Both the position numbers and the translations under genes were made by a program. A DNA stretch of 64,000 bases from Candidatus Wolframiiraptor sinensis. GTDB taxonomy: Archaea; Thermoproteota; Nitrososphaeria_A; Caldarchaeales; Wolframiiraptoraceae. A model generated the notes under the pieces. The model did no database searches and was not told the origin of the DNA. It was given only the letters and a program-made list of their open reading frames with translations. This document shows positions 1-64,000 of the stretch, in pieces; position 1 is the first letter of the stretch, and each line of letters opens with the position of its first letter. The stretch spans positions 1-64,000 of the forward strand of contig JALNJX010000004.1 of assembly GCA_023268255.1 (NCBI GenBank). The letters are read 5' to 3'.

Positions 1-3000
1 TTTAACGCCCATTGTCGCGTTGAGGTATCCGCTTGTCGGCACCATGAGGTATCCGCTGTATGCTGGTAGCGTGAAGCTGTCTATCTCTCCCTGCTCATTC
101 GTCGTGAAGTTCGCGAACTTGACCTCCTGCACCACCGGGTAGATGTAGTCAGAGCTGATGGCAACCGCTACACCTTTGCCGCAGAAGTTCCTGATCAGGA
201 GCTTGGCGGGGCTCGGAGGCACCTGCAAGTAGTATTCACGTCCGTCGGGGCACGTTATTGTGATCCTGTCCCACCTGACTCTCTCGAATACCTGCGGCGT
301 GGCGCTCTCAACCCACTTCATCTCCCACCTCCATGAGATGCTAATATTACCGGCGTCGGGCTTGTTAGGTAGTAGTAGCGTTCCATTACCGCTGTCCGCG
401 GCCGATATCTTGACCGCGCGGGTCTCGTTTACGTCTAGGTCTAGTATCCATAGTTCTATTCTGGCGTTTGCGAGCGGTTCTCCGCCCTTTGCTACTGCTC
501 TAGGCTTGATGAATGTTACTGGCAGGGGCGCGATCAGGGTCTCGCCATCGTAGATTATGACCTTGTTTCTGAGGGCTGGCCTCTTGACCTCGAAGTTCTT
601 CTGTATCTCCGTCCAGTTCGCGTAGACCGCTGTTCCCCTGAAGAGCTCCTCGCTGGGCTGGAGCGTGAAGTTCAGCACCGGCCAGACCTTGTTCGGCAGT
701 GCGGACTCGTTGTAGAACATGTTCACGGTGAAGGTGAGGTTCGTCTCTAGGCTGAGATCCCTCAGCATATAGCTACCGTTCCACCATATGAACGAGTACG
801 GCTTCCATTTCTCCGCCGCGTATACAACAGTCCTGTAGCGTAGGACGTCATCCCACTTCGAGACGTTGTAGTATCCGGTTATCTCACGGATTGATCTACC
901 GTTGTCGTTGACTACGTCGAAGCTGGCGTCTCCGATCCTCAGGCCGCCATCAACCATGTCGAGGTTCCATGTTAGGGCCCATGTTCTGAGCTGGATCGCC
1001 GTCGCTCCGCAGGCCGTGTAGACTATCGGGTAGTTGAATAGCCTGAGGACGACCCTGCTGTTAATAGTAGCCGGCTCGTGAACCTCCTCTGGTAGCATGG
1101 ACTCGCTGCCGGGGCTCCAGCTTATCACAGACTCATATGGCACCGCCACATCTCTTCCTGGCCAGTACTTCTCTCCAGGAGTCCTGTACGTGTAATCCTT
1201 GCTGACGACGGTCGTCACCGTTATGTTGTATGTCGTGGCCGGCATCTGGTAGAAGATGTACTCGTTGGTGTCGCCGCGGTGGAAGATGACGTAGCTGAAG
1301 AACTGGGCGACCCTCACGCTCGTGTTATAGTCATTTCTATCGATGTCGAAGTCGTCGGGCAGGCCGAGCCTGACCGCGAGCTCATTATCGATCACTGCAT
1401 ATGGGCCTGGATCCATCGTCTGTAGGAAGTACCATGGCTCTCCAGGTCTCGTTATGTTATATCCTACCCAGGAGATTGTTATGTTGAGGTCTGGTATTCC
1501 GGTTATGCCCGCGAAGTCCGTCGTCCTGAAGATTATGTCATCGATCATGGCCGTGATCTTTATCGGCTCCCTAAAGCTCCTGTCAACGGCTATAGTCACG
1601 CTTCCGTTCGCGGCAGCGCTGATGACCGTTCCATCAGGCAGCTTGTAGTTGACGAATCTCACGTCAACACCCTTCCAGTATAGCCTTGTGAATCTGAGGG
1701 TCTGATTCGGCATAACGAAGTCTATTCCGCCATCTGGGCCCGTCAGTAGCTTGACCTCCATCTGGAGCGCCGGATCGTAGACCCAGACCGGCGTGTCCGT
1801 GAGCGGCCTATCTCTGCAGTCCACGAAGAGGAGCTTGACCCTGAATATCGTCGCGTTAACCGTCACTGCCTCCGATCTCACGAGCTTCGGGACCGCCGCG
1901 GTGTCAGTGTAAATTCTCACGCCCTGGTAGTTGACGACGATGCCGTACATTAGCTCCATCGGAACCTGATATGCGACGGCTATGAATTTCGGCGGCACGC
2001 TCGGGAACCCTACGAGCGCGGAGTCAATTAATACCCGGTAGAGGAACGGCCATGAGACACGCCCGTAGTATTCATATATATGCTTGTCATTATTATCGGT
2101 TGATACGTATTGGAAGAATGCAAGCTTTACCGGTGGGCCGTTGTCCCTGAGCAGGTAGGCTTCTGTGAAGTCGGGGTGTAGGATGTTGCCCTCCTGATCC
2201 GTTATTATGAAGACTATGTCGGCGACCCTCGCCGTGACGAATATCGTGCCGTTCACGCGGTTAGTTATCCAGTTGGGCTTCCTGAGCGAATAATCGTATG
2301 GGCTATTGACCAGCGTCACGTTCACGGAGATTTCGCGTCCGCCGTATGCGTTGCGGAATCCTCCAGCATACTGGACCTCCATTCTGAAGCCCCTGTATGG
2401 CCCGGGATCATCGCTGACGGTCATGGTGTATAGGTAGTCGTTGAGGGCTATGCGCCTCGGGTCATCATATCTCAGGTCATCTGTTCCGGTGTAGTATTTG
2501 GATACGTATACCTCGGCGCTCGCGTTGTAGACCCTGCCCGCCCCATCAACTATGGCTATTTCCTTGAACTTTAGGAAGAGATCCCACCACATCGTGGCGT
2601 TCGGCACCCTCAAATAGTTGCGGTACTCGCTTAAGTAGCCCGGCCATGCATGCGGATTTGTCGAGGCCGCATAACTATTATTATAGAGTTCATTGGTCTT
2701 TCCTAGCTCGTGCATGAAGTGGTATGGAGCGCCATTCCTATCCCTCAGGTTGACCTTGCAGCTCGCGTAGAATAGCGCCGACTTAACATCATTATTCGGG
2801 TATACTATTCCGTTGACCTGCGGGTCGCTGTCCCTTACCGCGCATCTGAAGTAGAAGACTGTGGAGTTCAGGTTGAATGTTCCGGCTGTTATGTTGAATG
2901 GGCCTGGCAGATCATTTCTCCCTTCAGGTCTAATGAATAAGGTCGTGTTTACGAGGACTGTCTCCCACCAGACTCTGACGGTTGCATTAAGGTTTGGCTG

Positions 3001-3867
3001 TCTACCGAGGTTAGCTAGCGGCACAGTGTAATATGGGTCTGTCCTGTTTAGGCGCATTACTTGGAGCGGTATTGGGACCCATTCGTTGTCCTTTATTGTC
3101 TTGGAGTCTGCTGGGTAGAGCTCTCCTGTTGCCGCCGGGTCGTATAGGCTGTTGCCCGAGCCATCACCCTTTGTGATGAAGGCTCTTAGGAGGGACTTGC
3201 TGTCAGAGGCGGCCGTGTGGTTGATATCGTAGATCTTGACCTGGGCATAGCTCAGATTATCCTTCAAATCATACCATGTGTGGACGTGGAACCTCTTGAA
3301 GGCTACAGCAGCCTTGGCGAGGAGGGCGTTCTCGGGCTTGCTAAAATTGGCAACCCATGCAGCCATATCAAGGTCATTACCGGTGTAGTTGAGCCCCGTA
3401 GTGTTATTACCTTTTATGTTTACATATAATGCGTAGACTATTATTCCCTCTCCTAGGCTTCCTCTCCCGAGCTCTGTGCCGTCATAGGTTTTCGCCTTGA
3501 CGACTATTGTGGCGTTATCCCAGGTCTTCGGCCATGATACTTTCACGAAGCCCGTTCCATTCGGCCTGAAGATCCCACCATACAGCACATCATTGTAGGG
3601 TGCTCCTCTCTGGTGGAAGACCTCGACAAAATACCATCTATCCGTCAGATTATATCTCCCGGGCAGAGTAGTGTTCGCGGGATCTGGGAACACCGGATTA
3701 GTAGTATTACCCTTCCACTGTGTTGTTACCAGCTTCATCCATATCTCGTATTTTGCTTGGGCTGTTGATGGTGATGGTATTACGCTTATGGCGACTGCGG
3801 CTGTTGCGGCTATTAGAAGCACTGCGAGCACTAGCGAGATGCTGTATCTACCGATTTTATTACTCAT
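1..3867 (-). CDS. Giant secreted S-layer-like glycoprotein, C-terminus beyond the window
   Basis: One frame stays open without a stop from the ATG at 3867 to the window edge, giving at least 1289 residues. The N-terminus (MSNKIGRYSISLVLAVLLIAA...) is a signal peptide, with likely cleavage after STAQA near residue 37. The rest is beta-rich, low in Cys and Lys, and carries more than thirty N-X-S/T sequons. This is what extracellular archaeal S-layer proteins look like, so the likely role is to form the cell's outer lattice; I recognise no enzymatic motif. An in-frame ATG at 3876 exists, but the GGAGGTG ribosome site ends one base before it and ten bases before 3867, so 3867 is preferred. A strong TATA box precedes the gene, as expected for an abundant protein. 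It could instead be another large adhesin. Assignment rests on signal peptide, size and sequons, not on homology search. Confidence 0.8.
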   Translation of the reverse strand, partial: MSNKIGRYSISLVLAVLLIAATAAVAISVIPSPSTAQAKYEIWMKLVTTQWKGNTTNPVFPDPANTTLPGRYNLTDRWYFVEVFHQRGAPYNDVLYGGIFRPNGTGFVKVSWPKTWDNATIVVKAKTYDGTELGRGSLGEGIIVYALYVNIKGNNTTGLNYTGNDLDMAAWVANFSKPENALLAKAAVAFKRFHVHTWYDLKDNLSYAQVKIYDINHTAASDSKSLLRAFITKGDGSGNSLYDPAATGELYPADSKTIKDNEWVPIPLQVMRLNRTDPYYTVPLANLGRQPNLNATVRVWWETVLVNTTLFIRPEGRNDLPGPFNITAGTFNLNSTVFYFRCAVRDSDPQVNGIVYPNNDVKSALFYASCKVNLRDRNGAPYHFMHELGKTNELYNNSYAASTNPHAWPGYLSEYRNYLRVPNATMWWDLFLKFKEIAIVDGAGRVYNASAEVYVSKYYTGTDDLRYDDPRRIALNDYLYTMTVSDDPGPYRGFRMEVQYAGGFRNAYGGREISVNVTLVNSPYDYSLRKPNWITNRVNGTIFVTARVADIVFIITDQEGNILHPDFTEAYLLRDNGPPVKLAFFQYVSTDNNDKHIYEYYGRVSWPFLYRVLIDSALVGFPSVPPKFIAVAYQVPMELMYGIVVNYQGVRIYTDTAAVPKLVRSEAVTVNATIFRVKLLFVDCRDRPLTDTPVWVYDPALQMEVKLLTGPDGGIDFVMPNQTLRFTRLYWKGVDVRFVNYKLPDGTVISAAANGSVTIAVDRSFREPIKITAMIDDIIFRTTDFAGITGIPDLNITISWVGYNITRPGEPWYFLQTMDPGPYAVIDNELAVRLGLPDDFDIDRNDYNTSVRVAQFFSYVIFHRGDTNEYIFYQMPATTYNITVTTVVSKDYTYRTPGEKYWPGRDVAVPYESVISWSPGSESMLPEEVHEPATINSRVVLRLFNYPIVYTACGATAIQLRTWALTWNLDMVDGGLRIGDASFDVVNDNGRSIREITGYYNVSKWDDVLRYRTVVYAAEKWKPYSFIWWNGSYMLRDLSLETNLTFTVNMFYNESALPNKVWPVLNFTLQPSEELFRGTAVYANWTEIQKNFEVKRPALRNKVIIYDGETLIAPLPVTFIKPRAVAKGGEPLANARIELWILDLDVNETRAVKISAADSGNGTLLLPNKPDAGNISISWRWEMKWVESATPQVFERVRWDRITITCPDGREYYLQVPPSPAKLLIRNFCGKGVAVAISSDYIYPVVQEVKFANFTTNEQGEIDSFTLPAYSGYLMVPTSGYLNATMGVK

Positions 3868-3913
3868 TTTTCCCATACACCTCCAAACTTGCGGGAGGGA
3901 GTCATCCGAGTGG

Positions 3914-3921
3914 CTATAAAG
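3914..3921 (-). promoter_or_regulatory. TATA box of the S-layer-like gene
   Basis: On the minus strand CTTTATAGCC lies about 47 bases before the ATG at 3867. Transcription starting about 25 bases downstream would give a roughly 20-base leader containing the GGAGGTG ribosome site. Inferred from consensus only. Confidence 0.5.
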
Positions 3922-4097
3922 ACCCTACTATTCTAGATCAGATTCTAAACTCTAGAACCTTGGGCTCAGCCCGCTAGAATCGGCGTAAAAACCGTAATAC
4001 CCGGAGATGCGCTCAAAGCCCCGAAAAAGGGCTTATTCCAATATATGAAAAACGGAGCGTCACCTCTCCCTTAATATTGAGGCGCCGGAATTCATGG

Positions 4098-5477
4098 ATG
4101 ACGAGCATGCGGCGCTGGAGCCCCACATTGCGCATCGTCCTCATCATTATCCTCCTCTGGATTTCGGTCTTCCTCGAGCCGATAAGCGCGCTATCAAGGC
4201 CCATTTACCCGCCTCAAAGAATACCCATAGATTATCCTGAGCTGATAGCAGGGTATGAGGGCTGGCTCGTAATCCAGGACGCCGCGCAGAGGGCCATATA
4301 CTTGGTTAGCCCGGAAACCTGGGAGGCCAGGCTCCTAGTATCCGGCGTGGACGCCGGCGACATGCTGGTGCTCGGAGACCTGTTGGCCATAGCCCCCCGC
4401 GAGGGCCCCCTCATAATCTATGACATTAAAGCTCGAGGTGAGAGAAGGCTGGAGACTCCCGGGAGAGTAGAGGATCTTGAGGCCGGAGGTGGGGTCATCT
4501 GGGCATCAATACCATCTCTGGGCCTGATCGTGGGCATTAACTCCTCGAACTTTGAGGTCGCTCGAACCCTGAGTATCAGCGCATGCGCTGGGCGGGAGAA
4601 GATCTCGGCCTCGGACAATGCGCTGTGGGTGATAAACCAAGACTGCAGGAGCATCACGAGAATAGACCTGAGATCCGGGAGCAAGAGCGCTCTGGAGCTG
4701 GACGAGCAGGCCATAGCGGTAAAAGCCATCAGCGATGGAGCGCTCATAGCAACAAGCGGCAATAAGATCCTGAAAATCTCGAGCAACCTCAGAATTCAGA
4801 AGACCTGGAGCCTCGGCGGAGACTTCATAACCGAAGCTCAGCTCTACCAGCTAGCCGATGGAAGAATAATCTACGTGGCGCCCTCCAGGTGGATCATAGG
4901 GGAGATCGAGGGAGACAGGATAACCGAGTTTAAGACCATGGCCGGCATAGGAGGCTCAGCCCTCGCAGGGGATAGAATCTGGTTCACGGAGCCCTCGAAG
5001 GGCAGGATAGGCTATGCGCCGCTCTCAAGGCCTCCAAAGATAACGGCATTCAAGGTCGAGAAAGCTGGGGGAGAAGTCTTCAGAGCATATTTGGAGGCGA
5101 GCGACCCGGATGGAGAACCCCTCAAAGCCTACCTAATCGCCTACTACCCGGATCTCATAGGAGCGAGGCAGAATAGAACATACGAAATGAATCAGGAGGA
5201 TGGCCGCTACGCGCTGGAATTCACGGTAGATCATGGGATGAGGGCAGAGGTATACGCGGCCGTGGTAGATCCATACGGTAACCTAGCGAGAAGCGAGAAG
5301 GTGATGATCGAGGCGGAGAGGGTGGAGACCGAGACGAGCTGGCAGACGACGCGAACAAGCCAAACGCACGCAGTAACCCCAGCGGATATCTACGCCCTAG
5401 CAAGCTCACTCCTACTATTCATCCCAATAATCATAGCCATAATCTACCTGAAAGGAAGAAGAAAGAGGAGGAGGTGA
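4098..5477 (+). CDS. Membrane-anchored extracellular beta-propeller protein (Vgb/SMP-30-like)
   Basis: A signal peptide (RIVLIIILLWISVFLEPISA) is followed by about 300 residues of repeating beta blades. Near residue 290 the stretch IWFTEPSKGRIG resembles the blade motif of virginiamycin B lyase-type propellers. After a second beta domain (roughly 310-390) come a Thr-rich linker and a C-terminal membrane segment (SSLLLFIPIIIAIIYL) ending in a basic GRRKRRR tail, so the bulk faces outside. The frame opens at a TTG at 4077, but ATGs at 4098 and 4107 give a more ordinary signal peptide; I chose 4098. It is transcribed away from the S-layer-like gene and may work at the same surface. The ligand and any enzymatic activity are unknown. 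Confidence 0.65.
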   Translation: MTSMRRWSPTLRIVLIIILLWISVFLEPISALSRPIYPPQRIPIDYPELIAGYEGWLVIQDAAQRAIYLVSPETWEARLLVSGVDAGDMLVLGDLLAIAPREGPLIIYDIKARGERRLETPGRVEDLEAGGGVIWASIPSLGLIVGINSSNFEVARTLSISACAGREKISASDNALWVINQDCRSITRIDLRSGSKSALELDEQAIAVKAISDGALIATSGNKILKISSNLRIQKTWSLGGDFITEAQLYQLADGRIIYVAPSRWIIGEIEGDRITEFKTMAGIGGSALAGDRIWFTEPSKGRIGYAPLSRPPKITAFKVEKAGGEVFRAYLEASDPDGEPLKAYLIAYYPDLIGARQNRTYEMNQEDGRYALEFTVDHGMRAEVYAAVVDPYGNLARSEKVMIEAERVETETSWQTTRTSQTHAVTPADIYALASSLLLFIPIIIAIIYLKGRRKRRR

Positions 5478-5742
5478 GGATGCTCAGCGCAAGAGCCGTT
5501 TCATTAAAACCTCCAGCAAGTATTTCCTTAATCAATCACTCACTTTACAAGTTTATCAGTTGACCGAGCTTATGAGGAGCTAGCATAAGCCATCAAGAAA
5601 ACCAGCTTCATCATAAGATAGCAACATCTCCTCAAACAGCTCGCTAAAAACTATGTCCCCCTATGTTTAAGGATCTATTTACCCCACGCTGCACAATCCC
5701 CCTTACCATACGGCTCGTAGAATAACGAACGTGATTAGCTAA
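5478..5742. other. Intergenic, 265 bp, with a possible short coding remnant
   Basis: No complete gene is visible. On the minus strand 5660-5580 reads as a 26-codon coding-like stretch (DIVFSELFEEMLLSYDEAG...) closed by TAG, with a stop also just upstream. It looks like the tail of a decayed gene at the edge of the HEPN/MNT cluster. Too short to identify. Confidence 0.25.
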
Positions 5743-6117
5743 TCATTGAGATGAGCTAGGTTTCCAGACTCTTCCCTCCCTAATATACATCTTCTTTGCC
5801 CGCTCTTTTAGCTGTTGAATCCTCTCCGAAGATGTTATCATTATGCCTTCCACCAATGCTCCTAGGGCCAATGGGTTGGCTCGTAAAACCATTTTCTCGA
5901 GCTCTGAGAACGTGTAGCCTAAAGCTTGTATTCTTTCGACCCTGGCCTCCTCCAGAATGCTCAATCTTTTATGAAGAGCTAGATTCTCGAAATCGTCGCT
6001 TATCACGAGAACGTCTATATCGCTTGTTGGGCCTAGGCCGCTTCTACAGGCGGATCCATGCACTATTAAAGCCTCTATCGAGATCAGCTTGGAGAGGTGC
6101 TTCTCGAAAGCCCTCAA
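5743..6117 (-). CDS. MNT-domain nucleotidyltransferase (antitoxin-like), module 1
   Basis: A minimal nucleotidyltransferase of about 124 residues. GSACRSGLGPTSDIDVLVI is the GS-x10-DxD active-site motif that binds metal and ATP. In the known HepT-MntA system such proteins AMPylate and so neutralise a HEPN RNase. The frame can be read from an ATG at 6156 inside the upstream HEPN gene. A TTG at 6117 instead overlaps the HEPN stop as TTGA, with GGAGATT upstream, which suits translational coupling, so I prefer it. Gene order HEPN then MNT with overlap is typical of these modules. Whether the pair is a true toxin-antitoxin or a regulatory unit cannot be seen from sequence. Confidence 0.8.
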   Translation of the reverse strand: MRAFEKHLSKLISIEALIVHGSACRSGLGPTSDIDVLVISDDFENLALHKRLSILEEARVERIQALGYTFSELEKMVLRANPLALGALVEGIMITSSERIQQLKERAKKMYIREGRVWKPSSSQ

Positions 6118-6530
6118 AGCTTTAATCCAATCTCCTCTAGCTTCCGCCTCGCCCAATCCACAATCTCCTCCGCATATCCTATGGCCCGCCCCGACACTTC
6201 CTCATCATAGTATTGACCCGGATAACCCGACTCAAACGCATTCGGATACCTGCTCGGGATATAGTGCCTATCCAGCTCACGAGCCTTAGATAAGAATAGA
6301 TCGACCTCGGAGCCATGGAGCTCCCTCAAAGCCTCAAGCAATTCTAATACGCTGTGGCCCCAGGCACCCCTCCCATGAGCATGAAGTAATGCTTTCAGAG
6401 CCTTCTCGGCGGACTGCTGTGCTTGGAAAACAGCCCACTCGAAGTTGCCCATGCTGTGACTGTCCTTGGATGCTTTAAGATCCCTCACGGCTTGCATAAA
6501 CCATCGTTTTGCTTCCTCAAATCGCTCCAT
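6114..6530 (-). CDS. HEPN-domain protein (putative RNase toxin), module 1
   Basis: An all-helical HEPN protein. FEWAVFQAQQSAEKALKALL is the characteristic second helix, GHSV follows, and RELDRHYIPSRYPNAF carries an R-x4-H motif of the kind that forms the RNase site in active HEPN toxins. The frame opens at 6572, but the ATG at 6530 (MERFEEAKRWFMQAVRDL) matches where HEPN domains normally begin, so I place the start there. It overlaps the downstream nucleotidyltransferase by four bases. Because the R and H are both kept, this copy is a candidate active nuclease. Confidence 0.8.
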   Translation of the reverse strand: MERFEEAKRWFMQAVRDLKASKDSHSMGNFEWAVFQAQQSAEKALKALLHAHGRGAWGHSVLELLEALRELHGSEVDLFLSKARELDRHYIPSRYPNAFESGYPGQYYDEEVSGRAIGYAEEIVDWARRKLEEIGLKL

Positions 6531-6617
6531 TACCACGCCGAAAGCTCGATGGACGTGCAGGCTATTTAACATTTCAGTTCTTAATACTTTCGGATGATTA
6601 TGTATCCAAGCCAGAAC

Positions 6618-7010
6618 TTAGAACGTTATGGAGGTTTTCGTTCTCTTGAGCTTACCAGCGCGCTTCATTTCATGATACTTTGCTAGGAGTACTTTGAACA
6701 CATCATTCGCGTAAAGCATCCTTCCCTCCTCCATAGCATCGACGATTATCGGGTTTCCTCTTTCAAGCATCTCTAAAGCCTCATCGAGCGTATATGGATG
6801 CGGCTCCACCGGTATCCGCAACCCCTCTGTTAGCTCAAAGAGCATCTTTAACCTCTTGAGATAGGGGTCGTGAAAATCGCCTATCAAGAGTATGTCGTAG
6901 TCGCTCCATGGGCCATGATCGCCGCGCGCTCTGGAGCCGAAGAGTATGGCCGCATGCAGCTTCACAGCGCGCATCACCCTACTCACGTATTCCTGGAGCT
7001 CCTCGATCAT
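6618..7010 (-). CDS. MNT-domain nucleotidyltransferase, module 2
   Basis: A 130-residue minimal nucleotidyltransferase. FGSRARGDHGPWSDYDILLI is a textbook GSxARG-x5-SDxD motif, and PVEPHPYTLDEALEM supplies the later part of the fold. It starts four bases inside the end of the upstream HEPN gene (ATGA overlap), so the two are translated together. By analogy with MntA it would AMPylate or otherwise hold the partner HEPN protein in check. It shares the strand with module 1, separated by less than 100 bases, so both modules may sit in one transcript. Confidence 0.85.
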   Translation of the reverse strand: MIEELQEYVSRVMRAVKLHAAILFGSRARGDHGPWSDYDILLIGDFHDPYLKRLKMLFELTEGLRIPVEPHPYTLDEALEMLERGNPIIVDAMEEGRMLYANDVFKVLLAKYHEMKRAGKLKRTKTSITF

Positions 7011-7408
7011 TTTACGCCCAGCCTCTCTGAAGCATAATTCACGATCTCCTGAGCATAGCTTATGGACTCGCGTGACGTCTCCGGGTCGTAGGCCTCATAT
7101 GATGTTCCCGAGGGATGGGCATTTGGATATCTCGATGGAATGTAATGCCTATCAAGCTCCCTAGCATAGCTGAGGAGCTTTTCCGCACCTCGATCCCCGG
7201 ATTTCTCTATGTATCTTTCGAGCAGGACTCGTATGCTGCGGCCCCATGGCGCCTCATTGATCCCATAAAGAAGGGCTTTCACGGCTTTCTCGCCGGCCTG
7301 ATGAGCATAGAAGCAGGCCGCGTTGTATCGCCCATTCTGGTGAAGTATTCTAGCCGTCTCCAGATCCCATCTCGCCTCATCGATCCAGCGCCGCCACTCC
7401 TCCCTCAT
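7007..7408 (-). CDS. HEPN-domain protein (putative RNase toxin), module 2
   Basis: A 133-residue helical HEPN protein. YNAACFYAHQAGEKAVKALL is the core helix, and ARELDRHYIPSRYPNAHPSG contains an R-x4-H motif. It is closely similar in layout to the module 1 HEPN protein and to that of module 6 (50319-50723), which suggests duplication within this genome. It overlaps the following nucleotidyltransferase by four bases. Starts at the ATG at 7408. R and H are both kept, so it could be an active RNase. Confidence 0.85.
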   Translation of the reverse strand: MREEWRRWIDEARWDLETARILHQNGRYNAACFYAHQAGEKAVKALLYGINEAPWGRSIRVLLERYIEKSGDRGAEKLLSYARELDRHYIPSRYPNAHPSGTSYEAYDPETSRESISYAQEIVNYASERLGVK

Positions 7409-7482
7409 CAGCCCAGAATCAATGCGCTAGAATGCATAAGAAGGTTTCCGGCCACAATCATGCGGCTGGGTTTGTTGAGAGG

Positions 7483-8379
7483 CTATAATATGTGCGGGTA
7501 CTTCAGGATCGTGTCGGGGGCGATTGTTGCTACTATCCCCCGCCCGAGCTCCCTAGCTACCTTGAGGGCCGCGTGGATGTTCGCGCCCGTTGGGGGGCCT
7601 CCGAGAATCCCCTCATGCCTGATCAGCGCCTTCACGGCTTGGATTGCCTCCTCATAGCTCACCTCGATGATTTCATCCACGATGTGGTGGTAGCGCTTCC
7701 AGATTCCTGGAACTAGGTCCGAAGCCAGCCCCTCGATCTTATCGGGCCTCCCACATTCACGGATTATCCTCGAGCCCCTAGGAACCACGCCAACTATCCT
7801 TACTCCTTCCCCGAGCTTTTCTCTGAGGAGCTTTCCGACTCCCGCGATCGTCCCGCATGTCCCGATCCCCATTACGAATGCATCGATTCTTCCATCGAGC
7901 TGCTTGAGGAGCTCAGTCCCCGTCGTTTCATAATGCGCTCTTACATTGGCCTCATTATCGTATTGATTGAGGAAGAGGAGTCCGTGATCCTCGGCATATT
8001 TTCTCGCGACATCCGTGTAGCTGCCCTTCGCGGGCGGCACCTTAATGACCTCCGCGCCGAATGATCTTATCAGGCTAAGCTTTGCCTCCAAGACCCCCTC
8101 CTCGACGAATATCTTGACCCGGTATCCCCGGATGGAGCCGATCCAAGCAACCGAGATCGCGGTGTTGCCGCTCGAGGCCTCCACAACCTCATCCCCGGGT
8201 CTTATCAGCCCCCTCTCCTCAGCATCCCGGATCATGTAATAAGCTATCCTATCCTTATGGCTCCCGGTCGGGTTGAGGTACTCGAGCTTAACGTGCACTT
8301 CCGCTGAGCCTTCGCCGGCGATCCTTCTGAGTCTTATGACCGGCGTGTTGCCGATCAACCTCATGATGTCATAGCTCAT
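7483..8379 (-). CDS. PLP-dependent cysteine synthase family protein
   Basis: A 298-residue fold-type II PLP enzyme. GNTPVIRLRRI opens the family pattern, NPTGSHKDR holds the PLP lysine (position about 42), EASSGNTAIS binds the substrate carboxylate, and GIGTCGTIAG is the glycine-rich phosphate loop. Family members make cysteine from O-acetylserine or O-phosphoserine plus sulfide, or form cystathionine. Which donor is used here cannot be told from motifs. A Cys sits inside the phosphate loop (GTCGT). It stands alone between HEPN/MNT modules, with no other sulfur genes in view. Confidence 0.82.
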   Translation of the reverse strand: MSYDIMRLIGNTPVIRLRRIAGEGSAEVHVKLEYLNPTGSHKDRIAYYMIRDAEERGLIRPGDEVVEASSGNTAISVAWIGSIRGYRVKIFVEEGVLEAKLSLIRSFGAEVIKVPPAKGSYTDVARKYAEDHGLLFLNQYDNEANVRAHYETTGTELLKQLDGRIDAFVMGIGTCGTIAGVGKLLREKLGEGVRIVGVVPRGSRIIRECGRPDKIEGLASDLVPGIWKRYHHIVDEIIEVSYEEAIQAVKALIRHEGILGGPPTGANIHAALKVARELGRGIVATIAPDTILKYPHIL

Positions 8380-8415
8380 CGCACCAGCATTCCTCAGCTC
8401 CCTTAATGAATCTTC

Positions 8416-8769
8416 TCAGAATAGAGCCAGAAAAGTCAATTGAATGAAGAGAAATGCGCCGACGATGAGGATGTTCAGGAGCTCCAAAGCCGCCCTCAGA
8501 GTGGGATCCCTTACGCGGCGATTAATCATCAAGCCAAGCCCTCCGACCGCGTGCAGAATTGCGAGGATCCCCGTGACATGGGGGAGAATTCCCGTGTGAA
8601 AGATGATGCTTTCCCTATGGCCGAGGAACCCGAATGTCAGCCACCTGACCTTAGGAGTTACCAAGCCATAGCCTGAGAGATAAAGGAGATATAGGCCTAT
8701 CAGAAGCGGGATGGAGGAGTACTCCACGAGCAGAATGTAAGCCCTGCACCTAGCGCTTCTTCCGAGCAT
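8416..8769 (-). CDS. Small three-helix membrane protein, unknown
   Basis: 117 residues with three predicted membrane segments: about 11-35 (ILLVEYSSIPLLIGLYLLYL), 55-80, and 93-117 at the very C-terminus. The middle segment and its edge carry several histidines (GHRE, FHTG, PHVTG, LHAV), a spacing that could bind haem or a metal. That is inference only. It lies just upstream of, and on the same strand as, the cysteine-synthase-like gene. I do not recognise the family. Confidence 0.55.
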   Translation of the reverse strand: MLGRSARCRAYILLVEYSSIPLLIGLYLLYLSGYGLVTPKVRWLTFGFLGHRESIIFHTGILPHVTGILAILHAVGGLGLMINRRVRDPTLRAALELLNILIVGAFLFIQLTFLALF

Positions 8770-8862
8770 GATGTGATGCTTGACACGGCTTGGCTTTAAG
8801 CATCCGCGATCGATCGCGCGTTAAGGCAAGCTTAAATACGCTAAGCCAGCAAGTTTAATCGA

Positions 8863-9246
8863 ATGTCCGCCGATGAAGCCGAGATTCTCAGGATGCGTGC
8901 TCACGCATTTCTTCGCAACGCCAGGAGACTCCTAGATGAGGGAGAGTATGACCTGGCGGCATTCAACATAGAGCAATTCTGCCAGTTAATTCTCAAGTAT
9001 AAGCTGCTGATCAGGACCGGAACTTATCCGAGAACCCACTCGATCATAAGGCTTTTAAGAGATCTCGATAAGCTCGTGCCCGAGAAGAATCTCGCGAGGT
9101 TCATAGACTCGGAGATAATACTCCTCACGAAAATGGAGGACGCGTATATAGGGTCAAGATATCTCCCGAGAAGATATGAGAGGAGGGAGGTCGAGGAGCT
9201 CCTCAAACTCGCCGACAAGCTCGAGGAGGTGATCAGGGATGTTTGA
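8863..9246 (+). CDS. HEPN-domain protein, module 3 (divergent active site)
   Basis: A 127-residue helical HEPN protein. EYDLAAFNIEQFCQLILKYKLL is the core helix and THSIIRLL the following conserved turn. Where modules 1 and 2 have RELDRHYIPSRY, this one has TKMEDAYIGSRY, so both R and H of the putative RNase motif are missing. It may be catalytically dead or may work by binding only. A TATA-like CTTAAATAC at about 8829-8838 implies a nearly leaderless mRNA from the ATG at 8863. It overlaps the next gene by eight bases. Confidence 0.8.
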   Translation: MSADEAEILRMRAHAFLRNARRLLDEGEYDLAAFNIEQFCQLILKYKLLIRTGTYPRTHSIIRLLRDLDKLVPEKNLARFIDSEIILLTKMEDAYIGSRYLPRRYERREVEELLKLADKLEEVIRDV

Positions 9247-9571
9247 TCAATACATCGAGTCGGGTAAAAAGATTCTAGGCTATCTGAGGGATTATTGCAG
9301 AGTAGCGGAGGCCGTGAAGCGGATCGCCATGGAGAGGTGCCGGAATGTCAGGGTGCTCGTCTTCGGGTCGGTCGTCGATGGCAAGGCAACAGCGCTAAGC
9401 GACATTGACGTTCTGGTGATATGCGATCTTGGAGCGGAGGAGCGCGTTGAGTTGAAGGCTGAAATTCGTAGGAGGCTCGGATATGACGTGCCCGTGGAGC
9501 TGCATATCGTCTCAGAGGAGGAATATCAGGACTGGTATAGGAGGTTCATGGGAAAATTCGAGGAGATTTAA
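9239..9571 (+). CDS. MNT-domain nucleotidyltransferase, module 3
   Basis: 110 residues. VFGSVVDGKATALSDIDVLVI keeps the GS and SDxD of the nucleotidyltransferase site, while the usual ARG between them is changed to VDG. VELHIVSEEEYQDWYRRF is the typical C-terminal end of short MNT proteins and is shared with module 6. It overlaps the upstream HEPN gene by eight bases, so translation is coupled. Predicted to modify or neutralise its partner HEPN protein, by analogy with HepT-MntA. Confidence 0.82.
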   Translation: MFDQYIESGKKILGYLRDYCRVAEAVKRIAMERCRNVRVLVFGSVVDGKATALSDIDVLVICDLGAEERVELKAEIRRRLGYDVPVELHIVSEEEYQDWYRRFMGKFEEI

Positions 9572-9642
9572 CATCCTCTTCCAGGCTGAGCATTCTGAGC
9601 AAATAGATTAAAGATGGTGGCGAATGATCTTTTGAGGAGAAG

Positions 9643-10038
9643 TTGAGGAGGGTTGCCGACTGGCTCCGGCAGGCGGATGCCGCGCTATCTCAGGCTAGGG
9701 ATTCTAAAGAGGATGGGCATTATTGGGCTTCATGCTTCTTCGCCCATCAGGCGGCTGAGTATGCTGCAAAGGCCTTGCTCGAGTCCCTCGGGGTTGAGGC
9801 GAGAGGTCATAGCGTGAGTAGCCTGCTCGATAAGGCGCGGGAGCTTGGCATCGAGATCCTAGAGGAGATGCGGAGAAAAGCGCTGAGCTTGGACAGGCAC
9901 TACATTCAATCAAGATATGTGAACACGTTCTATTCCGGCGCTCCAGTCGATTATTATTCTCTAGAGGATGCTGAGAAGGCTTTAAGGGAGGCTGAGGAGC
10001 TTGTCCGATATCTTAAGGAGAAGATACGAGGAGCTTGA
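9643..10038 (+). CDS. HEPN-domain protein, module 4
   Basis: 131 residues from a TTG at 9643, preceded by GAGGAG. Core helix YWASCFFAHQAAEYAAKALL, then GHSVSSLL, then LSLDRHYIQSRYVNTFYSG. The His is kept but the Arg five residues before it in modules 1 and 2 is Leu here, so the R-x4-H motif is half lost. It is followed by an MNT gene that overlaps it if read from the first possible start. Same strand as module 3, 71 bases downstream. Confidence 0.8.
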   Translation: MRRVADWLRQADAALSQARDSKEDGHYWASCFFAHQAAEYAAKALLESLGVEARGHSVSSLLDKARELGIEILEEMRRKALSLDRHYIQSRYVNTFYSGAPVDYYSLEDAEKALREAEELVRYLKEKIRGA

Positions 10039-10414
10039 GAGATACTTGTCGGAGCTCGGGCGAGAGCTCGATCTAAAGCTCGTCATTCTATTCGGCTCGC
10101 TGGCTCGCGGAGACTGGATGGAGAGCAGCGACATAGACCTGCTAATAGTGTCCGACGATCTTTCAGATGATCCCGCTGAGAACTTCATTAGGCTTAAGCG
10201 GGGGCGCGTTGAGCCGCATGGATATAGCACGAGGAGATTCTTGGAGGAGCTCGAGAAGCCCAATCTCTTGATCCTGGATGCCCTGGAGTATGGCGAGAGG
10301 CTCGTAGTCGATGATGAGTTCATGAGGGTTGTCGAGAGCAAGCGCGAGGAGGTCAAGAGAAGATACGGGTTGAAGTGGGTTGATGGAGCCTGGACCTGGA
10401 GGATTGAGTATTAG
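10001..10414 (+). CDS. MNT-domain nucleotidyltransferase, module 4
   Basis: 137 residues. LFGSLARGDWMESSDIDLLIV is a full GSxARG-x5-SDxD motif and VEPHGYSTRRFLEEL continues the fold much as in module 2. The frame opens at a TTG at 10001, inside the HEPN gene (38-base overlap); another TTG at 10046 lies just after the HEPN stop. The first gives the usual length before the GS motif, so I kept it, but the choice is open. The C-terminal tail (KWVDGAWTWRIEY) resembles that of module 1 (GRVWKPSS). Confidence 0.8.
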   Translation: MSDILRRRYEELERYLSELGRELDLKLVILFGSLARGDWMESSDIDLLIVSDDLSDDPAENFIRLKRGRVEPHGYSTRRFLEELEKPNLLILDALEYGERLVVDDEFMRVVESKREEVKRRYGLKWVDGAWTWRIEY

Positions 10415-10474
10415 GCGGGATAATGCGTGGAAATGTTAAAGTCTTGGCGAGCCCTAGTCGGTGAATGAGCTCGC

Positions 10475-10566
10475 GGGCCGGTAGTCTAGGGGCTATGACG
10501 CCGCCCTTACACTCGCTTATGAGGGGGATACGGCGGAGGTCGTGGGTTCGAATCCCACCCGGCCCA
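10475..10566 (+). tRNA. tRNA-Val(UAC) with a 19-nt intron
   Basis: Acceptor GGGCCGG pairs with CCGGCCC, the T arm is GTGGG TTCGAAT CCCAC, and the discriminator is A. The anticodon stem CCGCC/GGCGG holds the loop CTTACA...C, giving anticodon UAC at 10508-10510. An intron at the canonical 37/38 position spans about 10512-10530 and would be cut by the archaeal splicing endonuclease. Near twin of the gene at 12826. Confidence 0.93.
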
Positions 10567-10572
10567 TATCTT

Positions 10573-11304
10573 CTACCCGATTCTAGCGAGAAGCTCTTCT
10601 AGGCGGAGGCTACCGGATTCTAGGAGCTGGGCGGCTTCTTTCCATGGAAGCGGCTTGATTATCGCGCCGTCGGACAGCTTCTCTCGCATTTTTCTGGTGA
10701 GTTTATCCAGCCTAGCTCCTAGCCGGAGATATAGTATGTGCGTTGAGAGCGTTAAATGATCGTGATGGGCTATCTGGTCTCCGAGGAGGCGGCTGATCTC
10801 ATCGACCTCGCTTATGGCCGCATTTAGAATCATTACCCTATCGAGACCTCTTATCATCTGCTCGGCGAAGAGCTCGAGTTGGGTTAGTGAGGGCATGTCC
10901 GCCGCTAGGCTTATGGGAGCGCCTTCAAAGATCCCGGCGACATCCAGAAACTCTATGGGCCTATCGCCATCATAGCCTAAGCCGGCCGCGAAGGAGCTCG
11001 CCGACAGCATCTTCCTCACCGTAAGGCCATTGGGGAGCGGATACTCGATTGTTATCTTCGATCTCCCGATCTCATGGACGCGGGCGGTGTAGGGCGGCTT
11101 TCCGGATGAGGTGGGGTCGAGCCTTGCTTGAAGCCGGATTACGGTCTCGATGAGCTCCTCGTCGGGCTTTACGGTGATCCATCCACCCGGGCCTTCAGAC
11201 ACCTCGGCCCTGAAATCCGAGGCCTCCTCGAGGACTCTGTTGAGCCACGTTTCAACCGCCTTGATCAGATCCCGCCTTCCCACGGCCTTCTCCGCGAGAA
11301 TCAT
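10573..11304 (-). CDS. Conserved-looking archaeal protein, function unknown
   Basis: 243 residues, soluble, with no signal peptide. The N-terminal half is mixed alpha/beta (about 1-110) with a hairpin-like ARVHEIGRSKITIEYPLPNGL, and the C-terminal half is helical with IAHHDHLTLSTHILYLRLG. The clustered histidines (HHDH near residue 188) could bind a metal, but I see no known motif. It is divergent from tfe with only about 50 bases between the start codons, so the two share a promoter region. I do not recognise the family. Confidence 0.6.
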   Translation of the reverse strand: MILAEKAVGRRDLIKAVETWLNRVLEEASDFRAEVSEGPGGWITVKPDEELIETVIRLQARLDPTSSGKPPYTARVHEIGRSKITIEYPLPNGLTVRKMLSASSFAAGLGYDGDRPIEFLDVAGIFEGAPISLAADMPSLTQLELFAEQMIRGLDRVMILNAAISEVDEISRLLGDQIAHHDHLTLSTHILYLRLGARLDKLTRKMREKLSDGAIIKPLPWKEAAQLLESGSLRLEELLARIG

Positions 11305-11353
11305 CTCCGCGGGGGAAGTTTTTTAGGCAACGCTATAAGTTCTATTTATCGGG

Positions 11354-11908
11354 ATGCTCCTGATAATGGAGAAGGAGACCCTAGTCGAACTTGCAAGGCT
11401 CGTCGGCGGAGATGATGCCGCGAAGGTCATGAGGCTTCTAATAAGCAAGCCCGGCGTGGTCGATGAGCAGATCGCCAAGAAGCTTAACATGGATGTGCGC
11501 GAGGTGAGGAAGCTGCTCCACAAGCTCAACAGCATCGGGATACTCTACTACGAGCTGGCTAGGGATAAGAAGACGGGGCACAGGATATTCAAGTGGTATG
11601 TTCAGGAGGAGCAGGCAACAGGATTCATAATCTCGAACATGCAGAAGATCAAGGAGAGGCTTCTCGAAAAGCTTCGCGCCGAGGAGAGCAACCAGTTCTA
11701 CTGGTGCGGGACCCTGGGCCACCCGAGGCTCCTCTTCGACCAGGCCATAGAGCATCTCTTTAAATGCCCCGTATGCAAGAAGTCCATGGAGCCCCATGAG
11801 AACAAGGATCTCATTGAGGCTCTCAGGCGGAGGATAGAGGAGATCGAGAAGGCTTTAACAGAGATGATGGAGGCAAGGAGGCCTGAGGTGGCCGAGAAGG
11901 CGGAGTAG
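11354..11908 (+). CDS. tfe: Transcription factor E, alpha subunit
   Basis: 184 residues. An N-terminal winged helix (about 5-90: KPGVVDEQIAKKLNMDVREVRKLLHKL) is followed by a long helix, a zinc-ribbon region (about 115-145) and a C-terminal coiled coil. TFE binds RNA polymerase and helps open promoters with TBP and TFB. The ribbon is unusual: the second knuckle CPVC is intact, but the first is YWCGTLGHPRLLF, one Cys and a His four residues apart instead of CxxC. Start could also be the ATG at 11366. Followed 10 bases later by trm56. Confidence 0.9.
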   Translation: MLLIMEKETLVELARLVGGDDAAKVMRLLISKPGVVDEQIAKKLNMDVREVRKLLHKLNSIGILYYELARDKKTGHRIFKWYVQEEQATGFIISNMQKIKERLLEKLRAEESNQFYWCGTLGHPRLLFDQAIEHLFKCPVCKKSMEPHENKDLIEALRRRIEEIEKALTEMMEARRPEVAEKAE

Positions 11909-11918
11909 CACTCAAGGC

Positions 11919-12479
11919 ATGTCGAGGATAACCGTTCTAAGGCTCGGCCACAGGGTGCCGAGAGATAAGAGGGTGACTACGCACGCCGCTCTAGTCGCGA
12001 GGGCTTATGGCGCCGACGAGATAATAATCGTGGGAGATCGCGATGATGATTTGATACGCCGCATAGAAGGCGTCGTGGAGAAGTGGGGAGGATCATTCTC
12101 CGCGAGGTTCGAGGATAGCTGGAGAGAAGTTATCCGCAGGTTTAAGGAGGCCGGAGCAGCGATAATCCACCTGACCATGTATGGCGTAAACCTCCCCGAT
12201 GTGATAGATGAGGTTAGGAGGATCTGGAGGGAGGGGAGAAGCCTGCTGATAATCATTGGGAGCGAGAGGGTTCCGGGAGAGGTTTACGGCCTAGCGGACT
12301 ACAATATCGCGATCGGAAATCAGCCCCATAGCGAGATCGCGGCCCTAGCTACATTCCTCGACTGGCTCCAAGAGGGAGAGGAGCTTCGTAGAGAGTTCTC
12401 GAACGCGAAGTTGAGGATAATTCCGAGCCCCAGGGGGAAGAGAGTGTTGGCGCTGAGAAGCGATGATACTTCCAAATGA
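11919..12479 (+). CDS. trm56: tRNA (cytidine-56-2'-O)-methyltransferase Trm56
   Basis: 186 residues. The opening VLRLGHRVPRDKRVTTHAALVARAYGA is diagnostic of archaeal Trm56, a SPOUT-fold enzyme that methylates the ribose of C56 in the tRNA T-loop using S-adenosylmethionine. Further fold elements are LIIIGSERVPGEVYGLADYNIAIGNQPHSEIAAL (roughly 108-142), which forms the trefoil knot that holds SAM. It lies 10 bases after tfe on the same strand, so the two are probably co-transcribed. Confidence 0.93.
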   Translation: MSRITVLRLGHRVPRDKRVTTHAALVARAYGADEIIIVGDRDDDLIRRIEGVVEKWGGSFSARFEDSWREVIRRFKEAGAAIIHLTMYGVNLPDVIDEVRRIWREGRSLLIIIGSERVPGEVYGLADYNIAIGNQPHSEIAALATFLDWLQEGEELRREFSNAKLRIIPSPRGKRVLALRSDDTSK

Positions 12480-12825
12480 TTCGAGGAAGCTAAATAATCT
12501 TAGGCCCCGGCCCTCATTAGGGGTATGATATAGGGACCCATCATCAGATGATCCACGATTTATCATTTAGCATTTTCCAGAACCTCGCGGCTGAGCATTC
12601 TCATCAACTCGTTCTTCTCCACGGAGACGGCTGCGATTAGAACTCGGATCTCGGCCATGGGACTGACCTTCTGCATGTTCCTCGATTTTAGGACCTCGCA
12701 TCCCTCTTGATCTCGAGTTCGAGCGTATCCTCGCCGTAAGGTGGCTTAACCCTCGTAACCTGTTCCTAGCAGGATGATTTACTGTTGTTTAAAATTTTTA
12801 AGTTGGAGCAGATTTAGGACGGCTT
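12480..12825. other. Intergenic, 346 bp, holding a broken minus-strand small gene
   Basis: Between trm56 and the second tRNA-Val no intact gene over 40 codons exists. The minus strand has coding-like codons in two adjoining frames (see the pseudogene entry at 12563-12775). An AT-rich run TTTAAAATTTTTAA at 12788-12801 is a likely TATA region for the tRNA downstream. Confidence 0.5.
12563..12775 (-). pseudogene. Frameshifted small gene fragment, unknown family
   Basis: Read on the minus strand, about 12775-12701 gives VTRVKPPYGEDTLELEIKRD and then ARS and TAA. One base over, the frame continues LKSRNMQKVSPMAEIRVLIA and on through helical sequence to TGA at 12563. Both halves have strongly coding third positions, and joining them would make one protein of about 65 residues. 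No ATG opens the first half. Alternatively the second half alone, from the ATG at 12676 with GAGG upstream, is a 37-residue protein. I do not recognise either. Confidence 0.3.
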
Positions 12826-12916
12826 GGGCCGGTAGTCTAGGGGCTATGACGCCGCCCTCACACCTGCTCCACGGAGGATACGGCGGAGGTCGTGGGTTCG
12901 AATCCCACCCGGCCCA
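12826..12916 (+). tRNA. tRNA-Val(CAC) with an 18-nt intron
   Basis: Identical to the gene at 10475 in acceptor, D, anticodon and T stems. The anticodon is CAC at 12859-12861, and an intron of about 18 bases (12863-12880) sits at position 37/38. The exons differ from the twin only at the first anticodon base; the introns are different. An AT-rich TATA region lies about 25-35 bases upstream. Confidence 0.93.
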
Positions 12917-13440
12917 CTACCATTTAACCCAGATACCTTCTTGAACGCGCATTTTCCGTCTTCAGTAATTATGCAATGATCAGCCTTTTTGCGGAGGCTT
13001 TAACGGTCGCAACATGAATGACTATGCTGGAAGGACTGAAGGTCAAGATCCTTGAAGATGCGCGGCCTCAGAGTTGATTACAGGGCCACGCGCAATACCT
13101 CTATGATGTCCTCTTTTCGCGGAGGAGGATGCCCCGGGAATCTTCCCTTCGCATCGCAATTAACCTTCAATGACCTTCCGCCCAATGGAAAAGCATTTCT
13201 TCGTTAATTTTTCCCGAGACGGCATACTATGAAGCGCAAAAACTCTTCATACGTCTCATATACCCTTTATACCCTTCACGGCCAGTCTCAATTTGTCCCC
13301 ACCATTTGCCGTAAGCGCGGGGCCGAATGGGCAGCAGCACTTTTACCGATCATCAGCTCAGAACATTCGGATGCTGATCTTCACAGGCTTTAACGAGCTG
13401 AGTTACAAAATCCTCTTATATCGGGGGCCTAGCGCTGGGC
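12917..13440. other. Intergenic, 524 bp, mostly decayed sequence
   Basis: No intact gene is visible on either strand. The minus strand has a coding-like remnant at 13000-13203. At 13411-13422 CTCTTATATCGG is a plausible TATA box for the ABC ATPase gene that starts at the TTG at 13441. Confidence 0.5.
13000..13203 (-). pseudogene. Decayed coding remnant, unknown family
   Basis: On the minus strand the frame from 13203 reads RRNAFPLGGRSLKVNCDAKG then RFPGHPPPRKEDIIEVLRVA and L, stops at 13078-13080, and continues in the same frame with TLRPRIFKDLDLQSFQH to a second stop at 13000. Codon choice looks coding, but there is no good start and the frame is interrupted. It resembles the C-terminal end of a lost gene. 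Not identified. Confidence 0.28.
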
Positions 13441-14436
13441 TTGAAATTGGGCATCATCGAGGCTAGGAGCTTGACGAGAATTTATGACGGCTTGGTAACC
13501 GTCGACCACATAGACCTAGATGTTGAGGAGGGCGAGATCTTCGGCTTTCTCGGGCCTAATGGCGCCGGCAAGACGACGACCATCAAGATGCTCACGACGC
13601 TACTCAAGCCGACCGAGGGCGAGGCGAGGATCTGCAGCTACGATGTCGTCAGGCAGCCGAGCCAGGTGAGGCGTGTTATAGGCGTCGTCTTCCAAGATCC
13701 CGCCCTCGATGATAGGCTCACGGGCTGGGAGAACCTCGACTTCCACGCGAGGCTCTATGGCATGGATAGGAGAGAGAGGGAGGAGAGTCTGAACATCCAG
13801 GCCGAGCGTGGGCTCGTCTAGAAAGAGGACCCTAGGCCGGTGTATGAGGCCTCGAGCTATCTCGAGCCTCCTCTTCATGCCCCCGGAGTAGTTCTCGACG
13901 AGCTCATCGGCCCACTCCCTCAAGCCAACAAGTCTCAAAACCTCCTCGATCCTAGGAGGGCGATCTGGGGATACATTCTTGCGCTGAATAGGAGGGAGGA
14001 GGTTACGGTCTTCCTCACGACGCATTACATGGAGGAAGCCGACTACCTCTCGCACAGAGTCGCGATAATAGATCGTGGCAGAATACTTGCGGTCGATGAG
14101 CCCCGGAACTTGAAGGACATGATAGGCGGCGACGTAGTCATCGTGAGCTGCTCTGATCCCGGGCCATTAGCCGAGGAGCTAATGAGGCAGGACTGGGTCA
14201 GGGAGGTTAAGACGCGGGGAAGCGAGATCAGCGTATACGTTGATCGCGGTGAGAAGAAGATTCCGGAGATAGTGATGATCGCTGAGAAGCTGGGGGTAGC
14301 CGTGGACTCGATCCTGCTCAGGGAGCCGACCCTCGAGGACGTTTACCTCAAATTCACCGGCAGGAGTATTAGGGAGGAGATAGCGGACGCAGTGGAGAAG
14401 ATGAGAAACATTGCTAGGAGGAGGATGCGGAGGTGA
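13441..14436 (+). pseudogene. Drug/antibiotic-type ABC exporter ATPase (DrrA-like), disrupted by internal inversion
   Basis: As it stands the plus-strand frame starts at the TTG at 13441 and holds Walker A (GPNGAGKTTT) and the Q-loop (VVFQDPALDD). It reaches a TAG at 13819-13821, then reopens and runs through the H-loop (TTHYMEEAD) and the usual C-terminal domain of this family to 14436. The signature motif and Walker B are absent from this strand: they lie reversed in 13786-13953. Restoring that block gives 331 residues in one frame, the normal size for a DrrA-type ATPase. It overlaps its permease gene as GTGA. As drawn, the ATPase would be truncated and inactive. Confidence 0.9.
13786..13953 (-). 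other. Inverted 168-bp block encoding the ABC signature and Walker B
   Basis: Read on the minus strand this block is 56 codons: RIEEVLRLVGLREWADELVE, then NYSGGMKRR (ABC signature), then VLFLDEPTLGLDVQT (Walker B and D-loop). Flipped, its ends fuse in frame to both plus-strand flanks: MDRREREE joins RIEEVL, and GLDVQT joins RRAIWGY, both typical of the family. The ends share only the dinucleotide AG/CT, so the exact borders are uncertain by two bases (168 or 164 bp). No long inverted repeats flank it. Confidence 0.92.
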
Positions 14437-15194
14437 ACGCGGAGCTTCAGGCGATCTACGTAATGTGGCTCCGGGACGTCAAGCTCTTCGCAAGAGCTAG
14501 AAGCAGGCTGATAGCAAACATAATCCAGCCATTTTTCTTCCTAGCATTCTTGGGAATAGGCTTGAGGCCCATGAGCCTTCCGGGGATGCCGAGAGGCTTA
14601 AGTTACCTGGACTTCTTGGCTCCCGGCATGATCGCCATGTCCGTCATATTCTCCTCGATGTTCGCGGGCCTCTCCGTGATCTGGGATAGGCAGTTCGGGT
14701 TCCTGAAGGAGGTTCTAGTGGCGCCCGTCAGCAGGCTCTCAATAGTCGTAGGCAGGATTCTGGGAGGCTCGACCGTGGCATTAATCCAAGGCCTCTTGGT
14801 ACTCGCGGCAGGCATCGCGCTCGGCGCCAGAATTAGCATCCAAGGAATAATTCCCGCACTAATCTTCATGCTGTTGATAGCGTTTTTCGCCGTCGGGCTG
14901 GGCCTCAGCATAGCCGTGAGACTCAGGGATCCAGACGCATTCCCACTCCTCATGAACCTGATAATGATGCCCTCGATCTTCCTCTCAACAGCCTTCTTCC
15001 CGCTCGAGAGCGTGAGCGACTGGCTTAGGAGCCTCATGTACCTGAATCCGTTAACATATCTTGTCGATGGTCTTAGAGGCTTCCTCACGGGATCGTCCTC
15101 GATCCCACTCGCGGCAGACTTGGCGGTTGCGCTGGCCCTATGCGTCTCCACGACGGCACTCGGCGCCTACATGTTCAGCAAATCCGAGGCATAA
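14433..15194 (+). CDS. ABC-2 type transporter permease (DrrB-like)
   Basis: 253 residues with six membrane segments. The N-terminal MWLRDVKLFARARSRLIANI and the central GGSTVALIQGLLVLAAG region are typical of ABC-2 permeases, which export drugs, lipids or polysaccharide. It starts with a GTG overlapping the stop of the ATPase gene. The reading frame is intact, although its ATPase partner is interrupted by an inversion. Substrate unknown. Confidence 0.85.
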   Translation: MNAELQAIYVMWLRDVKLFARARSRLIANIIQPFFFLAFLGIGLRPMSLPGMPRGLSYLDFLAPGMIAMSVIFSSMFAGLSVIWDRQFGFLKEVLVAPVSRLSIVVGRILGGSTVALIQGLLVLAAGIALGARISIQGIIPALIFMLLIAFFAVGLGLSIAVRLRDPDAFPLLMNLIMMPSIFLSTAFFPLESVSDWLRSLMYLNPLTYLVDGLRGFLTGSSSIPLAADLAVALALCVSTTALGAYMFSKSEA

Positions 15195-15209
15195 TCCCGC
15201 GTGATATGG

Positions 15210-15767
15210 CTATGGCTTGATCAACTCATCCGCGAGCGTCGCATAGCATGCTCCGCCAAGATGCATCAGGATCTTCGCTTTCCCCGGCTTATAGACTTCA
15301 TCGAATACCTCGCTCTTAGCGTAGGCTTCTAGGATCCTGCCGATGAAGAGGACGTGGTCTCCAGCCTCAACCTCCTTTTCAACCGCGCATTCTAGAACCG
15401 CTAAAGCCTCCCTAATGTGCGGTGGCTTAACCCTCCTAGATCGCATCAAGCTGAAGCCCGCCTCGGCGAGCTTATCCCGGCCCCTCCCTGACACAGTCCC
15501 GATAAAATGAGCCTGCTTGACATAACGCTTATCCAGCACGTTTATCGTGAACTCGCCGGACCTCTTGACCAGCTGATAGGTGTATCTTAGCGGCGATATC
15601 GAGACGCCGACGAGTGGCGGAGAATGGGATAAGGGTGTTGTCCATGCGGCAGTCATTCCATTAGCTCTACCGGACTCGTCCACGGAGATCACGATGACCG
15701 CGGGCTTCGGGTGTATAAGGTGATAAGCTGTGAATATCGGGATAATCCTAAACTCCTCGGAGACCAT
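15210..15767 (-). CDS. Flavin reductase-like, FMN-binding protein
   Basis: 185 residues of the split-barrel flavin reductase family. Its pattern includes KPAVIVISVDESGRANGMTA near the start, PLVGVSISPLRYTYQLVKRSGEFTINV in the middle and GDHVLFIGRILEAY near the end. Such proteins bind FMN and pass electrons from NAD(P)H or ferredoxin to flavin. Target unknown. It stands alone, convergent with the ABC permease and divergent from guaA. Confidence 0.82.
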   Translation of the reverse strand: MVSEEFRIIPIFTAYHLIHPKPAVIVISVDESGRANGMTAAWTTPLSHSPPLVGVSISPLRYTYQLVKRSGEFTINVLDKRYVKQAHFIGTVSGRGRDKLAEAGFSLMRSRRVKPPHIREALAVLECAVEKEVEAGDHVLFIGRILEAYAKSEVFDEVYKPGKAKILMHLGGACYATLADELIKP

Positions 15768-15852
15768 GACTTAGCGCTTACTAGGATTCTAGAAAAAGAT
15801 TCCTCTCGCTAACCTTTATTGCCTTGGCAACGCGGACTAATGGCGAGAGGCG

Positions 15853-17400
15853 ATGGGAAGAGGCTCAAGGATAATCGTCGTGGATTTCGGGGGCCAATAC
15901 ACCCACCTGATCGCGAGGAGGTGCAGAGAGCTCGGGGTCTACTCGGAGATAGTTGAGCCCGAGGGTGTTGTCGCCGAGCTCGGGAGGGGGGATGTTGGGG
16001 GCGTGATACTCTCCGGCGGGCCTAGAAGCGCCTATGAGCCTGGCTCGCCGACAGTAGACTTGGGCGCGATAGTTTCCAGAGGCTTGCCGGTTCTAGGCAT
16101 CTGCTATGGCCATCAGCTGATCACGAGGCTTTTCGGGGGAAGGGTCTCGCGGGGGAGATTCGGCGAATATGGTAGAACGCTTATCGAGGTTATCGAGCAT
16201 GATAGCCTCCTAGAGGGGATGCCTAGGAGGTTTAATGTTTGGATGAGCCATGGCGACTCTGTTGTCGAGCCTCCGCCCGGCTTCAGGATCACGAGCGTGA
16301 GCGAGGGCGGAGTAATAACCTCGATGAGCGAAGAGGAGAGGAGGATTTACTCGCTCCAGTTTCACCCGGAGGTCGCTCACACCGAGCATGGCATGAGGAT
16401 CCTGGAGAACTTTCTGAGGAGGATATGCGGGATAGAGCCCTGGTGGAGCCCCGGCGACAGGATCAGCGAGCTGATCGAGGAGATCAGGAGAACGGTTTCC
16501 GAGGATGAAAGGGTTATCTGCGCCGTCAGCGGCGGCGTTGACTCATTGACCACCGCGATCCTCGTCTCTAGGGCCATCGGAGACAGATTATACTGCATTT
16601 TCGTGGATCACGGGCTTCTGAGAAAGAATGAGAGGGAGAATGTCGAGGATAGCCTGAGGAGATTCGGAGTCAAGAACCTGATAGTCGTGGATGCTAGGAG
16701 GAGGTTTCTGGAGAAGCTTAGGGGCGTCTCTGACCCGGAGGAGAAGCGGAGGATCATCGGCGAGGAGTTCATCAGGGTCTTCGAGGAAGAGGCTGGTAAG
16801 ATACCCGGTGTGAGGTGGCTGGCCCAGGGAACGATTTACCCGGATAGGATCGAGAGCGGTAGGGCGAGCAGGGCGGCCGCGCTGATCAAGAGCCATCATA
16901 ACGTCGGGGGCCTGCCCGAGAGGATGAATCTCAAGCTCCTCGAGCCGTTGAGGGACTTCTATAAGGATGAGGTTCGCGAGATCGCGAGGAGGCTCGGGCT
17001 CCCGGATGAGATCGTGAAGAGGCACCCGTTCCCCGGGCCCGGTCTCGCCGTCAGGATCATAGGCGAGGTGACGGAGGAGAAGCTCGAGATATGCAGGGAG
17101 GCGAACGCTATACTCGAGGAGGAGCTGAGGAGGAGCGGGCTATACGACGGGGTCTGGCAAGCATTCGCCGTCGTCTGCGATGACAAGTGGGTTGGAGTAA
17201 TGGGCGATAGAAGAATTGACGGATACATCGTGATAATCAGGATAGTCGAGAGCGTTGATGGGATGACCGCCGACTGGCATAGGATAGATCACGGACTCCT
17301 CGAGAGGATCTCGAGCAGGATAACTCGAGAAGTGCCGGGAGTCACGATGGTGGCCTACGCCGCGACACCAAAACCCCCATCAACCATAGAGCCGTGCTGA
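15853..17400 (+). CDS. guaA: GMP synthase (glutamine-hydrolysing), both domains in one chain
   Basis: 515 residues. A class I glutaminase (1-190) has the nucleophile in GICYGHQL and the triad in HPEVAHTEHG. An ATP pyrophosphatase domain follows with SGGVDS (about 224), then the dimerisation domain with HPFPGPGLAVR. It makes GMP from XMP, ATP and glutamine, the last step of guanine nucleotide synthesis. Many euryarchaea split the enzyme into two genes; here it is fused. The chain ends in PPSTIEP, the usual family ending. Confidence 0.96.
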   Translation: MGRGSRIIVVDFGGQYTHLIARRCRELGVYSEIVEPEGVVAELGRGDVGGVILSGGPRSAYEPGSPTVDLGAIVSRGLPVLGICYGHQLITRLFGGRVSRGRFGEYGRTLIEVIEHDSLLEGMPRRFNVWMSHGDSVVEPPPGFRITSVSEGGVITSMSEEERRIYSLQFHPEVAHTEHGMRILENFLRRICGIEPWWSPGDRISELIEEIRRTVSEDERVICAVSGGVDSLTTAILVSRAIGDRLYCIFVDHGLLRKNERENVEDSLRRFGVKNLIVVDARRRFLEKLRGVSDPEEKRRIIGEEFIRVFEEEAGKIPGVRWLAQGTIYPDRIESGRASRAAALIKSHHNVGGLPERMNLKLLEPLRDFYKDEVREIARRLGLPDEIVKRHPFPGPGLAVRIIGEVTEEKLEICREANAILEEELRRSGLYDGVWQAFAVVCDDKWVGVMGDRRIDGYIVIIRIVESVDGMTADWHRIDHGLLERISSRITREVPGVTMVAYAATPKPPSTIEPC

Positions 17401-17413
17401 AGAGCTCGGAGCG

Positions 17414-18058
17414 CTATGGATCTTCGAGGAATCTGAGCTTATCCCAGAGCTCTAGGACATCCTGGATCACGAGGTCGGGCTCGCTCCTGGGCACGTCGGC
17501 GACGAGAGCGGTCTTCATTCCAAGCCTCTTCGCAGTCTCTAGCTCAACCCTCCACCTATCGCCGACGTATAGAATTTCACTTGGGCTTATGCCCAGCAAC
17601 TCGACTATCTTCAGGTAGCCGTCGGGCATGGGCTTGGGCTCCGCATCATCGCAAGTCACTATCAGGTCGAAGATCTCCGGCGGTATCCCGAGAGCATCGA
17701 GAACCTTCTCCGCGAGAGCTCTGCTGGCATTCGTGTGGCAGGCGAGCTTGAAGCCCATCTCCTTCAACTCTGCGAGGAATTTGAGGAGCTCGGGCCTCGC
17801 GGCGATGAATCTCTCCGGAGCCAGCTTATCCACAAGCCTGCGATAAAACTCGGACTTGTCCAACCCGAGGGACATTATGCCGAGTGTTATACTGCCATAC
17901 TTGGACCTCAGATCGCGGAGGAGTCTTGAGGCATCCTCCATGCTCATCGAGAGAAGCTCCGCCAATGTCTCGAGGATCCCCTCCTTGAGGTGCCTCGTAT
18001 AATTCTCTGACCTGTATAGTGTTCCATCGAGATCGAAGATTAGGGCCCTAATCCTCAA
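17414..18058 (-). CDS. HAD-superfamily hydrolase
   Basis: 214 residues. FDLDGTLYRS is the catalytic motif I (nucleophile Asp at 9), CHTNAS motif II, a Lys in EPKPMPDGY motif III, and VGDRWRVELETAKRLG motif IV. A helical cap lies between residues about 16 and 90. The layout matches phosphoglycolate phosphatase/haloacid dehalogenase-like phosphatases, most likely acting on a small phosphorylated metabolite. Substrate not predictable. Tail to tail with guaA. Confidence 0.85.
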   Translation of the reverse strand: MRIRALIFDLDGTLYRSENYTRHLKEGILETLAELLSMSMEDASRLLRDLRSKYGSITLGIMSLGLDKSEFYRRLVDKLAPERFIAARPELLKFLAELKEMGFKLACHTNASRALAEKVLDALGIPPEIFDLIVTCDDAEPKPMPDGYLKIVELLGISPSEILYVGDRWRVELETAKRLGMKTALVADVPRSEPDLVIQDVLELWDKLRFLEDP

Positions 18059-18235
18059 GGAGCTCGCCTGAAAAATCTCGGAAGCCCCGCATAAATACCT
18101 GACCAGCCGCCTAAGCCATCGCTGAAGCGCGAATCTCCATAATACCTTGCTGATTATGAGGGTTTTAAGGCAATCCTTTTTAGGAGCAATGCTTTTAAAG
18201 TGACTCTGGTGGATAAGTCCCTGTCAGAGGGGACG

Positions 18236-18481
18236 ATGGATAAGAATGAGCATGTGAAGTATCGCCTGAAATGCTGCAGCCCCGAGGTCATGATAAGCCT
18301 TATGATCGGCGACTCCGGTGAGACGGCATCAGAATACGGTGGCGTGATAATCAAGGTCCTAGACCCGGGTAGATTTCCATGGGAGCAGGTTTTTAGGGCC
18401 CTGCTGAAGCTCAATCACGAGGTATATGTTGAGCAGCAGGATGACTCGCTCATCATAATCTCGAAGCCGAAAGTGGACTGA
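18236..18481 (+). CDS. Small protein of unknown function
   Basis: About 81 residues from the ATG at 18236, which has GAGGGG six bases upstream; the frame also opens at a GTG at 18200. A TATA-like CTTTTAAAG at about 18191-18199 fits transcription starting a little before this ATG. The sequence has a beta-alpha-beta look (GGVIIKVLDP, FRALLKLNHEVYVEQQ, SLIIISKPKVD) and could be a KEOPS Pcc1-like or other small ferredoxin-fold protein, but no motif settles it. Confidence 0.55.
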   Translation: MDKNEHVKYRLKCCSPEVMISLMIGDSGETASEYGGVIIKVLDPGRFPWEQVFRALLKLNHEVYVEQQDDSLIIISKPKVD

Positions 18482-18543
18482 AGGAGACGACGCGGCTATA
18501 CCCCTAACATTTAATAGCTAATGGTATTAGCGTAACTTGAGCT

Positions 18544-19926
18544 ATGAGAAGACTTCTCGCCTACCTCGCGATACCAGTCATCATCTTACTATTCTCGCGG
18601 ACGATCGGCTTTGATCCCGCTCAATCCCTCTCACTTACCATCTTCCTATCCATAGTCTCTGGGGCCATAATGTTTTGGAGGTTCAGGGTTGCCTTCGCCC
18701 TCGGAGGAGTATCCATACTCTTCGCGGCCGGCTTACTCGATCTCGAGCACTTCATACGATATGCAAACCTTGATGTCGTAGTTTTCCTGATCTGCATGAT
18801 GATAGTCATAGGCTTCTTGGAGGAGAGGAGGTTCTTCGAGGTTCTCGTGGATAGGTTGATGCAGTATTCGGGAAATAGGCCCTACGCGACGATATTCATG
18901 CTCATGGTTCTCGCGGCGCTTTTCGCGGCCATGGTCGATGAGGTCACGTCAATACTATTCATGATGGGCATAGCGATAAACATCGCCTCTAGGCTCGGGG
19001 TCTCCCTGATACCGCTGATGCTCATGACCGTTTTCGCGACCAATATAGGCAGCAGCGCGACGGTCATCGGAAACCCCGTTGGAGTTATGATAGCCTTCGC
19101 CTCGGGGTATGGCTTCTCGGACTTCCTAAGGTGGTCCACGCCGATAGCAGTCTGCGCCCTGATGCTCATAGCCTGGCTGATGATCTTGTACTTCAAGCCG
19201 TATCTGAAGGAGGTCGAGGAGAAGATGAGGAGAGCGATACCAGTCACGGCGTACGATGGAGCGGGCGCGGACCACCGGAGGAGGATAGATAGGACCTCCC
19301 TGATCTTCTTCCTATGCGTTATAGGCGGGCTCGTCCTTCACACTCAGCTGGAGGAAATACTCCATCTCCCGAAGAACACCATGCTCTTGGGAGTCCCGAT
19401 GATCGGCGCGGCGGTCGCGCTCCTGATAGAGAACGTGAGAGCGAGGGAGCTCGTGGAGAGGAGAGTTGACTGGTGGACTATACTGTTTTTTCTCCTGTTC
19501 TTCACGTCGGTTGGCACGCTGAAATTGACTGGGGTAACCACGACCTTCGCCCACTATGTAATGCCGCTCGCGAGCCTAGATCCGATGATCTTCTTGATCA
19601 CCCTCGGATACATCATAGGGATAATGTCGGCTTTCATGGATAACATACTGGCCGTGGCCCTCTGGATAGCCGTCCTCCAGGACATGGCTAGCCTCGGCGT
19701 CAATATAGCGCCATTATGGTGGGCGGCGCTATTCGGCTCGACATACTTGGGGAATCTGACGATAATAGGTAGCACAGCGAACATAGTGGCCGTGGGAATG
19801 GTGGAGAAGCAGAAGCTCGGGCACGTAACGCTGAGAGAATGGATGAAAGCGGGAGCGCTAGCATCATTTCCCCCACTAACGCTCGCGCTGATACTTCTCG
19901 CGCTACAAATTCCGCTGATGACTTAG
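18544..19926 (+). CDS. Ion transporter of the arsenite/SLC13-like (IT) superfamily
   Basis: 460 residues with about eleven membrane segments. VDEVTSILFM (near 130) and the later MSAFMDNILAVALW are the two inverted-repeat substrate loops of this superfamily, and TNIGSSATVIGNPVGVMIA is the conserved Asn-rich hairpin. Members move arsenite, citrate/dicarboxylates or Na+/H+. The GNP motif and two acidic loops suit an ArsB- or NhaD-like carrier, but the substrate cannot be assigned. Monocistronic. Confidence 0.8.
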   Translation: MRRLLAYLAIPVIILLFSRTIGFDPAQSLSLTIFLSIVSGAIMFWRFRVAFALGGVSILFAAGLLDLEHFIRYANLDVVVFLICMMIVIGFLEERRFFEVLVDRLMQYSGNRPYATIFMLMVLAALFAAMVDEVTSILFMMGIAINIASRLGVSLIPLMLMTVFATNIGSSATVIGNPVGVMIAFASGYGFSDFLRWSTPIAVCALMLIAWLMILYFKPYLKEVEEKMRRAIPVTAYDGAGADHRRRIDRTSLIFFLCVIGGLVLHTQLEEILHLPKNTMLLGVPMIGAAVALLIENVRARELVERRVDWWTILFFLLFFTSVGTLKLTGVTTTFAHYVMPLASLDPMIFLITLGYIIGIMSAFMDNILAVALWIAVLQDMASLGVNIAPLWWAALFGSTYLGNLTIIGSTANIVAVGMVEKQKLGHVTLREWMKAGALASFPPLTLALILLALQIPLMT

Positions 19927-19977
19927 TGCGGGAAAAATCTTTTATAGAATTGCGGCATAAAGTCCGCGGCGGCCCGC

Positions 19978-21036
19978 ATGGCTCTGCCGCAGGATTTCAT
20001 GAAGAATGTGCTGAGGTATAAGATGGGTTATCTCGATTTTAGGGGCGGGGTTGAGGGATCGAGGTTTGAGGGGGAGAGGAGGGAACATGAAGCCGAGATT
20101 AAGAGGATACTTAGTAGAGAGAATTTGGAGAAGCTGGATGAGGGCGGTCTTATCGCTCTCGCCAACAACCTGTATGCCTTCATGTGGTGGGCTAAAAAGG
20201 AGTATCTGGTGGATTACTGGATAAGAGGGGCTGGGGGATTAGATAAGTTAAGGCACCACTTGAAGGAGCTACTCTACTCCGACCGCAATTTAGCCGAGAG
20301 ATTCGATGAGTTTCGCAAGAATGTTAGAGGCATAGGAGTTGCGATGATAACGGAGATGCTCACGTACTTCAATCCGAGGGAGTACGGCATATGGAATAGG
20401 AGGGTTAAGGAAGCGCTACTAAAACTTGGGCTAACCCAGGCCGCCCGACTCGGAGTAAGTAGGCTGACGGGGAAGGAGTATTCATCGATAATCGATATCC
20501 TAAAAGAGGTAGCAAACCTCATAAGAGATCCCAAGCGCCTTCCAGACCCAGACCTCCTAGACGTGCACTACTTTCTATACTATGTTCTTACAATTGCGGA
20601 GGAAGAGAGCGAGACCGCAGCTAAGGAGTCACTTGAGCACGAGGACATCGTCAATATGCTGCTGAGTATCGGGAGGGGGTTGGGATTTGATGCCTTGAGG
20701 GAGGTCTCCTTGGCCGCTGGGGCGAGGGTTGATGTGGTTTGGCTGGCGAAAATAGGTAATCTGGGCGAACTGAGATACGTGTTCGAGGTTCACGTGAAGG
20801 GAAGCATAGACTCGCTGCTACTCAATTTGATGAAGGCCTCGCAGGACCCCACAGTCCAGAAGGTCATAGCGGTCGCAGACAAGGAGGAGCTGGAGAAGAT
20901 CAGGAGAGAGTCATCGGCCTTGAAAATGCTCTCGGATAAGCTCGTTTACTGGGATGTAATGGAGGTCGAGAGGGTTAATGAGCTCATCGAGGAGCTCATG
21001 GACAAGATGCGGAAGCTCGGCCTTACCAAGTTATAA
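19978..21036 (+). CDS. Putative restriction-endonuclease-like protein
   Basis: 352 residues. Residues about 110-150 (VRGIGVAMITEMLTYFNPREYGIWNRRVKEALLKLG) have a helix-hairpin look found in proteins linked to McrBC-like and other restriction enzymes. Residues about 225-290 (ARVDVVWLAKIG...LRYVFEVHVKGSIDSLLLNL) resemble the PD-(D/E)xK nuclease core: an Asp, then a strand with E followed by H in place of the usual Lys. A helical tail follows. TATA-like CTTTTATAG lies about 40 bases before the ATG. No methyltransferase is nearby. Function is inferred; it may instead be a DNA-binding effector. Confidence 0.55.
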   Translation: MALPQDFMKNVLRYKMGYLDFRGGVEGSRFEGERREHEAEIKRILSRENLEKLDEGGLIALANNLYAFMWWAKKEYLVDYWIRGAGGLDKLRHHLKELLYSDRNLAERFDEFRKNVRGIGVAMITEMLTYFNPREYGIWNRRVKEALLKLGLTQAARLGVSRLTGKEYSSIIDILKEVANLIRDPKRLPDPDLLDVHYFLYYVLTIAEEESETAAKESLEHEDIVNMLLSIGRGLGFDALREVSLAAGARVDVVWLAKIGNLGELRYVFEVHVKGSIDSLLLNLMKASQDPTVQKVIAVADKEELEKIRRESSALKMLSDKLVYWDVMEVERVNELIEELMDKMRKLGLTKL

Positions 21037-21180
21037 CGGGCGCCGATCTCGCCCCCTTCATATTCAGCTTCAGCTGAGTGGCATGGTCGCTGGCGGGATC
21101 CTCTAAGCGATCTCGCGGCATGAAGCGCAATTCTCAGGAAAATCCTCAAATAAGTTTCAAGCAGTCAGGGTTTCGGGATA

Positions 21181-21555
21181 ATGTCTCTGGACCCGGCCTT
21201 TGCGGCGAGCTCCACGGATCCCGTTCTCAGGGCTATTGTCACGGTCGGCGTCCTCGTCTTCTTCGCGAAGATCTTCGCGAGCATGTTCTCGAGCCTCAGG
21301 CTTCCGCCGGTCGTCGGCGAGCTCTTGGCCGGAGTGATCTTCAGCCCCTACGCGCTGGGAGGCGGGATAATAGTCTTCGGAGAGCCCCTAGTCGTCTTGA
21401 ACGATTATGTTGAGGCGTTCGCCGAGATAGGCGCGATCATGCTACTCTTCTCTATGGGGCTCGAGATGGGGGCTGGCCAGCTTGAGGGAAGCCGGGATGT
21501 GGGTGGTTCTAGTCGCAACCCTCGGAGCCGTGATCCTATTCATCGCCGGATATGA
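21181..21555 (+). CDS. Na+/H+ antiporter (CPA2-like), N-terminal part, frameshifted
   Basis: The first about 100 residues are the start of a monovalent cation:proton antiporter: LRLPPVVGELLAGVIFSPYALGG and FAEIGAIMLLFSMGLEMG are conserved family segments. After GQL the frame leaves the family pattern and ends at 21555 in unrelated sequence. The rest of the transporter is in the next frame from 21482. One extra T in CTTGAGG at 21481-21487 explains the break: with one T fewer the protein reads GQLREAGMWVV. Either a sequencing error or a real mutation. Confidence 0.85.
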   Translation: MSLDPAFAASSTDPVLRAIVTVGVLVFFAKIFASMFSSLRLPPVVGELLAGVIFSPYALGGGIIVFGEPLVVLNDYVEAFAEIGAIMLLFSMGLEMGAGQLEGSRDVGGSSRNPRSRDPIHRRI

Positions 21556-22408
21556 GTTTTATAGCTTGAGCGGGATGCCCCCTATCTCGGCGCTCTTCAT
21601 CGGGGCGATAATGGTCGCCACAAGCCTGGCCATAAGCTCCAAGGTCCTGGAGAGCCTCGATCTTCTGAAGACGGAGGAGGGCGTGCTGCTGATTAATGCC
21701 GCCGTAATAGATGACGTGCTCGGGGTCGCCGTTCTCGCGATCATAACAGCTGTAGTAGTTCACGGGACGATAAGCCTCTATGATGCCGCGAGGATCGTGA
21801 CCGCCTTCTTCGCGATCTGGTTCGCGATGGTGGGATTCGGCGCATACTTCCTGCCGAGGGTGATGGAGAGGGCCATGTCGCTCGGAGTCGAGGGCGCGGT
21901 CGAGGCCGCCGCAGTAGCATCCGCCTTCGTCCTCGCGGCCATAGCCGGAGCGCTTGGATTATCTCCGATAATCGGGGCTTATGCAGCGGGAATGGCCATA
22001 GCCGAGTCGAGAGCGCTCCAGCACGTGAAGGATTTCACCAGGCATATCAACACCGCATTCAGCCCGATATTCTTCACGGTAGTGGGAGCTAGGATGAACT
22101 TGGGAGCCGTCACCGACCAGGTCCTCGTCGGGATACTCATGATGACGGCACTGGCGATCACGAGCAAGTTCACCGGCGGGTTCATGGGCGCGATGATAAA
22201 GCTCAGAAACGGCGTTAAGAGCGCGAGAGTTGGTGTGGGGATGATCCCGAGGGGGGAGCTGGGCCTTATAATAGCTAGCCTAGCCCTCAGTAAGGGCGTA
22301 ATCGGTCAAGATCTCTACGCCCAGGCGGTCTGGATGGTTGTCCTCACTTCGGTAATCGCCCCAATCATACTATCCAGGATGTATCGCGCGGAGCTGGAGA
22401 AAAGCTAG
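21482..22408 (+). CDS. Na+/H+ antiporter (CPA2-like), C-terminal part
   Basis: 308 residues with nine or so membrane segments, continuing the antiporter begun at 21181. INAAVIDDVLGVAVLAI contains the paired Asp residues that carry Na+ and H+ in this family, and MIPRGELGLIIASLAL holds the conserved Arg-Gly-Glu of the last third. Joined to the upstream part, the full protein would be about 408 residues, normal for NapA/KefB-like carriers without the regulatory domain. The TTG at 21482 is the first codon of this frame and probably not a natural start. Confidence 0.87.
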   Translation: MREAGMWVVLVATLGAVILFIAGYEFYSLSGMPPISALFIGAIMVATSLAISSKVLESLDLLKTEEGVLLINAAVIDDVLGVAVLAIITAVVVHGTISLYDAARIVTAFFAIWFAMVGFGAYFLPRVMERAMSLGVEGAVEAAAVASAFVLAAIAGALGLSPIIGAYAAGMAIAESRALQHVKDFTRHINTAFSPIFFTVVGARMNLGAVTDQVLVGILMMTALAITSKFTGGFMGAMIKLRNGVKSARVGVGMIPRGELGLIIASLALSKGVIGQDLYAQAVWMVVLTSVIAPIILSRMYRAELEKS

Positions 22409-22528
22409 GGCCAGGAATCCCGAAAATCCGGGCTTCACCTCCTGAAATCTCGAGAATCGAGGGGCTCTCGCGAGAGGCGGGTGCCGCATAAGTTAATATT
22501 CGAGGTTTATCGCTTTGCGTTGAAAGAA

Positions 22529-22915
22529 ATGGCGTGGTGCCATCTCCTGATAGACCTCTACGGCTGCGATGTGAAGAGCTTGGATGATAGGAGGCTGCTG
22601 GAGAAAGCTCTCAGGGATCTCTCGGATATAATGGGCCTCCGGATAATCGTCGGCCCCATACTCGTCCACTACGTCGGCGAGGAGGGGAGCTTAAGCGGCG
22701 AGGGCTACTCCGGCTTCGTCATCGTAGCGGAGAGCCATGTCTCCATACACACGGATATCAGGACCGGGTATGCCTCGATAGACGTTTACTCCTGCAAGGA
22801 GTTCGATGTCCAGCGCATTGAAGAGTACTTGAGCGCGGCCTTCAAGCCCACGAGAATCGAGAAGCAGCTCGTGCTGAGGGGGCTGACGCTGGAGAAGGCA
22901 GCAAAGAGGGCCTAA
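22529..22915 (+). CDS. speH: S-adenosylmethionine decarboxylase proenzyme
   Basis: About 128 residues from the ATG at 22529 (MAWCHLLIDLYGCD, the usual N-terminus of the family); the open frame extends to a GTG at 22481. AESHVSIHT holds the Glu-Ser bond that self-cleaves so that the Ser becomes the pyruvoyl cofactor. ASIDVYSCKEFD carries the catalytic Cys. The enzyme decarboxylates SAM to supply aminopropyl groups for polyamines (or agmatine-derived ones), which thermophiles need. A TATA-like TTAATATTC lies about 35 bases upstream. Confidence 0.9.
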   Translation: MAWCHLLIDLYGCDVKSLDDRRLLEKALRDLSDIMGLRIIVGPILVHYVGEEGSLSGEGYSGFVIVAESHVSIHTDIRTGYASIDVYSCKEFDVQRIEEYLSAAFKPTRIEKQLVLRGLTLEKAAKRA

Positions 22916-22966
22916 ACGATCCACCCCCATATAATCCCTTTTATTTCGCGATCCACATTCCCCGCT

Positions 22967-23104
22967 ATGGCCAGGTATCTTCTCCGATGCAGGATCTGCG
23001 GAGAGCTTTTCGAGAGCTATATGGAGCACGCAGAGCACGTCTTCTCGAGGCACTCAGAGGCCCTCTGGGCTAGATTCAAGCCCGAGATCGTCATGAGGGA
23101 GTAG
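22967..23104 (+). CDS. 45-residue zinc-finger protein
   Basis: A tiny gene: MARYLLRCRICGELFESYME, then HAEHVFSRHSE and a short tail. Two Cys (8, 11) and His at 21, 24 and 30 form a C2H2-like finger, probably DNA- or RNA-binding. CTTTTATTT at 22938-22946 is a good TATA box 25 bases before the ATG, implying a leaderless mRNA and supporting reality. It sits between speH and the cobalamin adenosyltransferase on the same strand. Target unknown. Confidence 0.65.
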   Translation: MARYLLRCRICGELFESYMEHAEHVFSRHSEALWARFKPEIVMRE

Positions 23105-23139
23105 CTATATCCCGGCGCCCCCCATGGAGTCCCTGGAGA

Positions 23140-23673
23140 ATGTCTGCTGGAAAAAAGAAGGATTACGAGACCTTCCTATTATCCGGCCAGATGGTCTATA
23201 AGGATGATGAAAGGGTCGAGGCGTGCGGCGCGATCGATGAACTCTCATGCCTGCTCGGAGTCGCCAAGTCTTTCCTGAGAGATGAGGAGGCGGCGATGAT
23301 ACTCACGAAGATCCAGGAGCACCTCTTCATAATGGGATCCCAGATCTCGAGCCTCGGAGCCGAGATCGATGTTCCGAGAATTGGCGAGGAGCATCTAAGC
23401 TACCTAAGCAACCTTATACGGGAGTATGAGGGCAGGGTTCCAGCGCTGACCCGCTTCATTTACCCTGAGGGCTCCCCAGCCGGAGCGCTCCTCCACATGG
23501 CCAGGGCCTTCGCGAGAAGATGCGAGAGAATCCTCGTCAGCCTATCTAGGAGGTTCGACGTCGATTTAGCGATGATATCCTACATGAATAAGCTCTCTAA
23601 AGCCTTATTCCTCCTAGCGAGATACGTTAACCTGAGGGAGGGCTTCGGCGAGAGGACCTGGGAGAGATCTTAA
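23140..23673 (+). CDS. Cob(I)alamin adenosyltransferase, PduO type
   Basis: 177 residues, a helical bundle. DDERVEACGAIDELSCLLGVAK matches the conserved DPRVEAYGTVDELNS segment, and FIYPEGSPAGALLHMARAFARRCER matches the ATP-binding Arg-rich helix of PduO/MMAB enzymes. It transfers adenosine from ATP to cobalamin to make coenzyme B12. The usual N-terminal TGDGGTT phosphate motif is poorly kept (DYETFLLSGQMVY), which is odd and may change ATP binding. No B12-dependent mutase is in this window. Confidence 0.82.
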   Translation: MSAGKKKDYETFLLSGQMVYKDDERVEACGAIDELSCLLGVAKSFLRDEEAAMILTKIQEHLFIMGSQISSLGAEIDVPRIGEEHLSYLSNLIREYEGRVPALTRFIYPEGSPAGALLHMARAFARRCERILVSLSRRFDVDLAMISYMNKLSKALFLLARYVNLREGFGERTWERS

Positions 23674-23691
23674 TAAGGTCTGGCCGATATA

Positions 23692-25161
23692 TTGCTTGGA
23701 GGAAGCGTTAAGGCGTTGAGCGAGGATCTCAGGGAGTACTCGAGGCTTCTCGAGAGGGTTCTGGCGAGATTCCCGGAGCTGAGTAGAGAGGAGCTTGAGG
23801 CGATGGTCGAGGCTAAGCTGAGGGAGTCTAGGCTCCTGAACAGGGTCGGGGCGCTGCTGCTGGTCGCGGAGGAGCTCGGCGCATTCAGGGAGGGAGAAGA
23901 CGTCGGCGAGATAAAGTCCTATGCGAGGATCGGGAGCCTCGTCCCCGGCCTCCGCGATGTCTCAGTTCGGGGAATAGTATATGCTTTATCAGGCCCGGTG
24001 GAGGCGGGAGGCCATAAGCTTCTCAGGCTCAAAATGGGCGATGAGACTGGCTCCGTGAACCTGATAATCTGGGATGATAAGGTTGATGAGGTTGATGCTC
24101 TCGGCCTCAGGCTCGGAGATCAAATAGCGGTGCTCCACGGCTATACGAGGGAGAGAGTTGAGACCGGCAAGCCGGAGCTCCACGTCGGCTCCGGGGGAGC
24201 GGTCGCGAAGCTAAGCGAGGGCGCACGCGACCCGAGAAGCTTCTATCTCGATCTCGGAGAAGCCCTAGAGGCTGGGGACGGCGTATACGATGTGAGGGCC
24301 ATAGTCTTGGACGTCGGCGAGGAGAGGCAGGTGAGCACGAGATATGGAGAGGCGAGCATCCGGGAGATTAGGCTCATCGGAGAATCGGGCGAAACCAGGC
24401 TGACGATCTGGAGGGATAGGGTTACCGAGTTCAGAGACATCAAGGTCGGCGAGCGCATATACTTGACCGATGTAAGGCTTGAGGGGGGCCGCGCCGCGCT
24501 AACGCCCAGAAGCATCCTCGCCATCAGGGAGAGTCCATCAGAGGAGACCCTCAGGATCATCGAGGAGAGGAGAGTTCACGAGCTCATCCTAAGAGTTCTG
24601 GACGTTGTCGAGAGGAGAGCCGGCGTCATCACGATCGCGACAGACGGCAGGGATGTAATCAGGGTGCAGCCTTGCCCGCCGGGGGTCAAACCCGGCGACC
24701 ACCTGCTAATCAAGGATGCTGTGAAGGAGATTAGGCGGGGCAGGATAAGGCTGTTATGCGGCGAGGCAGGCGTCCAGAGGATCGAGCCCGCTCAGCCCAT
24801 CGAGCCGCCAAACAGGCTCATCAAGCTCTCGGACATCCTGTCTAAGCGGGATGCGGAGCTTCTCGACGTGATAGTCGAGGGCATACTCTATACGAAGACT
24901 CAGCCATTCAAGGTGAGGACGAGGTTCGGCGAGGTCGAGAAGGTCGGGTTCTGGCTGAAGGACGGGGACGCCGCTGTGCAGGGATCAGCATGGAGAGGCA
25001 AGGCCATGGAAATCGCGGCAATAGAGGAGGGAACAAAAATCAGGCTGAAATGGGTGAGCATAAGAACCAATATCTTCAACGAGCCCGAGATCCAGCTCGA
25101 TGAAGACTCGATAATAGAGGTTTTAGAAAAGCCGAAAGAAGAGGGGAAGCTCAAGGGATAG
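23692..25161 (+). CDS. Replication protein A-like single-stranded DNA-binding protein
   Basis: 489 residues from a TTG at 23692. A helical N-terminus (1-75) is followed by OB folds at about 90-175 (VRGIVYALSGP...LLRLKMGDETGSVNLIIWDD), 205-280 and 390-480 (VRTRFGEVEKVGFWLKDGDAAVQGSAW). The W-D at the end of the sheet and the repeated GSVNLIIW pattern are typical of archaeal RPA/replication factor A. It would coat single-stranded DNA in replication and repair. It overlaps, tail to tail, with the HAD phosphatase gene. Confidence 0.85.
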   Translation: MLGGSVKALSEDLREYSRLLERVLARFPELSREELEAMVEAKLRESRLLNRVGALLLVAEELGAFREGEDVGEIKSYARIGSLVPGLRDVSVRGIVYALSGPVEAGGHKLLRLKMGDETGSVNLIIWDDKVDEVDALGLRLGDQIAVLHGYTRERVETGKPELHVGSGGAVAKLSEGARDPRSFYLDLGEALEAGDGVYDVRAIVLDVGEERQVSTRYGEASIREIRLIGESGETRLTIWRDRVTEFRDIKVGERIYLTDVRLEGGRAALTPRSILAIRESPSEETLRIIEERRVHELILRVLDVVERRAGVITIATDGRDVIRVQPCPPGVKPGDHLLIKDAVKEIRRGRIRLLCGEAGVQRIEPAQPIEPPNRLIKLSDILSKRDAELLDVIVEGILYTKTQPFKVRTRFGEVEKVGFWLKDGDAAVQGSAWRGKAMEIAAIEEGTKIRLKWVSIRTNIFNEPEIQLDEDSIIEVLEKPKEEGKLKG

Positions 25162-25815
25162 AAGCAAATCGATCACTTCCATGACGCCCTCGCCATCCTT
25201 CTTCTTCGCAACGTAATCAGCAATCCTCTTGACCTCTGGATCGCCATCCGCTACCGCCGCCCTGAAGTCCGCCACTTCGAGTAGCTCTTGATCAATCTCA
25301 GAGTCTCCGATCGCCGCCACGAATCCTTGGACGTCGAGGAGCTTAAGCGCCTCCTTTAGGCCAAAACCCTTATCCACGCCGGGCGGGAGAATTATGATTA
25401 CACCCCTATTATTCTTGAATACCACTTTCAGTCCCATGATCTCGACCTCGCGCCTAACCGTCTTGAGATGCTTTTCATTAAATGAGATAGTATTCTCTTT
25501 CTCCTCTATAAATGGTAGGCGTGCGAGTTTCTTGATCATGCTTCTCCAGGTCTCATCTGCAAAGCATCGGTATTCCCCGGTTTCCGGAATATATACTGCG
25601 AGACCGGCCTCCAGAACCCACGCGTCAAAGAGATTCTTCAAATCCCACCTCCTCATGATGTATCTCCTATCCCTGCCGGTTGCAAGGATCAGCTTCCACC
25701 CCATCTCCCTTAAAGATGTCAATGCCTTCCTTATCCACGGCTTCACTTCGTCCTCCCCACCTCGAGTTAGAGTTCCATCAAGGTCGACTGCTAAGATCTT
25801 ACTCGATCTCAACAT
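25123..25815 (-). CDS. HAD phosphatase, phosphoglycolate/glucosyl-3-phosphoglycerate phosphatase candidate
   Basis: 230 residues of the archaeal type IIB HAD group. LAVDLDGTLTRGG is motif I, LATGRDRRYI motif II, DKGFGLKEALKLL gives the Lys of motif III, and AIGDSEIDQELLEVADFRAAVADG motif IV. Relatives are annotated as phosphoglycolate phosphatase. Here it is the last of four overlapping genes after a glucosyl-3-phosphoglycerate synthase, so removing the phosphate from glucosyl-3-phosphoglycerate is a strong alternative. It overlaps the channel gene by 17 bases. Confidence 0.8.
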   Translation of the reverse strand: MLRSSKILAVDLDGTLTRGGEDEVKPWIRKALTSLREMGWKLILATGRDRRYIMRRWDLKNLFDAWVLEAGLAVYIPETGEYRCFADETWRSMIKKLARLPFIEEKENTISFNEKHLKTVRREVEIMGLKVVFKNNRGVIIILPPGVDKGFGLKEALKLLDVQGFVAAIGDSEIDQELLEVADFRAAVADGDPEVKRIADYVAKKKDGEGVMEVIDLLLSLELPLFFRLF

Positions 25816-26548
25816 CTATCCCTCTCGCGTGATATGCCTTAACGATTTTCGCGGAAAGCCACCTAAGCTTCCTGAGGTTCACTATCGGCAGGCTCATTAT
25901 TACCTCAACCTTGTCTCCTGTTTCTTTTATTGAGATAAGCTCCGGGTCGCCGAGAAGCTCCGGCTTAATCTCCTTCATGACCTCCTGTACGGTCTCCTTA
26001 ACTCTATCGAGATCCATTCTCGGCATCATCAGCTTGAACTCTATGCGCCTCGCGATTGACTGGGACTTATTGATGACCGGATGTCTCAAGAAGAATGAAT
26101 TTGGAATTATAACGAGATCTCCATCATATGTTATGAGCTCTGTATCTATTCCACCTATGGACTTGACCACGCCCTCTACATCCCCAACCCTTATCCAGTC
26201 ATTCTCCTTAAATGGTCTCCTGATTGCGAGATACAATTCCGCGGCCATGTTCAGGAAAATATCCCTCATGCTCACGAGCACGAGAATGAATATCACGGCG
26301 CCGATTATGGATATCGCCATTACATCGAGGCTGAGAATGCTAATAGCTATAACCGCGCCCATGAATATTATAAAGTATCGGGCGATTTCAGCGAATTTAC
26401 TTGCGAAGCCGGTGCCAAACCTCGATAAACTCTTCTCAAAGCTCAGCCTAGCATGCTTGCTGAGGAAATACGTTATGACCAGGACTATCACCGCTGAGAT
26501 TATTCTCAAAATCAAATTCAACGTCTCTGGCTCCATTGACATGCTCAC
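25799..26548 (-). CDS. mscS: Small-conductance mechanosensitive channel (MscS family)
   Basis: 249 residues. Three N-terminal membrane segments (about 10-30, 50-70, 75-100) lead into the pore helix and the beta domain RPFKENDWIRVGDVEGVVKS, then GGIDTELITYDGDLVIIPNS, the signature of MscS. The C-terminal alpha/beta domain is short. The channel opens on membrane tension to let out solutes after a drop in osmolarity. Fourth-base overlap with the TrkA-like gene before it and with the phosphatase after it places it in the osmolyte operon. Confidence 0.9.
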   Translation of the reverse strand: MSMSMEPETLNLILRIISAVIVLVITYFLSKHARLSFEKSLSRFGTGFASKFAEIARYFIIFMGAVIAISILSLDVMAISIIGAVIFILVLVSMRDIFLNMAAELYLAIRRPFKENDWIRVGDVEGVVKSIGGIDTELITYDGDLVIIPNSFFLRHPVINKSQSIARRIEFKLMMPRMDLDRVKETVQEVMKEIKPELLGDPELISIKETGDKVEVIMSLPIVNLRKLRWLSAKIVKAYHARGIDVEIE

Positions 26549-27207
26549 CGCATCACCACATTTCTAGACAGCTGTAGTAGCTTTTCAATCTTCTCGCGAG
26601 GGCCCATAATGTATGCGCTCCCGCCGAGACTCACACTGCTAGGTGACGAACTAATTTCACCGGTTCTAGAGACGAATGCCGCGATGACATCATCATGCTT
26701 ATCTAATGCGCTTCTTAACTCATGGAGAAGCTTTTCGTTTAGTATTCTAACCGATGCTATCTCCAAGTTGTTTACAAGCGATGAGAATACCACATTCACG
26801 GGAGCACCCAGAATCTCGAAGAGCTGAATTGTTATCACGCGGTAAGGGTCTATAATGTAATTTATCTTCTCCTTTTTGAAGATCTCGTAATTCAGTGGAT
26901 TGTTTAGTATGCTTACCGTTATCGGGACCGCATTCTCTCTCGCAACTCGACAGTACCTAAGGTTTAGAGAATCGCTCTCGGTCGCGGCTATAACAGCGTC
27001 GAGTAGCTCGCTATTCTCCTTGATATAGTCTTCAACTCGATCAATCTCTTGAAATAAAACTTCTGCTGATGGAAACGTTCGCGAAAGCATCTCTACTTTC
27101 TCCCTCGTGAACTCGATAATTATCAGATGACCATCAGGATCGATTTCCCTAATGGCTCTCGCAGCGAAGTAGGCTGAGTGCCCTCCGCCGATGAGCAGAA
27201 CCCTCAC
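26545..27207 (-). CDS. TrkA/RCK-type NAD-binding regulatory protein
   Basis: 220 residues. VLLIGGGHSAYFAARAIREI is the Rossmann nucleotide-binding loop (variant GGGHSA), DAVIAATESDSLNLRYCRVAR the conserved second half of a TrkA-N domain, and the C-terminal 75 residues fit a TrkA-C domain. Such proteins gate K+ channels or transporters in response to NAD(H) or other ligands. No K+ channel gene adjoins it; it overlaps the synthase and the MscS channel by four bases each, suggesting it regulates osmotic response here. Confidence 0.82.
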   Translation of the reverse strand: MRVLLIGGGHSAYFAARAIREIDPDGHLIIIEFTREKVEMLSRTFPSAEVLFQEIDRVEDYIKENSELLDAVIAATESDSLNLRYCRVARENAVPITVSILNNPLNYEIFKKEKINYIIDPYRVITIQLFEILGAPVNVVFSSLVNNLEIASVRILNEKLLHELRSALDKHDDVIAAFVSRTGEISSSPSSVSLGGSAYIMGPREKIEKLLQLSRNVVMR

Positions 27208-27971
27208 ACGAATCCCCTCTCCGACTCGAGCCCTAAGTCCATTGCCCTAACACCGCTCATATACTTCTCGGCCCACCTCGGATCCACCTTCTGATCTCTT
27301 ATTGCTCTTCTCAGGATAGCGGCCGCGACCTCGTAGGCCATGTCGGTCAAGGCGTGAAGAGGCTTCATGTCGTGATCCTTATAGCCTATGTCCCGCTCCA
27401 CGATCCTGGCCCCGAGCTTGTAAAAATCTATCAGTAGGCCAACATCAACCCCCCAGCCGCGCTCAAACTCCACCTTGTAGAAAAGCTTTCTGAGACCGGC
27501 GATCTCGCCGCTGAGAGGTTGCCTGAACTTGGCTAGCTCCGGGTAAAACATTCTTAGGAGCGGCTTCGCGACGAGCTCGGTCACCCTGCCAGCCGCCCTC
27601 TCAAAGCACCCTTTCACGAATTCTGCCTGCCCTGAAATTATAGGTTCAGCAAGTTTCTCGATGAACTCAGGCGTCACATTCCTTATATCGATGTCAAGAT
27701 ATACGAGGATGTCGCATGATGCTAGATATGCTCCATCTCTCATGGCAATGCCTTTGCCAGGATAAATCAAGTCACTTTGCACAATAACTTTAGCGCCCTC
27801 ACGTTCAGCGATTCTAATAGTATCATCCATACTGCCGCCGTCAATAACTATCACCTCTTCCACGCGATGAGCTTTAAATGCGGTCCTGACAGCGCGCTTA
27901 ACGTAATGAGCCCTATTCTTCGTGGGGAATATCACCGAGATACTCATTCCAGAATTATCATGAATCATCAT
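27204..27971 (-). CDS. Glucosyl-3-phosphoglycerate synthase-like GT-A glycosyltransferase
   Basis: 255 residues. SVIFPTKNRAHYVKRAV starts the GT-A fold, VIDGGSMDDT is the nucleotide-sugar site, YLDIDIRN holds the metal-binding DxD, and FRQPLSGEIAGLR with GWGVDVGLLID matches the acceptor-binding region of GpgS (GT81). GpgS makes glucosyl-3-phosphoglycerate, precursor of the compatible solute glucosylglycerate. An internal ATG (MSISVIFPT) eight residues in is an equally good start. First gene of a four-gene overlapping operon. Confidence 0.78.
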   Translation of the reverse strand: MMIHDNSGMSISVIFPTKNRAHYVKRAVRTAFKAHRVEEVIVIDGGSMDDTIRIAEREGAKVIVQSDLIYPGKGIAMRDGAYLASCDILVYLDIDIRNVTPEFIEKLAEPIISGQAEFVKGCFERAAGRVTELVAKPLLRMFYPELAKFRQPLSGEIAGLRKLFYKVEFERGWGVDVGLLIDFYKLGARIVERDIGYKDHDMKPLHALTDMAYEVAAAILRRAIRDQKVDPRWAEKYMSGVRAMDLGLESERGFV

Positions 27972-28237
27972 GATATATATGCGTTTGGAAAATTTCGAGG
28001 AATACTATGGCAGTTCGCCAAACTACACCGAGATCTATGAGCTCATCCACATATTCGTGAAGAATAATCCGGGCGCTAACTTATCGAGCGCTGTGAATTC
28101 GCATAATAGCGCAATGGAAAGTTTTGGTCTAATGTGGCTCAATGGGCCTCTGATGGGTGAGCGCGCATTTTGCGGCACGAGATGTGGAGAAACGCTTAAC
28201 TATGGTCATTACAGATATGCGTTGAGATGAGAAGGGA

Positions 28238-29059
28238 GTGGAAGATTTTTCCCGCGAGCATGTCCGCACCGTGCTCTCCCTGATACCCTGCATCCTCCTA
28301 AGCTATGCCCTCATTAATGCATCATACTCAGCATTTTCTCAAGAATTAGAGGAGAGACTACATACCGACTGGGCCATAGTGAATTACGAGGTTATTCCGC
28401 TGATGCCACTTGCAGGCGAGAGATCGAGGCTCCAAGTCTCCGTAGGTATAGCTGCGATAATAGAGCCGCTACCTCAAACGGTCGAGGTGGCGCTGAAAAT
28501 AGATGGTGTTCAAAAGGGCGCATATATCCTTACATTCGAAGGGGATCCCGCTCAAGTTTTAACCATAGAGGTGGATTGGGCTGCGGTTGCCGGGAAGCAC
28601 CTCTTCGCGTGGATAATAGATCCGCTTTCCAAATATGATGACCCGGATTTGGAGAACAATTACGTGGCGTTTGACTTGGAGATAGCGCCAGCAGCCGAGA
28701 CCGAGAGCGTTGCGACCACGGTTGTTGTGACTGAAACGATCACGACGACCCAGATCGAGGAGGCGACCGTTCCCGGAAAGTGCCCGGAGCATCCAGAGAT
28801 GGGCTCCATAACCGAGACTGTGACGAGGGGAGAAACTACGATCATGATCTTGGAGACCGCGAGAACCGAGACCCTCACAGAGATATCGCATCACCCCTTT
28901 ACGGTGACGGAGAAAGTCACGGAGACCATGACGACTCCGGTCAAGGAAGTTGAAAAAATACGTGGATTATTTGCTGCTTGGAGTTTTTGGAGGAGCTTCA
29001 GCCTTGGTTGCGGGGATACTGGGGTTAATGTTTGGACGCAGGCTCTTCAAGAAGACTGA
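28238..29059 (+). CDS. Surface protein with CARDB-like ectodomain, N-terminal part, frameshifted
   Basis: A membrane or signal helix (about 12-33) precedes a beta domain of the CARDB type (residues about 60-155, with DPDLENNYVAFDLEI near its end) and a Thr/Val-rich linker with repeated TETIT/TVTEKVTET motifs. After VKEVEK the frame departs at an A6 run (28953-28958) into unlikely sequence and stops at 29059. With five A's it would read VEKYVDYLLLGVFGGAS and join the gene starting at 28950. Probably one about 408-residue cell-surface protein. Confidence 0.72.
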   Translation: MEDFSREHVRTVLSLIPCILLSYALINASYSAFSQELEERLHTDWAIVNYEVIPLMPLAGERSRLQVSVGIAAIIEPLPQTVEVALKIDGVQKGAYILTFEGDPAQVLTIEVDWAAVAGKHLFAWIIDPLSKYDDPDLENNYVAFDLEIAPAAETESVATTVVVTETITTTQIEEATVPGKCPEHPEMGSITETVTRGETTIMILETARTETLTEISHHPFTVTEKVTETMTTPVKEVEKIRGLFAAWSFWRSFSLGCGDTGVNVWTQALQED

Positions 29060-29465
29060 GCTGCCCCCTCTGGGGAAGTCGGAGAAGCTACCCGAGATGG
29101 CGATCTTTTCAAGCACCATTTATCGCCTCGCGAGAAAGTTGGATGGAGGTGAGTGGGAAGCTAAGCCCGGAGAACATATTCCAGAAACCGGCGGCATAAT
29201 AACGGTTGATAAAGAAGGAAATGTGGCGATAATTTCAGATTACCAATGCTTATACAGCTCCGAGATCAACAAAAGACCATTAGCTAGAGAAGACCTTGAG
29301 AAGATGGATAGAAGAATACTTGAGAACCTCCTAGATCAATTGAAAAGCACTAGAGAGACGACGGAGGCCATGGAGCTCGAATTAAACGATAAGCAAAGGC
29401 AGGCCATAGAAGAGGTGATACAGAGAATGGAGGAGGAGCTTTCCAGAAGAAAACTAACCCAGTAA
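28950..29465 (+). CDS. C-terminal part of the same surface protein: membrane anchor and cytoplasmic domain
   Basis: Begins KKYVDYLLLGVFGGASALVAGILGL, a transmembrane helix followed by the basic stop-transfer GRRLFKK, then about 130 residues of cytoplasmic sequence ending in a charged coiled coil (DKQRQAIEEVIQRMEEELSRRK). The helix has no natural signal region before it in this frame, and the TTG at 28950 lies within the upstream gene, so it looks like the continuation of 28238. The cytoplasmic domain is not recognised. Confidence 0.7.
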   Translation: MKKYVDYLLLGVFGGASALVAGILGLMFGRRLFKKTELPPLGKSEKLPEMAIFSSTIYRLARKLDGGEWEAKPGEHIPETGGIITVDKEGNVAIISDYQCLYSSEINKRPLAREDLEKMDRRILENLLDQLKSTRETTEAMELELNDKQRQAIEEVIQRMEEELSRRKLTQ

Positions 29466-29537
29466 AAACAACTTCAGCAATGCGCTCCTTAACGTTGAGG
29501 CAAAGCCACTCATGATCCTTATAAATCGTTGATGGAG

Positions 29538-29610
29538 GGCCGCGGCTGGGATTCGAACCCAGGCATCCGGCTCCACAGGCCGGAAGGCTAACCGCTACCT
29601 CACCGCGGCC
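29538..29610 (-). tRNA. tRNA-His(GUG)
   Basis: Minus strand: acceptor GCCGCGG/CCGCGGC with an encoded extra G before position 1 opposite a C discriminator, the mark of tRNA-His. The anticodon loop is CTGTGGA in stem CCGGC/GCCGG, giving GUG, and the T arm is CTGGG TTCGAAT CCCAG. No intron. Confidence 0.94.
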
Positions 29611-29736
29611 AGCTCATCTCGAAATTCATGCTTGCTCGCGGTTTTTAGCCTTATTTCTCCCAGATCATGCTCTCCCTGGCTATTGGCTTTCTGGAAAGCT
29701 ATTTTACGCGGCTGGCTTCCGGCTTATTGAGCCTCC

Positions 29737-30396
29737 TTGGAGGTTCTCCAGCTCTTCCTCCTGGTAGTCTTTGTCTCGGCTTCCGGCGCTCTTGCTCCAG
29801 GCCCCCTCCTCTTCGCCACGATGAATGTTTCTCTTAGGGCTGGCAGGTATGCGGGCTTCATGGCCGCGCTGGGGCACATGGCGTTCGAGCTTCCCTTAAT
29901 CCTGGCAATAACATTTGGCATCTGGAGCTTCATACAGGATCCGGGCACAAGCTTCATGATAGGCATCGTGGGCTCGGCCGCGCTCGTTGCCTTCGGGCTC
30001 CTCCAGATCCGCTCCTCGATCAAAAGCTTCTCAGGCAATGATCCAGGAAGCAGCGGCCAGATCCCCCTGCTGACTCGCGGCGCTGGTCTTCTGGCAGCCT
30101 TCCTAGTCGGCTTAACCTTCACGGCCTTAAACCCCTACTTCCTCACGTGGTGGTTCACCGTGGGGTTACCACTAATCTCCGAGGGAATTAGGATGGGCGG
30201 GCTCGCGGGGATACTCACGATGTTCGGCTTCCACATCTGGCTTGATTACGCCTGGCTGGGAGCAGCCGGCTACGCCACCGCCACGGGCGCCAAATTCCTC
30301 AAGCCTAAGCATATGAACCTGCTCTCATTAGCGCTCGCGATCGCGATAATCCTGCTCGGAGCCTCGCTCCTCGCTCAAACGCTCGGAGCCATTTAG
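29737..30396 (+). CDS. LysE/RhtB-family exporter
   Basis: 219 residues with six membrane segments. ASGALAPGPLLFATMNVSLRAGRYAGFMAALGH is the conserved N-terminal signature of LysE exporters (PGP motif), and FTALNPYFLTWWF is the second conserved region with the NPY/TWW pattern. Members export basic amino acids, homoserine/threonine or similar. Translation starts at a TTG at 29737. Followed after 13 bases by a small membrane protein and rpiA on the same strand. Confidence 0.85.
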   Translation: MEVLQLFLLVVFVSASGALAPGPLLFATMNVSLRAGRYAGFMAALGHMAFELPLILAITFGIWSFIQDPGTSFMIGIVGSAALVAFGLLQIRSSIKSFSGNDPGSSGQIPLLTRGAGLLAAFLVGLTFTALNPYFLTWWFTVGLPLISEGIRMGGLAGILTMFGFHIWLDYAWLGAAGYATATGAKFLKPKHMNLLSLALAIAIILLGASLLAQTLGAI

Positions 30397-30409
30397 GGCG
30401 GATGAGAGC

Positions 30410-30712
30410 TTGCTGGACCTCCCGATCCTCCTCGTTTTAATCGTTTTCGCCGCCACAACGATATTCTACATCATGCTATACTGGAGGATCTCATCTAGAT
30501 GCTCGAAGCCCCATGCCCTGAGGCGCGAGGATGTTGATGCGGATGAGGAGGTCGCTAAGCTGAGAGGCGCCCTGCCCGATGATTATGGTAAGCTGAAGGC
30601 GCTGCTGGAGGAGTTAAAGGAGATAAGGAGGAGAGCCGAGCTTCTTCTACATGAAGGAGGAGGTTCTGAGGGCGAGGGAGGTGGCGATAAGAGAAGCCCT
30701 GAAGGAGATTAG
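30410..30712 (+). CDS. Small single-pass membrane protein with coiled coil
   Basis: About 100 residues from a TTG at 30410: one N-terminal membrane helix (LPILLVLIVFAATTIFYIMLYW), a charged helical part (KLKALLEELKEIRRRAELLL) and a Gly/Glu-rich tail. Its last 62 bases overlap rpiA in another frame, so the natural C-terminus is uncertain. Plausibly a real gene because it fills the gap between lysE and rpiA tightly, but it matches no family I know. Confidence 0.5.
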   Translation: MLDLPILLVLIVFAATTIFYIMLYWRISSRCSKPHALRREDVDADEEVAKLRGALPDDYGKLKALLEELKEIRRRAELLLHEGGGSEGEGGGDKRSPEGD

Positions 30713-31355
30713 GGATGGAATGGTCATAGGATATGGTTCCGGGACCACCGTCGCCCAGATGACCGCGATCCTGAGGGAGCTGGTGCGCGAGCAGGAGCTG
30801 GATCTCCTCTTCATACCATCATCCCTCCAGTCAACAGATCTCCTCATCTCGCATGGGCTACGGGTCGCTTCGCTCAACGAGTATCCTGAGCCAGATCTAA
30901 TGCTCGATAGCTTCGACCAGGTGGACTCTGAGGGTAACGTGATTAAGGGCGGTGGAGGGGCTCTTCTCAGGGAGAAGGTGTTAATGCAGGCATCTAGGAG
31001 AGTAATCCTCGTCGGCGACCACCTGAAGCTCAAGGAGAAGATGGACTTCCCAGTGCCAATCGAGATCCTCCAATATGCCTATCCGCACGCAAAGAGAGTT
31101 CTGAGCTCATGGGGCCTGAGAATGGAGGCGAGGATATCGGGTGGAAAGATGGGGCCAGTAATAACGGACAACGGAAACATCCTAGCAGATGTTCACGCAG
31201 GGACAATAGATGATCCAGAAAACCTGGACAGGATCCTGAAAAGCGTCGCCGGGATACTGGAGACAGGCATATGCCCCAAAGCAGCCGACCAAATCATAAT
31301 AGGATATCCTGATGGCGGCATCAAGCGCATAAACATCAATAGAAGAAGGCTTTAA
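30651..31355 (+). CDS. rpiA: Ribose-5-phosphate isomerase A
   Basis: 234 residues. IGYGSGTTVAQM is the phosphate-binding loop, DSFDQVDSEGNVIKGGGGALLREKVL is the active-site segment with the catalytic Asp and Glu, and GPVITDNGNILAD the C-terminal signature. It interconverts ribose 5-phosphate and ribulose 5-phosphate, which in archaea supplies ribose for nucleotides from the RuMP-type route. Starts at the ATG at 30651. Confidence 0.94.
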   Translation: MKEEVLRAREVAIREALKEIRDGMVIGYGSGTTVAQMTAILRELVREQELDLLFIPSSLQSTDLLISHGLRVASLNEYPEPDLMLDSFDQVDSEGNVIKGGGGALLREKVLMQASRRVILVGDHLKLKEKMDFPVPIEILQYAYPHAKRVLSSWGLRMEARISGGKMGPVITDNGNILADVHAGTIDDPENLDRILKSVAGILETGICPKAADQIIIGYPDGGIKRININRRRL

Positions 31356-31433
31356 CAAGTCTTAGCGCTCAAAAAGCACTGGCACGAGAATATCATGCTA
31401 TGACTCTCTCAATCTCGGAGATGTAGTATGACA

Positions 31434-31518
31434 TGCGGGGGGTGGGATTTGAACCCACGAACCCCTACGGGACAGGGGCCTGAGCCCTGCGCCGTTGACC
31501 AGGCTTGGCTACCCCCGC
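31434..31518 (-). tRNA. tRNA-Leu(CAG)
   Basis: Minus strand, 85 nt. Acceptor GCGGGGG/CCCCCGC, discriminator A. The anticodon loop CTCAGGC in stem CAGGG/CCCTG gives CAG. A long variable arm marks class II, and the T arm is GTGGG TTCAAAT CCCAC. No intron. Confidence 0.94.
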
Positions 31519-31561
31519 TATCCCCTCGATTAATTTCCCCACGGTAGGCTTCTCATAAGCC

Positions 31562-32251
31562 TTATCCCGGGGTTACTAGCGTTCCGATGATCTCTCCGGC
31601 TAATGCCTTCTCGAGGTTCTCGGGCTTTCTCCCATCGATCACGAGGACTGTTACCCCGCTTCTCTTCAGAACTTTTATGGCTAGCTGGTCGATCAGCTTG
31701 TACTCGCCGGCGGCGTGAGATGATTCTCGGAGAATCTCCTCGAGCCTTGATAATGTGACTTCTCTCAGCAGCTTCGCGTGCGGGCTCCTCTTGGGATCAG
31801 CCGTGTATACTCCCTCCACGTCCGTGGCTATGATCAGCTTCTCGGCTCCTATTGCCTCGGCCGCCAGAGCCGCGACCGCCGTCGTCGATTGCGCCGGCTG
31901 AAGCCCTCCTGCTACAACGATTCTCCCGGTCTCTGAGTACTCCACCAGCTGCTCTAGGCTTTCTGGAATCGCCCGGCAAGCCTTCTCGCCGAGCAGCGCT
32001 GAGAAGATCATCGCGTGTATTCTCGTCACCTTGATCGCCAGCATGTCGCAGAATGCCTCGCTTAGGCCGAGGCTCCTCGCGGCCGAGATGTATCTCCTCG
32101 CCTCCTCCCCTCCGCCGACCACCACGCACCATCTTCCGCCGGTGAAGCTCCTCGAAATCGTCTCCGCATATGATCTCATTAGGCTCAGGTCTAGGCCGCT
32201 TGGCCCGGATATCAAGTGCCCGCCTATCTTTACAACCAGATTAGAGGGCAT
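31562..32251 (-). CDS. pyrH: UMP kinase, archaeal type
   Basis: 229 residues of the amino-acid kinase fold. LVVKIGGHLIS opens it, CVVVGGGEEAR is the phosphate loop, GRIVVAGGLQPAQSTTAVAALAAEAIGAEKLIIATDVEGVYTADP is the nucleotide-binding core (about 108-152), and HAAGEYKLIDQLAIKVLKRSG matches the archaeal form. It phosphorylates UMP to UDP. Located just downstream of, and on the same strand as, EF-1alpha with a 43-base gap. Confidence 0.9.
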   Translation of the reverse strand: MPSNLVVKIGGHLISGPSGLDLSLMRSYAETISRSFTGGRWCVVVGGGEEARRYISAARSLGLSEAFCDMLAIKVTRIHAMIFSALLGEKACRAIPESLEQLVEYSETGRIVVAGGLQPAQSTTAVAALAAEAIGAEKLIIATDVEGVYTADPKRSPHAKLLREVTLSRLEEILRESSHAAGEYKLIDQLAIKVLKRSGVTVLVIDGRKPENLEKALAGEIIGTLVTPG

Positions 32252-32294
32252 GCTTCAGCATGAATTGGAAAAAATATGTGAGATAAGTGTTTGG

Positions 32295-33599
32295 CTATGG
32301 CCCCTTCTGAGTTATCTCCTTGACTACTCCGGCCGCTATGGTCATTCCCATATCCCTTATCGCGAATCTGCCGAGCTCCGGGAAGTCTGCGTACGTCTCC
32401 AGGGCCACGGGCTCGAGAGGCTTCAATCTAACCAGCGCTACATCCCCGGTCTTTAGGAACTGCGGGTTCTTCTCCAAGACCTGGCCAGTTCTCGGATCCA
32501 TCTTCTGTATCAGCTCGGCGAACTTCACAGCCGTCTGGGCTGTGTGTATGTGCATTACCGGCGTGTAGCCGGCCGCTATCGCGGTCGGGTGATAGATTAT
32601 TATCACCTGTGCTATGAACTCATTCGCGACGCTGCATGGGCTGTTAGGGTGGCTCACGACCATACCCCGCTTTAGCTGGGACTTCTCAACGCCTTTGAGG
32701 GCGAATCCGATGTTGTCTCCGGGTATTGCCTGCGGCATCGGCGTATGGTGCATCTCGATCGACTTAACCTCGGCCTTAAGCCCCGGCGGCATTATCACCA
32801 CAGTGTCGCCGACCTTGAGCACTCCCGTCTCAACCCTTCCAACGGGCACCGTACCGACGCCCCTGATCGAGTAGACGGCCTGGATCGGGATTCTCAGCGG
32901 CTTATCTATCGGCTTCGGCGGCTCCTGGAATAAATCGAGGGCCTCATATAATGTGGGCCCATCATACCATGGCATATTGCTGCTCCTCTCGATCAGGTTA
33001 TCTCCGGTCCAGCCCGAGGCCGGTATGAACGGTATCTTCGAGACATCGTAGCCCAGCCTCTTCAGGAGGTCGCTTACACCCTGCTTGACCTCCTCGAATC
33101 TCTCCTTGCTCCAGTTTACCGTCGGGTCGTCCATCTTGTTGATTAGAACTATCAGCTGCCTAATTCCCAGGATTGAGAGGAGGAATGCGTGCTCTCTCGC
33201 TTGGCCTCCCGGCGCGATGGCCACCTCGTACTCGCCCTTCTTAGCTGAGACGACGAGTACGGCGCAGTCAGCCTGGCTAGCTCCCGTGATCATGTTCTTA
33301 ACGAAGTCCCTGTGCCCCGGAGCATCTATCAGCGTGAAGTGGTATTTCTTGGTCTCGAAGCTCTGGAAGGCCAGGTCTATCGTCAGCCCCCGCTCTCTCT
33401 CCTCCTTGATCCTATCGAGGATCCAGGCGTACTTGAATGTCTCCTTGCCCAGCCTCTTCGCCTCCTCTTCATACTGCTGCAATGTTCTCTCATCAACTAT
33501 TCCCAGTTTCACCAAGAAGTGGCCCATCGTTGTAGACTTGCCATGATCAACGTGTCCCACGACGACAAGGTTCAAGTGAGGCTTCTTGCTGGCAGACAT
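32295..33599 (-). CDS. tuf: Elongation factor 1-alpha
   Basis: 434 residues. GHVDHGKST (G1), DAPGHRDF (G3) and NKMD (G4) are the GTPase motifs, followed by the two beta-barrel domains. It brings aminoacyl-tRNA to the ribosome. The sequence is of the archaeal/eukaryotic type (KKGEYEVAIAPGGQAREHAFL). The start at 33599 has GAGGTG six bases upstream, and a TATA box lies about 48 bases upstream. Confidence 0.97.
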   Translation of the reverse strand: MSASKKPHLNLVVVGHVDHGKSTTMGHFLVKLGIVDERTLQQYEEEAKRLGKETFKYAWILDRIKEERERGLTIDLAFQSFETKKYHFTLIDAPGHRDFVKNMITGASQADCAVLVVSAKKGEYEVAIAPGGQAREHAFLLSILGIRQLIVLINKMDDPTVNWSKERFEEVKQGVSDLLKRLGYDVSKIPFIPASGWTGDNLIERSSNMPWYDGPTLYEALDLFQEPPKPIDKPLRIPIQAVYSIRGVGTVPVGRVETGVLKVGDTVVIMPPGLKAEVKSIEMHHTPMPQAIPGDNIGFALKGVEKSQLKRGMVVSHPNSPCSVANEFIAQVIIIYHPTAIAAGYTPVMHIHTAQTAVKFAELIQKMDPRTGQVLEKNPQFLKTGDVALVRLKPLEPVALETYADFPELGRFAIRDMGMTIAAGVVKEITQKGP

Positions 33600-33644
33600 C
33601 TAGAACACCTCTTCCCAGCAGCTAGCCTATAGAGGAGTTCATCC

Positions 33645-33653
33645 CATATATAA
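33645..33653 (-). promoter_or_regulatory. TATA box of EF-1alpha
   Basis: On the minus strand GCTTATATATGGG lies about 48 bases before the ATG at 33599, leaving a leader of roughly 20 bases with a GAGGTG ribosome site (33606-33611). Divergent from the S7 promoter. Confidence 0.55.
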
Positions 33654-33720
33654 GCTTCTCCCGAGAAGCTAGCGATTATCCGCATCATCCACATTACCGG
33701 TTGCAGGGGCGGGGGAATGG

Positions 33721-33727
33721 TTTAAAA
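33721..33727 (+). promoter_or_regulatory. TATA box of rpsG
   Basis: TTTAAAA at 33721-33727 is about 25 bases upstream of the ATG at 33749, implying a leaderless or nearly leaderless mRNA and ruling out the TTG at 33701 as start. Confidence 0.5.
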
Positions 33728-33748
33728 GATGCGGTGGATAGGCGCGTG

Positions 33749-34366
33749 ATGAAGGTCATGAGTGAGGGGCAAAAGGTGCCGGCGCATTCGCCCGAGCTCG
33801 CCGAGAAGTTTCTCCTCTTCGGCAAGTGGAGGCTTGATGAGGTCGAGGTGAGGGATCCGGGGCTCAAGGCGTATATCTGCTTGAAGCCTATGCTTGTTCC
33901 ACATAGCGGCGGCAGGCATGAGCACAGGAGGTTTGGTAAGGCCGAGGTAAACGTCGTCGAGAGGCTCGCGAACATGCTCATGAGGCCGGGGCCGAATGGT
34001 GGCAAGAAGTCGAAGGCTCTCAAGATAGTTAGGAATGCTCTCGAGATAATTCACGCGAGAACTGGGGAGAACCCGGTCCAAGTCCTAGTCAGGGCGATAG
34101 AGAACGCCGCTCCAAGAGAGGACGTGACGAGGCTGAGCTATGGAGGCATAGTCTACTTCAAGGCGGTCGATATATCACCTCAGAGGAGGCTTGATCTGGC
34201 CTTGAGGTGGATGGGTGAGGCCGTGAGGACGGCGAGCTTCAGGAGCAGGAAGACCCCCGAGGAAGCTCTCGCCGACGAGATAATAGCCGCCGCTCAGAAT
34301 GATGCCAGCAGCCACGCGATAAGGAAGAAGAATGAGCTCGAGAGGATAGCGCTCGCATCTAGGTAA
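33749..34366 (+). CDS. rpsG: 30S ribosomal protein S7
   Basis: About 205 residues. [40 protein letters not shown] carries the archaeal S7 N-terminal pattern, and [45 protein letters not shown] (about 91-135) the rRNA-binding core; the ending [20 protein letters not shown] is typical. The open frame extends to 33701, but the TATA box at 33721-33727 lies inside that extension, so I start at 33749 (33758 is also possible). Binds 16S rRNA in the small-subunit head. Confidence 0.95.
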
Positions 34367-34375
34367 GGCTTCCGC

Positions 34376-35164
34376 CTAGAATCTCAGAACCCTGAAGGGC
34401 TCGCCTCGCCTAAGAGCCTCCACCTCCACTAAGTGTGCTATTGATGATGTCTTGATCTTCTTTCCGAGAACCTCCTCCACCTGGAATATTCCGGCCTCAT
34501 TATCCATGTCCACGATTATTCGTATCGGCGTTTTCCCCGGCTCTCCCCGGGTCACCTCAACCCTCCTTATCGCGAGGGCTGAGAGAGCGTGTATATCGTA
34601 TTTCCCCTGCCTATATGGCATCCTCGCCCTCCCCTCGGCCATATCTACGCCGTCGGCCACCTTCGTTATCCCCGCCTCGATGCTGAGCGCCCTCACATTC
34701 TCATCGTGCGAGAGAATGCAGTGAAGAATCTCCACGGTGAGCCTGTAAGCCTTGAGGGGGTCCTGATATATTCTCCTGAGAATTCGTGGGAGGAATCTGG
34801 CGGCCAGGGCGACGCCGGATACGTAGTGGTAGCTCCTGTGAACGGCATTGCCTATGTCGTGGAGATATGCTCCCATCATGACCACGAGCCTGGCGTCCTC
34901 TTCATCCCCCACGCCATCCTTGACGACCGATGGCACGAAGCCCTCATCCAGCAGTATCTCGAGCATCTCGAGAGCAGCTCCGGCCACGATCTTGGAATGG
35001 ACCGGGCCATGATCATTGTAGAGAAGCCTCTGAACAGCCATCACATTCGCCATCGAGAGATATGCCTGGACCTCGCGGCTTCTCTCGAGCATCCGGAGAG
35101 CCTGCTCGAGAATGGGGTGCCCGCTAATCCTATCCCTCAGAATGCTGGGTGAGACCAGGACCAT
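34376..35164 (-). CDS. HD-domain phosphohydrolase
   Basis: 262 residues. NDHGPVHSKIVAG provides the first His, AYLHDIGN the HD pair, ILHCILSHDE a later His, and VADGVDM the final Asp, a complete metal site. Related archaeal proteins are annotated as metal-dependent phosphohydrolases. The C-terminal 70 residues (RIIVDMDNEAGIFQVEEVLG) form a separate alpha/beta part. Substrate unknown, perhaps a nucleotide. Tail to tail with S7. Confidence 0.82.
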   Translation of the reverse strand: MVLVSPSILRDRISGHPILEQALRMLERSREVQAYLSMANVMAVQRLLYNDHGPVHSKIVAGAALEMLEILLDEGFVPSVVKDGVGDEEDARLVVMMGAYLHDIGNAVHRSYHYVSGVALAARFLPRILRRIYQDPLKAYRLTVEILHCILSHDENVRALSIEAGITKVADGVDMAEGRARMPYRQGKYDIHALSALAIRRVEVTRGEPGKTPIRIIVDMDNEAGIFQVEEVLGKKIKTSSIAHLVEVEALRRGEPFRVLRF

Positions 35165-35218
35165 ACGCTAGAGAGTCAGATCAGCCATGTAATTAAGAAT
35201 CGCGTGGGCCATGGCCTC

Positions 35219-35857
35219 TCAGAGAAGCTTCCTCAGCTCCTCCACATCGAAGTATGTCTCGGCGCACCCATTTTTAAGGAGCGGCACCGCCTGGCCCGGA
35301 ATCCCGAGCCTCTTCAGAGCCATGTAGCCGAGCTTCAGCTCCGCGCCGCACGCAACCCCGACGGCGGCATCATATCTTCTCAATGCCAGTATCTTGGGGA
35401 TGCATGATCCGCCTGGAAGCACGTAGACGTCGTATCCTCTCTCCCTCGCGATGGCCGAGGCCTGGTTTATCAGGCAGTCCGGCGAGCAGCTCATACACCT
35501 GTAAGTTGGGGTGCTCGGATCGAACTCGGCCCTGCACCGTTTGTCCATGTATTTTCTCGCGCAGTGTGGTAGGAAGAGCACCTTCCTCCCTCCAGCCGCC
35601 ATGAACCCATCACGATTCAGTATGTTCAGCACCTGTATCTCGAGGAGATCCTCGAATAGGGATATGGCCTCGAGCAGGTTCAAGCCCGTGATCTCCTGAA
35701 CCCTGAACTTCTTGACAAGGTATCTCGCGGCGTGGCTCATCCTCCGATGAATCTTCAAGCTATAGGCCAGTTTTAGGAGCTCTTGGAAGAAGCTTCTCGG
35801 AAGACCCCTGAGGTCGAAGGTAAATCCATAGGGCATCGCGCCGGCGCCCCGCGACAA
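35219..35857 (-). CDS. DUF116 family cysteine-rich protein
   Basis: 212 residues. A helical N-terminus (to about 95) precedes a domain with many cysteines: LPHCARK, KRCRAEF, CMSCSPDCLINQA, GGSCIPKIL, GVACGAEL and NGCAETYFD. This is the DUF116 pattern, likely binding Fe-S clusters; function is unknown in the family. It lies upstream of, and on the same strand as, the HD hydrolase, and divergently to glyA. Confidence 0.82.
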   Translation of the reverse strand: MSRGAGAMPYGFTFDLRGLPRSFFQELLKLAYSLKIHRRMSHAARYLVKKFRVQEITGLNLLEAISLFEDLLEIQVLNILNRDGFMAAGGRKVLFLPHCARKYMDKRCRAEFDPSTPTYRCMSCSPDCLINQASAIARERGYDVYVLPGGSCIPKILALRRYDAAVGVACGAELKLGYMALKRLGIPGQAVPLLKNGCAETYFDVEELRKLL

Positions 35858-35943
35858 ATCTTGAACATGGGATGGATGATAAACTTTGATTCATGCCCGT
35901 TAAACATTCAAATAGAAGCTGATTTTAATGCGATCAAGCCTCT

Positions 35944-37113
35944 ATGAGCAGGTCACGCGCCATGGAGCTGATTAGAAGCCATGAGAGATATAGGGCGATG
36001 ACCCTGAACATGATTCCCAGCGAGAATGTTCAGAGCCCAAATGTCTTGAAGGCCCTTGCAACGGATCTCGCCGGAAGATACTCCTATAGGCCGAGGTATT
36101 ATGCTGGGACGAGGCATATTGATGAGCTCTGGGAGTACGCTGAGGATCTTGCGAGAAAGCTATTCGGCGCCGAGTACGTGTTCCTGGAGCCGCTTTCAGG
36201 CCACATCGCCGCCCTCCTGACATATGTATCCCTCGTGAAGGGGAGGAAGATGGCCGCCCTCGCGCCCGAGTTCGGGGGCTACATGGGGAATGCTCCGGAC
36301 AAGCTCCCCGATCTCATATCCGCGGACATAGTATATCTCCCGGCGGTCAAGGAGATCCTCATACCTGATCCCGAGAAGTCCGTTGAGCTGATCAGGGCGG
36401 AGAAGCCTGATCTCGTCGTATTGGGAGGAAGCTACATGCTCTTCCCGCACCCCGTTAAAGAGCTCTCCGAGGCGGTTCATGAGTATGGCGGCCTCCTCGC
36501 CTACGATGGATCCCACGTCTTGGGGCTGATAGCCGGCGGAGTCTTCCAAGACCCGCTGAGGGAGGGCGCGGACGTGCTATTCGCCTCGACCCATAAGACC
36601 TTCCCAGGCCCTCAGGGAGGATTGATACTCACGAATAACGAGGAGGTTTATCGGAAGATCGCGGGTAACATCTTCCACAAGATCGCCGATAACATTCACT
36701 TTAACAAGATCGGGGCGCTGGCGGTCTCCCTCGAGGAGATGATGAGATGCGGCAAGAGATACGCGGCGAAGATCGTGGAGAATGCCTATGAGCTGGCGAA
36801 GAGCTTGGATGAGCTGGGCGTCCCGGTTAAAGCCAGGGATCACGGCTTCACGAAATCCCATCAAACGATACTCGATGTGCCCAACCGCGAGGAGAGGATC
36901 AGGCTGAGGGATAGGCTCGAGGAATGCGGCATAATATCCGACGCGGATCTCAGGCTCGGCGTGCCCGAGGTTACTAGGAGGGGGATGGGCAGGAGGGAGA
37001 TGGCCAAGATAGCGAAGCTCGTGAAGAGGGCTTTGGACGGCGAGGACCCGAGGAGGATCAGGCGCGACGTCGCCGCCCTGGTAAGAAGATTCAGGACCGT
37101 GAAATTCTGTTAA
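35944..37113 (+). CDS. glyA: Serine hydroxymethyltransferase, archaeal type
   Basis: 389 residues. LNMIPSENVQSPNVLKAL is the N-terminal substrate site, GRYSYRPRYYAGTRHID aligns with the family, DGSHVLGLI holds the PLP-binding Asp-His, and STHKTFPGPQGG the PLP lysine. It interconverts serine and glycine with transfer of a one-carbon unit to the folate or pterin carrier. It is shorter than bacterial GlyA, as in many archaea (about 420). Confidence 0.94.
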   Translation: MSRSRAMELIRSHERYRAMTLNMIPSENVQSPNVLKALATDLAGRYSYRPRYYAGTRHIDELWEYAEDLARKLFGAEYVFLEPLSGHIAALLTYVSLVKGRKMAALAPEFGGYMGNAPDKLPDLISADIVYLPAVKEILIPDPEKSVELIRAEKPDLVVLGGSYMLFPHPVKELSEAVHEYGGLLAYDGSHVLGLIAGGVFQDPLREGADVLFASTHKTFPGPQGGLILTNNEEVYRKIAGNIFHKIADNIHFNKIGALAVSLEEMMRCGKRYAAKIVENAYELAKSLDELGVPVKARDHGFTKSHQTILDVPNREERIRLRDRLEECGIISDADLRLGVPEVTRRGMGRREMAKIAKLVKRALDGEDPRRIRRDVAALVRRFRTVKFC

Positions 37114-37226
37114 GCCTAATGCGGCTAGTCTCGGCGGAATACGCCGACATGATCGAGAAGCCCCGCTGGGAGGATAGCTAAATAGTCGGAGATATTACAC
37201 TATTATCTGGGCCTCTAGGCCTCGAG

Positions 37227-37727
37227 GTGGATTGCGTGGGAGAGGAGCTTAGGATTAGGCTTGAGAGGGCTGAAAGCTTTGGAGAAATATTCAGCGTCGT
37301 CAAGAAGGCGGTTGAGGAGGTTCTAGGGATTAGGCGAGCCGGCCTCGAGCTTCTTCTAGTAGATCTACCCGGAGAAGTCGGCGCGATGCATCAGATAGGC
37401 TCGAACGCGATAATAATGAATAGGAGGCATCTCCAGGCGCTCCTGAAGTCCTCCAGAAGCAGGCTTGAGATCAACTCTTACATATTCCTGATCCTGCTCC
37501 ACGAGTATCTCCATAGCCTCGGCGTGCTTGATGAAGGCGAGGTAGCTGCTCTCTCGATGAAGGTGATCAAGGAGGCTCTCGGGGAGGATCATCTGGCATA
37601 TAGAATGGCTCCAAGGAAGCTCGCAGAGATAGCTGAGCAGCTGATCGGCGAAGACGACCTCATCTCCCTCGATGATGCCGAGATCATCAGGGACTTCGAT
37701 ACCGACAACTCTCAATACATAGGCTGA
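37227..37727 (+). CDS. Putative zinc metallopeptidase-like protein
   Basis: 166 residues from a GTG at 37227 (another in-frame GTG at 37236 has GGTGG just upstream). Residues about 92-103 read LLHEYLHSLGVL, an HExxH zinc motif in a helix, followed by DEGEVAALS with possible third ligands. A small N-terminal domain precedes it. Likely a zinc protease or a non-catalytic relative; I do not recognise a precise family. The C-terminus is acidic. Confidence 0.6.
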   Translation: MDCVGEELRIRLERAESFGEIFSVVKKAVEEVLGIRRAGLELLLVDLPGEVGAMHQIGSNAIIMNRRHLQALLKSSRSRLEINSYIFLILLHEYLHSLGVLDEGEVAALSMKVIKEALGEDHLAYRMAPRKLAEIAEQLIGEDDLISLDDAEIIRDFDTDNSQYIG

Positions 37728-37752
37728 GCCATCACTCTCCAAGAAAAATGAG

Positions 37753-38649
37753 ATGATACTCTGGAAGAAGTTTTCCGGCTGCATGCTCTCAGCCGCCCTA
37801 GGAGATGCTCTGGGCGCGAGCTACATCCATGCAACTGAGCTGAGGTACACAGATGATACTGCAATGATGATAGCGCTTGCGGAGCACATTCTGGAGAATC
37901 GCGGCGCGGTTGATCCCGTGAAGCTCGCCTGGAAGTTTCTCGAGGCATATGAAGCTGAGCCCTGGAGAGGTTATGGCCCCGGCCCGCCGAGGATCTTCAG
38001 GATGATTAGGCGGGGCGAAGGGCCCCTCGAGCTGGATAAAATGCTGTATCCCGGGGGATCGCTGGGGAATGGCGCCGCGATGCGGATAGCGCCAATCGGC
38101 ATCTTCCACCACGATGATCTTGCGGAGCTCGAGAGAGCCGTTAGAGCATCCTGCAAGCTCACGCATAATCATCCGCTGGCGGTTGAGGGCGCGCTCCTCG
38201 AGGCCTATTCCATCGCCATGGCCACCAGGCTCGAGCCAGGAGAAAATATTGATCCAAAGGTGTTCGTGGAGCAGCTCATCGCGCTTCCGGTGAGCGAAGT
38301 CTATCGCCTGAAGCTCGAGCTTATCCCGAGCCTAATAGAGTCCGGCGCGAGCGGGAGGGATGCCGCGAGAGCTCTCGGAAACAGCGTTGAGGCCCATAAC
38401 TCTGTTCCCACGGCTATATACTGCTATCTCGCCGAGCAGGATATCATCCGCGCGATCAGGAAGGCGATAAGCCTTGGGGGCGATAGGGATACGATGGCCT
38501 GCATGGCCGCGGCGATCGCCGGAGCCCATAGAGGCATCGAGGGCATACCGGAAGATCTACTGAGCAGGCTCGAGAACGCCGACCGGATAAGGCGGCTCTC
38601 CGAGGACCTGTATCGCCTATGGCTCGAGGTGAGGGGGCGGCGAGCATAA
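37753..38649 (+). CDS. ADP-ribosylglycohydrolase family protein
   Basis: 298 residues. GCMLSAALGDALGASY is the N-terminal signature, RYTDDTAMMIALAEH holds the Thr-Asp-Asp magnesium site, and GGDRDTMACMAAAIAGAHRG the second Asp-x-Asp-Thr pair. Members (ARH/DraG) remove ADP-ribose from proteins or nucleic acids or hydrolyse related compounds. Follows the metallopeptidase-like gene by 25 bases, so the two may be co-transcribed. No ADP-ribosyltransferase is visible nearby, so its target is open. Confidence 0.88.
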   Translation: MILWKKFSGCMLSAALGDALGASYIHATELRYTDDTAMMIALAEHILENRGAVDPVKLAWKFLEAYEAEPWRGYGPGPPRIFRMIRRGEGPLELDKMLYPGGSLGNGAAMRIAPIGIFHHDDLAELERAVRASCKLTHNHPLAVEGALLEAYSIAMATRLEPGENIDPKVFVEQLIALPVSEVYRLKLELIPSLIESGASGRDAARALGNSVEAHNSVPTAIYCYLAEQDIIRAIRKAISLGGDRDTMACMAAAIAGAHRGIEGIPEDLLSRLENADRIRRLSEDLYRLWLEVRGRRA

Positions 38650-38738
38650 GCCCCGGGTAATATCAAGGTGATACTCGTAGGGGGCCTCGGCGGCGCTATG
38701 ATAAAAAGCCCCACAGCATCTGAATAATCTGCTGGATA

Positions 38739-39857
38739 ATGGTCCTGATAGCTCATGCCGCGGATATTCACCTCGGCTACGCCCAGTATGGTCTCTTAGA
38801 GAGGGAGATGGATATCTACGAGGCGTTCGAGGAGCTCGTGGAGACCGTTAGAAGGGAGAGGCCCGATCTCCTCCTGATCGCCGGCGACCTCTTCGACTCG
38901 CCCAGACCGCCGATAAAAGCTCTCATGAGGGCTAGAGAGCTCCTCGGAAACCTGAGGTCCTCCGGCATCAGGATCTGCCACGTCATAGGAGACCACGAGC
39001 TCCCTAGGAGAGTCAAGGATCTACCGCCAACCGCGATCCTCGAGGGAATCTCGGATTACATCGGGTTCCAGAACATCAGTGTGGGCGATGAGATCGTCAT
39101 CACAGGGCTCGACAGGGTTAGGCTCAGCGAGAGGGATGAGGCCATGAGAAGGCTCGGCCAGCTCGCCGAGGACGCGAGGCGATTCAGGAAGAGAGTGCTT
39201 CTCGCCCACGCACCGCTTCGCGGTCCCGAGAACATGGTCAAGGATCTTCCCAGGGGATACAGTTACTACGCGCTCGGCCATGAGCATGATCGCAGGATAT
39301 TCTCCTTGGATGGGTCGGCTGCAGCATACTCGGGCTCAATCGAGATACTATCCACCGCGGAGATAGAGGGGTGGAGCAAATCCGGCAAGGGCTTCCTGCT
39401 GATCGACCTTTCAGGCGATGAGCCGATAATTCAGGAGGTTAGCCTGAGCTCCATCAGGCCCCAGAAGCTGATCTCGGCGAGCATGAATGATCTCGAGAGA
39501 GCCTTAGAGGAGGCTGCTAGCTGGTCCTCCGCCCAGCGCAAGAAGCCGATAATCCACGTCAGGGTTAGGGGTAAGGCCATCGACCGCCAGCCGGCCCTTC
39601 GCATCATCCAGGAGAAGCTCGCCGGAAAGGTGCTCCACTACAGGTATGAGGTCTTGGAAGAGGTCGAGGAGGTCGGCGAGATCGAGGTGGCTCCGGCGAT
39701 AGATGTCAGGGCCATGATCAGGGAGCATCTTCTTTCGAGGGGCTTCCGCGAGGATGATGCGGAGCTCGCGGTCGCGATCTACGACGCGTATATCGGCCGA
39801 GGAATCGAGGAGGTTGAGAGGCTGATTTTCAGGAGGCTGGGTGAGCTCGAGAAATGA
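38739..39857 (+). CDS. mre11: DNA double-strand break repair nuclease Mre11
   Basis: 372 residues. HAADIHLG (motif I), AGDLFDSPRPP (II), GDHELPR (III, Asp in place of the usual Asn), HAPLRG and YALGHEHDRR (IV-V) are phosphoesterase motifs that hold two Mn ions. The C-terminal third caps and binds Rad50. It processes DNA ends with Rad50; its stop overlaps the Rad50 start as ATGA. Unlike many thermophilic archaea, herA and nurA are not adjacent here. Confidence 0.93.
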   Translation: MVLIAHAADIHLGYAQYGLLEREMDIYEAFEELVETVRRERPDLLLIAGDLFDSPRPPIKALMRARELLGNLRSSGIRICHVIGDHELPRRVKDLPPTAILEGISDYIGFQNISVGDEIVITGLDRVRLSERDEAMRRLGQLAEDARRFRKRVLLAHAPLRGPENMVKDLPRGYSYYALGHEHDRRIFSLDGSAAAYSGSIEILSTAEIEGWSKSGKGFLLIDLSGDEPIIQEVSLSSIRPQKLISASMNDLERALEEAASWSSAQRKKPIIHVRVRGKAIDRQPALRIIQEKLAGKVLHYRYEVLEEVEEVGEIEVAPAIDVRAMIREHLLSRGFREDDAELAVAIYDAYIGRGIEEVERLIFRRLGELEK

Positions 39858-42247
39858 TCATACACTCGGTCAGGCTGAGGAACTTCATCTCGCATAGGGA
39901 TACGTTCATAGAGTTTCCGCAGGGCTTGACAGTCCTCGTAGGCGATAACGGCTCCGGAAAAACCTCGATCCTCGACGCGATAACATTCGCCCTATTCAAG
40001 GAGCACGGCCGGGGGAGGGATGAGAACCTGATAAATCGCGCCGCATCCAGCGCGATAGTCCAGGTGACGTTTAGCTCAGGCGGGAGAGCCTATGAGGTGA
40101 CCTGGAGGCTTGGGAGGGGCAGGAAGACTCAGGCCACCCTACGGGATCTCACCTCGGGCGCGACTCTGCTGGTGGATGCCGGCGAGAGGACCGTGCTGCC
40201 GGAGATCGAGAGAATCCTCGGGATACCGCGCGAGGTCTTCCTGAGCGCCGCGTATGTTAGGCAGGGCGAGATGGCGAAGCTCCTAGAGGCGAGGCCATCG
40301 GAGAGGAAGGAAATCATCTCGAGGCTTCTCGGCATAGAGGAGCTCGAGAGGCTCTGGGAGGAGCTCAGAATGCCGATAAGGCTGCTCGAAGAGAAGGCGG
40401 CTGATCTCAGGAAGAGGGCCGAGGGGATTAAGGAGCTTGAGAAGAGGCTTGGAGATGTTGAAGCCGAGATCTCGAGAGCTCGTGAGAGATTGACCGCGCT
40501 GGAGTCCGAGGTGAAGGCGCTCGAGGAGGAGCGCGAGAGATTGGAGTCTGAGCTGCGCGCGATGGAGGAGAATAGGAGGAGAATCGAGGGGCTTAAGGAG
40601 GCCGTCGCGAAGCTCGATAACCTGATAGCCTCGAGGAGGCGGGATCTCGAGTCGCATGAGAGGGATCTGGCGATTGTTAGGGAGGCGGAAAAGCGCGCTC
40701 TAGAGCTGGAGAGGGCTGAGGAGGAGCTGAGGAGGCTGAGAGACGAGGTGGAGAATCTGAGGCGCGAGATCTCCGAGCTCGAGGCTATGAAGGCTAGGAA
40801 AGAGGTTCTTGAGAAGAGGCTCGGGGAGATCTCGGGGGAGATGGCATCGCATAAGTCGCTCATCGAGGATTGGATGAGGAAAGTTGAGAGGATTTCGGGG
40901 CGCAGGCTCGAGCGTTTTGATGAGCTGCCCAACGCTCTCAGGGGGCTGCTCGATGAGCATAGAAGAAGCGCGGATGAGCTCGAGCGCAAGATTCGTAGGA
41001 TCGACGAAGAGGTCGGCAGCGTACAGGGAATGATGAGAGCCGCGATGGAGAAGATCGAGGAGCTCGAGCGCGGCGGGGCCGCATGCCCGCTGTGCAGGAG
41101 ACCAATGATCGAGGAGCATAGGCTGAGGGTCTTGAATGAACTTCGAGCGGAGATCGAGGATTATGAAAGGAGGGCTAGGGCGCTGGAGATAGAGCGAGAG
41201 GAGCTCCACCTAGACCTAGAGTCGGCGAGAGCAGTCTTGAAGGAGTTTTCCGGAATCGATCCCGATAGGATCAAGGACTCGATCTCGAGGATTAGGGAGC
41301 TTGAGGAGGAGCGGGCGAGAATAGAGGCCGAGCTGAGAAGTATGGAGGAGCCCAGCAGGCTGGAGGATCTCAAGAGGATTCTCGATGAGAAGATGACGTC
41401 CTTGAGGAGAGCCGAGGAGGAGGTTAGGAGGCTGGAGAGGGAGAGGGGGATTCTGGAGAAGCTCGGGTCAAGCATGGAGGTCGAGAAGAGGGTTAGAAGG
41501 CTGGCTTCCGAGATCGCGGAGCTCGAGGAGAAGAAGAGGTGGATGATCGAGAGAATGAGGAGCATCAGGTATAGCGAGGAGGAGTATGAGGATCTGAGGA
41601 GGAGGTTGAAGAATGCTCTCGAGAGGCTCGGCGGCCTCAGGGAGGAGTATTCGGCTCTAAGCCAGCGCTTAAAGGACCTGGAGGATGAGAGGAGCAGGAT
41701 CGCGGGCGAGGTCGAGGACGCGAAGCTCGCCGGTAGGAGGCTTGAGATTGTGGAGCGCGAGCTCGCAAGGCTCAGGGCCATAAGAGATGCATTCAGCAAG
41801 GATGGTGTTCAGAAGCATATCAGGGCCGCGGCGAGAAAGAGCATCGAATACTATGCGAGAAGCCTCCTCAGGTCCTTCAACCTCGCATACACGGATCTGA
41901 GGCTCGACGAGGACTATAATGTGTATGTCTATGGCCCGTTCGGGGAGCAGCCTATAGACTCGCTGAGCGGCGGCGAGAAGACGGCGGTGGCCCTCTGCCT
42001 CAGGCTCGGCATAGCAGCAGCCTTGACCGGAAACAGGATTCAATGCATCTTGATGGATGAGCCGACGACGCATCTCGACCCGGATAGAAGGAGGGAGCTC
42101 GTGAGGCTTCTGAGCAATCTTCGCGGCGAGAGGGGCTTGATACCCCAAGCGATAATCGTCACCCATGATCAGGAGGTCGAGCAGGCGGCCGACCATGTTT
42201 ACCGCGTCGAGATCGAGGATGGGAGCTCGCGGGTCGAGAGAGCATAG
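39854..42247 (+). CDS. rad50: DNA double-strand break repair ATPase Rad50
   Basis: 797 residues. Walker A GDNGSGKTS (near 33), a Q-loop region, two long coiled-coil arms (about 165-395 and 445-650) joined by a zinc hook CPLCRRP (near 414), then the signature DSLSGGEKTAVALCLRLG and Walker B CILMDEPTTHLDP. It bridges DNA ends and drives Mre11 through ATP hydrolysis. Full length for the family. Translation coupled to mre11. Confidence 0.96.
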   Translation: MIIHSVRLRNFISHRDTFIEFPQGLTVLVGDNGSGKTSILDAITFALFKEHGRGRDENLINRAASSAIVQVTFSSGGRAYEVTWRLGRGRKTQATLRDLTSGATLLVDAGERTVLPEIERILGIPREVFLSAAYVRQGEMAKLLEARPSERKEIISRLLGIEELERLWEELRMPIRLLEEKAADLRKRAEGIKELEKRLGDVEAEISRARERLTALESEVKALEEERERLESELRAMEENRRRIEGLKEAVAKLDNLIASRRRDLESHERDLAIVREAEKRALELERAEEELRRLRDEVENLRREISELEAMKARKEVLEKRLGEISGEMASHKSLIEDWMRKVERISGRRLERFDELPNALRGLLDEHRRSADELERKIRRIDEEVGSVQGMMRAAMEKIEELERGGAACPLCRRPMIEEHRLRVLNELRAEIEDYERRARALEIEREELHLDLESARAVLKEFSGIDPDRIKDSISRIRELEEERARIEAELRSMEEPSRLEDLKRILDEKMTSLRRAEEEVRRLERERGILEKLGSSMEVEKRVRRLASEIAELEEKKRWMIERMRSIRYSEEEYEDLRRRLKNALERLGGLREEYSALSQRLKDLEDERSRIAGEVEDAKLAGRRLEIVERELARLRAIRDAFSKDGVQKHIRAAARKSIEYYARSLLRSFNLAYTDLRLDEDYNVYVYGPFGEQPIDSLSGGEKTAVALCLRLGIAAALTGNRIQCILMDEPTTHLDPDRRRELVRLLSNLRGERGLIPQAIIVTHDQEVEQAADHVYRVEIEDGSSRVERA

Positions 42248-42290
42248 ACGGCAAAACCCTTTAACCACCGGGGCCAGAGCTTAGGATGAA

Positions 42291-43343
42291 TTGGCTAGAA
42301 TACATCCGCCGAAGCCCATATCCTGCGGCATCCTCCTCTCATACAAGTGCACCTCAACATGCAGGCACTGCATGTATGCATGCTCTCCGACGTGGAGGAG
42401 CGACTGGATATCAGAGAGCGATTTGAGGAGTGTGCTATCCCAGCTCTCGGAGAGCATTGCTCCCGCGCCGGGCGGCCCATCAGGGATAGGCGTAAACTAT
42501 GGCCTCCACTTCACTGGCGGCGAGCCCTTCCTGAATTACAAGCTTCTCCTGAGAGCTGTTGAGCTCGCCGAGGAGCATGGCATACCATCGGTCTTCGTTG
42601 AGACCAATTGCTTCTGGTGCGCGAGTCAGGAGAGGGCTGAGGAGATGCTCTTAGAGCTGAAGTCCGCCGGCCTCGACGGCATGCTCATTAGCGTCAATCC
42701 GTTTCTCGTGGAGTATACGCCATTCGAGAGGATGAAGATGGCGGCTGAACTCGGCGAGAGGATATTCGGCGGGAGCCTGATAATCTATCAGCTCGAGTTT
42801 TATGAGCAGTTTAGGATGCTGGGGCTGAGGGGGACCATGGGCTTCGAGGAATACTTGGCGAGGATCGGCGTTAATGGGCTGAGGTGGGCCGAGCTCCTGC
42901 CCATGGGGAGAGCATGCTACAAGCTCCGGGGAATATTCAGGAGGTATCCAGCTAGGATGTTCTTCGACGAGGATTGCGGGGCCAGCCTGCTGAGAAGATG
43001 GCACGCGCACATCGATAATTATGGCAACCTGATCACGGGATACTGCGCCGGCATATCTCTCGGCGATGCTAGAAGGCTCGATGAGCTCATTGAGGAGGGC
43101 GTTGATCTGGATGAGAGGCCGATTCTCAGGATGCTCATCCTCGAGGATCTCGGAAGCCTATACAGCTTCGCGGCGAGGGAGTTCGGCTATGTTGAGAGAG
43201 GCGATGGATACATCTCGAAATGCGATTTATGTCTCGATATTAGGAGGCATATTGTTGAGCGGGCTGGAGCGGGCGAGTACCCGGAGCTAGCGCCCCGAGA
43301 ATTCTACATGCACCTGGATGAGGGGAGGTGGGGGCTCAGGTGA
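42291..43343 (+). CDS. Radical SAM protein
   Basis: 350 residues from a TTG at 42291. LLSYKCTSTCRHCMYACSP has the CxxxCxxC that binds the 4Fe-4S cluster cleaving SAM, and HFTGGEPFLN the GGE motif. The C-terminal part contains several more Cys (EDCGAS, GYCAGI, SKCDLCLDI) that could bind a second cluster, as in SPASM-type enzymes. Substrate unknown. Overlaps tail to tail with the KaiC-like gene. Confidence 0.83.
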   Translation: MARIHPPKPISCGILLSYKCTSTCRHCMYACSPTWRSDWISESDLRSVLSQLSESIAPAPGGPSGIGVNYGLHFTGGEPFLNYKLLLRAVELAEEHGIPSVFVETNCFWCASQERAEEMLLELKSAGLDGMLISVNPFLVEYTPFERMKMAAELGERIFGGSLIIYQLEFYEQFRMLGLRGTMGFEEYLARIGVNGLRWAELLPMGRACYKLRGIFRRYPARMFFDEDCGASLLRRWHAHIDNYGNLITGYCAGISLGDARRLDELIEEGVDLDERPILRMLILEDLGSLYSFAAREFGYVERGDGYISKCDLCLDIRRHIVERAGAGEYPELAPREFYMHLDEGRWGLR

Positions 43344-44751
43344 TCGGGATGAGCCTGGTCTCGTAGTACCCTTTCTCGGTCTCGACTTTTACCGCGAATA
43401 GGTTTGTTCTCGGCTTTACGCCGTAGAGCAGCAGGCATCCATGCCTTCTGGTGAGCCTTAGGTGCGCCGAGGATGTGGGCGCAACCCTCCTCGTCAGCTC
43501 GGGATGCGTGGACTTATCCAATAGGAGGCTTAAGCCGTTATTTCTCCTGGTCCAGGCCGCGATGCTCGATGTTATCTTCAGGGAGTCATCATGGCCATAG
43601 TTGAACTCGAGGGAGTCCATGCTTACGGCGATTATCGGCGGGCTCCCGGCCCTCTCCATGAGATCCTCAGCCGCCTCCTCGATCCTATCTACTAGAGAGG
43701 CTGCTCCCTCATCCGGGTCATAGGGGATTATGATGTCGGGTGGGCTGCGGCCGGCCGCCTCGGATACTATGAGGTGCCTCGCGAGCGCTCGCTCCTCTTC
43801 AGGAATCGCGTAGCTCCTGTAGAAGGCTTCTATATCCCTTGGGCTGCTCCCTATTCCTGGGATTGTTATCGCGGGCCTCCTGTTTAGGAGGAAGTTCGCT
43901 GTGTGGGGCCAGATCAGCATCCTATACTGGTCTCGCGTTATCCTCGGATCGATCTCGAGCAGTATTGTGGAGCCTTTCGGATATCCTCCCATGATGCCGT
44001 CCAGGTCTCTTATTCCGCTGGAGTATCTTCCGGGCGGATCTGGAACCGGCTCCGGGGTTTTGGGGCTCTCCAGCACCGGCGTCTTGTATGGTGGGAAGGC
44101 GATGAAACCGGCTCCGAGCGTGTAGCATGCTCGGTTGTTGGGAACAGGCATTCCCCTCAGCTTCTCTATCCTCATCCTCCTGAGGAACTTGTCATCTACC
44201 ATGTCCTTCTCGAGGATTATCACCGCTGAGGCCACGAACTCCTCGAAGCCATATCCTATTCTCGCCTCTCCGACCGGCACCTCCTCGATGAGTATCGTGG
44301 TGCAGCCCAATCCCCTCATTATCTTCGAGAAGAGGCTGTGGAGGAATACTCGGAGCTCTCTCGGCTCCCTCATCCCCTGGGCGAGGGCTGAGAGCGAGTC
44401 TATTACGAGCCTCTGCGGCCCAAAGGAGACAACATCCTCTATTATCGCCTCGAGGAGCTCCGCCGTCCCCGCCTCCATTAATGTTAGCGCGTCAATGAAG
44501 TGGAAGAGACCGCGGCCTTCCAGGCCCCTGAAATCGTAGCCGACTCTTCTCATGTTCGTGATGAACGTCTCCTTGTCCTCGGCGAGGGAGACGTAGACGC
44601 CCTTCTCGCCGTATTTTGCCGCGCCCCAGTATATGAAGCCCGCTGAGAACATCGTCTTGCCGGTTCCCGGACCTCCCGCGATGATCACGAGCTCGCCCCT
44701 CGGCAGGCCTCCGAGAAGCTCATCCACGCCGGGTATTCCGGTCGGGATCAT
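43336..44751 (-). CDS. KaiC-like RecA-superfamily ATPase
   Basis: 471 residues with two RecA-like domains. Domain 1 (1-225) has Walker A AGGPGTGKTMFS and Walker B QRLVIDSLSAL, plus the KaiC-type Glu pair upstream (SLAEDKETF). Domain 2 (about 245-470) begins GIRDLDGIMGGYPKGSTILLE but lacks a Walker A, so it is probably degenerate. In archaea such proteins regulate signalling, often of motility or gas vesicles. It overlaps a small helical gene upstream and faces the pilin genes. Confidence 0.82.
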   Translation of the reverse strand: MIPTGIPGVDELLGGLPRGELVIIAGGPGTGKTMFSAGFIYWGAAKYGEKGVYVSLAEDKETFITNMRRVGYDFRGLEGRGLFHFIDALTLMEAGTAELLEAIIEDVVSFGPQRLVIDSLSALAQGMREPRELRVFLHSLFSKIMRGLGCTTILIEEVPVGEARIGYGFEEFVASAVIILEKDMVDDKFLRRMRIEKLRGMPVPNNRACYTLGAGFIAFPPYKTPVLESPKTPEPVPDPPGRYSSGIRDLDGIMGGYPKGSTILLEIDPRITRDQYRMLIWPHTANFLLNRRPAITIPGIGSSPRDIEAFYRSYAIPEEERALARHLIVSEAAGRSPPDIIIPYDPDEGAASLVDRIEEAAEDLMERAGSPPIIAVSMDSLEFNYGHDDSLKITSSIAAWTRRNNGLSLLLDKSTHPELTRRVAPTSSAHLRLTRRHGCLLLYGVKPRTNLFAVKVETEKGYYETRLIPIT

Positions 44752-45116
44752 GTCTCAGCACCTCCAGCTCTACGATGAGAGGAGCAAAGGATTGCGAAGA
44801 AATGGATCTTGAGCTCCTGATCGCCGTTCTCGAGGAGCTCGATAACTTGATCCGGCGTCAGCCCCTGCACGCCGCTTTCCCTTATCAGGGTCTTCGCGAG
44901 CACCGTGAGGAGGCCCTTGGCGCCGGGCCCGAAGAATGATCTTAACCCGTCGCAGAAGAGCCTTGGATCCTCGTAGAGGGCCTTGTAGGGATCTTTTCCG
45001 AGAAATCTCCTGAGGTGGAGCTCGAGGATCCTTGAGCCGTTCTCGCCGAAGACCGATCTCATCGCGCCCCTGAAGGCGCTCTTGACGAGATCCGGGCTCA
45101 CGTATTCCTCGACCAA
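44748..45116 (-). CDS. Small helical partner of the KaiC-like ATPase (NitrOD5-like)
   Basis: 122 residues. FGENGSRILELHLRRFLGKDPYKALYEDPRLFCDGLRSFFGPGAKGLLTVLAKTL (about 23-77) is the two-segment pattern seen in small archaeal sensor-associated proteins (NitrOD5-like). The last residues overlap the KaiC-like start by four bases, so the two are one unit. Perhaps a signal-input protein for the ATPase. Assignment is tentative. Confidence 0.6.
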   Translation of the reverse strand: MVEEYVSPDLVKSAFRGAMRSVFGENGSRILELHLRRFLGKDPYKALYEDPRLFCDGLRSFFGPGAKGLLTVLAKTLIRESGVQGLTPDQVIELLENGDQELKIHFFAILCSSHRRAGGAET

Positions 45117-45285
45117 AACCCCTCCCTAGCCCTAAAGCTTGAAATGAGCTTAGATAAGGCTTGCGCATGGGCTTCCGGGGCGGGTATTCATCCCCCGTGG
45201 CCAAAAACTCGGAAAAGGAAAGGACCACGGGGATCTCGCTCTAAACCAGATCATTTTCTGATGATCTCGCCGCGGGCTGGGGCGA

Positions 45286-45296
45286 AAAATTATATA
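45286..45296 (+). promoter_or_regulatory. TATA box of the first pilin gene
   Basis: AAAATTATATAG at about 45286-45297 lies about 35 bases before the ATG at 45328, leaving a leader of roughly 10 bases. Confidence 0.5.
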
Positions 45297-45327
45297 GAGC
45301 GATCATCCGAGCCATTTTCACGAGAGC

Positions 45328-45774
45328 ATGAGCGGAAGAGCTTCGAGGAAGGGGTTATCGCCGCTGCTGGCCATAATCATCGGCCTCGTCGTGACCATCG
45401 TCGCCGGAATACTACTAGCACAGCTATACTTCAGCTACGCATCAACGATGTCAATAAGGCCGGCGGCAAACATAGAATACGTTGACGTGGTGACCGACGG
45501 CACGACGAGCATACTCGCAATAAGCATAAAGAACATGGGAAACGTCCCCATCATCGGAGGTAGTGTCACAGCAGATAATATGCAACTACCCAACTGTAAC
45601 ATTGGTAATATTCCGGTTGGAGGGGTAGGAGGTTGTAGTGCACCATTGCCACAACCCAGGCAACCAGGAACTACTGTTGTGGGCAGCGTTATGATTAACT
45701 TTGATGTCGATGGAGATGGAAATGCTGATAGTAGTCAGGTCTACGCCTTTTCGGTGAGAGCTAGAAGCGCATAA
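45328..45774 (+). CDS. Archaeal type IV pilin-like protein
   Basis: 148 residues. SRKGLSPLLAIIIGLVVTI is a class III signal: a basic stretch ending in KG, cut by the prepilin peptidase before a hydrophobic helix that packs in the pilus core. A Thr/Val-rich beta domain with two Cys follows. It shares its N-terminus and the RPAA.IEYVD motif with the gene at 45877, so the two are paralogs. Ends in a T7 run, likely a terminator. Confidence 0.8.
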   Translation: MSGRASRKGLSPLLAIIIGLVVTIVAGILLAQLYFSYASTMSIRPAANIEYVDVVTDGTTSILAISIKNMGNVPIIGGSVTADNMQLPNCNIGNIPVGGVGGCSAPLPQPRQPGTTVVGSVMINFDVDGDGNADSSQVYAFSVRARSA

Positions 45775-45813
45775 TTCCCATAATTCCTAAGAAAATACTC
45801 CGGAATAACTCCC

Positions 45814-45820
45814 TTTTTTT
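45814..45820 (+). terminator. Poly-T terminator after the first pilin gene
   Basis: A T7 run 40 bases after the pilin stop codon is the usual signal for archaeal termination. A TATA-like AAATTTATTTG follows at about 45838-45848 for the next gene. Confidence 0.5.
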
Positions 45821-45876
45821 ATCTGGCCAATTAGTCTAAATTTATTTGAGAGTTTTTCGGTCTATTCTTTTGAGGC

Positions 45877-47868
45877 TTGATCTCCGAGTTTCGCCGCGGC
45901 TTGTCGCCTCTCTTGGCAATATTGATCGGGATCTTAGTTGTGATTGTTGCGGGTATTCTTATTTCTCAGCTTTATTTCGGGTATTCGGCGAGCCTTTCTC
46001 ATAGGCCCGCGGCCCTCATAGAATACGTGGACTTGGTTCGCGGGGGATCCGGGGCAACGCTGGTAATCAATATCAAGAATGCCGGCAATGTTCCCATAAC
46101 CGGGATCAGGATCGCGGGCGATGGGGTGAGTATCGAGAAAACAGGCTTAACCATATCCCCGGGCGGGGTTTACGGCCTCGCGGAGAACATACCCAACCCC
46201 CTGAGTAACCGCATCTTGTCGGTAACAGTGATATTCCAAGATGGCAGCACGCAGAGCTATACGATCTTGCTGGGGCCGCTCGGCCCGAGGATCAGCGAGG
46301 GCGGCGGGGGCGGAGAGGGGCCGGAGGAAGAGGAGCTGGGAGCCTTCTCGATCGGCGTAAGCGAGAGGATACTCGAGATCAAGGTGGCCGGATCCGGCTC
46401 GATCAACATAATCCTCGCATCCGAGGGGTATGAGGGCTGGCTGAGCGTGAGCGCCGCATGCCCCGATGCCCTGCTATGCGAACTAAGCGCGGATAGAGTT
46501 TATCTCGGAAAGAATGATGAGGTTACTGTGAGATTAACGGTAACCGGCTTATCCGAGGGCGCATACGGCGTAGAAATCATGGTGATTGATGAGAGGTCTG
46601 GGCAATCCAGCGAGGCATACTTGAGCATAATAGTAGGGGACTTCCACCTGAGCCTAGATCCGGACGCCCTCGAGCTGATTCCCGGTCAGACGCGCATCAG
46701 CAATCTGATGATAACATCGGCCAACTATCTGGGCCGGCTAAAAATACTGGTAACAGATTGTCCCTGGCAGGGCTCATGCTGGGTGAGCCCGGATGAGGTG
46801 GAGCTGGAGAAGAATGGGGTCTCGAGCGCCCAGGTTGGGGTGGGCGTTCCGGGCGGCGTGCCTGCCGGGGAATACACCGTTGGAATCAGGGTTGAGGACG
46901 TTGAAACGGGCCATGGTAAGAGCTTGGAGCTGAGGATCAAAGTCCAATACTTCACATTAGACGTTTTAGAGGATCGGGTCAAGGGCTTCGTCGGGGGGCG
47001 GGCGAGCGCCATCATCGAGCTCCGGAGCGCAGGCGGCTACTCTGGATGCATAACGCTAAGCTACTCGGCGGAGCCATCGGACGGCATCTCCGACGCCGAG
47101 TTCGATCAAAACCCCGTATGCTTGGATGCTGGCGATGTGAAGCGCGCGATCTTCAGCTTCAAAATAAGCCGCGCGGTTGATACCATGATCGCGGTAACAG
47201 GCACCGATGATGAGGGGGTCTCTGTAAGCGATGCATTCACGGTCATGGGAGCCGACTTCCAGGCATACTTCAACCCGGCTAGCATAACGATCCTAGTAGG
47301 AAGGCAGGGCTCATCAAACCTCATAGTAACCTCAAGCAACTATGAGGGATATGTCGAGTTCAGGATCGCGAGCTGCCCAAGCCAACTCACATGCAGCATA
47401 AACCCAACTCAGCGATACCTGCCGAAAAATGGGCAGACATCCGCTCAGCTAGTGATTCAAGCGAGCGGGATGGGAGGAGTATTTACCGTCGAGGTGGAGG
47501 TGAGGGATCCGGATACCGGCTACTCCAAGACCGCCCCTCTCGAGGTCAAGGTCTCGGACTTCAGCATAAGCCTCAACCCGAACAGCATAACTATACCTAG
47601 AGGCAGTAGAGGAACCGTAACCGTGACCATAAACTCCATCGCGGGCTACTCGGGCACCATCACATTAGGAGCATTTAATATGCCACGGCGCACAGCATTT
47701 GCATTCGGACCCAACCCGGTAGTCGTTCTGCCCGACGGGTCCGTAACAAGCACTCTCACGATCACTGTTCGGCAGAATGCTCAAGCAGGCACCTATTATG
47801 TGACTATAAGGGGGACAGATCAGAATGGCATTTACCGCGAAGCGACCTTAGAGCTTAGGATCACATGA
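45877..47868 (+). CDS. Long pilin-like protein with five Ig-like extracellular repeats
   Basis: 663 residues from a TTG at 45877. The N-terminus FRRGLSPLLAILIGILVVIV is a class III (prepilin) signal, with the paralogous RPAALIEYVD following. After a Gly/Glu-rich linker (about 145-155) come five repeats of 90-100 residues, each starting FxxxL/F (FSIGVSE, FHLSLDP, FTLDVLE, FQAYFNP, FSISLNP). Three repeats carry a pair of Cys six or so residues apart (CPDALLC, CPWQGSC, CPSQLTC), likely disulfides. Probably a pilus-tip or stalked adhesin. Confidence 0.78.
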   Translation: MISEFRRGLSPLLAILIGILVVIVAGILISQLYFGYSASLSHRPAALIEYVDLVRGGSGATLVINIKNAGNVPITGIRIAGDGVSIEKTGLTISPGGVYGLAENIPNPLSNRILSVTVIFQDGSTQSYTILLGPLGPRISEGGGGGEGPEEEELGAFSIGVSERILEIKVAGSGSINIILASEGYEGWLSVSAACPDALLCELSADRVYLGKNDEVTVRLTVTGLSEGAYGVEIMVIDERSGQSSEAYLSIIVGDFHLSLDPDALELIPGQTRISNLMITSANYLGRLKILVTDCPWQGSCWVSPDEVELEKNGVSSAQVGVGVPGGVPAGEYTVGIRVEDVETGHGKSLELRIKVQYFTLDVLEDRVKGFVGGRASAIIELRSAGGYSGCITLSYSAEPSDGISDAEFDQNPVCLDAGDVKRAIFSFKISRAVDTMIAVTGTDDEGVSVSDAFTVMGADFQAYFNPASITILVGRQGSSNLIVTSSNYEGYVEFRIASCPSQLTCSINPTQRYLPKNGQTSAQLVIQASGMGGVFTVEVEVRDPDTGYSKTAPLEVKVSDFSISLNPNSITIPRGSRGTVTVTINSIAGYSGTITLGAFNMPRRTAFAFGPNPVVVLPDGSVTSTLTITVRQNAQAGTYYVTIRGTDQNGIYREATLELRIT

Positions 47869-47982
47869 TCTCCACCCCCAGATGGCTATCAATCACGGAC
47901 CTTTCCGGAATTCATTGAGAAATGAGGTCCTGAGCCGTGCGGAATAAAGGATATTAGGCTCTTTTTGGGAGCGTTTTCCTAG

Positions 47983-48972
47983 ATGAAGTCTAGGGCCGGC
48001 ATCTCCGTCATGTTCATGACTTTTATCGCGGTTAGCATCCTCTCCTTGATCTTCATCTCATATTACCTCTACTTGACGCAGTATAATCTCTCGGCCTCGG
48101 AGGCTCAGAGGATCTATGCTGAGGCGGCTCAGGAGAATCTCGAGGTGATCTTGGATAGGAGGAGCGGGGAGGTTCTCGTGAATAATACGGGCGGGATAGG
48201 CGTCGTGATAAAGTATCTCGTGGGGCTGGATAGCTCTGGCGGAGTCGCGGACATCCGGGAGCCGCCCAGCCCCATACCGGTCCCGGTTGGGGCCAGCATC
48301 GCGCTGAAAGATGGTCAGGGAGGCATCTCCTTCCCAAGAGGAGAGCTATACGTGATGACCGAGAGGGGGAACATGTTCAGGGCGGTGCCAGGCGGATACA
48401 AATTCGAGATCGAGGCAGAACCATCCAGCATAAGCCTCGGACGCGGGGGATCAGCGGTCGTAACCCTGAAGCTGAAAGCAATTCTCCTTGAGACGCCCGA
48501 GCAGGGGGTAATACTGGTGGTCGCAGATCCCAGCGGATGCAGAATGACCACCACGACCACCAGAACAAATATCGCCAGCATAACATATAGCACGACAACG
48601 ATTGCCGGAGGAGGTCAAGTAATCAGGAGATATGTATGCGCGGAGCCAGGTCCTGCCGGCCGTTGCAACGCATGGGAGCTTGTTAACATCATTGTTGCTG
48701 CTGAGGATGTGTCTATAGTCATCGTTAATGCTAGTTTAACGACTGAGACTATTACGACGAGCGAGGAGTGGATTAGGACTCCTGGGCCTATAACCATGAC
48801 ATTCAACGCAAGGACCAGGGCAACCGTGATAACGCCGATTACAATAAGTGCTCAACAACCGTCATTCTGGAATACCGGCTCAGAGTGCTTCATCTGGTTC
48901 AAGGTCCTGAACGCGACGAGCGGGAGCAGGCTGGCTGAGGCTGGAGTAAGAGCTAATGCAGGAATACCATAG
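47983..48972 (+). CDS. Pilin-like or membrane-anchored surface protein
   Basis: 329 residues. KSRAGISVMFMTFIAVSILSL is a class III-type signal (basic stretch, Gly, then a hydrophobic helix with an N-terminal Ile). The remainder is a beta-rich, Thr-rich extracellular part (TTTTTRTNIASITYSTTT) with one Cys pair. It follows the two pilin genes on the same strand and probably belongs to the same filament system. Could alternatively be an N-terminally anchored surface protein. Confidence 0.68.
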   Translation: MKSRAGISVMFMTFIAVSILSLIFISYYLYLTQYNLSASEAQRIYAEAAQENLEVILDRRSGEVLVNNTGGIGVVIKYLVGLDSSGGVADIREPPSPIPVPVGASIALKDGQGGISFPRGELYVMTERGNMFRAVPGGYKFEIEAEPSSISLGRGGSAVVTLKLKAILLETPEQGVILVVADPSGCRMTTTTTRTNIASITYSTTTIAGGGQVIRRYVCAEPGPAGRCNAWELVNIIVAAEDVSIVIVNASLTTETITTSEEWIRTPGPITMTFNARTRATVITPITISAQQPSFWNTGSECFIWFKVLNATSGSRLAEAGVRANAGIP

Positions 48973-48998
48973 CCGTGATAACCGCCTCAATATGAAAC

Positions 48999-49424
48999 TC
49001 ATGTGCAATATTCTTCATAGAGTTTCTTTGCTTTTGAGTGGGCTTCTCGCGCGTATTCTAGTGCCTGCTCTGCGTCGAGGCGTGAGTATAACTGGTCCGG
49101 GGGCGTGCCCGTCTCCTCATCTCCATACATTGAGGCCTCGCGCTCTCGCCTGAGGGTTCTCGAGATCATCGCCAGATAATCTATGGAGTTCCTGAACCAT
49201 TCCGGAAATTTCTCCCTCTCGCGCCTTAATACCGGCCCGACATCATGCCACTTGGGAGGCTCCACGCCCACGATTCTGAGGCATGCTTTGAGCGAGAGCT
49301 CCACAGCCTCCTGAGACTGCCTAACCACGTACGCGTAGTTCCCATCCTCTAGAGCTTGAGACGTCCACTTCACCCTCTCCTCGGCCTGCCTGAGATATGA
49401 TCTCGCCATGTCCAGGTTATTCAA
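48999..49424 (-). CDS. HEPN-domain protein, module 5
   Basis: 141 residues. YAYVVRQSQEAVELSLKACL is the HEPN core helix and KWHDVGPVL the following conserved turn; the active region reads SRTLRREREASMYGDEETG. This belongs to a different HEPN subfamily from modules 1-4 and 6: an Arg-rich helix, no clear R-x4-H. It follows, and overlaps by eight bases, its nucleotidyltransferase gene, so the order is reversed relative to the other modules. Confidence 0.78.
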   Translation of the reverse strand: MNNLDMARSYLRQAEERVKWTSQALEDGNYAYVVRQSQEAVELSLKACLRIVGVEPPKWHDVGPVLRREREKFPEWFRNSIDYLAMISRTLRREREASMYGDEETGTPPDQLYSRLDAEQALEYAREAHSKAKKLYEEYCT

Positions 49425-49950
49425 TCTCTATCACTTCCCCGGGCCTGTAGTCCTTCTTCAGCCTCCAATACCACTTCCTTCCGACCCAGATCCTCTCGGC
49501 GCCCAGCCTCTCCAGCGCATCTCTAAGTCTCTCGAGAATTCTCTCGAAGAAACCATCTTTATCATGCACTATTATCGAGTCCTCGACCATGTCGAGGTAG
49601 ATCGGCCTAATCCTCGAGGCCTCGGCTGGAGTTATGATTATCGGCGATAGGTCGACGTTGACGCCCCTATTCCAAAGATCCTCCAGGAAGCTCCTCAAGC
49701 TCGACTCCTCTTCGACCTCCAGTAGCATCCTCTGCCTCTCGAGCCTGGATCTCGGAAGGCCATCAATAACGATCAATAGATCTAGGTCGCTGTCAGCCCT
49801 GAAATCACCCCTAGCGACGCTACCATAGACGATCAGCGAGATGAGCCTTTCGCCGAATCTATCCAGCAGACCCTCGAGAAGCTTGGCCACGATGCTCCTA
49901 TACGGCTCCCGAATTTCCTCGAGACCCCTCTTAAGCATCCTAGGATCCAT
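49417..49950 (-). CDS. MNT-domain nucleotidyltransferase, module 5
   Basis: 177 residues, the largest MNT protein here. VYGSVARGDFRADSDLDLLIV is a complete GSxARG-x5-SDxD site, and VNVDLSPIIITPAEASRI a later conserved strand. A C-terminal extension of about 50 residues (DALERLGAERIWVGRKWYW) may bind RNA or the partner. It precedes its HEPN partner and overlaps it by eight bases. Confidence 0.85.
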   Translation of the reverse strand: MDPRMLKRGLEEIREPYRSIVAKLLEGLLDRFGERLISLIVYGSVARGDFRADSDLDLLIVIDGLPRSRLERQRMLLEVEEESSLRSFLEDLWNRGVNVDLSPIIITPAEASRIRPIYLDMVEDSIIVHDKDGFFERILERLRDALERLGAERIWVGRKWYWRLKKDYRPGEVIEIE

Positions 49951-49999
49951 TATGAGCGTGCTGATCCCGGCTAAAAGGCTTCCCGAAAGAAATCACGCG

Positions 50000-50368
50000 C
50001 TATTCATCCGGGCTACCCCATATGATTATCCCCCTTTCCTCCGCCCCTCTTATGAATGATGATCCGGATCTCCTGAGCCTAGCATACTCCTCCTCCGAGT
50101 AGATGTGGATCTCGGCATTCGGGAGGCCGAGCGTGTCCCAGCAGATGCTATATGCATCATCTCTCTTGGATCCGCGGTAAACTATGAGCAAGTCTATGTC
50201 GCTCGCCGCCGTCTGCTTCCCAGACGCATAGGATCCGAAGAGCACCATGAGCTTCAGCGGAATATTCTCCGAGATCTCCTCGGCGCAGCGCCTCAGCTTT
50301 TCGACAAGCTCCTCCCTACTAAATCTTGGATAGTAGATTCTCACAGAGCTCGATGATCCTCCCCGCAT
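50000..50368 (-). CDS. MNT-domain nucleotidyltransferase, module 6
   Basis: 122 residues. LFGSYASGKQTAASDIDLLIV keeps GS and SDxD, and AEIHIYSEEEYARL is the same C-terminal element as in module 3. The start lies inside the upstream HEPN gene (50-base overlap). Starts MRGGSSSSVRIYYPRFSREELV; no in-frame Met closer to the domain is visible. Predicted partner of the HEPN protein at 50319. Confidence 0.82.
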   Translation of the reverse strand: MRGGSSSSVRIYYPRFSREELVEKLRRCAEEISENIPLKLMVLFGSYASGKQTAASDIDLLIVYRGSKRDDAYSICWDTLGLPNAEIHIYSEEEYARLRRSGSSFIRGAEERGIIIWGSPDE

Positions 50369-50723
50369 ACCCTATCAACCTCTCCGCCTCAGCCCTCGTA
50401 TAAAGCTCGCATGGAGCTCCCTCGGGATGAGCATTAGGATACCTGGTGGGTATGTATGCTTTATCGAGCTCCTTCGCGAGGTCCATGAGGTCCTCGCCGG
50501 GCCTAAGCTCCTCAGGTAGAGATGATAATAATCCGGCGACGGAATGGCCGAAAGCCTCCGCTCCGAGCTTCTGAAAGACGGCTTTCACAGCCTTCTCCGC
50601 GGCCTGCTGCGCCAGGAAGCAAGCCCACTCATAAAAACCCCCGGCAAGCTGATGCTCAGCCGCCTCGAGATCTCTTTTCGCCTGCCTAATCCAATCCTTA
50701 CTCCTCTCAACCAAGCTCATCAC
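50319..50723 (-). CDS. HEPN-domain protein, module 6 (motif lost)
   Basis: 134 residues. YEWACFLAQQAAEKAVKAVF and GHSV match modules 1, 2 and 4 closely, but the active region reads AKELDKAYIPTRYPNAHPEG: Arg becomes Lys and His becomes Ala, so the RNase motif is gone. A clear family member that may have become a regulator or structural partner. Starts at the ATG at 50723 (or 50720). Confidence 0.82.
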   Translation of the reverse strand: MMSLVERSKDWIRQAKRDLEAAEHQLAGGFYEWACFLAQQAAEKAVKAVFQKLGAEAFGHSVAGLLSSLPEELRPGEDLMDLAKELDKAYIPTRYPNAHPEGAPCELYTRAEAERLIGYAGRIIELCENLLSKI

Positions 50724-50747
50724 CCAAGAATTACCCGTATCCAGGCA

Positions 50748-51413
50748 TTAATAATCACGATGACTGAGGCCCTCGCTATCCCTTTGAAAAATGCTGGGAT
50801 CCTGCTTTAGGGCACTTTCGAGGAGCTTAATCAGCTCGTTTGATAATTTGCCCTTGAGGGCGCTCGGAGGATTTCTTCTGAGGCTCTCGTAAGCATTCAT
50901 GCGCCTCAGCGCATCTCTCAGCTCCATTTCGCCGATTCTGACCTTCTGGGCCATGAAGATCATATTCGCCCTTTGAACCGCCTCCTTGGAAGCGCCCCAA
51001 TGCACGATCTCGGCGATGTAGTACGCTAGAGCATCTTCAGGAGACATTACTTGGACTCTATCACCGCCGATCTCGACCTCGATAAACCTGAATGGTATAT
51101 CTAGGCCGACGAAATCCAGCACGGTATCGGTCTCCTCCAAGATCCACGGCGACCTGGCATATTCTCTATGCTGCTTGAACCCCAGCTTTTTGAGTAGCTC
51201 CGGGTTATCGGCGAGCTTCGGGGCGTAAATGTCCGCCTCGGCCGTTGAGCAGTATCCATTTGTATAATATGCCGCGGCCAAGCCCCTCACGATCTTTATC
51301 TCGGAGGAATTTCCGAGAATGCGCGTCGCAATATAAGCGAGAATCCGCATGTGATTGTATGGATAGCGGAGCCTTTTAGCCTCCTCGACAGCCCTCTTAA
51401 ACTCTTCAATCAA
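50748..51413 (-). CDS. Nucleotidyltransferase-like protein (AbiEii-like), possible toxin
   Basis: 221 residues. IKIVRGLAAAYYTNGYCSTAEADIYA resembles the GGtALAL...RxSxDIDL segment of AbiEii-type nucleotidyltransferases, and RVQVMSPEDALAYYIAEIVHW matches the later VmSPEdll pattern of that fold. It is preceded by, and overlaps by eight bases, a 64-residue gene, giving a compact two-gene unit like a toxin-antitoxin pair. Sits directly beside HEPN/MNT modules 5 and 6. Catalysis is inferred only. Confidence 0.55.
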   Translation of the reverse strand: MIEEFKRAVEEAKRLRYPYNHMRILAYIATRILGNSSEIKIVRGLAAAYYTNGYCSTAEADIYAPKLADNPELLKKLGFKQHREYARSPWILEETDTVLDFVGLDIPFRFIEVEIGGDRVQVMSPEDALAYYIAEIVHWGASKEAVQRANMIFMAQKVRIGEMELRDALRRMNAYESLRRNPPSALKGKLSNELIKLLESALKQDPSIFQRDSEGLSHRDY

Positions 51414-51600
51414 GGATCTCCACCACGTCCAGATCTCTCGAGATCATCCTAACTCTAACATCCCTCAGACCTTCGGCCAAGAGCTTCTCAAGCCTGACTC
51501 TGAAGCCGAAGCTCGTCTCCTCATTATACTCATTGAACCTTCTACCCGCCAATTCGCCGAGCGCGAGCGTCGCCTCATCCACCTCCGGCTCCATCCACAA
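51406..51600 (-). CDS. Small partner protein, putative antitoxin
   Basis: 64 residues, acidic and helical (DEATLALGELAGRRFNEYNE...EKLLAEGLRDVRVRMISRD). It overlaps the nucleotidyltransferase-like gene by eight bases, so the pair is translated together. No known antitoxin DNA-binding motif is visible. Role inferred from context. Confidence 0.5.
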   Translation of the reverse strand: MWMEPEVDEATLALGELAGRRFNEYNEETSFGFRVRLEKLLAEGLRDVRVRMISRDLDVVEILD

Positions 51601-51688
51601 TCACCCAAACAATCACGCTTAATTAATTTACACCCGAAAAAAGCTCTCGCATAGACCTCACAGAGATGTTGGTATTCCTAAGTATTTT

Positions 51689-51996
51689 GGGGGCGTGCGG
51701 CGGTAGCCCTCCTTCTGTGTTTAGGCGGGATTCGTCTAGTCGGCTCGAGGAGCCTCGCCGGGAGGCATGCTCACCGGCTCCTCTCCCTTTCCCCGCGCGG
51801 GTCGCCCGTTTCACCCGATCCCACGCCCTCGCTCATCGGCTTCCCGGCGCCGAGTCATTCTCATCGAGCGCGGGAGGTCTCGTTTCTGCGGCGTTGCCCG
51901 GGGTCTCCCCCGGTGCCTCGCGGCACCGCGCGCCTCCCGGCCTTGGGGGAGGAACTTCCTCGGGATTTCCCCGTGGCCCGCCCCGCCGCTCGCCCC
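51689..51996 (-). ncRNA. rnpB: RNase P RNA, archaeal type A
   Basis: A GC-rich 308-base stretch on the minus strand. Its ends pair as P1: GGGGCG-A-GCGGCGG with CCGCCGC-A-CGCCCC. Inside lie the conserved regions: GAGGAAGTTCC (CR-I, 51951-51961), CAGAAACGAGACC (CR-II/III, 51876-51888) and ACAGAAGGAGGGCTAC (CR-V, 51703-51718). This is the catalytic RNA that trims tRNA 5' ends. An AT-rich TGAAATAAG at about 52022-52030 is a possible TATA box. Short open frames over this stretch are spurious. Confidence 0.93.
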
Positions 51997-52041
51997 ATTA
52001 TATCGTACTGCTGGGCCTCTTATTTCAGGCTTCCTTTTCTT

Positions 52042-52809
52042 CTAGGTTAAGTCCCCGCACTCGCATAGGGCGTCGCTTATCAGGTTGTATAGGTCCCGCA
52101 TTCCCTGCCCAGTTTTCGCCGAGATCTTCGCGATCCTCATAGCCTTCGAGAACTCCTTGACGAGCTCCATGAATCTCGCTGATAGGTCCGCGATGAGGCC
52201 GTGTTCCTCGGACGCTATCCTCCGCGCGAGCTCGGACTCGTCGGCCAGCAGCTTCTCTAACTCGCTCACGTCTATTAGATCCGCCTTGTTTATCGCGGAG
52301 ATCACCGGTATCCTAAGCCTAAGCCTGGTTACTATGGACATGGAAACGCCGACCGCGAGCCCCGAGAGGCTCGAGGCCAGGAATGGATCCAGTATGTAAA
52401 CCGCGACGGCCCTCGACGCCTCCGAGATCCTCTCAATTATCTTCGGCCCCATCTCCCTGAAGAGGAAGAGCTCCATCTGCCCCGGTGTGTCGATGAGCCT
52501 GAAGCCCATCCCGCCCAGAGAATGGATGCCCATTACCACCTCATCCAGCCTCTCCTCGATTATCTCCACGGCCCGGATCATCGCGCCATTCGGCCCAAGG
52601 CCATCCCTCCTCATCAAGTCATCAACTCTCACGATAGACCTAACATCGTAATCGGGCTCATAGGGGAGGTTTAAGACGCCGGGATCCAAGTTCACGTAAG
52701 CCGGCTTCTCGCCGAGCTCCAGCTCAAGCCATCTGCCGAAAGAGGCGGTCAGGGAAGTCTTCCCACATCCAGCCGGCCCGATCATCACCACATTCATCCA
52801 AGCAGCCAT
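52042..52809 (-). CDS. GPN-loop GTPase
   Basis: 255 residues. VVMIGPAGCGKTSL is Walker A, GLGPNGAM the Gly-Pro-Asn loop that defines the family, DTPGQMELF the G3 motif and NKADLID the G4 motif. Eukaryotic relatives (GPN1/3, XAB1) help RNA polymerase II assemble; archaeal ones form homodimers of uncertain function. Located 46 bases upstream of rnpB on the same strand. Full length for the archaeal form. Confidence 0.92.
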   Translation of the reverse strand: MAAWMNVVMIGPAGCGKTSLTASFGRWLELELGEKPAYVNLDPGVLNLPYEPDYDVRSIVRVDDLMRRDGLGPNGAMIRAVEIIEERLDEVVMGIHSLGGMGFRLIDTPGQMELFLFREMGPKIIERISEASRAVAVYILDPFLASSLSGLAVGVSMSIVTRLRLRIPVISAINKADLIDVSELEKLLADESELARRIASEEHGLIADLSARFMELVKEFSKAMRIAKISAKTGQGMRDLYNLISDALCECGDLT

Positions 52810-52939
52810 CCATCTCCAAGAAGAGCGCTCTCATAATTTAACTTGACCGGGCTCATTTTATTGGCTGTTGCGCGACTTTAATCCGAGGCACATGAATGCT
52901 GCTCCCCGGCTATGGGGTGACATAAACCATTCGATGCGC

Positions 52940-53908
52940 TCACTTCATTATCTTTATCCTTCTTCTATCTATTGTTAGTATCGCCATGGTTATCGCGATC
53001 GCTCCGAAGATTATCATCCTAACATTCAGATCTATTGCGAGCATGCTTAACCCCGAGTCCAGCCACCTGATTATCAACACTCCCAGCAGCGTTCTATGAA
53101 TGCCGCCCACGCCCCCCGTTAACGCCGTCCCTCCGACCACAACGCTCGCGAATAAAGGTATCATGTCGAGAACGCCAACCTGCATGTGAGCCCCCTGAAT
53201 CTGCGACGCATAAAGCACCCCCGCTATGCTGGCCAGCAATGCGCATATCATGAAGACCGCCGTCCTCACCATCTTAACGTTTATCCCCGCTAATCGCGCT
53301 CCAACAATATTTCCGCCCACAGCGTAGATCGCTCGGCCGAAGGGCGTCATGAATGTTAGGAATAAGCATGCCGCCCATATGAGAATGGCCCAGTAGAATA
53401 TTGATGGCAGCCCAAGAATCATTGTTGTTGAAATGGCCCTGAAAGCGGGGTCCGTGATTATTCTAGTATAGCCGCCCGAGATTACTTGGGCTAGCCCTTC
53501 GGCCATCATCGAGGTAGCCAGAGTCGCCATGAAGGAGGGTATGTTAAATCTCGCGAGCAGCGTGCCATTAATGAATCCGAAAATTAAGCCCACGGCAACC
53601 GAGACGAGAATCGAAGAGAATCCCAAAGATGGGTAAAGTATGGCGAAAATCATTGCCGAGAGCTTTAAAACGCTCGGCACTGAGAAATCAAACGACCCCA
53701 TCAGTATTACTAAGGTTAATCCGCACGCGGCGATCAGGAACCATGATGTTCCGTAAATAAGGGTTATCAAGCTATCCCAGCTGGTTAGGAAGTAGGGATT
53801 CGCTATCCTAAGCCCTAGTATCAGCACGATAAACCCGGCAACAGGGATTACCGTGTTGAGATTTCTTTGAAGCCATTCACGGAAAACCCAGACTTGAGCC
53901 ATAGTCAT
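52940..53908 (-). CDS. Sugar ABC transporter permease (RbsC-like)
   Basis: 322 residues with about nine membrane segments. ARFNIPSFMATLATSMMAEGLAQVISGG and GGNIVGARLAGINVKMVRTAVFM are conserved in the branched-chain/sugar permease family, and VVVGGTALTGGVGGIHRTLLGVLII is the coupling-loop signature. It is the last of four genes of an importer (binding protein, ATPase, two permeases) read from 58204 down. Probably takes up a pentose or similar sugar. Confidence 0.9.
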   Translation of the reverse strand: MTMAQVWVFREWLQRNLNTVIPVAGFIVLILGLRIANPYFLTSWDSLITLIYGTSWFLIAACGLTLVILMGSFDFSVPSVLKLSAMIFAILYPSLGFSSILVSVAVGLIFGFINGTLLARFNIPSFMATLATSMMAEGLAQVISGGYTRIITDPAFRAISTTMILGLPSIFYWAILIWAACLFLTFMTPFGRAIYAVGGNIVGARLAGINVKMVRTAVFMICALLASIAGVLYASQIQGAHMQVGVLDMIPLFASVVVGGTALTGGVGGIHRTLLGVLIIRWLDSGLSMLAIDLNVRMIIFGAIAITMAILTIDRRRIKIMK

Positions 53909-53914
53909 CCCTCC

Positions 53915-54907
53915 TCACGCTATCAGAGCTCCCTTAAGGGCTCTGGAAGCAGCTATTACCGCTCCCAGCAGAAGCGTTCCCACATATAACTTGAGGTGAT
54001 TCGGGTCCACGCCCGGCAAAAGGAATAGCCCATTGAAGATAAGGACGTATACCAATGCTCCGAGGAGCGTTCTATGCGGCCCCCCCATGCCGCCTGCGAG
54101 AGGCGTTCCTCCCAGAACTATTGCTGCAAGCCCTCTTATAAGCTCACTTGGATCGAAGTCTACTCTCGTCTGACATCCAAGATGCACGAAAATCGCTATC
54201 GAGCCGAGCCCCGTTAACAGCCCGCTGAGCGTGAAAGCCAGGATCTTATACTTCTCGACATTTATTCCCGCGAGCTTCGCCCCCTCCTCATTAGATCCTA
54301 TAGCGCAGAAGTATGTGCCAAGCTTTGTAAAGAACATGAGGAATAATGCTACTACAATTACCGGTAAAGCCAGTAGGAATGGTGAGGGTAAATAGGGTAT
54401 TGGGGATTCTCTTAGGAAATTGTAAGCGGGAACTGTTAAAGTTAACACCCCAGAAATATTTCTCACGTATGTCGTCAGAAAAGCTAGCAGAGCTGTCATG
54501 GCGAGCGTTAATATGAATGATGGGACCTTAGCCTTCACATGCACCACGCCATTAAAGAGGCCTACCAGTAAGCCGAAGATGGGGTATATTGCTATCGAGG
54601 CAAGGCCTAGATAGGGGTATAACAGCCACACTAGTGCTCCGCCGAACATCCATATGCCCATATATGATACATCGATGGAGCCTAGTAATATCACGAAGGT
54701 CGGCCCTACTGCCAGCATCGAGGTGACCGCGAAGCTTTTCAAAATAGCTACAAAATTGCTTGGCGACAAGAACCTTTCAGGAACTATCGCCGAGAAGATT
54801 ATTACTAATGCTATAATAGCCCATATCGCGGGATTCATTTTAATGAGCTTCCATGCAGAGGTTATTACAACCGCGCCCACTCTTAATTCTTTCAGCCCAC
54901 TCTTCAT
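53915..54907 (-). CDS. Sugar ABC transporter permease (RbsC-like), second
   Basis: 330 residues, about nine membrane segments, paralogous to the downstream permease: GSNEEGAKLAGINVEKYKILAFT and IVLGGTPLAGGMGGPHRTLLGALV. The two likely form a heterodimer channel. The gene starts four bases inside the end of the ATPase gene and ends six bases before the next permease. Confidence 0.9.
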   Translation of the reverse strand: MKSGLKELRVGAVVITSAWKLIKMNPAIWAIIALVIIFSAIVPERFLSPSNFVAILKSFAVTSMLAVGPTFVILLGSIDVSYMGIWMFGGALVWLLYPYLGLASIAIYPIFGLLVGLFNGVVHVKAKVPSFILTLAMTALLAFLTTYVRNISGVLTLTVPAYNFLRESPIPYLPSPFLLALPVIVVALFLMFFTKLGTYFCAIGSNEEGAKLAGINVEKYKILAFTLSGLLTGLGSIAIFVHLGCQTRVDFDPSELIRGLAAIVLGGTPLAGGMGGPHRTLLGALVYVLIFNGLFLLPGVDPNHLKLYVGTLLLGAVIAASRALKGALIA

Positions 54908-56469
54908 AACCCCATCAGCCTCCTGAACTCCTCATTCGTGTATATCGCTTGCACGACTCCGTTCTTTAGAGAAATTATTTTATCGCATAGAATAGCGTAC
55001 TCTTTTGGATCATCGCTTGCGAGTATCATGGCTATGCCATTTCCCTTCATTTCGAGCAGGACCTCATAAATCTCCTCTCTCGCCCCAACATCTATGCCTA
55101 TAGTCGGGTCTTCGAGTATGAGCACCCTTGGGCTCTTTTCAAGCCACTTGCCCACGGACACCTTCTGCTTATTTCCCCCGCTCAGTGAATAGCATTCCGT
55201 CTCCGTGCTCGGTGCTCTTATTCTAAGCTTTTTCATGATTTTCTCCGCCAAAGCCCTCTCAGCATTGAAACTTATCACAGAGATAATTTTTAAGGGTTTC
55301 TTACATACCTTCTCAAAATTCACTAATGACAGATTCTTTCTTATTGGCCAGAAGAGAAATAGCTCCTTTCCGGTTTCTCCCGAGAAATATCCTATACCGA
55401 TCTTAATCCTCGCGTATGGCTCGCTCTTCAATTTCACGTGCTTGCCATCCATTATTATCTCCCCGTGATCCGCGAAGATCTCTCCATAAAGTGCCCTAGC
55501 TATTTCACTTTTACCACATCCTGCTGGGCCGAAGAAGCCTATACACTCTCCTTCGTGTAAATCAAAAGATATGTTTTCGAAGTAACCCTTTTTCGTTAAG
55601 TTACGCACAGAGAGCACTACTCTCTTTCCCTCCGCTTTTCCTACACCATATACATATCTTGCCCATAAGCTGTAATAAGATTCCCTTCCGACAATCTCCC
55701 TGAAAAGCTGATCTTCAGTAACTTTTTCTGATGAGAGATCATGGTGGGCGACCACTTTACCATCTCTCAGCACGTAGATGCGGTCGCTGAATTTCATAAC
55801 CTCCGGAATAATATGAGAGACGAAAATGAATGAGTTGGACTTCTTCAGATTTAGGAGGTAATTGAATAGCGCATCTCTTTCCTCCGTAGAAAGAGGTGCT
55901 GTTGGCTCATCAAGTATTATTATCGGAGTTACTTCTGATTCTCCATCCCCCTCAACCATCAGTTTAACGCTCAATATTGCTCGAGCTATCTCGACCATTT
56001 TCTGGACAGATGGAGGAAGCTCATACATGCTGCTAGCTAAATCGCATTTTATTCCCAGCTCCTCGAAAATTGACTGTGTTAATCCGATTATCTTTCCGAG
56101 TTGCAATCTCCCAAGCTTCGTAAACTTTTCCTCAAGTCCGAGGAAAAGAAACTGGTAAACCTTCAAATGGGGTATGACCCCTCTCTCCTGATATACTATC
56201 GAGATCCCTTTTCTAAGAGCATCTAATGGACTCTTGGGAAACGGTATCCTCCTCCCAAGATAATACATCTCTCCGGAGTCCGGTTGATAGATCCCAACCA
56301 AGATCTTCATTAAGGTAGATTTACCAGCACCATTTTCACCGACAACGCTGATTATCTCGTTTCTTCGTATTTCTATACTAACATTGTCGAGGGCCTTAAC
56401 AACTCTATCAAAAGTCTTTGATATATTTCTTACCTCTAATATGGAGTTTGTTGTACTCATATGTTTCAC
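54904..56469 (-). CDS. Sugar ABC transporter ATPase (RbsA-like), two domains
   Basis: 521 residues, two nucleotide-binding domains. Domain 1: Walker A GENGAGKST, degenerate signature LPPSVQKMVEIARA, Walker B IIILDEPTAPLS. Domain 2: Walker A GPAGCGKSE, signature LSGGNKQKVSVGKWL, and VLILEDPTIGIDVGA, where the usual Asp-Glu of Walker B is swapped to Glu-Asp. In most RbsA/MglA proteins it is domain 2 that loses its Walker A; here domain 1's signature is weak and domain 2's Walker B is altered. It powers the sugar importer. Confidence 0.9.
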   Translation of the reverse strand: MKHMSTTNSILEVRNISKTFDRVVKALDNVSIEIRRNEIISVVGENGAGKSTLMKILVGIYQPDSGEMYYLGRRIPFPKSPLDALRKGISIVYQERGVIPHLKVYQFLFLGLEEKFTKLGRLQLGKIIGLTQSIFEELGIKCDLASSMYELPPSVQKMVEIARAILSVKLMVEGDGESEVTPIIILDEPTAPLSTEERDALFNYLLNLKKSNSFIFVSHIIPEVMKFSDRIYVLRDGKVVAHHDLSSEKVTEDQLFREIVGRESYYSLWARYVYGVGKAEGKRVVLSVRNLTKKGYFENISFDLHEGECIGFFGPAGCGKSEIARALYGEIFADHGEIIMDGKHVKLKSEPYARIKIGIGYFSGETGKELFLFWPIRKNLSLVNFEKVCKKPLKIISVISFNAERALAEKIMKKLRIRAPSTETECYSLSGGNKQKVSVGKWLEKSPRVLILEDPTIGIDVGAREEIYEVLLEMKGNGIAMILASDDPKEYAILCDKIISLKNGVVQAIYTNEEFRRLMGL

Positions 56470-56545
56470 CCGTTTTTCAAGAAAAATAAAGGGGGGTAGG
56501 GAGCTTATATATCCTTAGGCTGGTTTTCTGCGATCTAGCTTGTTT

Positions 56546-58204
56546 CTAGTCCCCCACCTTGCCCCAGATCGGCTCTAGTTTAAGACCTTCTCTCTCAGCA
56601 GCCTTAACCTTCTCCTCGTTCTCCGTCCAGGTGTCCCAGTTGAGGTCAAGGAAGTATTTCATAGTCAATCCGAACTGCTTTCTGAATGATTCGAGGTTCT
56701 CTCCCCTTGTTCTGTCCTCGGTAACCTTCATCCTACCCATCAATGGCACATAGTAGAAGTCGTTTGCTGTTAGGTAGAATTTCGCGTGCCTATCATACGT
56801 GAGGCCCAGCTCCCTGCATTTGCCGATGGAAAGCGTTCTGAAGTCATATGGATACATCTTCGTTGGATATACCTCGCTGATCATGAGGAAATCTAGCAGG
56901 ACGGCAGCATCAACAGGGATGAAGTTCGGGTGCCACCATAATCCAGATGCCTTAATGAGCTCCTCATTCTCCTCCTTTATCTTTGGCGTGGTGAGGTTTA
57001 GGACCGTTGTAACCCAAGGCGATTGCACCATCTCATCCCTGAGGGGATAAGAGGCACCCGTCACCGCATCGTATGTATCCGCGACGCGCTTTCCACCGAA
57101 GTACTGGAATTCTGTGAGTGACGTGATAAACCATTCACCTTTAGCAACCAGCTCAGTGCACGCTACTATTGCGTCCCTTGAGGCTGCAAAGGGGCCGATG
57201 TCTATTCCCCTTTCCTTAAAGACTGAGACCGTTCCCATAGCCTGGTCATCATTGTGGCCCCAAACGGCCTCGTAATCCGTTCTAACAGCCAATGCGTCTT
57301 CTCCGGCTTTTCTGCCTCCTGGATATGCCCATTCACCCCAATAGTGTCCCAGCAGCGTTATGAATGGATACCTCCTCCAAGCTATGGATATTCCTTGATT
57401 GATCAACGCGGTGGAGTCCGGCGCGATGGTCTTTGATGACTGTACATGTAAAACCTTGCTTCTACCATATTTCCTCATCTTCTCGAAGAGCAGGGTCATG
57501 CAGTGGAAGCTCATTTCATCTGACATCGTGCTGAACTCTAGGAACCAGTATGGACCTCTGTCTCCGGGCAATAATGCCGGATCTCTGCACCAGGCGGTTG
57601 CTGCGAATACTTTATTCGCCTCACACAGCTTGACTATTTCCTCCATGGCAGCAAGCGCCGGCGCCCAGTAAACTATGCCCTTAGCGCCGGCAGCGATCAA
57701 CGCATCGGTGGCCTCTATGGCCTTTAGAGCCTCGGCACCGATTTCAATGCCCTTAAATTCCAATTCGAGCTGCTTGCATGCCTGGTCTGCGCCCTGATAA
57801 TCGTACTTGGGCGCCTCCTGGGCTAGAGTCCAAGTAACATATCCTACGAGGAACTTCTCGCCGGGCTTTCCGGTAGCATATCTTTGCGCCAGCTCTCTCC
57901 TCATCTCTGCCAATCCTAGTAATGTTGGAGGGGCTGTTGCGGTGACAGTGACCGTTTCTCTCACAGTTGTTGGAACCGTAACAGTCACTTCGCCTACGGT
58001 AGTAGTAATAGTTTCTGTTACAATTCTCGTTACTGTCTCAGCGGGGGCGGCTGGCTTGGCAAGATATCCCGCAACACCTCCCACGACGAGACCCGCAACG
58101 GCGACTCCAGCTATTTTTGCAGCGGTTCCAATTGCCTTCCTCCTAGTTATCCTCGCATCCAAAACCCCCACTTCCTTCTCTTTTTTCAGCCCTTCTCCAG
58201 ACAT
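56546..58204 (-). CDS. Sugar-binding protein of the ABC importer, Tat-type signal
   Basis: About 552 residues from the ATG at 58204; the open frame extends to 58285, but a TATA box ends 27 bases upstream of this ATG, so the longer start is unlikely. ITRRKAIGTAAKIAGVAVAG has the twin-Arg and hydrophobic core of a Tat signal, then a Thr-rich linker, then a periplasmic-binding fold: KGIVYWAPALAAMEEIV, YEAVWGHNDDQAMGTVSVF and KGEWFITSLTEFQYFGG align with ribose-binding-type proteins. The chain is long, with extra C-terminal residues. Confidence 0.85.
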   Translation of the reverse strand: MSGEGLKKEKEVGVLDARITRRKAIGTAAKIAGVAVAGLVVGGVAGYLAKPAAPAETVTRIVTETITTTVGEVTVTVPTTVRETVTVTATAPPTLLGLAEMRRELAQRYATGKPGEKFLVGYVTWTLAQEAPKYDYQGADQACKQLELEFKGIEIGAEALKAIEATDALIAAGAKGIVYWAPALAAMEEIVKLCEANKVFAATAWCRDPALLPGDRGPYWFLEFSTMSDEMSFHCMTLLFEKMRKYGRSKVLHVQSSKTIAPDSTALINQGISIAWRRYPFITLLGHYWGEWAYPGGRKAGEDALAVRTDYEAVWGHNDDQAMGTVSVFKERGIDIGPFAASRDAIVACTELVAKGEWFITSLTEFQYFGGKRVADTYDAVTGASYPLRDEMVQSPWVTTVLNLTTPKIKEENEELIKASGLWWHPNFIPVDAAVLLDFLMISEVYPTKMYPYDFRTLSIGKCRELGLTYDRHAKFYLTANDFYYVPLMGRMKVTEDRTRGENLESFRKQFGLTMKYFLDLNWDTWTENEEKVKAAEREGLKLEPIWGKVGD

Positions 58205-58230
58205 ACTTACTCGACTACTCTTACGGAAAG

Positions 58231-58243
58231 AGTATAATATAAA
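58231..58243 (-). promoter_or_regulatory. TATA box of the sugar importer operon
   Basis: On the minus strand TTTATATTATACT lies 27-39 bases before the ATG at 58204, implying a leaderless transcript for the binding protein and the genes after it. Confidence 0.6.
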
Positions 58244-58381
58244 CATCTCCACCGCATAATGTCCGGAGGCCGCGCTACTAGCCACCCCCCCTCCCGAGCA
58301 TTTGCCATATCTTCAGACTTATGACTCGAGGCATTAAGAGTATATTAAGGAACGAGGCCGGGAATTACGTCCAGAAGCACC

Positions 58382-60013
58382 ATGTCATCTGAGCGAAGCT
58401 ACATAATTCGTGATCCATTTCTATTGTACCGAGAGGGAGTCCGCGAATCTCATAGGGAGAAGGTGAGGGAGGGAAATATTGAGATTGCGAAGTCCATGGC
58501 TGAGTTCTTAAAGAGCTCTCTGGGACCAATGGGGATGAGCAAGCTCATGATCAATAAATTTGGGGATACAGCCGTCACGAAAGATGGCGCTGTAATTCTC
58601 GACATGATGGATGTATATCATCCAGTTGCTAAATTTCTGAAGGAGACCGCTAAGAGCGTTGAGAGCGCCGTCGGAGATGGCACTAAGACCGCGATAATAT
58701 TGATCGGAGAACTCGTGAAGAGGGCTGAAAGGCTAATGGAAAGCGGGATTCGGCCTGGAACCATAATCAGCGGTTATAAGAGAGCATGCGAGATCGCTCT
58801 GAGCAGCCTGATAAGCTTCTCCAGACCGTTCGATCTGAATAACGATGAATTGATGAAAAATATTATCAGGAACATGCTGAGAACGAGGGGAATTGATGTC
58901 GCCGTCGATCATCTAGCCGATCTCATCATCAAAGCTGTTAACACCGCGATTGAATTCAGGGATGGCAAGGTGATTATAGATAGGGACGTGATACAGGTCG
59001 TTAAGAAGCCTGGTAGAGGTATTCTAGAAAGCGAGCTCATAATGGGTGTTGTCTTAGATAGGGGGCTCGCGCACCCGATGATGCCTAAAAGGATGCTAAA
59101 TGCGAAGGTGGCTCTACTGGATATGGCGCTGAAGGTCGATCCATTTAAGCATCTTCAACCATACAAACGTGAGATACACATTGCCAATGATGAACTTGTA
59201 AAGAAATTCATTGGGGAAGAAGATAAAATTGAGAAAGAGTTTGTTAACCGGATAATCTCCGTTGGGGCTAATGTTGTTATCTGTAGAAGGCGCATTGGTA
59301 ATGTTGCAAAGTACGAACTCGCAAGGGCTGGAGTTATGGCCGTTGAGAGACTGTTAAAGGATGAGCGCATAGAACTGATTGTAAGGGCCACGGGCGCTAT
59401 GAGAATCGCAAACCTTCAAGATCTTAGAGAGGATGATTTGGGGCATGCCGATCTCGTGGAGGAGCGTAAGATCGGAGGGGACAGGATGCTGGTTATTGAA
59501 GGGGGTAGATCATCGAAGATAGCTACGATACTTTTGAGGGGTGATCCGTATCAGGCCGATGAGGTGGAGCGCGCGATAAAGGATTCCGTGGTGATGATCT
59601 CCGCTCTCGCCGCGAAGCCTGCATACGTCCCTGGCGGCGGAGCTATTGAGGAGGCGCTCTCGATAGTCCTTAGGAATGAGTCGCTCAAGTATCCGGGGAG
59701 AGAGCAGATAGCGATCCAAGCGTTCGCGAATTCCCTCGAAGTCATACCCATTCTCCTGGCTAGAAACTCTGGGCTTGATCCGACAACAATCCTGACGGAT
59801 TTAAGGGCCAAGCATGTCAGTGGCATGTGGGAGTATGGTATAGACGCATTCTCCAAGTGCATCGCTAACGTTATCGAGGTGGGGCTGATAGAGCCGCTCG
59901 CCGTTAAAGAACAGATTCTTAAAACATGCACAGAAGTCGCTTCAAGCATCATCAGAATAGACTACGTGGTAGATAGAAGGTATGCCAAGAAGCATCGTGG
60001 AGAAATGCCGTAA
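58382..60013 (+). CDS. Divergent thermosome-family (group II chaperonin) protein
   Basis: 543 residues, the usual length. LKSSLGPMGMSKLMINKFGD and VTKDGAVILDMMDVYHPVAK match the apical-equatorial pattern, and VGDGTKTAIILIGEL is the ATP-site motif, normally GDGTTT, here with Lys for a Thr. VPGGGAIEEALS and ANSLEVIPILLARNSGLDP are kept. The C-terminus (RRYAKKHRGEMP) lacks the Gly-Met tail. Located between the sugar importer (divergent) and a sugar kinase. Probably a specialised paralog; whether it hydrolyses ATP is uncertain. Confidence 0.85.
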   Translation: MSSERSYIIRDPFLLYREGVRESHREKVREGNIEIAKSMAEFLKSSLGPMGMSKLMINKFGDTAVTKDGAVILDMMDVYHPVAKFLKETAKSVESAVGDGTKTAIILIGELVKRAERLMESGIRPGTIISGYKRACEIALSSLISFSRPFDLNNDELMKNIIRNMLRTRGIDVAVDHLADLIIKAVNTAIEFRDGKVIIDRDVIQVVKKPGRGILESELIMGVVLDRGLAHPMMPKRMLNAKVALLDMALKVDPFKHLQPYKREIHIANDELVKKFIGEEDKIEKEFVNRIISVGANVVICRRRIGNVAKYELARAGVMAVERLLKDERIELIVRATGAMRIANLQDLREDDLGHADLVEERKIGGDRMLVIEGGRSSKIATILLRGDPYQADEVERAIKDSVVMISALAAKPAYVPGGGAIEEALSIVLRNESLKYPGREQIAIQAFANSLEVIPILLARNSGLDPTTILTDLRAKHVSGMWEYGIDAFSKCIANVIEVGLIEPLAVKEQILKTCTEVASSIIRIDYVVDRRYAKKHRGEMP

Positions 60014-60103
60014 ATCAGCCAGATATTCCTACTTGAATTGTGCCATGCGCATACGCAATGCTTATCTCCTCTCGCATCTAAACCTTTTTTAACGTGAGAT
60101 GTT

Positions 60104-61651
60104 ATGTCGCCTCAATACTTTATCGGCGTCGATATAGGGACTACTGGGACTAAAGCGACTATAGTCGATGAGGAGGGGAGGCAGCTTGCCATAGCTTATG
60201 AGGAGTCAAAGCTCTATTACCCGAGGGTTGGATGGGTTGAGCAGAAGCCCGAGGATTTCTATTCCTCTACGAGGAATACCGTGAATGAAGTCTTGAGGAA
60301 GTCTCGCGTTGATCCGAGGGATGTCGCCTCCATAGCCTTCAGCGGCCAGATGGCCGGCATACTCGCGATAGATAGGAACTGGAACCACGTGATACCGTAT
60401 GACTCGTGGCTGGATATAAGATGCAAGAAGTATATCGACATGTTGATGGAGGGGTATGCCGATCTTTTGATAGAGATCACGGGCGTGCCTCCGACAGTTG
60501 ATCATCTTCCCAAGATGATGTGGTGGAAGAATGAGAGACCGGAGATATTTGAGAGGATTTACAAGTTTACCGTCCCGGCGGTTTATGTTGCCGGCAGGCT
60601 AGCAGGGCTCAGCGGTGATGACGCCTTCTATGACTACACCTATGTTACCTTCACCGGGTTATTCGATATCAGGAGGATGGAGTGGTCTGAAGAGCTTAGC
60701 AGAACTTTCGGCATCCCGCTTGATAAGCTTCCTAAGGTCGTGAGACCGTGGGATATCGTGGGCGAGCTGACTTCCGATGAAGCTGAGAAACTCGGCCTTG
60801 TCAAGGGGATACCCGTTGTTGCTGGAGCGGGCGATGGCATGGCATGCTCTCTTGGAGCCGGTCTCACGGAGCCGGGAATATGCCTCGACATAGCTGGAAC
60901 CGCATCAGCATTCTACGTTTCGGTGGACGCGATAGTCCCGGACACCAAGCATAGGACTCTGCTCCACCTGAAGTCCGTTGTTCCGGAGCTATGGAATATC
61001 GGGGCCTACATCAATGGTGGAGGACTTTGCTTGAGGTGGTTTAGGGATGAGATCGCGAGAGATGTCAAGATGGAGGCGGAGAGGAGGGGCGTGGATCCAT
61101 ATAAACTCCTAGATGAAATGGCCTCAAAGATTCCAGAGGGCTCTGAGGGCCTCTTCTTCATACCGCATCTCGGCGGCAGGGCTTATCCATATAATCCAAA
61201 GCTGCGCGGCATATGGGTTGGATACACCTGGAAGCATACCATGGCGCACTTCTACAGGTCAATCTTGGAGGGAATAGCCTACGAGTACTTTCACTACTTG
61301 AAGATCTTGAAGGAGCTCCTGAAAAGCGTGAAGATCACAGAGGTTAGAGGAATAGGCGGTGGAAGCAAAAGTCCTATATGGAATCAGATTAAAGCCGATA
61401 TACTCGGAGTACCATATATACTATTGAATCAGGAGGAGCTCGCCGCCTTAGCTCTCGCGGTCATCGGAGGATATGCTGTCAAAGCCTTCAAAGATTACAA
61501 GACGACAATAAATGAATGGGTTAAGCCTATCAAGAGAATCGAGCCGAGAGAGGAGATCCACGAGAAATACCTGCAATACGCAGAGTTTTACGAAAGGCTG
61601 ATAGAGAAATCGGATGAGCTTTTCGAGGGCCATGAAAAATTAATCGAATAG
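60104..61651 (+). CDS. FGGY-family carbohydrate kinase (xylulokinase-like)
   Basis: 515 residues. GVDIGTTGTKATIVDEEG is the N-terminal phosphate-binding motif, AFSGQMAGILAID and ITGVPPTVDHLPKMMWWKNERPEIF match xylulokinase, and GAGDGMACSLGAG and RGIGGGSKSPIWNQIKAD the C-terminal ATP site. It phosphorylates a sugar such as xylulose. It follows the chaperonin gene after a T6 run (60085-60090) and lies near a sugar importer, suggesting a shared pathway; exact substrate unknown. Confidence 0.88.
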   Translation: MSPQYFIGVDIGTTGTKATIVDEEGRQLAIAYEESKLYYPRVGWVEQKPEDFYSSTRNTVNEVLRKSRVDPRDVASIAFSGQMAGILAIDRNWNHVIPYDSWLDIRCKKYIDMLMEGYADLLIEITGVPPTVDHLPKMMWWKNERPEIFERIYKFTVPAVYVAGRLAGLSGDDAFYDYTYVTFTGLFDIRRMEWSEELSRTFGIPLDKLPKVVRPWDIVGELTSDEAEKLGLVKGIPVVAGAGDGMACSLGAGLTEPGICLDIAGTASAFYVSVDAIVPDTKHRTLLHLKSVVPELWNIGAYINGGGLCLRWFRDEIARDVKMEAERRGVDPYKLLDEMASKIPEGSEGLFFIPHLGGRAYPYNPKLRGIWVGYTWKHTMAHFYRSILEGIAYEYFHYLKILKELLKSVKITEVRGIGGGSKSPIWNQIKADILGVPYILLNQEELAALALAVIGGYAVKAFKDYKTTINEWVKPIKRIEPREEIHEKYLQYAEFYERLIEKSDELFEGHEKLIE

Positions 61652-61851
61652 CGCCCGAGCAGTAATCGAACAAATTGATGCATCATATCACATAATCCCT
61701 ACTTTAGGAACTTTTGCCTAAGGTTATTAATCACGTGAATTTGCCATTCTCGATGCATCCTTCATTTAGCATTATGCTTAACGATGTAACGTTAATAATG
61801 AAAGAAAGGTTTATGATGTAGCGGCCGAAAGGCTGATGTTTGTGAGGAATT

Positions 61852-63714
61852 ATGGAGGCCTCCGACCTGCGTAAATGGAAGGGGCTCACTGGAAAGCTTC
61901 TGAGAATAAACCTCTCAACGAGGAAGATAATGATCGAGGAGATACCCTTCTCATGGGTTCAAAGGTATCTGGGGGGGAGGGGGCTTGCGGCGAGATACTA
62001 TTATGAGGAGGTTGGGCCGGATGTTGACCCGCTCTCTCCGGAGAATAAGCTGATCTTCATGAACGGGATAATGACGGGCGCTCCGGCATTCGGGTCGACG
62101 AAAGCGTATATCGTTGCGAAGTCCCCTCTTACTGGGCATTATTCGGTAACCAATGCGGGTGGATATTTTGGGGTTAACTTGAAATGGGCTGGATATGACG
62201 GGATTATTATTGAGAGTAGGGCTGATAGCCCAGTCTACATCTCGATAATCGATGATGAGGTTGAGATAAGGGATGCTAGCGGGTTCTGGGGAATGATGAC
62301 GCAGGAGGCGCAAGATGCCATTAGGGAGGAGGTTGGCGATAAGCGAGCATCCGTCGCTTGCATAGGGCCTGCCGGAGAAAGACTTTCGAAGATCGCGTCG
62401 GTTATGGCTGATCACTCGAGTAGGAGGGGTGGAGCTTTTGGAAGAGGGGGATTCGGCGCCATCATGGGATCTAAGAATCTCAAGGGAATAGCGGTTCTTG
62501 GGACGAAGGGGGTGGATCTCGCCGATCCAGACGGTCTGAGAGAGTACTTGAAAGATCATATAAAGCAGCTCAGGGAGACGACCGGGAACCATACAAGATA
62601 CGGCACGCTCCAGTATGTCGAGCCGCTGTATGAGTTAGGAGCATATCCGCTCATGAATTTCACGAGGACGAGGATCGATGATGAGTCTCTCATCAGGAAC
62701 CTCTCGACAGAGGCTATGAGAAGCCGATACCTCGTTAGGGATGTAGCGTGCGCAAACTGCCCAGTCGCTTGTGGGAAATTCCTGGAAGCGAAAGAGGGCT
62801 CTTGGAGCGGATACAGGTGTAAGGTTGAATATGAGACCCTTTGGTCCCTTGGGCCGCACTGTGGAGTATTCGACTACAACGTCGTGATAGCAGCTCATCA
62901 AATCGTAGATGAGTATGGCTTTGATGGTATCTCGGCGGGCTATGCTGTTGGATTCGCCATGGAGCTTTATGAGCGCGGGATCATAGATAGGGAGTTCACC
63001 GGGGGGCTCGACCTGAGATTCGGTAATGGTGAGGCTGAAATAGAGATGCTCAAACTCATGGGCGAGAGGAAGGGAGTTGGAGATATCTTCGCCGATGGCG
63101 CTGTCGCGGCCGCGGAGAGAATTGGAAAAGACTCAATAAGATACGTCATGCACGTTAAGAGGCAGGAGTTCGCCGCCTACGAGCCCAGAGCATTCTACGG
63201 CATCGGACTGGCTTATGCGACATCATCGAGGGGTGCCTGCCACAATGTCGGCGGCTGGACGATTAGAGATGAGCTCCTCAAGCCCAGAATCGATAGATTC
63301 GCCATAAGAGGCAAGGGCAGGCTCGTCAAAAGCATACAGGATGTCAGGGCCTACATAGACTCGATCGCCTTATGCACGATCCCGAGAAGATCTCTGAACC
63401 TCACCGATGATCCGAGCCCCGAGGTCGTTAACTACATCACGGGCGCTGGGCTTACTGGGGCGGATCTATTGATAGCCGGCGAGAGGATATACACGCTCGA
63501 GAGGATGATCTTGAATCGCGAGGGAATAACGAGAAAAGATGATCTATTGCCCCCTAGAATAATGTATGAGCCTGTTCCGGATGGCCCCGCCAAGGGGCAC
63601 AGGATATCGCCTGCGATGCTCGATTTCATGCTCGATGAGTATTATGAGGCGAGAGGCTGGAGCCGAGATGGAATAGTGACAGAAGAGACTAAGAAAAGGC
63701 TTGAAATGATCTAG
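61852..63714 (+). CDS. Aldehyde:ferredoxin oxidoreductase (tungsten)
   Basis: 620 residues. GKLLRINLSTRKIMIEEIP opens the family, GRGGFGAIMGSKNLKGIAVLG binds the tungstopterin, CANCPVACG supplies three Cys of the 4Fe-4S cluster and SIALCTIP the fourth. Oxidises aldehydes to acids and reduces ferredoxin. It may take glyceraldehyde or another sugar-derived aldehyde, as its neighbours are sugar kinase and phosphoglucose isomerase genes. TATA-like GGTTTATGATG lies about 40 bases upstream, then GAGG before the ATG. Confidence 0.92.
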   Translation: MEASDLRKWKGLTGKLLRINLSTRKIMIEEIPFSWVQRYLGGRGLAARYYYEEVGPDVDPLSPENKLIFMNGIMTGAPAFGSTKAYIVAKSPLTGHYSVTNAGGYFGVNLKWAGYDGIIIESRADSPVYISIIDDEVEIRDASGFWGMMTQEAQDAIREEVGDKRASVACIGPAGERLSKIASVMADHSSRRGGAFGRGGFGAIMGSKNLKGIAVLGTKGVDLADPDGLREYLKDHIKQLRETTGNHTRYGTLQYVEPLYELGAYPLMNFTRTRIDDESLIRNLSTEAMRSRYLVRDVACANCPVACGKFLEAKEGSWSGYRCKVEYETLWSLGPHCGVFDYNVVIAAHQIVDEYGFDGISAGYAVGFAMELYERGIIDREFTGGLDLRFGNGEAEIEMLKLMGERKGVGDIFADGAVAAAERIGKDSIRYVMHVKRQEFAAYEPRAFYGIGLAYATSSRGACHNVGGWTIRDELLKPRIDRFAIRGKGRLVKSIQDVRAYIDSIALCTIPRRSLNLTDDPSPEVVNYITGAGLTGADLLIAGERIYTLERMILNREGITRKDDLLPPRIMYEPVPDGPAKGHRISPAMLDFMLDEYYEARGWSRDGIVTEETKKRLEMI

Positions 63715-63729
63715 CACGAGGTGAGTGCG

Positions 63730-64000
63730 GTGAACTCCGAGTCGATTCTGAAGGCGGTCAAGCTCGATTTAAAGAAATACACTATGAATCCTGCCACGCG
63801 TAAGAGAGAGGTTAGGCTCAGCGAGTTAAAGGAATATTTTAGCAACCCGGAGGCGGCTGATAGGATTCTCTCATCAGGGCGGGACCCCGTGGTATACGAG
63901 TACTACGAATACTCCGTTGAAGAGGCTGTGGGACACATGACCTTAGGGCTGACGATAATTTACCCCGGGAAGGTTGGCAAAGAGTACTTCATGACTAGGG
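63730..64000 (+). CDS. Cupin-type glucose-6-phosphate isomerase, N-terminal part
   Basis: Starts at the GTG at 63730, with GAGGTGA four bases upstream; an in-frame GTG at 63721 is less likely. The 90 residues before the window edge include RDPVVYEYYEY and LTIIYPGKVGKEYFMTR, which match the start of the archaeal cupin phosphoglucose isomerase; the metal-binding His cluster lies beyond the edge. It interconverts glucose 6-phosphate and fructose 6-phosphate. Lies 15 bases after the aldehyde oxidoreductase gene, so probably co-transcribed. Confidence 0.85.
   Translation, partial: MNSESILKAVKLDLKKYTMNPATRKREVRLSELKEYFSNPEAADRILSSGRDPVVYEYYEYSVEEAVGHMTLGLTIIYPGKVGKEYFMTR

Follow-up and report, generated by a model that had tools for sequence, protein, structure and literature searches.

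Related systems for solute synthesis and release

The closest described counterparts of the locus considered here pair a synthase with a phosphatase. In mycobacteria this is the GpgS/GpgP system, whose synthase belongs to glycosyltransferase family GT81; the published structure of M. tuberculosis GpgS is the source of the residue roles used below (PMC2581804). The MpgS/MpgP system of thermophiles, a PF09488 synthase and its phosphatase, likewise occurs as a pair or as a fusion (bifunctional form, PRK14502), and many (hyper)thermophiles accumulate mannosylglycerate (PMC2581804). Rhodothermus MgS uses D-glycerate in its free form, and a phosphatase would be superfluous in that system. In the KtrAB and TrkHA systems, an RCK ring sits on a K+ pore, next to which it is encoded. 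The MscS superfamily of mechanosensitive channels includes fusions to ligand domains.

A four-gene cassette of Candidatus Wolframiiraptor sinensis resembles each of these systems in part. It shares with GpgS/GpgP a family-level match, the DxD motif, the Lys, His and PLSGE elements and the logic of a synthase followed by a phosphatase, but its glycosyltransferase (GT) lies under the GpgS cut-off, its nucleotide pocket differs and the operon adds a channel and an RCK protein. MpgS, in contrast, comes from a different glycosyltransferase family, and no MscS match was found within 1.5 kb of 20 loci encoding this canonical mannosyl-3-phosphoglycerate (MPG) synthase. The GT is distant in sequence from Rhodothermus MgS (profile match of about 37 bits), and the cassette, unlike that system, has a phosphatase. 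As in KtrAB/TrkHA, a full-length RCK fold is encoded next to a presumed pore, but the pore is MscS rather than TrkH or KtrB; the channel has the beta domain and hydrophobic pore region of its MscS relatives and differs from them in that its operon also encodes RCK as a separate subunit. The parts are of known kinds, while the four-gene combination and the proposed RCK-gated MscS appear to be new.

Organization and inheritance of the cassette

The window, the whole stretch of DNA analyzed, comprises positions 1 to 64,000 of contig JALNJX010000004.1. An earlier note on this DNA had described four overlapping genes, and recomputation from the ORF list bore this out: on the minus strand, GT, RCK, MscS and HAD follow in transcription order, with directly observed overlaps of 4 (GT/RCK), 4 (RCK/MscS) and 17 bases (MscS/HAD). 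Family scans agreed with the labels that it had given to all four products.

27204..27971, minus strand: GT81/GpgS-like retaining glycosyltransferase, proposed sugar-3-phosphoglycerate synthase (PRK13915, phmmer, residues)
26545..27207, minus strand: stand-alone RCK/KTN protein with N and C lobes, proposed MscS gating subunit (TrkA_N, AlphaFold2, MscS neighbours)
25799..26548, minus strand: MscS-family small mechanosensitive channel of 249 aa, proposed solute release valve (PF00924, NCBIfam MscS)
25123..25815, minus strand: HAD-IIB phosphatase with intact motifs, proposed sugar-3-phosphoglycerate phosphatase (TIGR01484, motifs, fold)
27973..27980, minus strand: TATA-like element ATATATAT, candidate operon promoter (by inspection)

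Homologue searches in Wolframiiraptoraceae found close homologues of all four genes in the same 9 of 22 genomes and none of them in the other 13, where the sole MscS matches were weak (about 22-28% identical). Coincidence this exact would have a chance value of about 2e-6 per gene pair with genomes treated as independent, a value that is merely indicative because some genomes are incomplete and related. The gene order and short overlaps were observed again in Wolframiiraptor, Geocrenenecus and Nezhaarchaeota and, packed more loosely, in Hecatellales; the recurring cassettes have overlaps of 1-23 bases or nearly abut, and they lie within several different flanks. Since so many genomes share this order with almost the same overlaps, the arrangement is not a product of chance, and the four genes are a real unit. 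The earlier note had made its reading depend on conservation of this gene order in other archaea, and conservation was what Nezhaarchaeota and Hecatellales revealed.

The main groups of the GT and RCK trees agree, and in both trees the window genes fall with those of Nezhaarchaeota, while those of W. gerlachensis stand apart, with Geocrenenecus, which suggests that the cassette moves horizontally as a block. Ancestral synteny alone was rejected as an explanation, since the flanks of the carriers differ and the window GT is nearer to Nezhaarchaeota than to W. gerlachensis. The canonical MPG synthase (PF09488) was not found in this genome, and the 15 cassette genomes sampled likewise all lack it. 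Because it is present in 37 of 398 genomes overall, about 1.4 occurrences would be expected among those 15, so that mutual exclusion of the two is suggestive only.

A GpgS-like glycosyltransferase with a mixed donor pocket

The GT matched the GpgS family PRK13915 at 194.1 bits, under the equivalog cut-off of 262, and the solved mycobacterial GpgS with an E value of about 1e-31 (phmmer); in family scans, neither GT nor HAD reached the equivalog cut-off of any named enzyme. The GT81 GpgS signature, consisting of DxD, the PGK Lys, the acceptor Thr, the loop His and PLSGE, is complete. Alignment showed that the GT retains K73, D93/D95, T131, PLSGE, D176 and H200, that K73, D93/D95, T131, PLSGE and H200 are invariant in alignment A1, and that K114, D134/D136, T187, H258 and PLSGE of M. 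tuberculosis GpgS have equivalents in it. The acceptor residues Val186/Thr187 of GpgS are likewise kept, as V130/T131.

These residues bear on the proposal that the GT glycosylates a lipid, polyprenyl phosphate or protein and that the cassette serves in envelope stress. GT2-fold enzymes are diverse, and weak matches to AglJ and dolichyl-phosphate transferases were found, but these reached 68.5 bits against 194 for GpgS. The acceptor residues are conserved, the pairing and fusion with phosphatases described below fit a phosphorylated soluble intermediate, and an envelope role is considered highly improbable.

In contrast to the catalytic core, the UDP pocket of GpgS is altered. Glu54, which binds ribose, is Arg20 in the cassette GT, and Ser81, Arg101 and Tyr229 are replaced by G45, Q65 and W173; E232 is replaced by D176. 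Three of these residues, Q65, W173 and D176, do not vary among the aligned cassette GTs and match Gln66 (guanine-binding), Trp189 and Asp192 of Rhodothermus MgS. Ser81 of GpgS is said to exclude guanine (PMC2581804), and its replacement by G45 would remove the clash with guanine. These residue assignments were made by alignment to M. tuberculosis GpgS and through published MgS equivalences. The product of the GT is predicted to be a sugar-glycerate precursor, and because the GpgS core is kept but pocket residues are MgS-like, the sugar is left as glucose or mannose. Of the earlier proposal that the product is glucosylglycerate, the sugar-glycerate part is probably right, whereas its restriction to glucose was overstated.

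An alternative that leaves the rest of the cassette as in the favored explanation is that GDP-mannose is the donor and mannosylglycerate the solute, or that the GT has dual specificity, as does Rubrobacter MpgS. The shift of all four residues R101, Y229, E232 and S81 from GpgS towards MgS supports this alternative, as do the pairing of HAD-IB relatives of the cassette phosphatases with MPG synthase (see below), the occurrence of mannosylglycerate in many (hyper)thermophiles (PMC2581804) and the finding of canonical MPG synthase in 0 of 15 cassette genomes. On the other hand, the nearest characterized enzymes by score are GpgS proteins, the retained PLSGE motif has been linked to discrimination against mannose (PMC2581804), and the residue argument is one of alignment. 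A mannosylated or mixed product is therefore given a probability only a little short of even.

The phosphatase as the probable second step

The last gene encodes a member of HAD subfamily IIB (TIGR01484, 72 bits; cut-off 41.8) with catalytic motifs I-IV intact: DLDGT at 11, T46 in TGRD at 46, K149 and GDSEID at 170. The earlier description of this protein as close to phosphoglycolate phosphatases was accurate in that the archaeal phosphoglycolate phosphatase family TIGR01487 was nearest, although its 113.6 bits fall under the cut-off of 122.75 (cassette relatives, 94-100). By score and fold the nearest proteins are PH1421/TA0175, with mannosyl-3-phosphoglycerate phosphatase (MpgP) far lower in the list; TIGR02461, the family of the latter, matched at 36.7 bits, under a cut-off of 244.35. 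These best named matches are what one would expect if HAD were an ordinary phosphoglycolate or general sugar phosphatase that stands last in the operon by happenstance.

Comparative evidence argues against such an accidental placement. HAD is absent from all 13 Wolframiiraptoraceae genomes that lack the GT, which speaks against a housekeeping phosphoglycolate phosphatase. Furthermore, in families f25 and f50 and in bins of Methanomethylicia and Desulfurococcales, the GT, RCK and MscS genes are retained while the phosphatase is of the unrelated HAD-IB type, encoded between RCK and MscS (GT-RCK-HAD_IB-MscS), and a single Hadarchaeum protein combines the GT with a HAD-IB phosphatase as a fusion; both the swap and the fusion were observed directly. 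At 6 of 20 loci for canonical MPG synthase, including some in Thermoproteota, the directly adjacent gene encodes a relative of this HAD-IB protein (27% identical in one comparison). No phosphatase neighbor was found for the relatives L038, L064 and L074. Because an unrelated HAD substitutes in other lineages and the fusion mirrors the pairing, action on the GT product is much likelier than housekeeping removal of phosphoglycolate: HAD very probably dephosphorylates this product, completing the sugar-glycerate, and an ordinary phosphatase at this position is improbable. Together with all-or-none inheritance, the swap and the fusion sustain the earlier suggestion of an osmolyte-type operon in which the phosphatase provides the second step.

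Pairing of RCK with MscS

The channel matched the MscS beta domain PF00924 at 52.9 bits (cut-off 20.2) and NCBIfam MscS models, and hydrophobic peaks span residues 7-32 and 51-104. In RCK, Pfam recognized a TrkA_N domain over the cut-off but nothing in the C-terminal half. The AlphaFold2 model of RCK (pLDDT 93.4) aligned over the full length with the gating-ring structures of KtrA, TrkA and MthK, at TM-scores of 0.46-0.61; these low values are attributed to the two lobes of the protein being set at a different angle.

RCK homologues were examined in 11 genomes that lack the GT81 cassette, and in 10 of these MscS adjoins RCK, codirectionally in 7 and convergently in 3, which belong to one genus; in the eleventh, both RCK matches are cut by contig ends, and one has a neighbor other than MscS on its visible side. 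The best 30 TrkA_N loci of 121 Thermoproteota genomes served as a control: MscS is the neighbor at 15 of them, TrkH at 6 that were tested and a CLC channel at 1. Stand-alone RCK genes of Thermoproteota are, thus, mainly of two groups, MscS-paired and TrkH-paired. No report of RCK-MscS pairing was found in the open-access literature, which was covered mostly at the level of titles and abstracts. In f40 genomes, a gene of unassigned type precedes RCK-MscS; its likeness to the GT was weak (18.8% probability), and no weight is placed on it.

The classical role of TrkA/KtrA would have RCK regulate a K+ transporter elsewhere, its adjacency to MscS reflecting only a shared turgor regulon, and a putative cation/proton antiporter ORF, judged by eye, lies at 21482-22408. 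However, a family search that covered TrkH and Ion_trans_2 pores found neither in this genome, which is 92.7% complete, while most control genomes gave matches; MscS is also a recurrent neighbor of RCK whether or not the GT is present, the TrkH-paired RCKs forming the alternative group. A K+ transporter as the target is therefore rather unlikely. Gene order and the lack of these pores in the search indicate that RCK is probably a regulatory or gating subunit of MscS and not a Trk-type K+ regulator, so that the earlier view of this protein as a sensor was incomplete.

The cassette RCKs also depart from KtrA and TrkA in the nucleotide-binding loop. In place of GxGxxG, the protein of the window has GGGHSA, and other cassette members have GSTHFT, GSSHYA and similar variants, together with an invariant His10 and the N-P-N core of an NNPxN motif. 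A glycine-rich loop of the GxGxxG type is retained in most MscS-paired and all TrkH-paired RCKs aligned, though it is lost as well in some cassette-free MscS-paired proteins (f24, f40). The cassette RCKs, which have lost the usual loop, may sense something different from the nucleotides that RCK proteins normally bind, for which a sugar-glycerate or its phosphate would be an attractive candidate.

Proposed function

We infer the functions of the enzymes and the channel from sequence and gene order, and consider it fairly likely that the locus is a horizontally mobile cassette with which archaea make a charged solute of the sugar-glycerate type and release it under control. In the favored model, the GT would join an NDP-sugar to 3-phosphoglycerate, as its family and residues suggest, and HAD would remove the phosphate to yield glucosylglycerate or mannosylglycerate, a step with strong comparative support. 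MscS would vent the solute on osmotic downshift, while RCK, as suggested by gene pairing, would form a gating ring on MscS that tunes its opening to a cytoplasmic ligand. A related cassette is present in W. gerlachensis, a species kept in laboratory culture; because the medium is based on spring water, salt stress is not an obvious challenge for this organism, which counts against the osmolyte model. So do the scores of GT and HAD under the cut-offs, the Arg20 in place of Glu54 and the three relatives in which a phosphatase neighbor is missing.

If correct, the model would tie osmolyte synthesis and release in a thermophile into one inherited unit, provide a candidate sugar-glycerate pathway for archaea that lack the canonical enzymes and point to RCK proteins whose targets are mechanosensitive channels and not K+ pores. 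A more specific possibility, which must be regarded as speculative and rather doubtful, is a feedback valve in which an RCK ring that no longer binds the usual nucleotides would sense the finished sugar-glycerate or the phosphorylated form that precedes it and would gate MscS, so that both membrane tension and the level of the solute would govern its release. More generally, MscS gated by RCK would be a second, so far unrecognized kind of target for RCK proteins in Thermoproteota, in addition to K+ transporters.

Candidate promoter and flanking sequences

Models of anti-phage defence gave no matches. The 3' end of the HAD gene extends 39 bases into a convergent OB-fold/RPA-like gene (23692-25161). 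At the other end of the operon, the GT reading frame opens at 27971, but translation probably begins further downstream, at 27947 (M9), since homologues begin near M9 and the TATA-like element lies just upstream, about 25 bases from this position. With this start and promoter, the transcript would be nearly leaderless.

RCK-MscS pairs outside the cassette

Small RCK genes with MscS neighbours are widespread across Thermoproteota, far outside the carriers of the cassette: MscS adjoins the small RCK gene at half of the 30 best TrkA_N loci (L170-L199) from 121 genomes of this phylum (15 loci, within L171-L195). In three genomes of f40, an uncharacterised gene lies just upstream of an RCK-MscS pair:

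L158:3874-4569, uncharacterised gene, ~240 aa
L164:2259-3011, uncharacterised gene, ~240 aa
L165:3667-4386, uncharacterised gene, ~240 aa

The ~240-aa protein had no match in Pfam or NCBIfam, its alignment with the cassette GT was weak (18.8% probability, hhalign), and it lacks the catalytic motifs of the GT; the glycine loop is also missing from the RCKs of these three loci. Canonical mannosyl-3-phosphoglycerate (MPG) synthase is present in one of the three genomes (G179).

Phosphatases and neighbouring genes

A SerB-like phosphatase of the HAD-IB class adjoins canonical MPG synthase at six loci (L200, L203, L211, L215, L216 and L217) and is possibly an unrecognised MpgP. Motif I of the Nezhaarchaeota cassette phosphatase (L057:2635-3339) reads DLDET, not DLDGT. 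The window HAD gene overlaps a convergent RPA-like gene tail to tail by 39 bases (25123-25161).

Separately, the catalytic subunit of the Hadarchaeum A-type ATP synthase (L069:7470-10844) contains an intein with a LAGLIDADG domain.

Follow-up and report, generated by a model that had tools for sequence, protein, structure and literature searches.

A divergent thermosome paralog bound to an FGGY-family kinase gene in Caldarchaeales

The window, a stretch of 64,000 nucleotides from Candidatus Wolframiiraptor sinensis, encodes a divergent thermosome (group II chaperonin) paralog of 543 amino acids (58382..60013, + strand), recognised by its open reading frame, Pfam match, tree position and profile search. 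It belongs to a distinct clade of paralogs, whose genes are followed directly and in the same orientation, at all 12 loci, by a gene for an FGGY-family carbohydrate kinase (60104..61651, + strand, in the window; open reading frame, family search and neighbourhood comparison); the other flanks differ. We propose, tentatively and with a confidence just short of even, that the paralog is dedicated to folding or assembling one module that takes up and phosphorylates a sugar (or polyol), with the kinase as its most likely client. When the smaller chances of the importer and of a neighbouring oxidoreductase are added to that of the kinase, it seems probable from the sequences that the cassette has, for one of its parts, a chaperonin of its own.

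The reading frame of the paralog is unbroken in the window sequence and its translation, and a Cpn60_TCP1 domain spans residues 40–531 (Pfam, 463.5–463.6 bits against a cut-off of 34.3). Among NCBIfam models the protein passes NF041083 (491.4 against 400 bits) and NF041082 (490.2 against 450 bits), misses the cut-off of TIGR02339, thermosome_arch (492.5 against 671.1 bits), and scores at most 88 bits with GroEL models, the cut-offs of which are at least 352, so that it is not a group I sequence. An AlphaFold2 model with a mean pLDDT of 79, low at residues 1–26, 58–75 and 528–543 (N terminus, stem loop and tail), predicts the three-domain thermosome fold, and its best Foldseek matches are the thermosomes of T. 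acidophilum and KS-1, with TM scores of 0.81–0.83. Fold, domain order and the catalytic and Mg-binding aspartates are shared with the ordinary archaeal beta and alpha subunits described by NF041083, NF041082 and TIGR02339. The clade differs from these in a P-loop lysine, an arginine in place of the sensing lysine, an apical insertion, a fixed basic tail, a basic net charge and a gene bound to a cassette.

The source assembly (10 contigs, 1.23 Mb, 92.7% complete) holds three Cpn60_TCP1 genes. A preliminary description of the window had called the protein a specialised paralog and had suggested looking for ordinary thermosome genes elsewhere in the genome; two were found, which excludes that the paralog is the only thermosome gene. 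One, C2:273721 (654.7 bits), has the motifs SDGATIL and GDGTTT, and the other, C5:5866 (622.3 bits), has NDGATIL and GDGTTS, both ordinary; the window protein is 46% and 41% identical to the two, and 75% identical to its match in Candidatus Wolframiiraptor gerlachensis of the same genus. A tree of 86 thermosome proteins (111 rows minus 4 partial and 21 near-duplicate or redundant ones) unites the 12 paralogs and two further, fourth paralogs in one group with an SH-aLRT support of 100. The branch leading to it is 1.04 changes per site long, so that the clade is, on this phylogeny, fast-evolving and well supported. Its neighbours in the tree, with a support of 90, are the order's ordinary subunits of beta type; because the branch is long and the tree method quick, this exact placement is less sure than the clade itself.

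A profile built from the 12 clade proteins and run against 398 genomes of the phylum recovers these 12 at 883–972 bits, and the best other protein among the matches listed reaches at most 638 bits. The clade occurs in 12 of the 44 genomes of the order Caldarchaeales (formerly Aigarchaeota); it is absent from all others among the 398 phylum genomes sampled. Five carriers belong to the genus of the source genome (G000, G001, G003, G005 and G007), four to another genus of the same family (G011, G016, G018 and G020) and three to two further families (G025 and G038; G037). Within the order, 29 of the 44 genomes are at least 90% complete, and of these 9 carry the module and 20 are without it; absences are weaker in the remaining 12 non-carrier genomes, which are less than 90% complete.

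Residues were compared between the 12 clade rows and 83 ordinary rows, leaving out three fourth paralogs, three other partial sequences and ten very divergent paralogs; for the apical and N-terminal regions the three partial rows were included, giving 86 ordinary rows. The ATP-binding P-loop, GDGTKT (residues 98–103; 58673..58690, + strand), and the KDGAVIL of the stem loop (residues 67–73) are present as the preliminary description had read them. The lysine at position 102, where 81 of 83 ordinary rows have threonine, is invariant in the clade (12 of 12), but GDGTK also appears in two ordinary rows, both from outside the order, so that the motif taken as distinctive is not wholly private to the clade. 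The described change from NDGATIL to KDGAVIL is likewise seen in the window protein, within the stem-loop motif AVTKDGAVIL (residues 64–73; 58571..58600, + strand), but its lysine is not a conserved trait: the residue preceding Asp68 is R in 4, S in 3, N in 3 and K in 2 of the 12 clade rows. The catalytic aspartate at 68 is kept in the window protein and in 9 of 12 clade rows, the other three having histidine, as opposed to 83 of 83 ordinary rows with aspartate. Asp99, the Mg-binding residue of GDG, and Asp401 are present in all 12 clade rows, and the alignment shows the window protein to keep the Mg-binding and both catalytic aspartates. At residue 169 (58886..58888, + strand), a nucleotide-sensing position by alignment (compare parts of PMC5635000), 11 of 12 clade rows have arginine and all 83 ordinary rows have lysine.

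According to parts of the account of a bacterial group III chaperonin (PMC5635000), Asp56 and Asp373 are catalytic, Asp87 holds Mg, Thr89–91 contact the phosphates, Thr90 contacts ADP, and a change of Arg155 to lysine is tolerated without loss. Given the residue correspondence with this chaperonin, made by our own reading of the alignment against parts of that account, ATP binding would be retained in the clade and the ATP cycle would be altered, perhaps at ADP release. Only the three proteins with His68 are plausible candidates for having lost hydrolysis.

Away from the nucleotide site, the alignment identified four further clade-specific elements. The N-terminal motif IIRD (residues 8–11; 58403..58414, + strand), with I9 and R10 in 12 of 12 and D11 in 11 of 12 clade rows, differs from the consensus of the 86 ordinary rows. 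Four residues, FKHL in the window protein (255–258; 59144..59155, + strand) and F, K/R, H, L across the clade, are inserted in the apical domain and followed by invariant Q259, P260 and K262. Also apical are the replacements of Q302 by R and of G304 by R or K (59285..59293, + strand), each in 12 of 12 clade rows, where ordinary rows have Q (84 of 85) and G (85 of 85). The conserved basic C-terminal tail, DRRYAKKHRGEMP (59972..60010, + strand), follows the pattern DRRYAKxHxGE in all 12 clade rows and in none of the 83 ordinary rows. The preliminary description had pointed to a missing Gly-Met tail, and none is present, but this absence sets nothing apart: both ordinary genes of the source genome lack such a tail as well, and of the 64 rows of ordinary thermosomes from the order just one ends in a GGM-like sequence. 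Net charge runs from −1 to +11 in the clade and from −24 to +2 (mean −11) in ordinary rows. Altered residues, insertion, terminal motifs and charge are features that one would expect of a changed client surface.

Reading frames are intact in all 12 clade members. The clade is under purifying selection, dN/dS being about 0.080 for the pair G001/G003, the only one used since dS is saturated in several pairs. Decay of the paralog to a pseudogene is ruled out by the unbroken frames and the low dN/dS.

The kinase follows the paralog after a gap of 26–163 bp by ORF starts, the 26 coming from a probably over-long ORF in G001. A separate kinase promoter could fit in this gap, which leaves co-transcription of the two genes a possibility only. 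Among the 44 genomes, those with a kinase ortholog (71–100% identity) are precisely the 12 with the paralog, and the kinase beside the paralog is unbroken in each of them. Second kinase copies exist in G003, with a stop, and in G007, at 64–67% identity; the G007 copy (64%) has no chaperonin beside it. Outside the order, G229 alone among the 398 phylum genomes has relatives of the kinase at E ≤ 1e-120 (50–52% identity); they sit in a similar oxidoreductase cassette, and no chaperonin was found in the 20 kb read. The best NCBIfam model of the kinase is XylB, at 296.5 bits against a cut-off of 380.25, and no substrate is assigned to the cassette because of this shortfall. An inositol-type pathway (Gfo/Idh, Zn-ADH, TIM-barrel isomerase and kinase) was a candidate reading of the cassette that was set aside; a search of the open-access literature found nothing for it. 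Net charges of the kinases are −12 to 0 in the 12 genomes, and +2 and +13 for the two kinases of G229; a complementarity of charge between paralog and kinase is only a hint, since many cytosolic enzymes are acidic.

On the other side of the paralog, and divergent from it, lies an importer on the minus strand (52940-58285), so that the gene does stand between a sugar importer and a sugar kinase, as had been described. The importer comprises a sugar-type substrate-binding protein (56546..58285, − strand; family search and ortholog distribution), the real start of which is probably about 35 codons inside, an ATPase with two ATP-binding domains (54904..56469, − strand) and two permeases (53915..54907 and 52940..53908, both − strand), the last three assigned by family search and neighbourhoods. 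Orthologs of the binding protein (82–100% identity) are confined, among the 44 genomes, to the 12 with paralog and kinase and are present in every one of these. They lie nearby in 9 carriers, at a distance of about 16 kb in G020, and in G007 and G016 on contigs other than that of the paralog. The tie to sugar genes proposed earlier, with co-occurrence as its check, is thus borne out: across the order's 44 genomes, the paralog is present or absent together with kinase and binding protein. In a comparison aimed at an operator shared by importer and chaperonin, the spacers between them in four Wolframiiraptor genomes aligned poorly.

Downstream of the kinase, family searches identified an aldehyde:ferredoxin oxidoreductase (AOR) of the tungsten enzyme family (61852..63714, + strand) and a cupin-type phosphoglucose-isomerase-like protein (63721..64000, + strand), which continues to about contig base 64311. 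The cupin isomerase is found in the 12 carriers, G004 and G030. AOR orthologs (62–100% identity) occur in the locus with the paralog in 9 of 12 carriers, and in G004; no match at E ≤ 1e-100 was found in G025, G037 or G038, which are carriers of other families. In G004, which is 70% complete, the AOR is 73% identical, and the clade chaperonin, the kinase ortholog and the importer binding protein were not found.

Mapped on a tree of the ordinary alpha subunit, presence and absence require at least 6 changes, 3 of which are forced by strongly supported branches. This tree includes 39 of the 44 genomes and 11 of the 12 carriers, G006, G013, G037, G039 and G043 being left out for want of a full alpha sequence. 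Paired contrasts of chaperonin and kinase all agree because the two genome sets are identical; with 3 independent pairs a sign test cannot reach significance, and the contrasts are descriptive. Neighbourhood comparison shows that cassettes relocate and vanish as blocks. G030, from the genus of G025 and G038, keeps two cassette genes, those of the F420-type enzyme and of the cupin isomerase (which a contig end splits), along with that of the 2-hydroxyacid dehydrogenase, and chaperonin, kinase and importer are all absent there, at the locus and genome-wide; a radical-SAM gene comes after the F420-type gene in G030, and the same gene comes after the importer in G038.

In our preferred reading, the paralog arose by duplication of a beta-type thermosome subunit within Caldarchaeales and would assemble into a thermosome-like ring, in which the nascent kinase would be recognised by the altered apical domain and by a chamber that is basic and carries fixed motifs from the N and C termini. 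ATP would cycle with changed kinetics owing to the P-loop lysine beside the phosphates. It is from the comparisons above that we infer ring formation, client identity and the ATPase change. Co-occurrence cannot choose the client, as binding protein and kinase both match the distribution of the paralog without exception; the kinase is favoured because it is adjacent at 12 of 12 loci, even where the importer lies elsewhere. Kinase homologs with no adjoining chaperonin (in G229, and the second copy of G007) count against it, as does a fourth paralog within the clade that lies by a different importer with no adjoining FGGY kinase.

In G001 and G003 the fourth paralog (L131:11529-13808 and L132:3-1289) lies beside a ureidoglycolate-lyase-family gene and a second importer of sugar type, near genes that resemble those of histidine biosynthesis; that of G007 is at a contig end. 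The G001 protein has GDGTKT and falls inside the clade, and the G003 piece is partial, without the P-loop part, and was left out of the tree. The binding protein at the G001 locus was found in G001 and G003 alone. By its gene neighbourhoods, the clade has become attached a second time to an uptake cassette, which keeps alive the reading in which the importer (binding protein, ATPase or permease), instead of the kinase, is the client. We rate that reading as quite unlikely: the exact match of the binding protein to the 12 carriers and this second importer without an FGGY gene speak for it, but the importer can be distant or on another contig where the kinase remains adjacent, and its binding protein is probably exported. 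The preliminary description had offered the large tungsten enzyme next door as the client. Beyond the shared locus in 9 of 12 carriers, genome distribution speaks against an assembly factor for the AOR, since three carriers yield no match at E ≤ 1e-100, G004 has the ortholog without the chaperonin, and many other AOR paralogs of the order occur without a clade chaperonin; the idea was rejected on this distribution, its chance being close to negligible.

Two readings do without a dedicated client. The protein may be a conditional subunit of the general thermosome, made with the sugar genes, that joins alpha and beta in mixed rings and shifts the clients or the ATP cycle during growth on the substrate, which we hold unlikely. 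Its apparent descent from a beta-type subunit fits, its basic charge could pair with acidic ordinary subunits, and the TF55 of Sulfolobales mixes subunits; against this, the clade is changed at terminal and stem-loop positions that, we presume, usually make subunit contacts, and a general role does not explain why the gene is tied to the same kinase gene at 12 of 12 loci. It is very improbable that an ordinary general chaperonin was inserted once in the cassette and inherited along with it. One insertion would yield the same adjacency in cassettes that move and vanish as blocks, but flanks have been rearranged repeatedly with the chaperonin–kinase pair kept, and neither the changes invariant in 12 of 12 rows, the apical insertion and the fixed tail nor purifying selection on a gene redundant beside two ordinary ones would be expected of a general chaperonin.

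Archaeal thermosomes are seen as general folding machines. Dedicated chaperonins borne on operons are already known in group I, as are dedicated divergent group II proteins in vertebrates. Bacterial monooxygenase operons have MmoG-type chaperonins in their gene order. The likeness to MimG and MmoG is that a chaperonin paralog is encoded with one catabolic enzyme; they are group I, with diiron monooxygenase clients and an experimentally shown role, whereas the window paralog is group II, lies beside a sugar kinase and has a putative role. MimG is needed for active propane monooxygenase (parts of PMC7570240, citing Furuya 2013). BBS6, BBS10 and BBS12, vertebrate chaperonin-like proteins with a dedicated part in assembly, are likewise divergent relatives within group II; their changes are much larger, and the window paralog keeps both catalytic aspartates. 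The genes of these three are listed in part of PMC5220055. CCT/TRiC, with eight subunits and many clients, resembles the proposed system as a group II chaperonin that serves an actin-fold protein; here the client is a candidate. Like actin, FGGY kinases have the ASKHA (actin-like ATPase) fold; this, with the role of CCT towards actin, makes the idea of the kinase as client attractive, not proven. Actin is given as a first CCT substrate in part of PMC9720267. A fuller version seems possible but somewhat doubtful: a group II chaperonin for one client, an actin-fold (ASKHA) sugar kinase, with a reversed-charge chamber, fixed termini and an ATP site retuned by lysine, copied again in Wolframiiraptor for a second importer cassette, would be a prokaryotic parallel to CCT and actin.

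Methanosarcina acetivorans reportedly has divergent group II chaperonins in addition to the standard archaeal complement (Maeder 2005, cited in PMC5220055), and in this they resemble the window paralog; we know of no link between them and a single pathway. In the open-access literature, with subscription journals outside the scope, no thermosome paralog with a sugar kinase, xylulokinase or FGGY protein was found, and 'thermosome' and 'chaperon' are absent from the main text of the Wolframiiraptor paper. Together with close relatives that lack both genes, the 12 genomes in which the paralog is bound to the kinase gene form a set with which to ask which residues make a chaperonin specific, and whether actin-fold proteins recurrently drive chaperonin specialisation.

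Several minor observations concern related genes. One of the two paired kinases of G229 (L145:6364-7911) has AGAGNQ in place of AGAGDG, and it may be inactive because its asparagine stands at what we take to be the usual position of the catalytic aspartate. Further FGGY kinase genes, L134:9246-10793 (G003), G000:C4:71127-72629 and G000:C1:83995-85385, are broken by in-frame stops in Wolframiiraptor genomes. A very divergent third Cpn60 paralog of about 600 amino acids, 29–31% identical to the window protein, is present in 6 of 6 genomes of one genus (L091, L092 and L093 in G012, G019 and G021; similar matches in G009, G015 and G017), and the three aligned proteins have the P-loop GDGAVYT and have lost the second catalytic aspartate. 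In G031 (L097-L101), another genome of the order, there are six Cpn60 matches, of which several are strongly divergent; they lie on different contigs or at large distances from one another. Finally, a large-subunit rRNA gene beside the cassette, about 1.5 kb beyond the window end (L136:1494-5355, contig C4), spans 3862 bases against a model of 2987 positions; the excess of about 0.9 kb is probably made up of introns or insertions.
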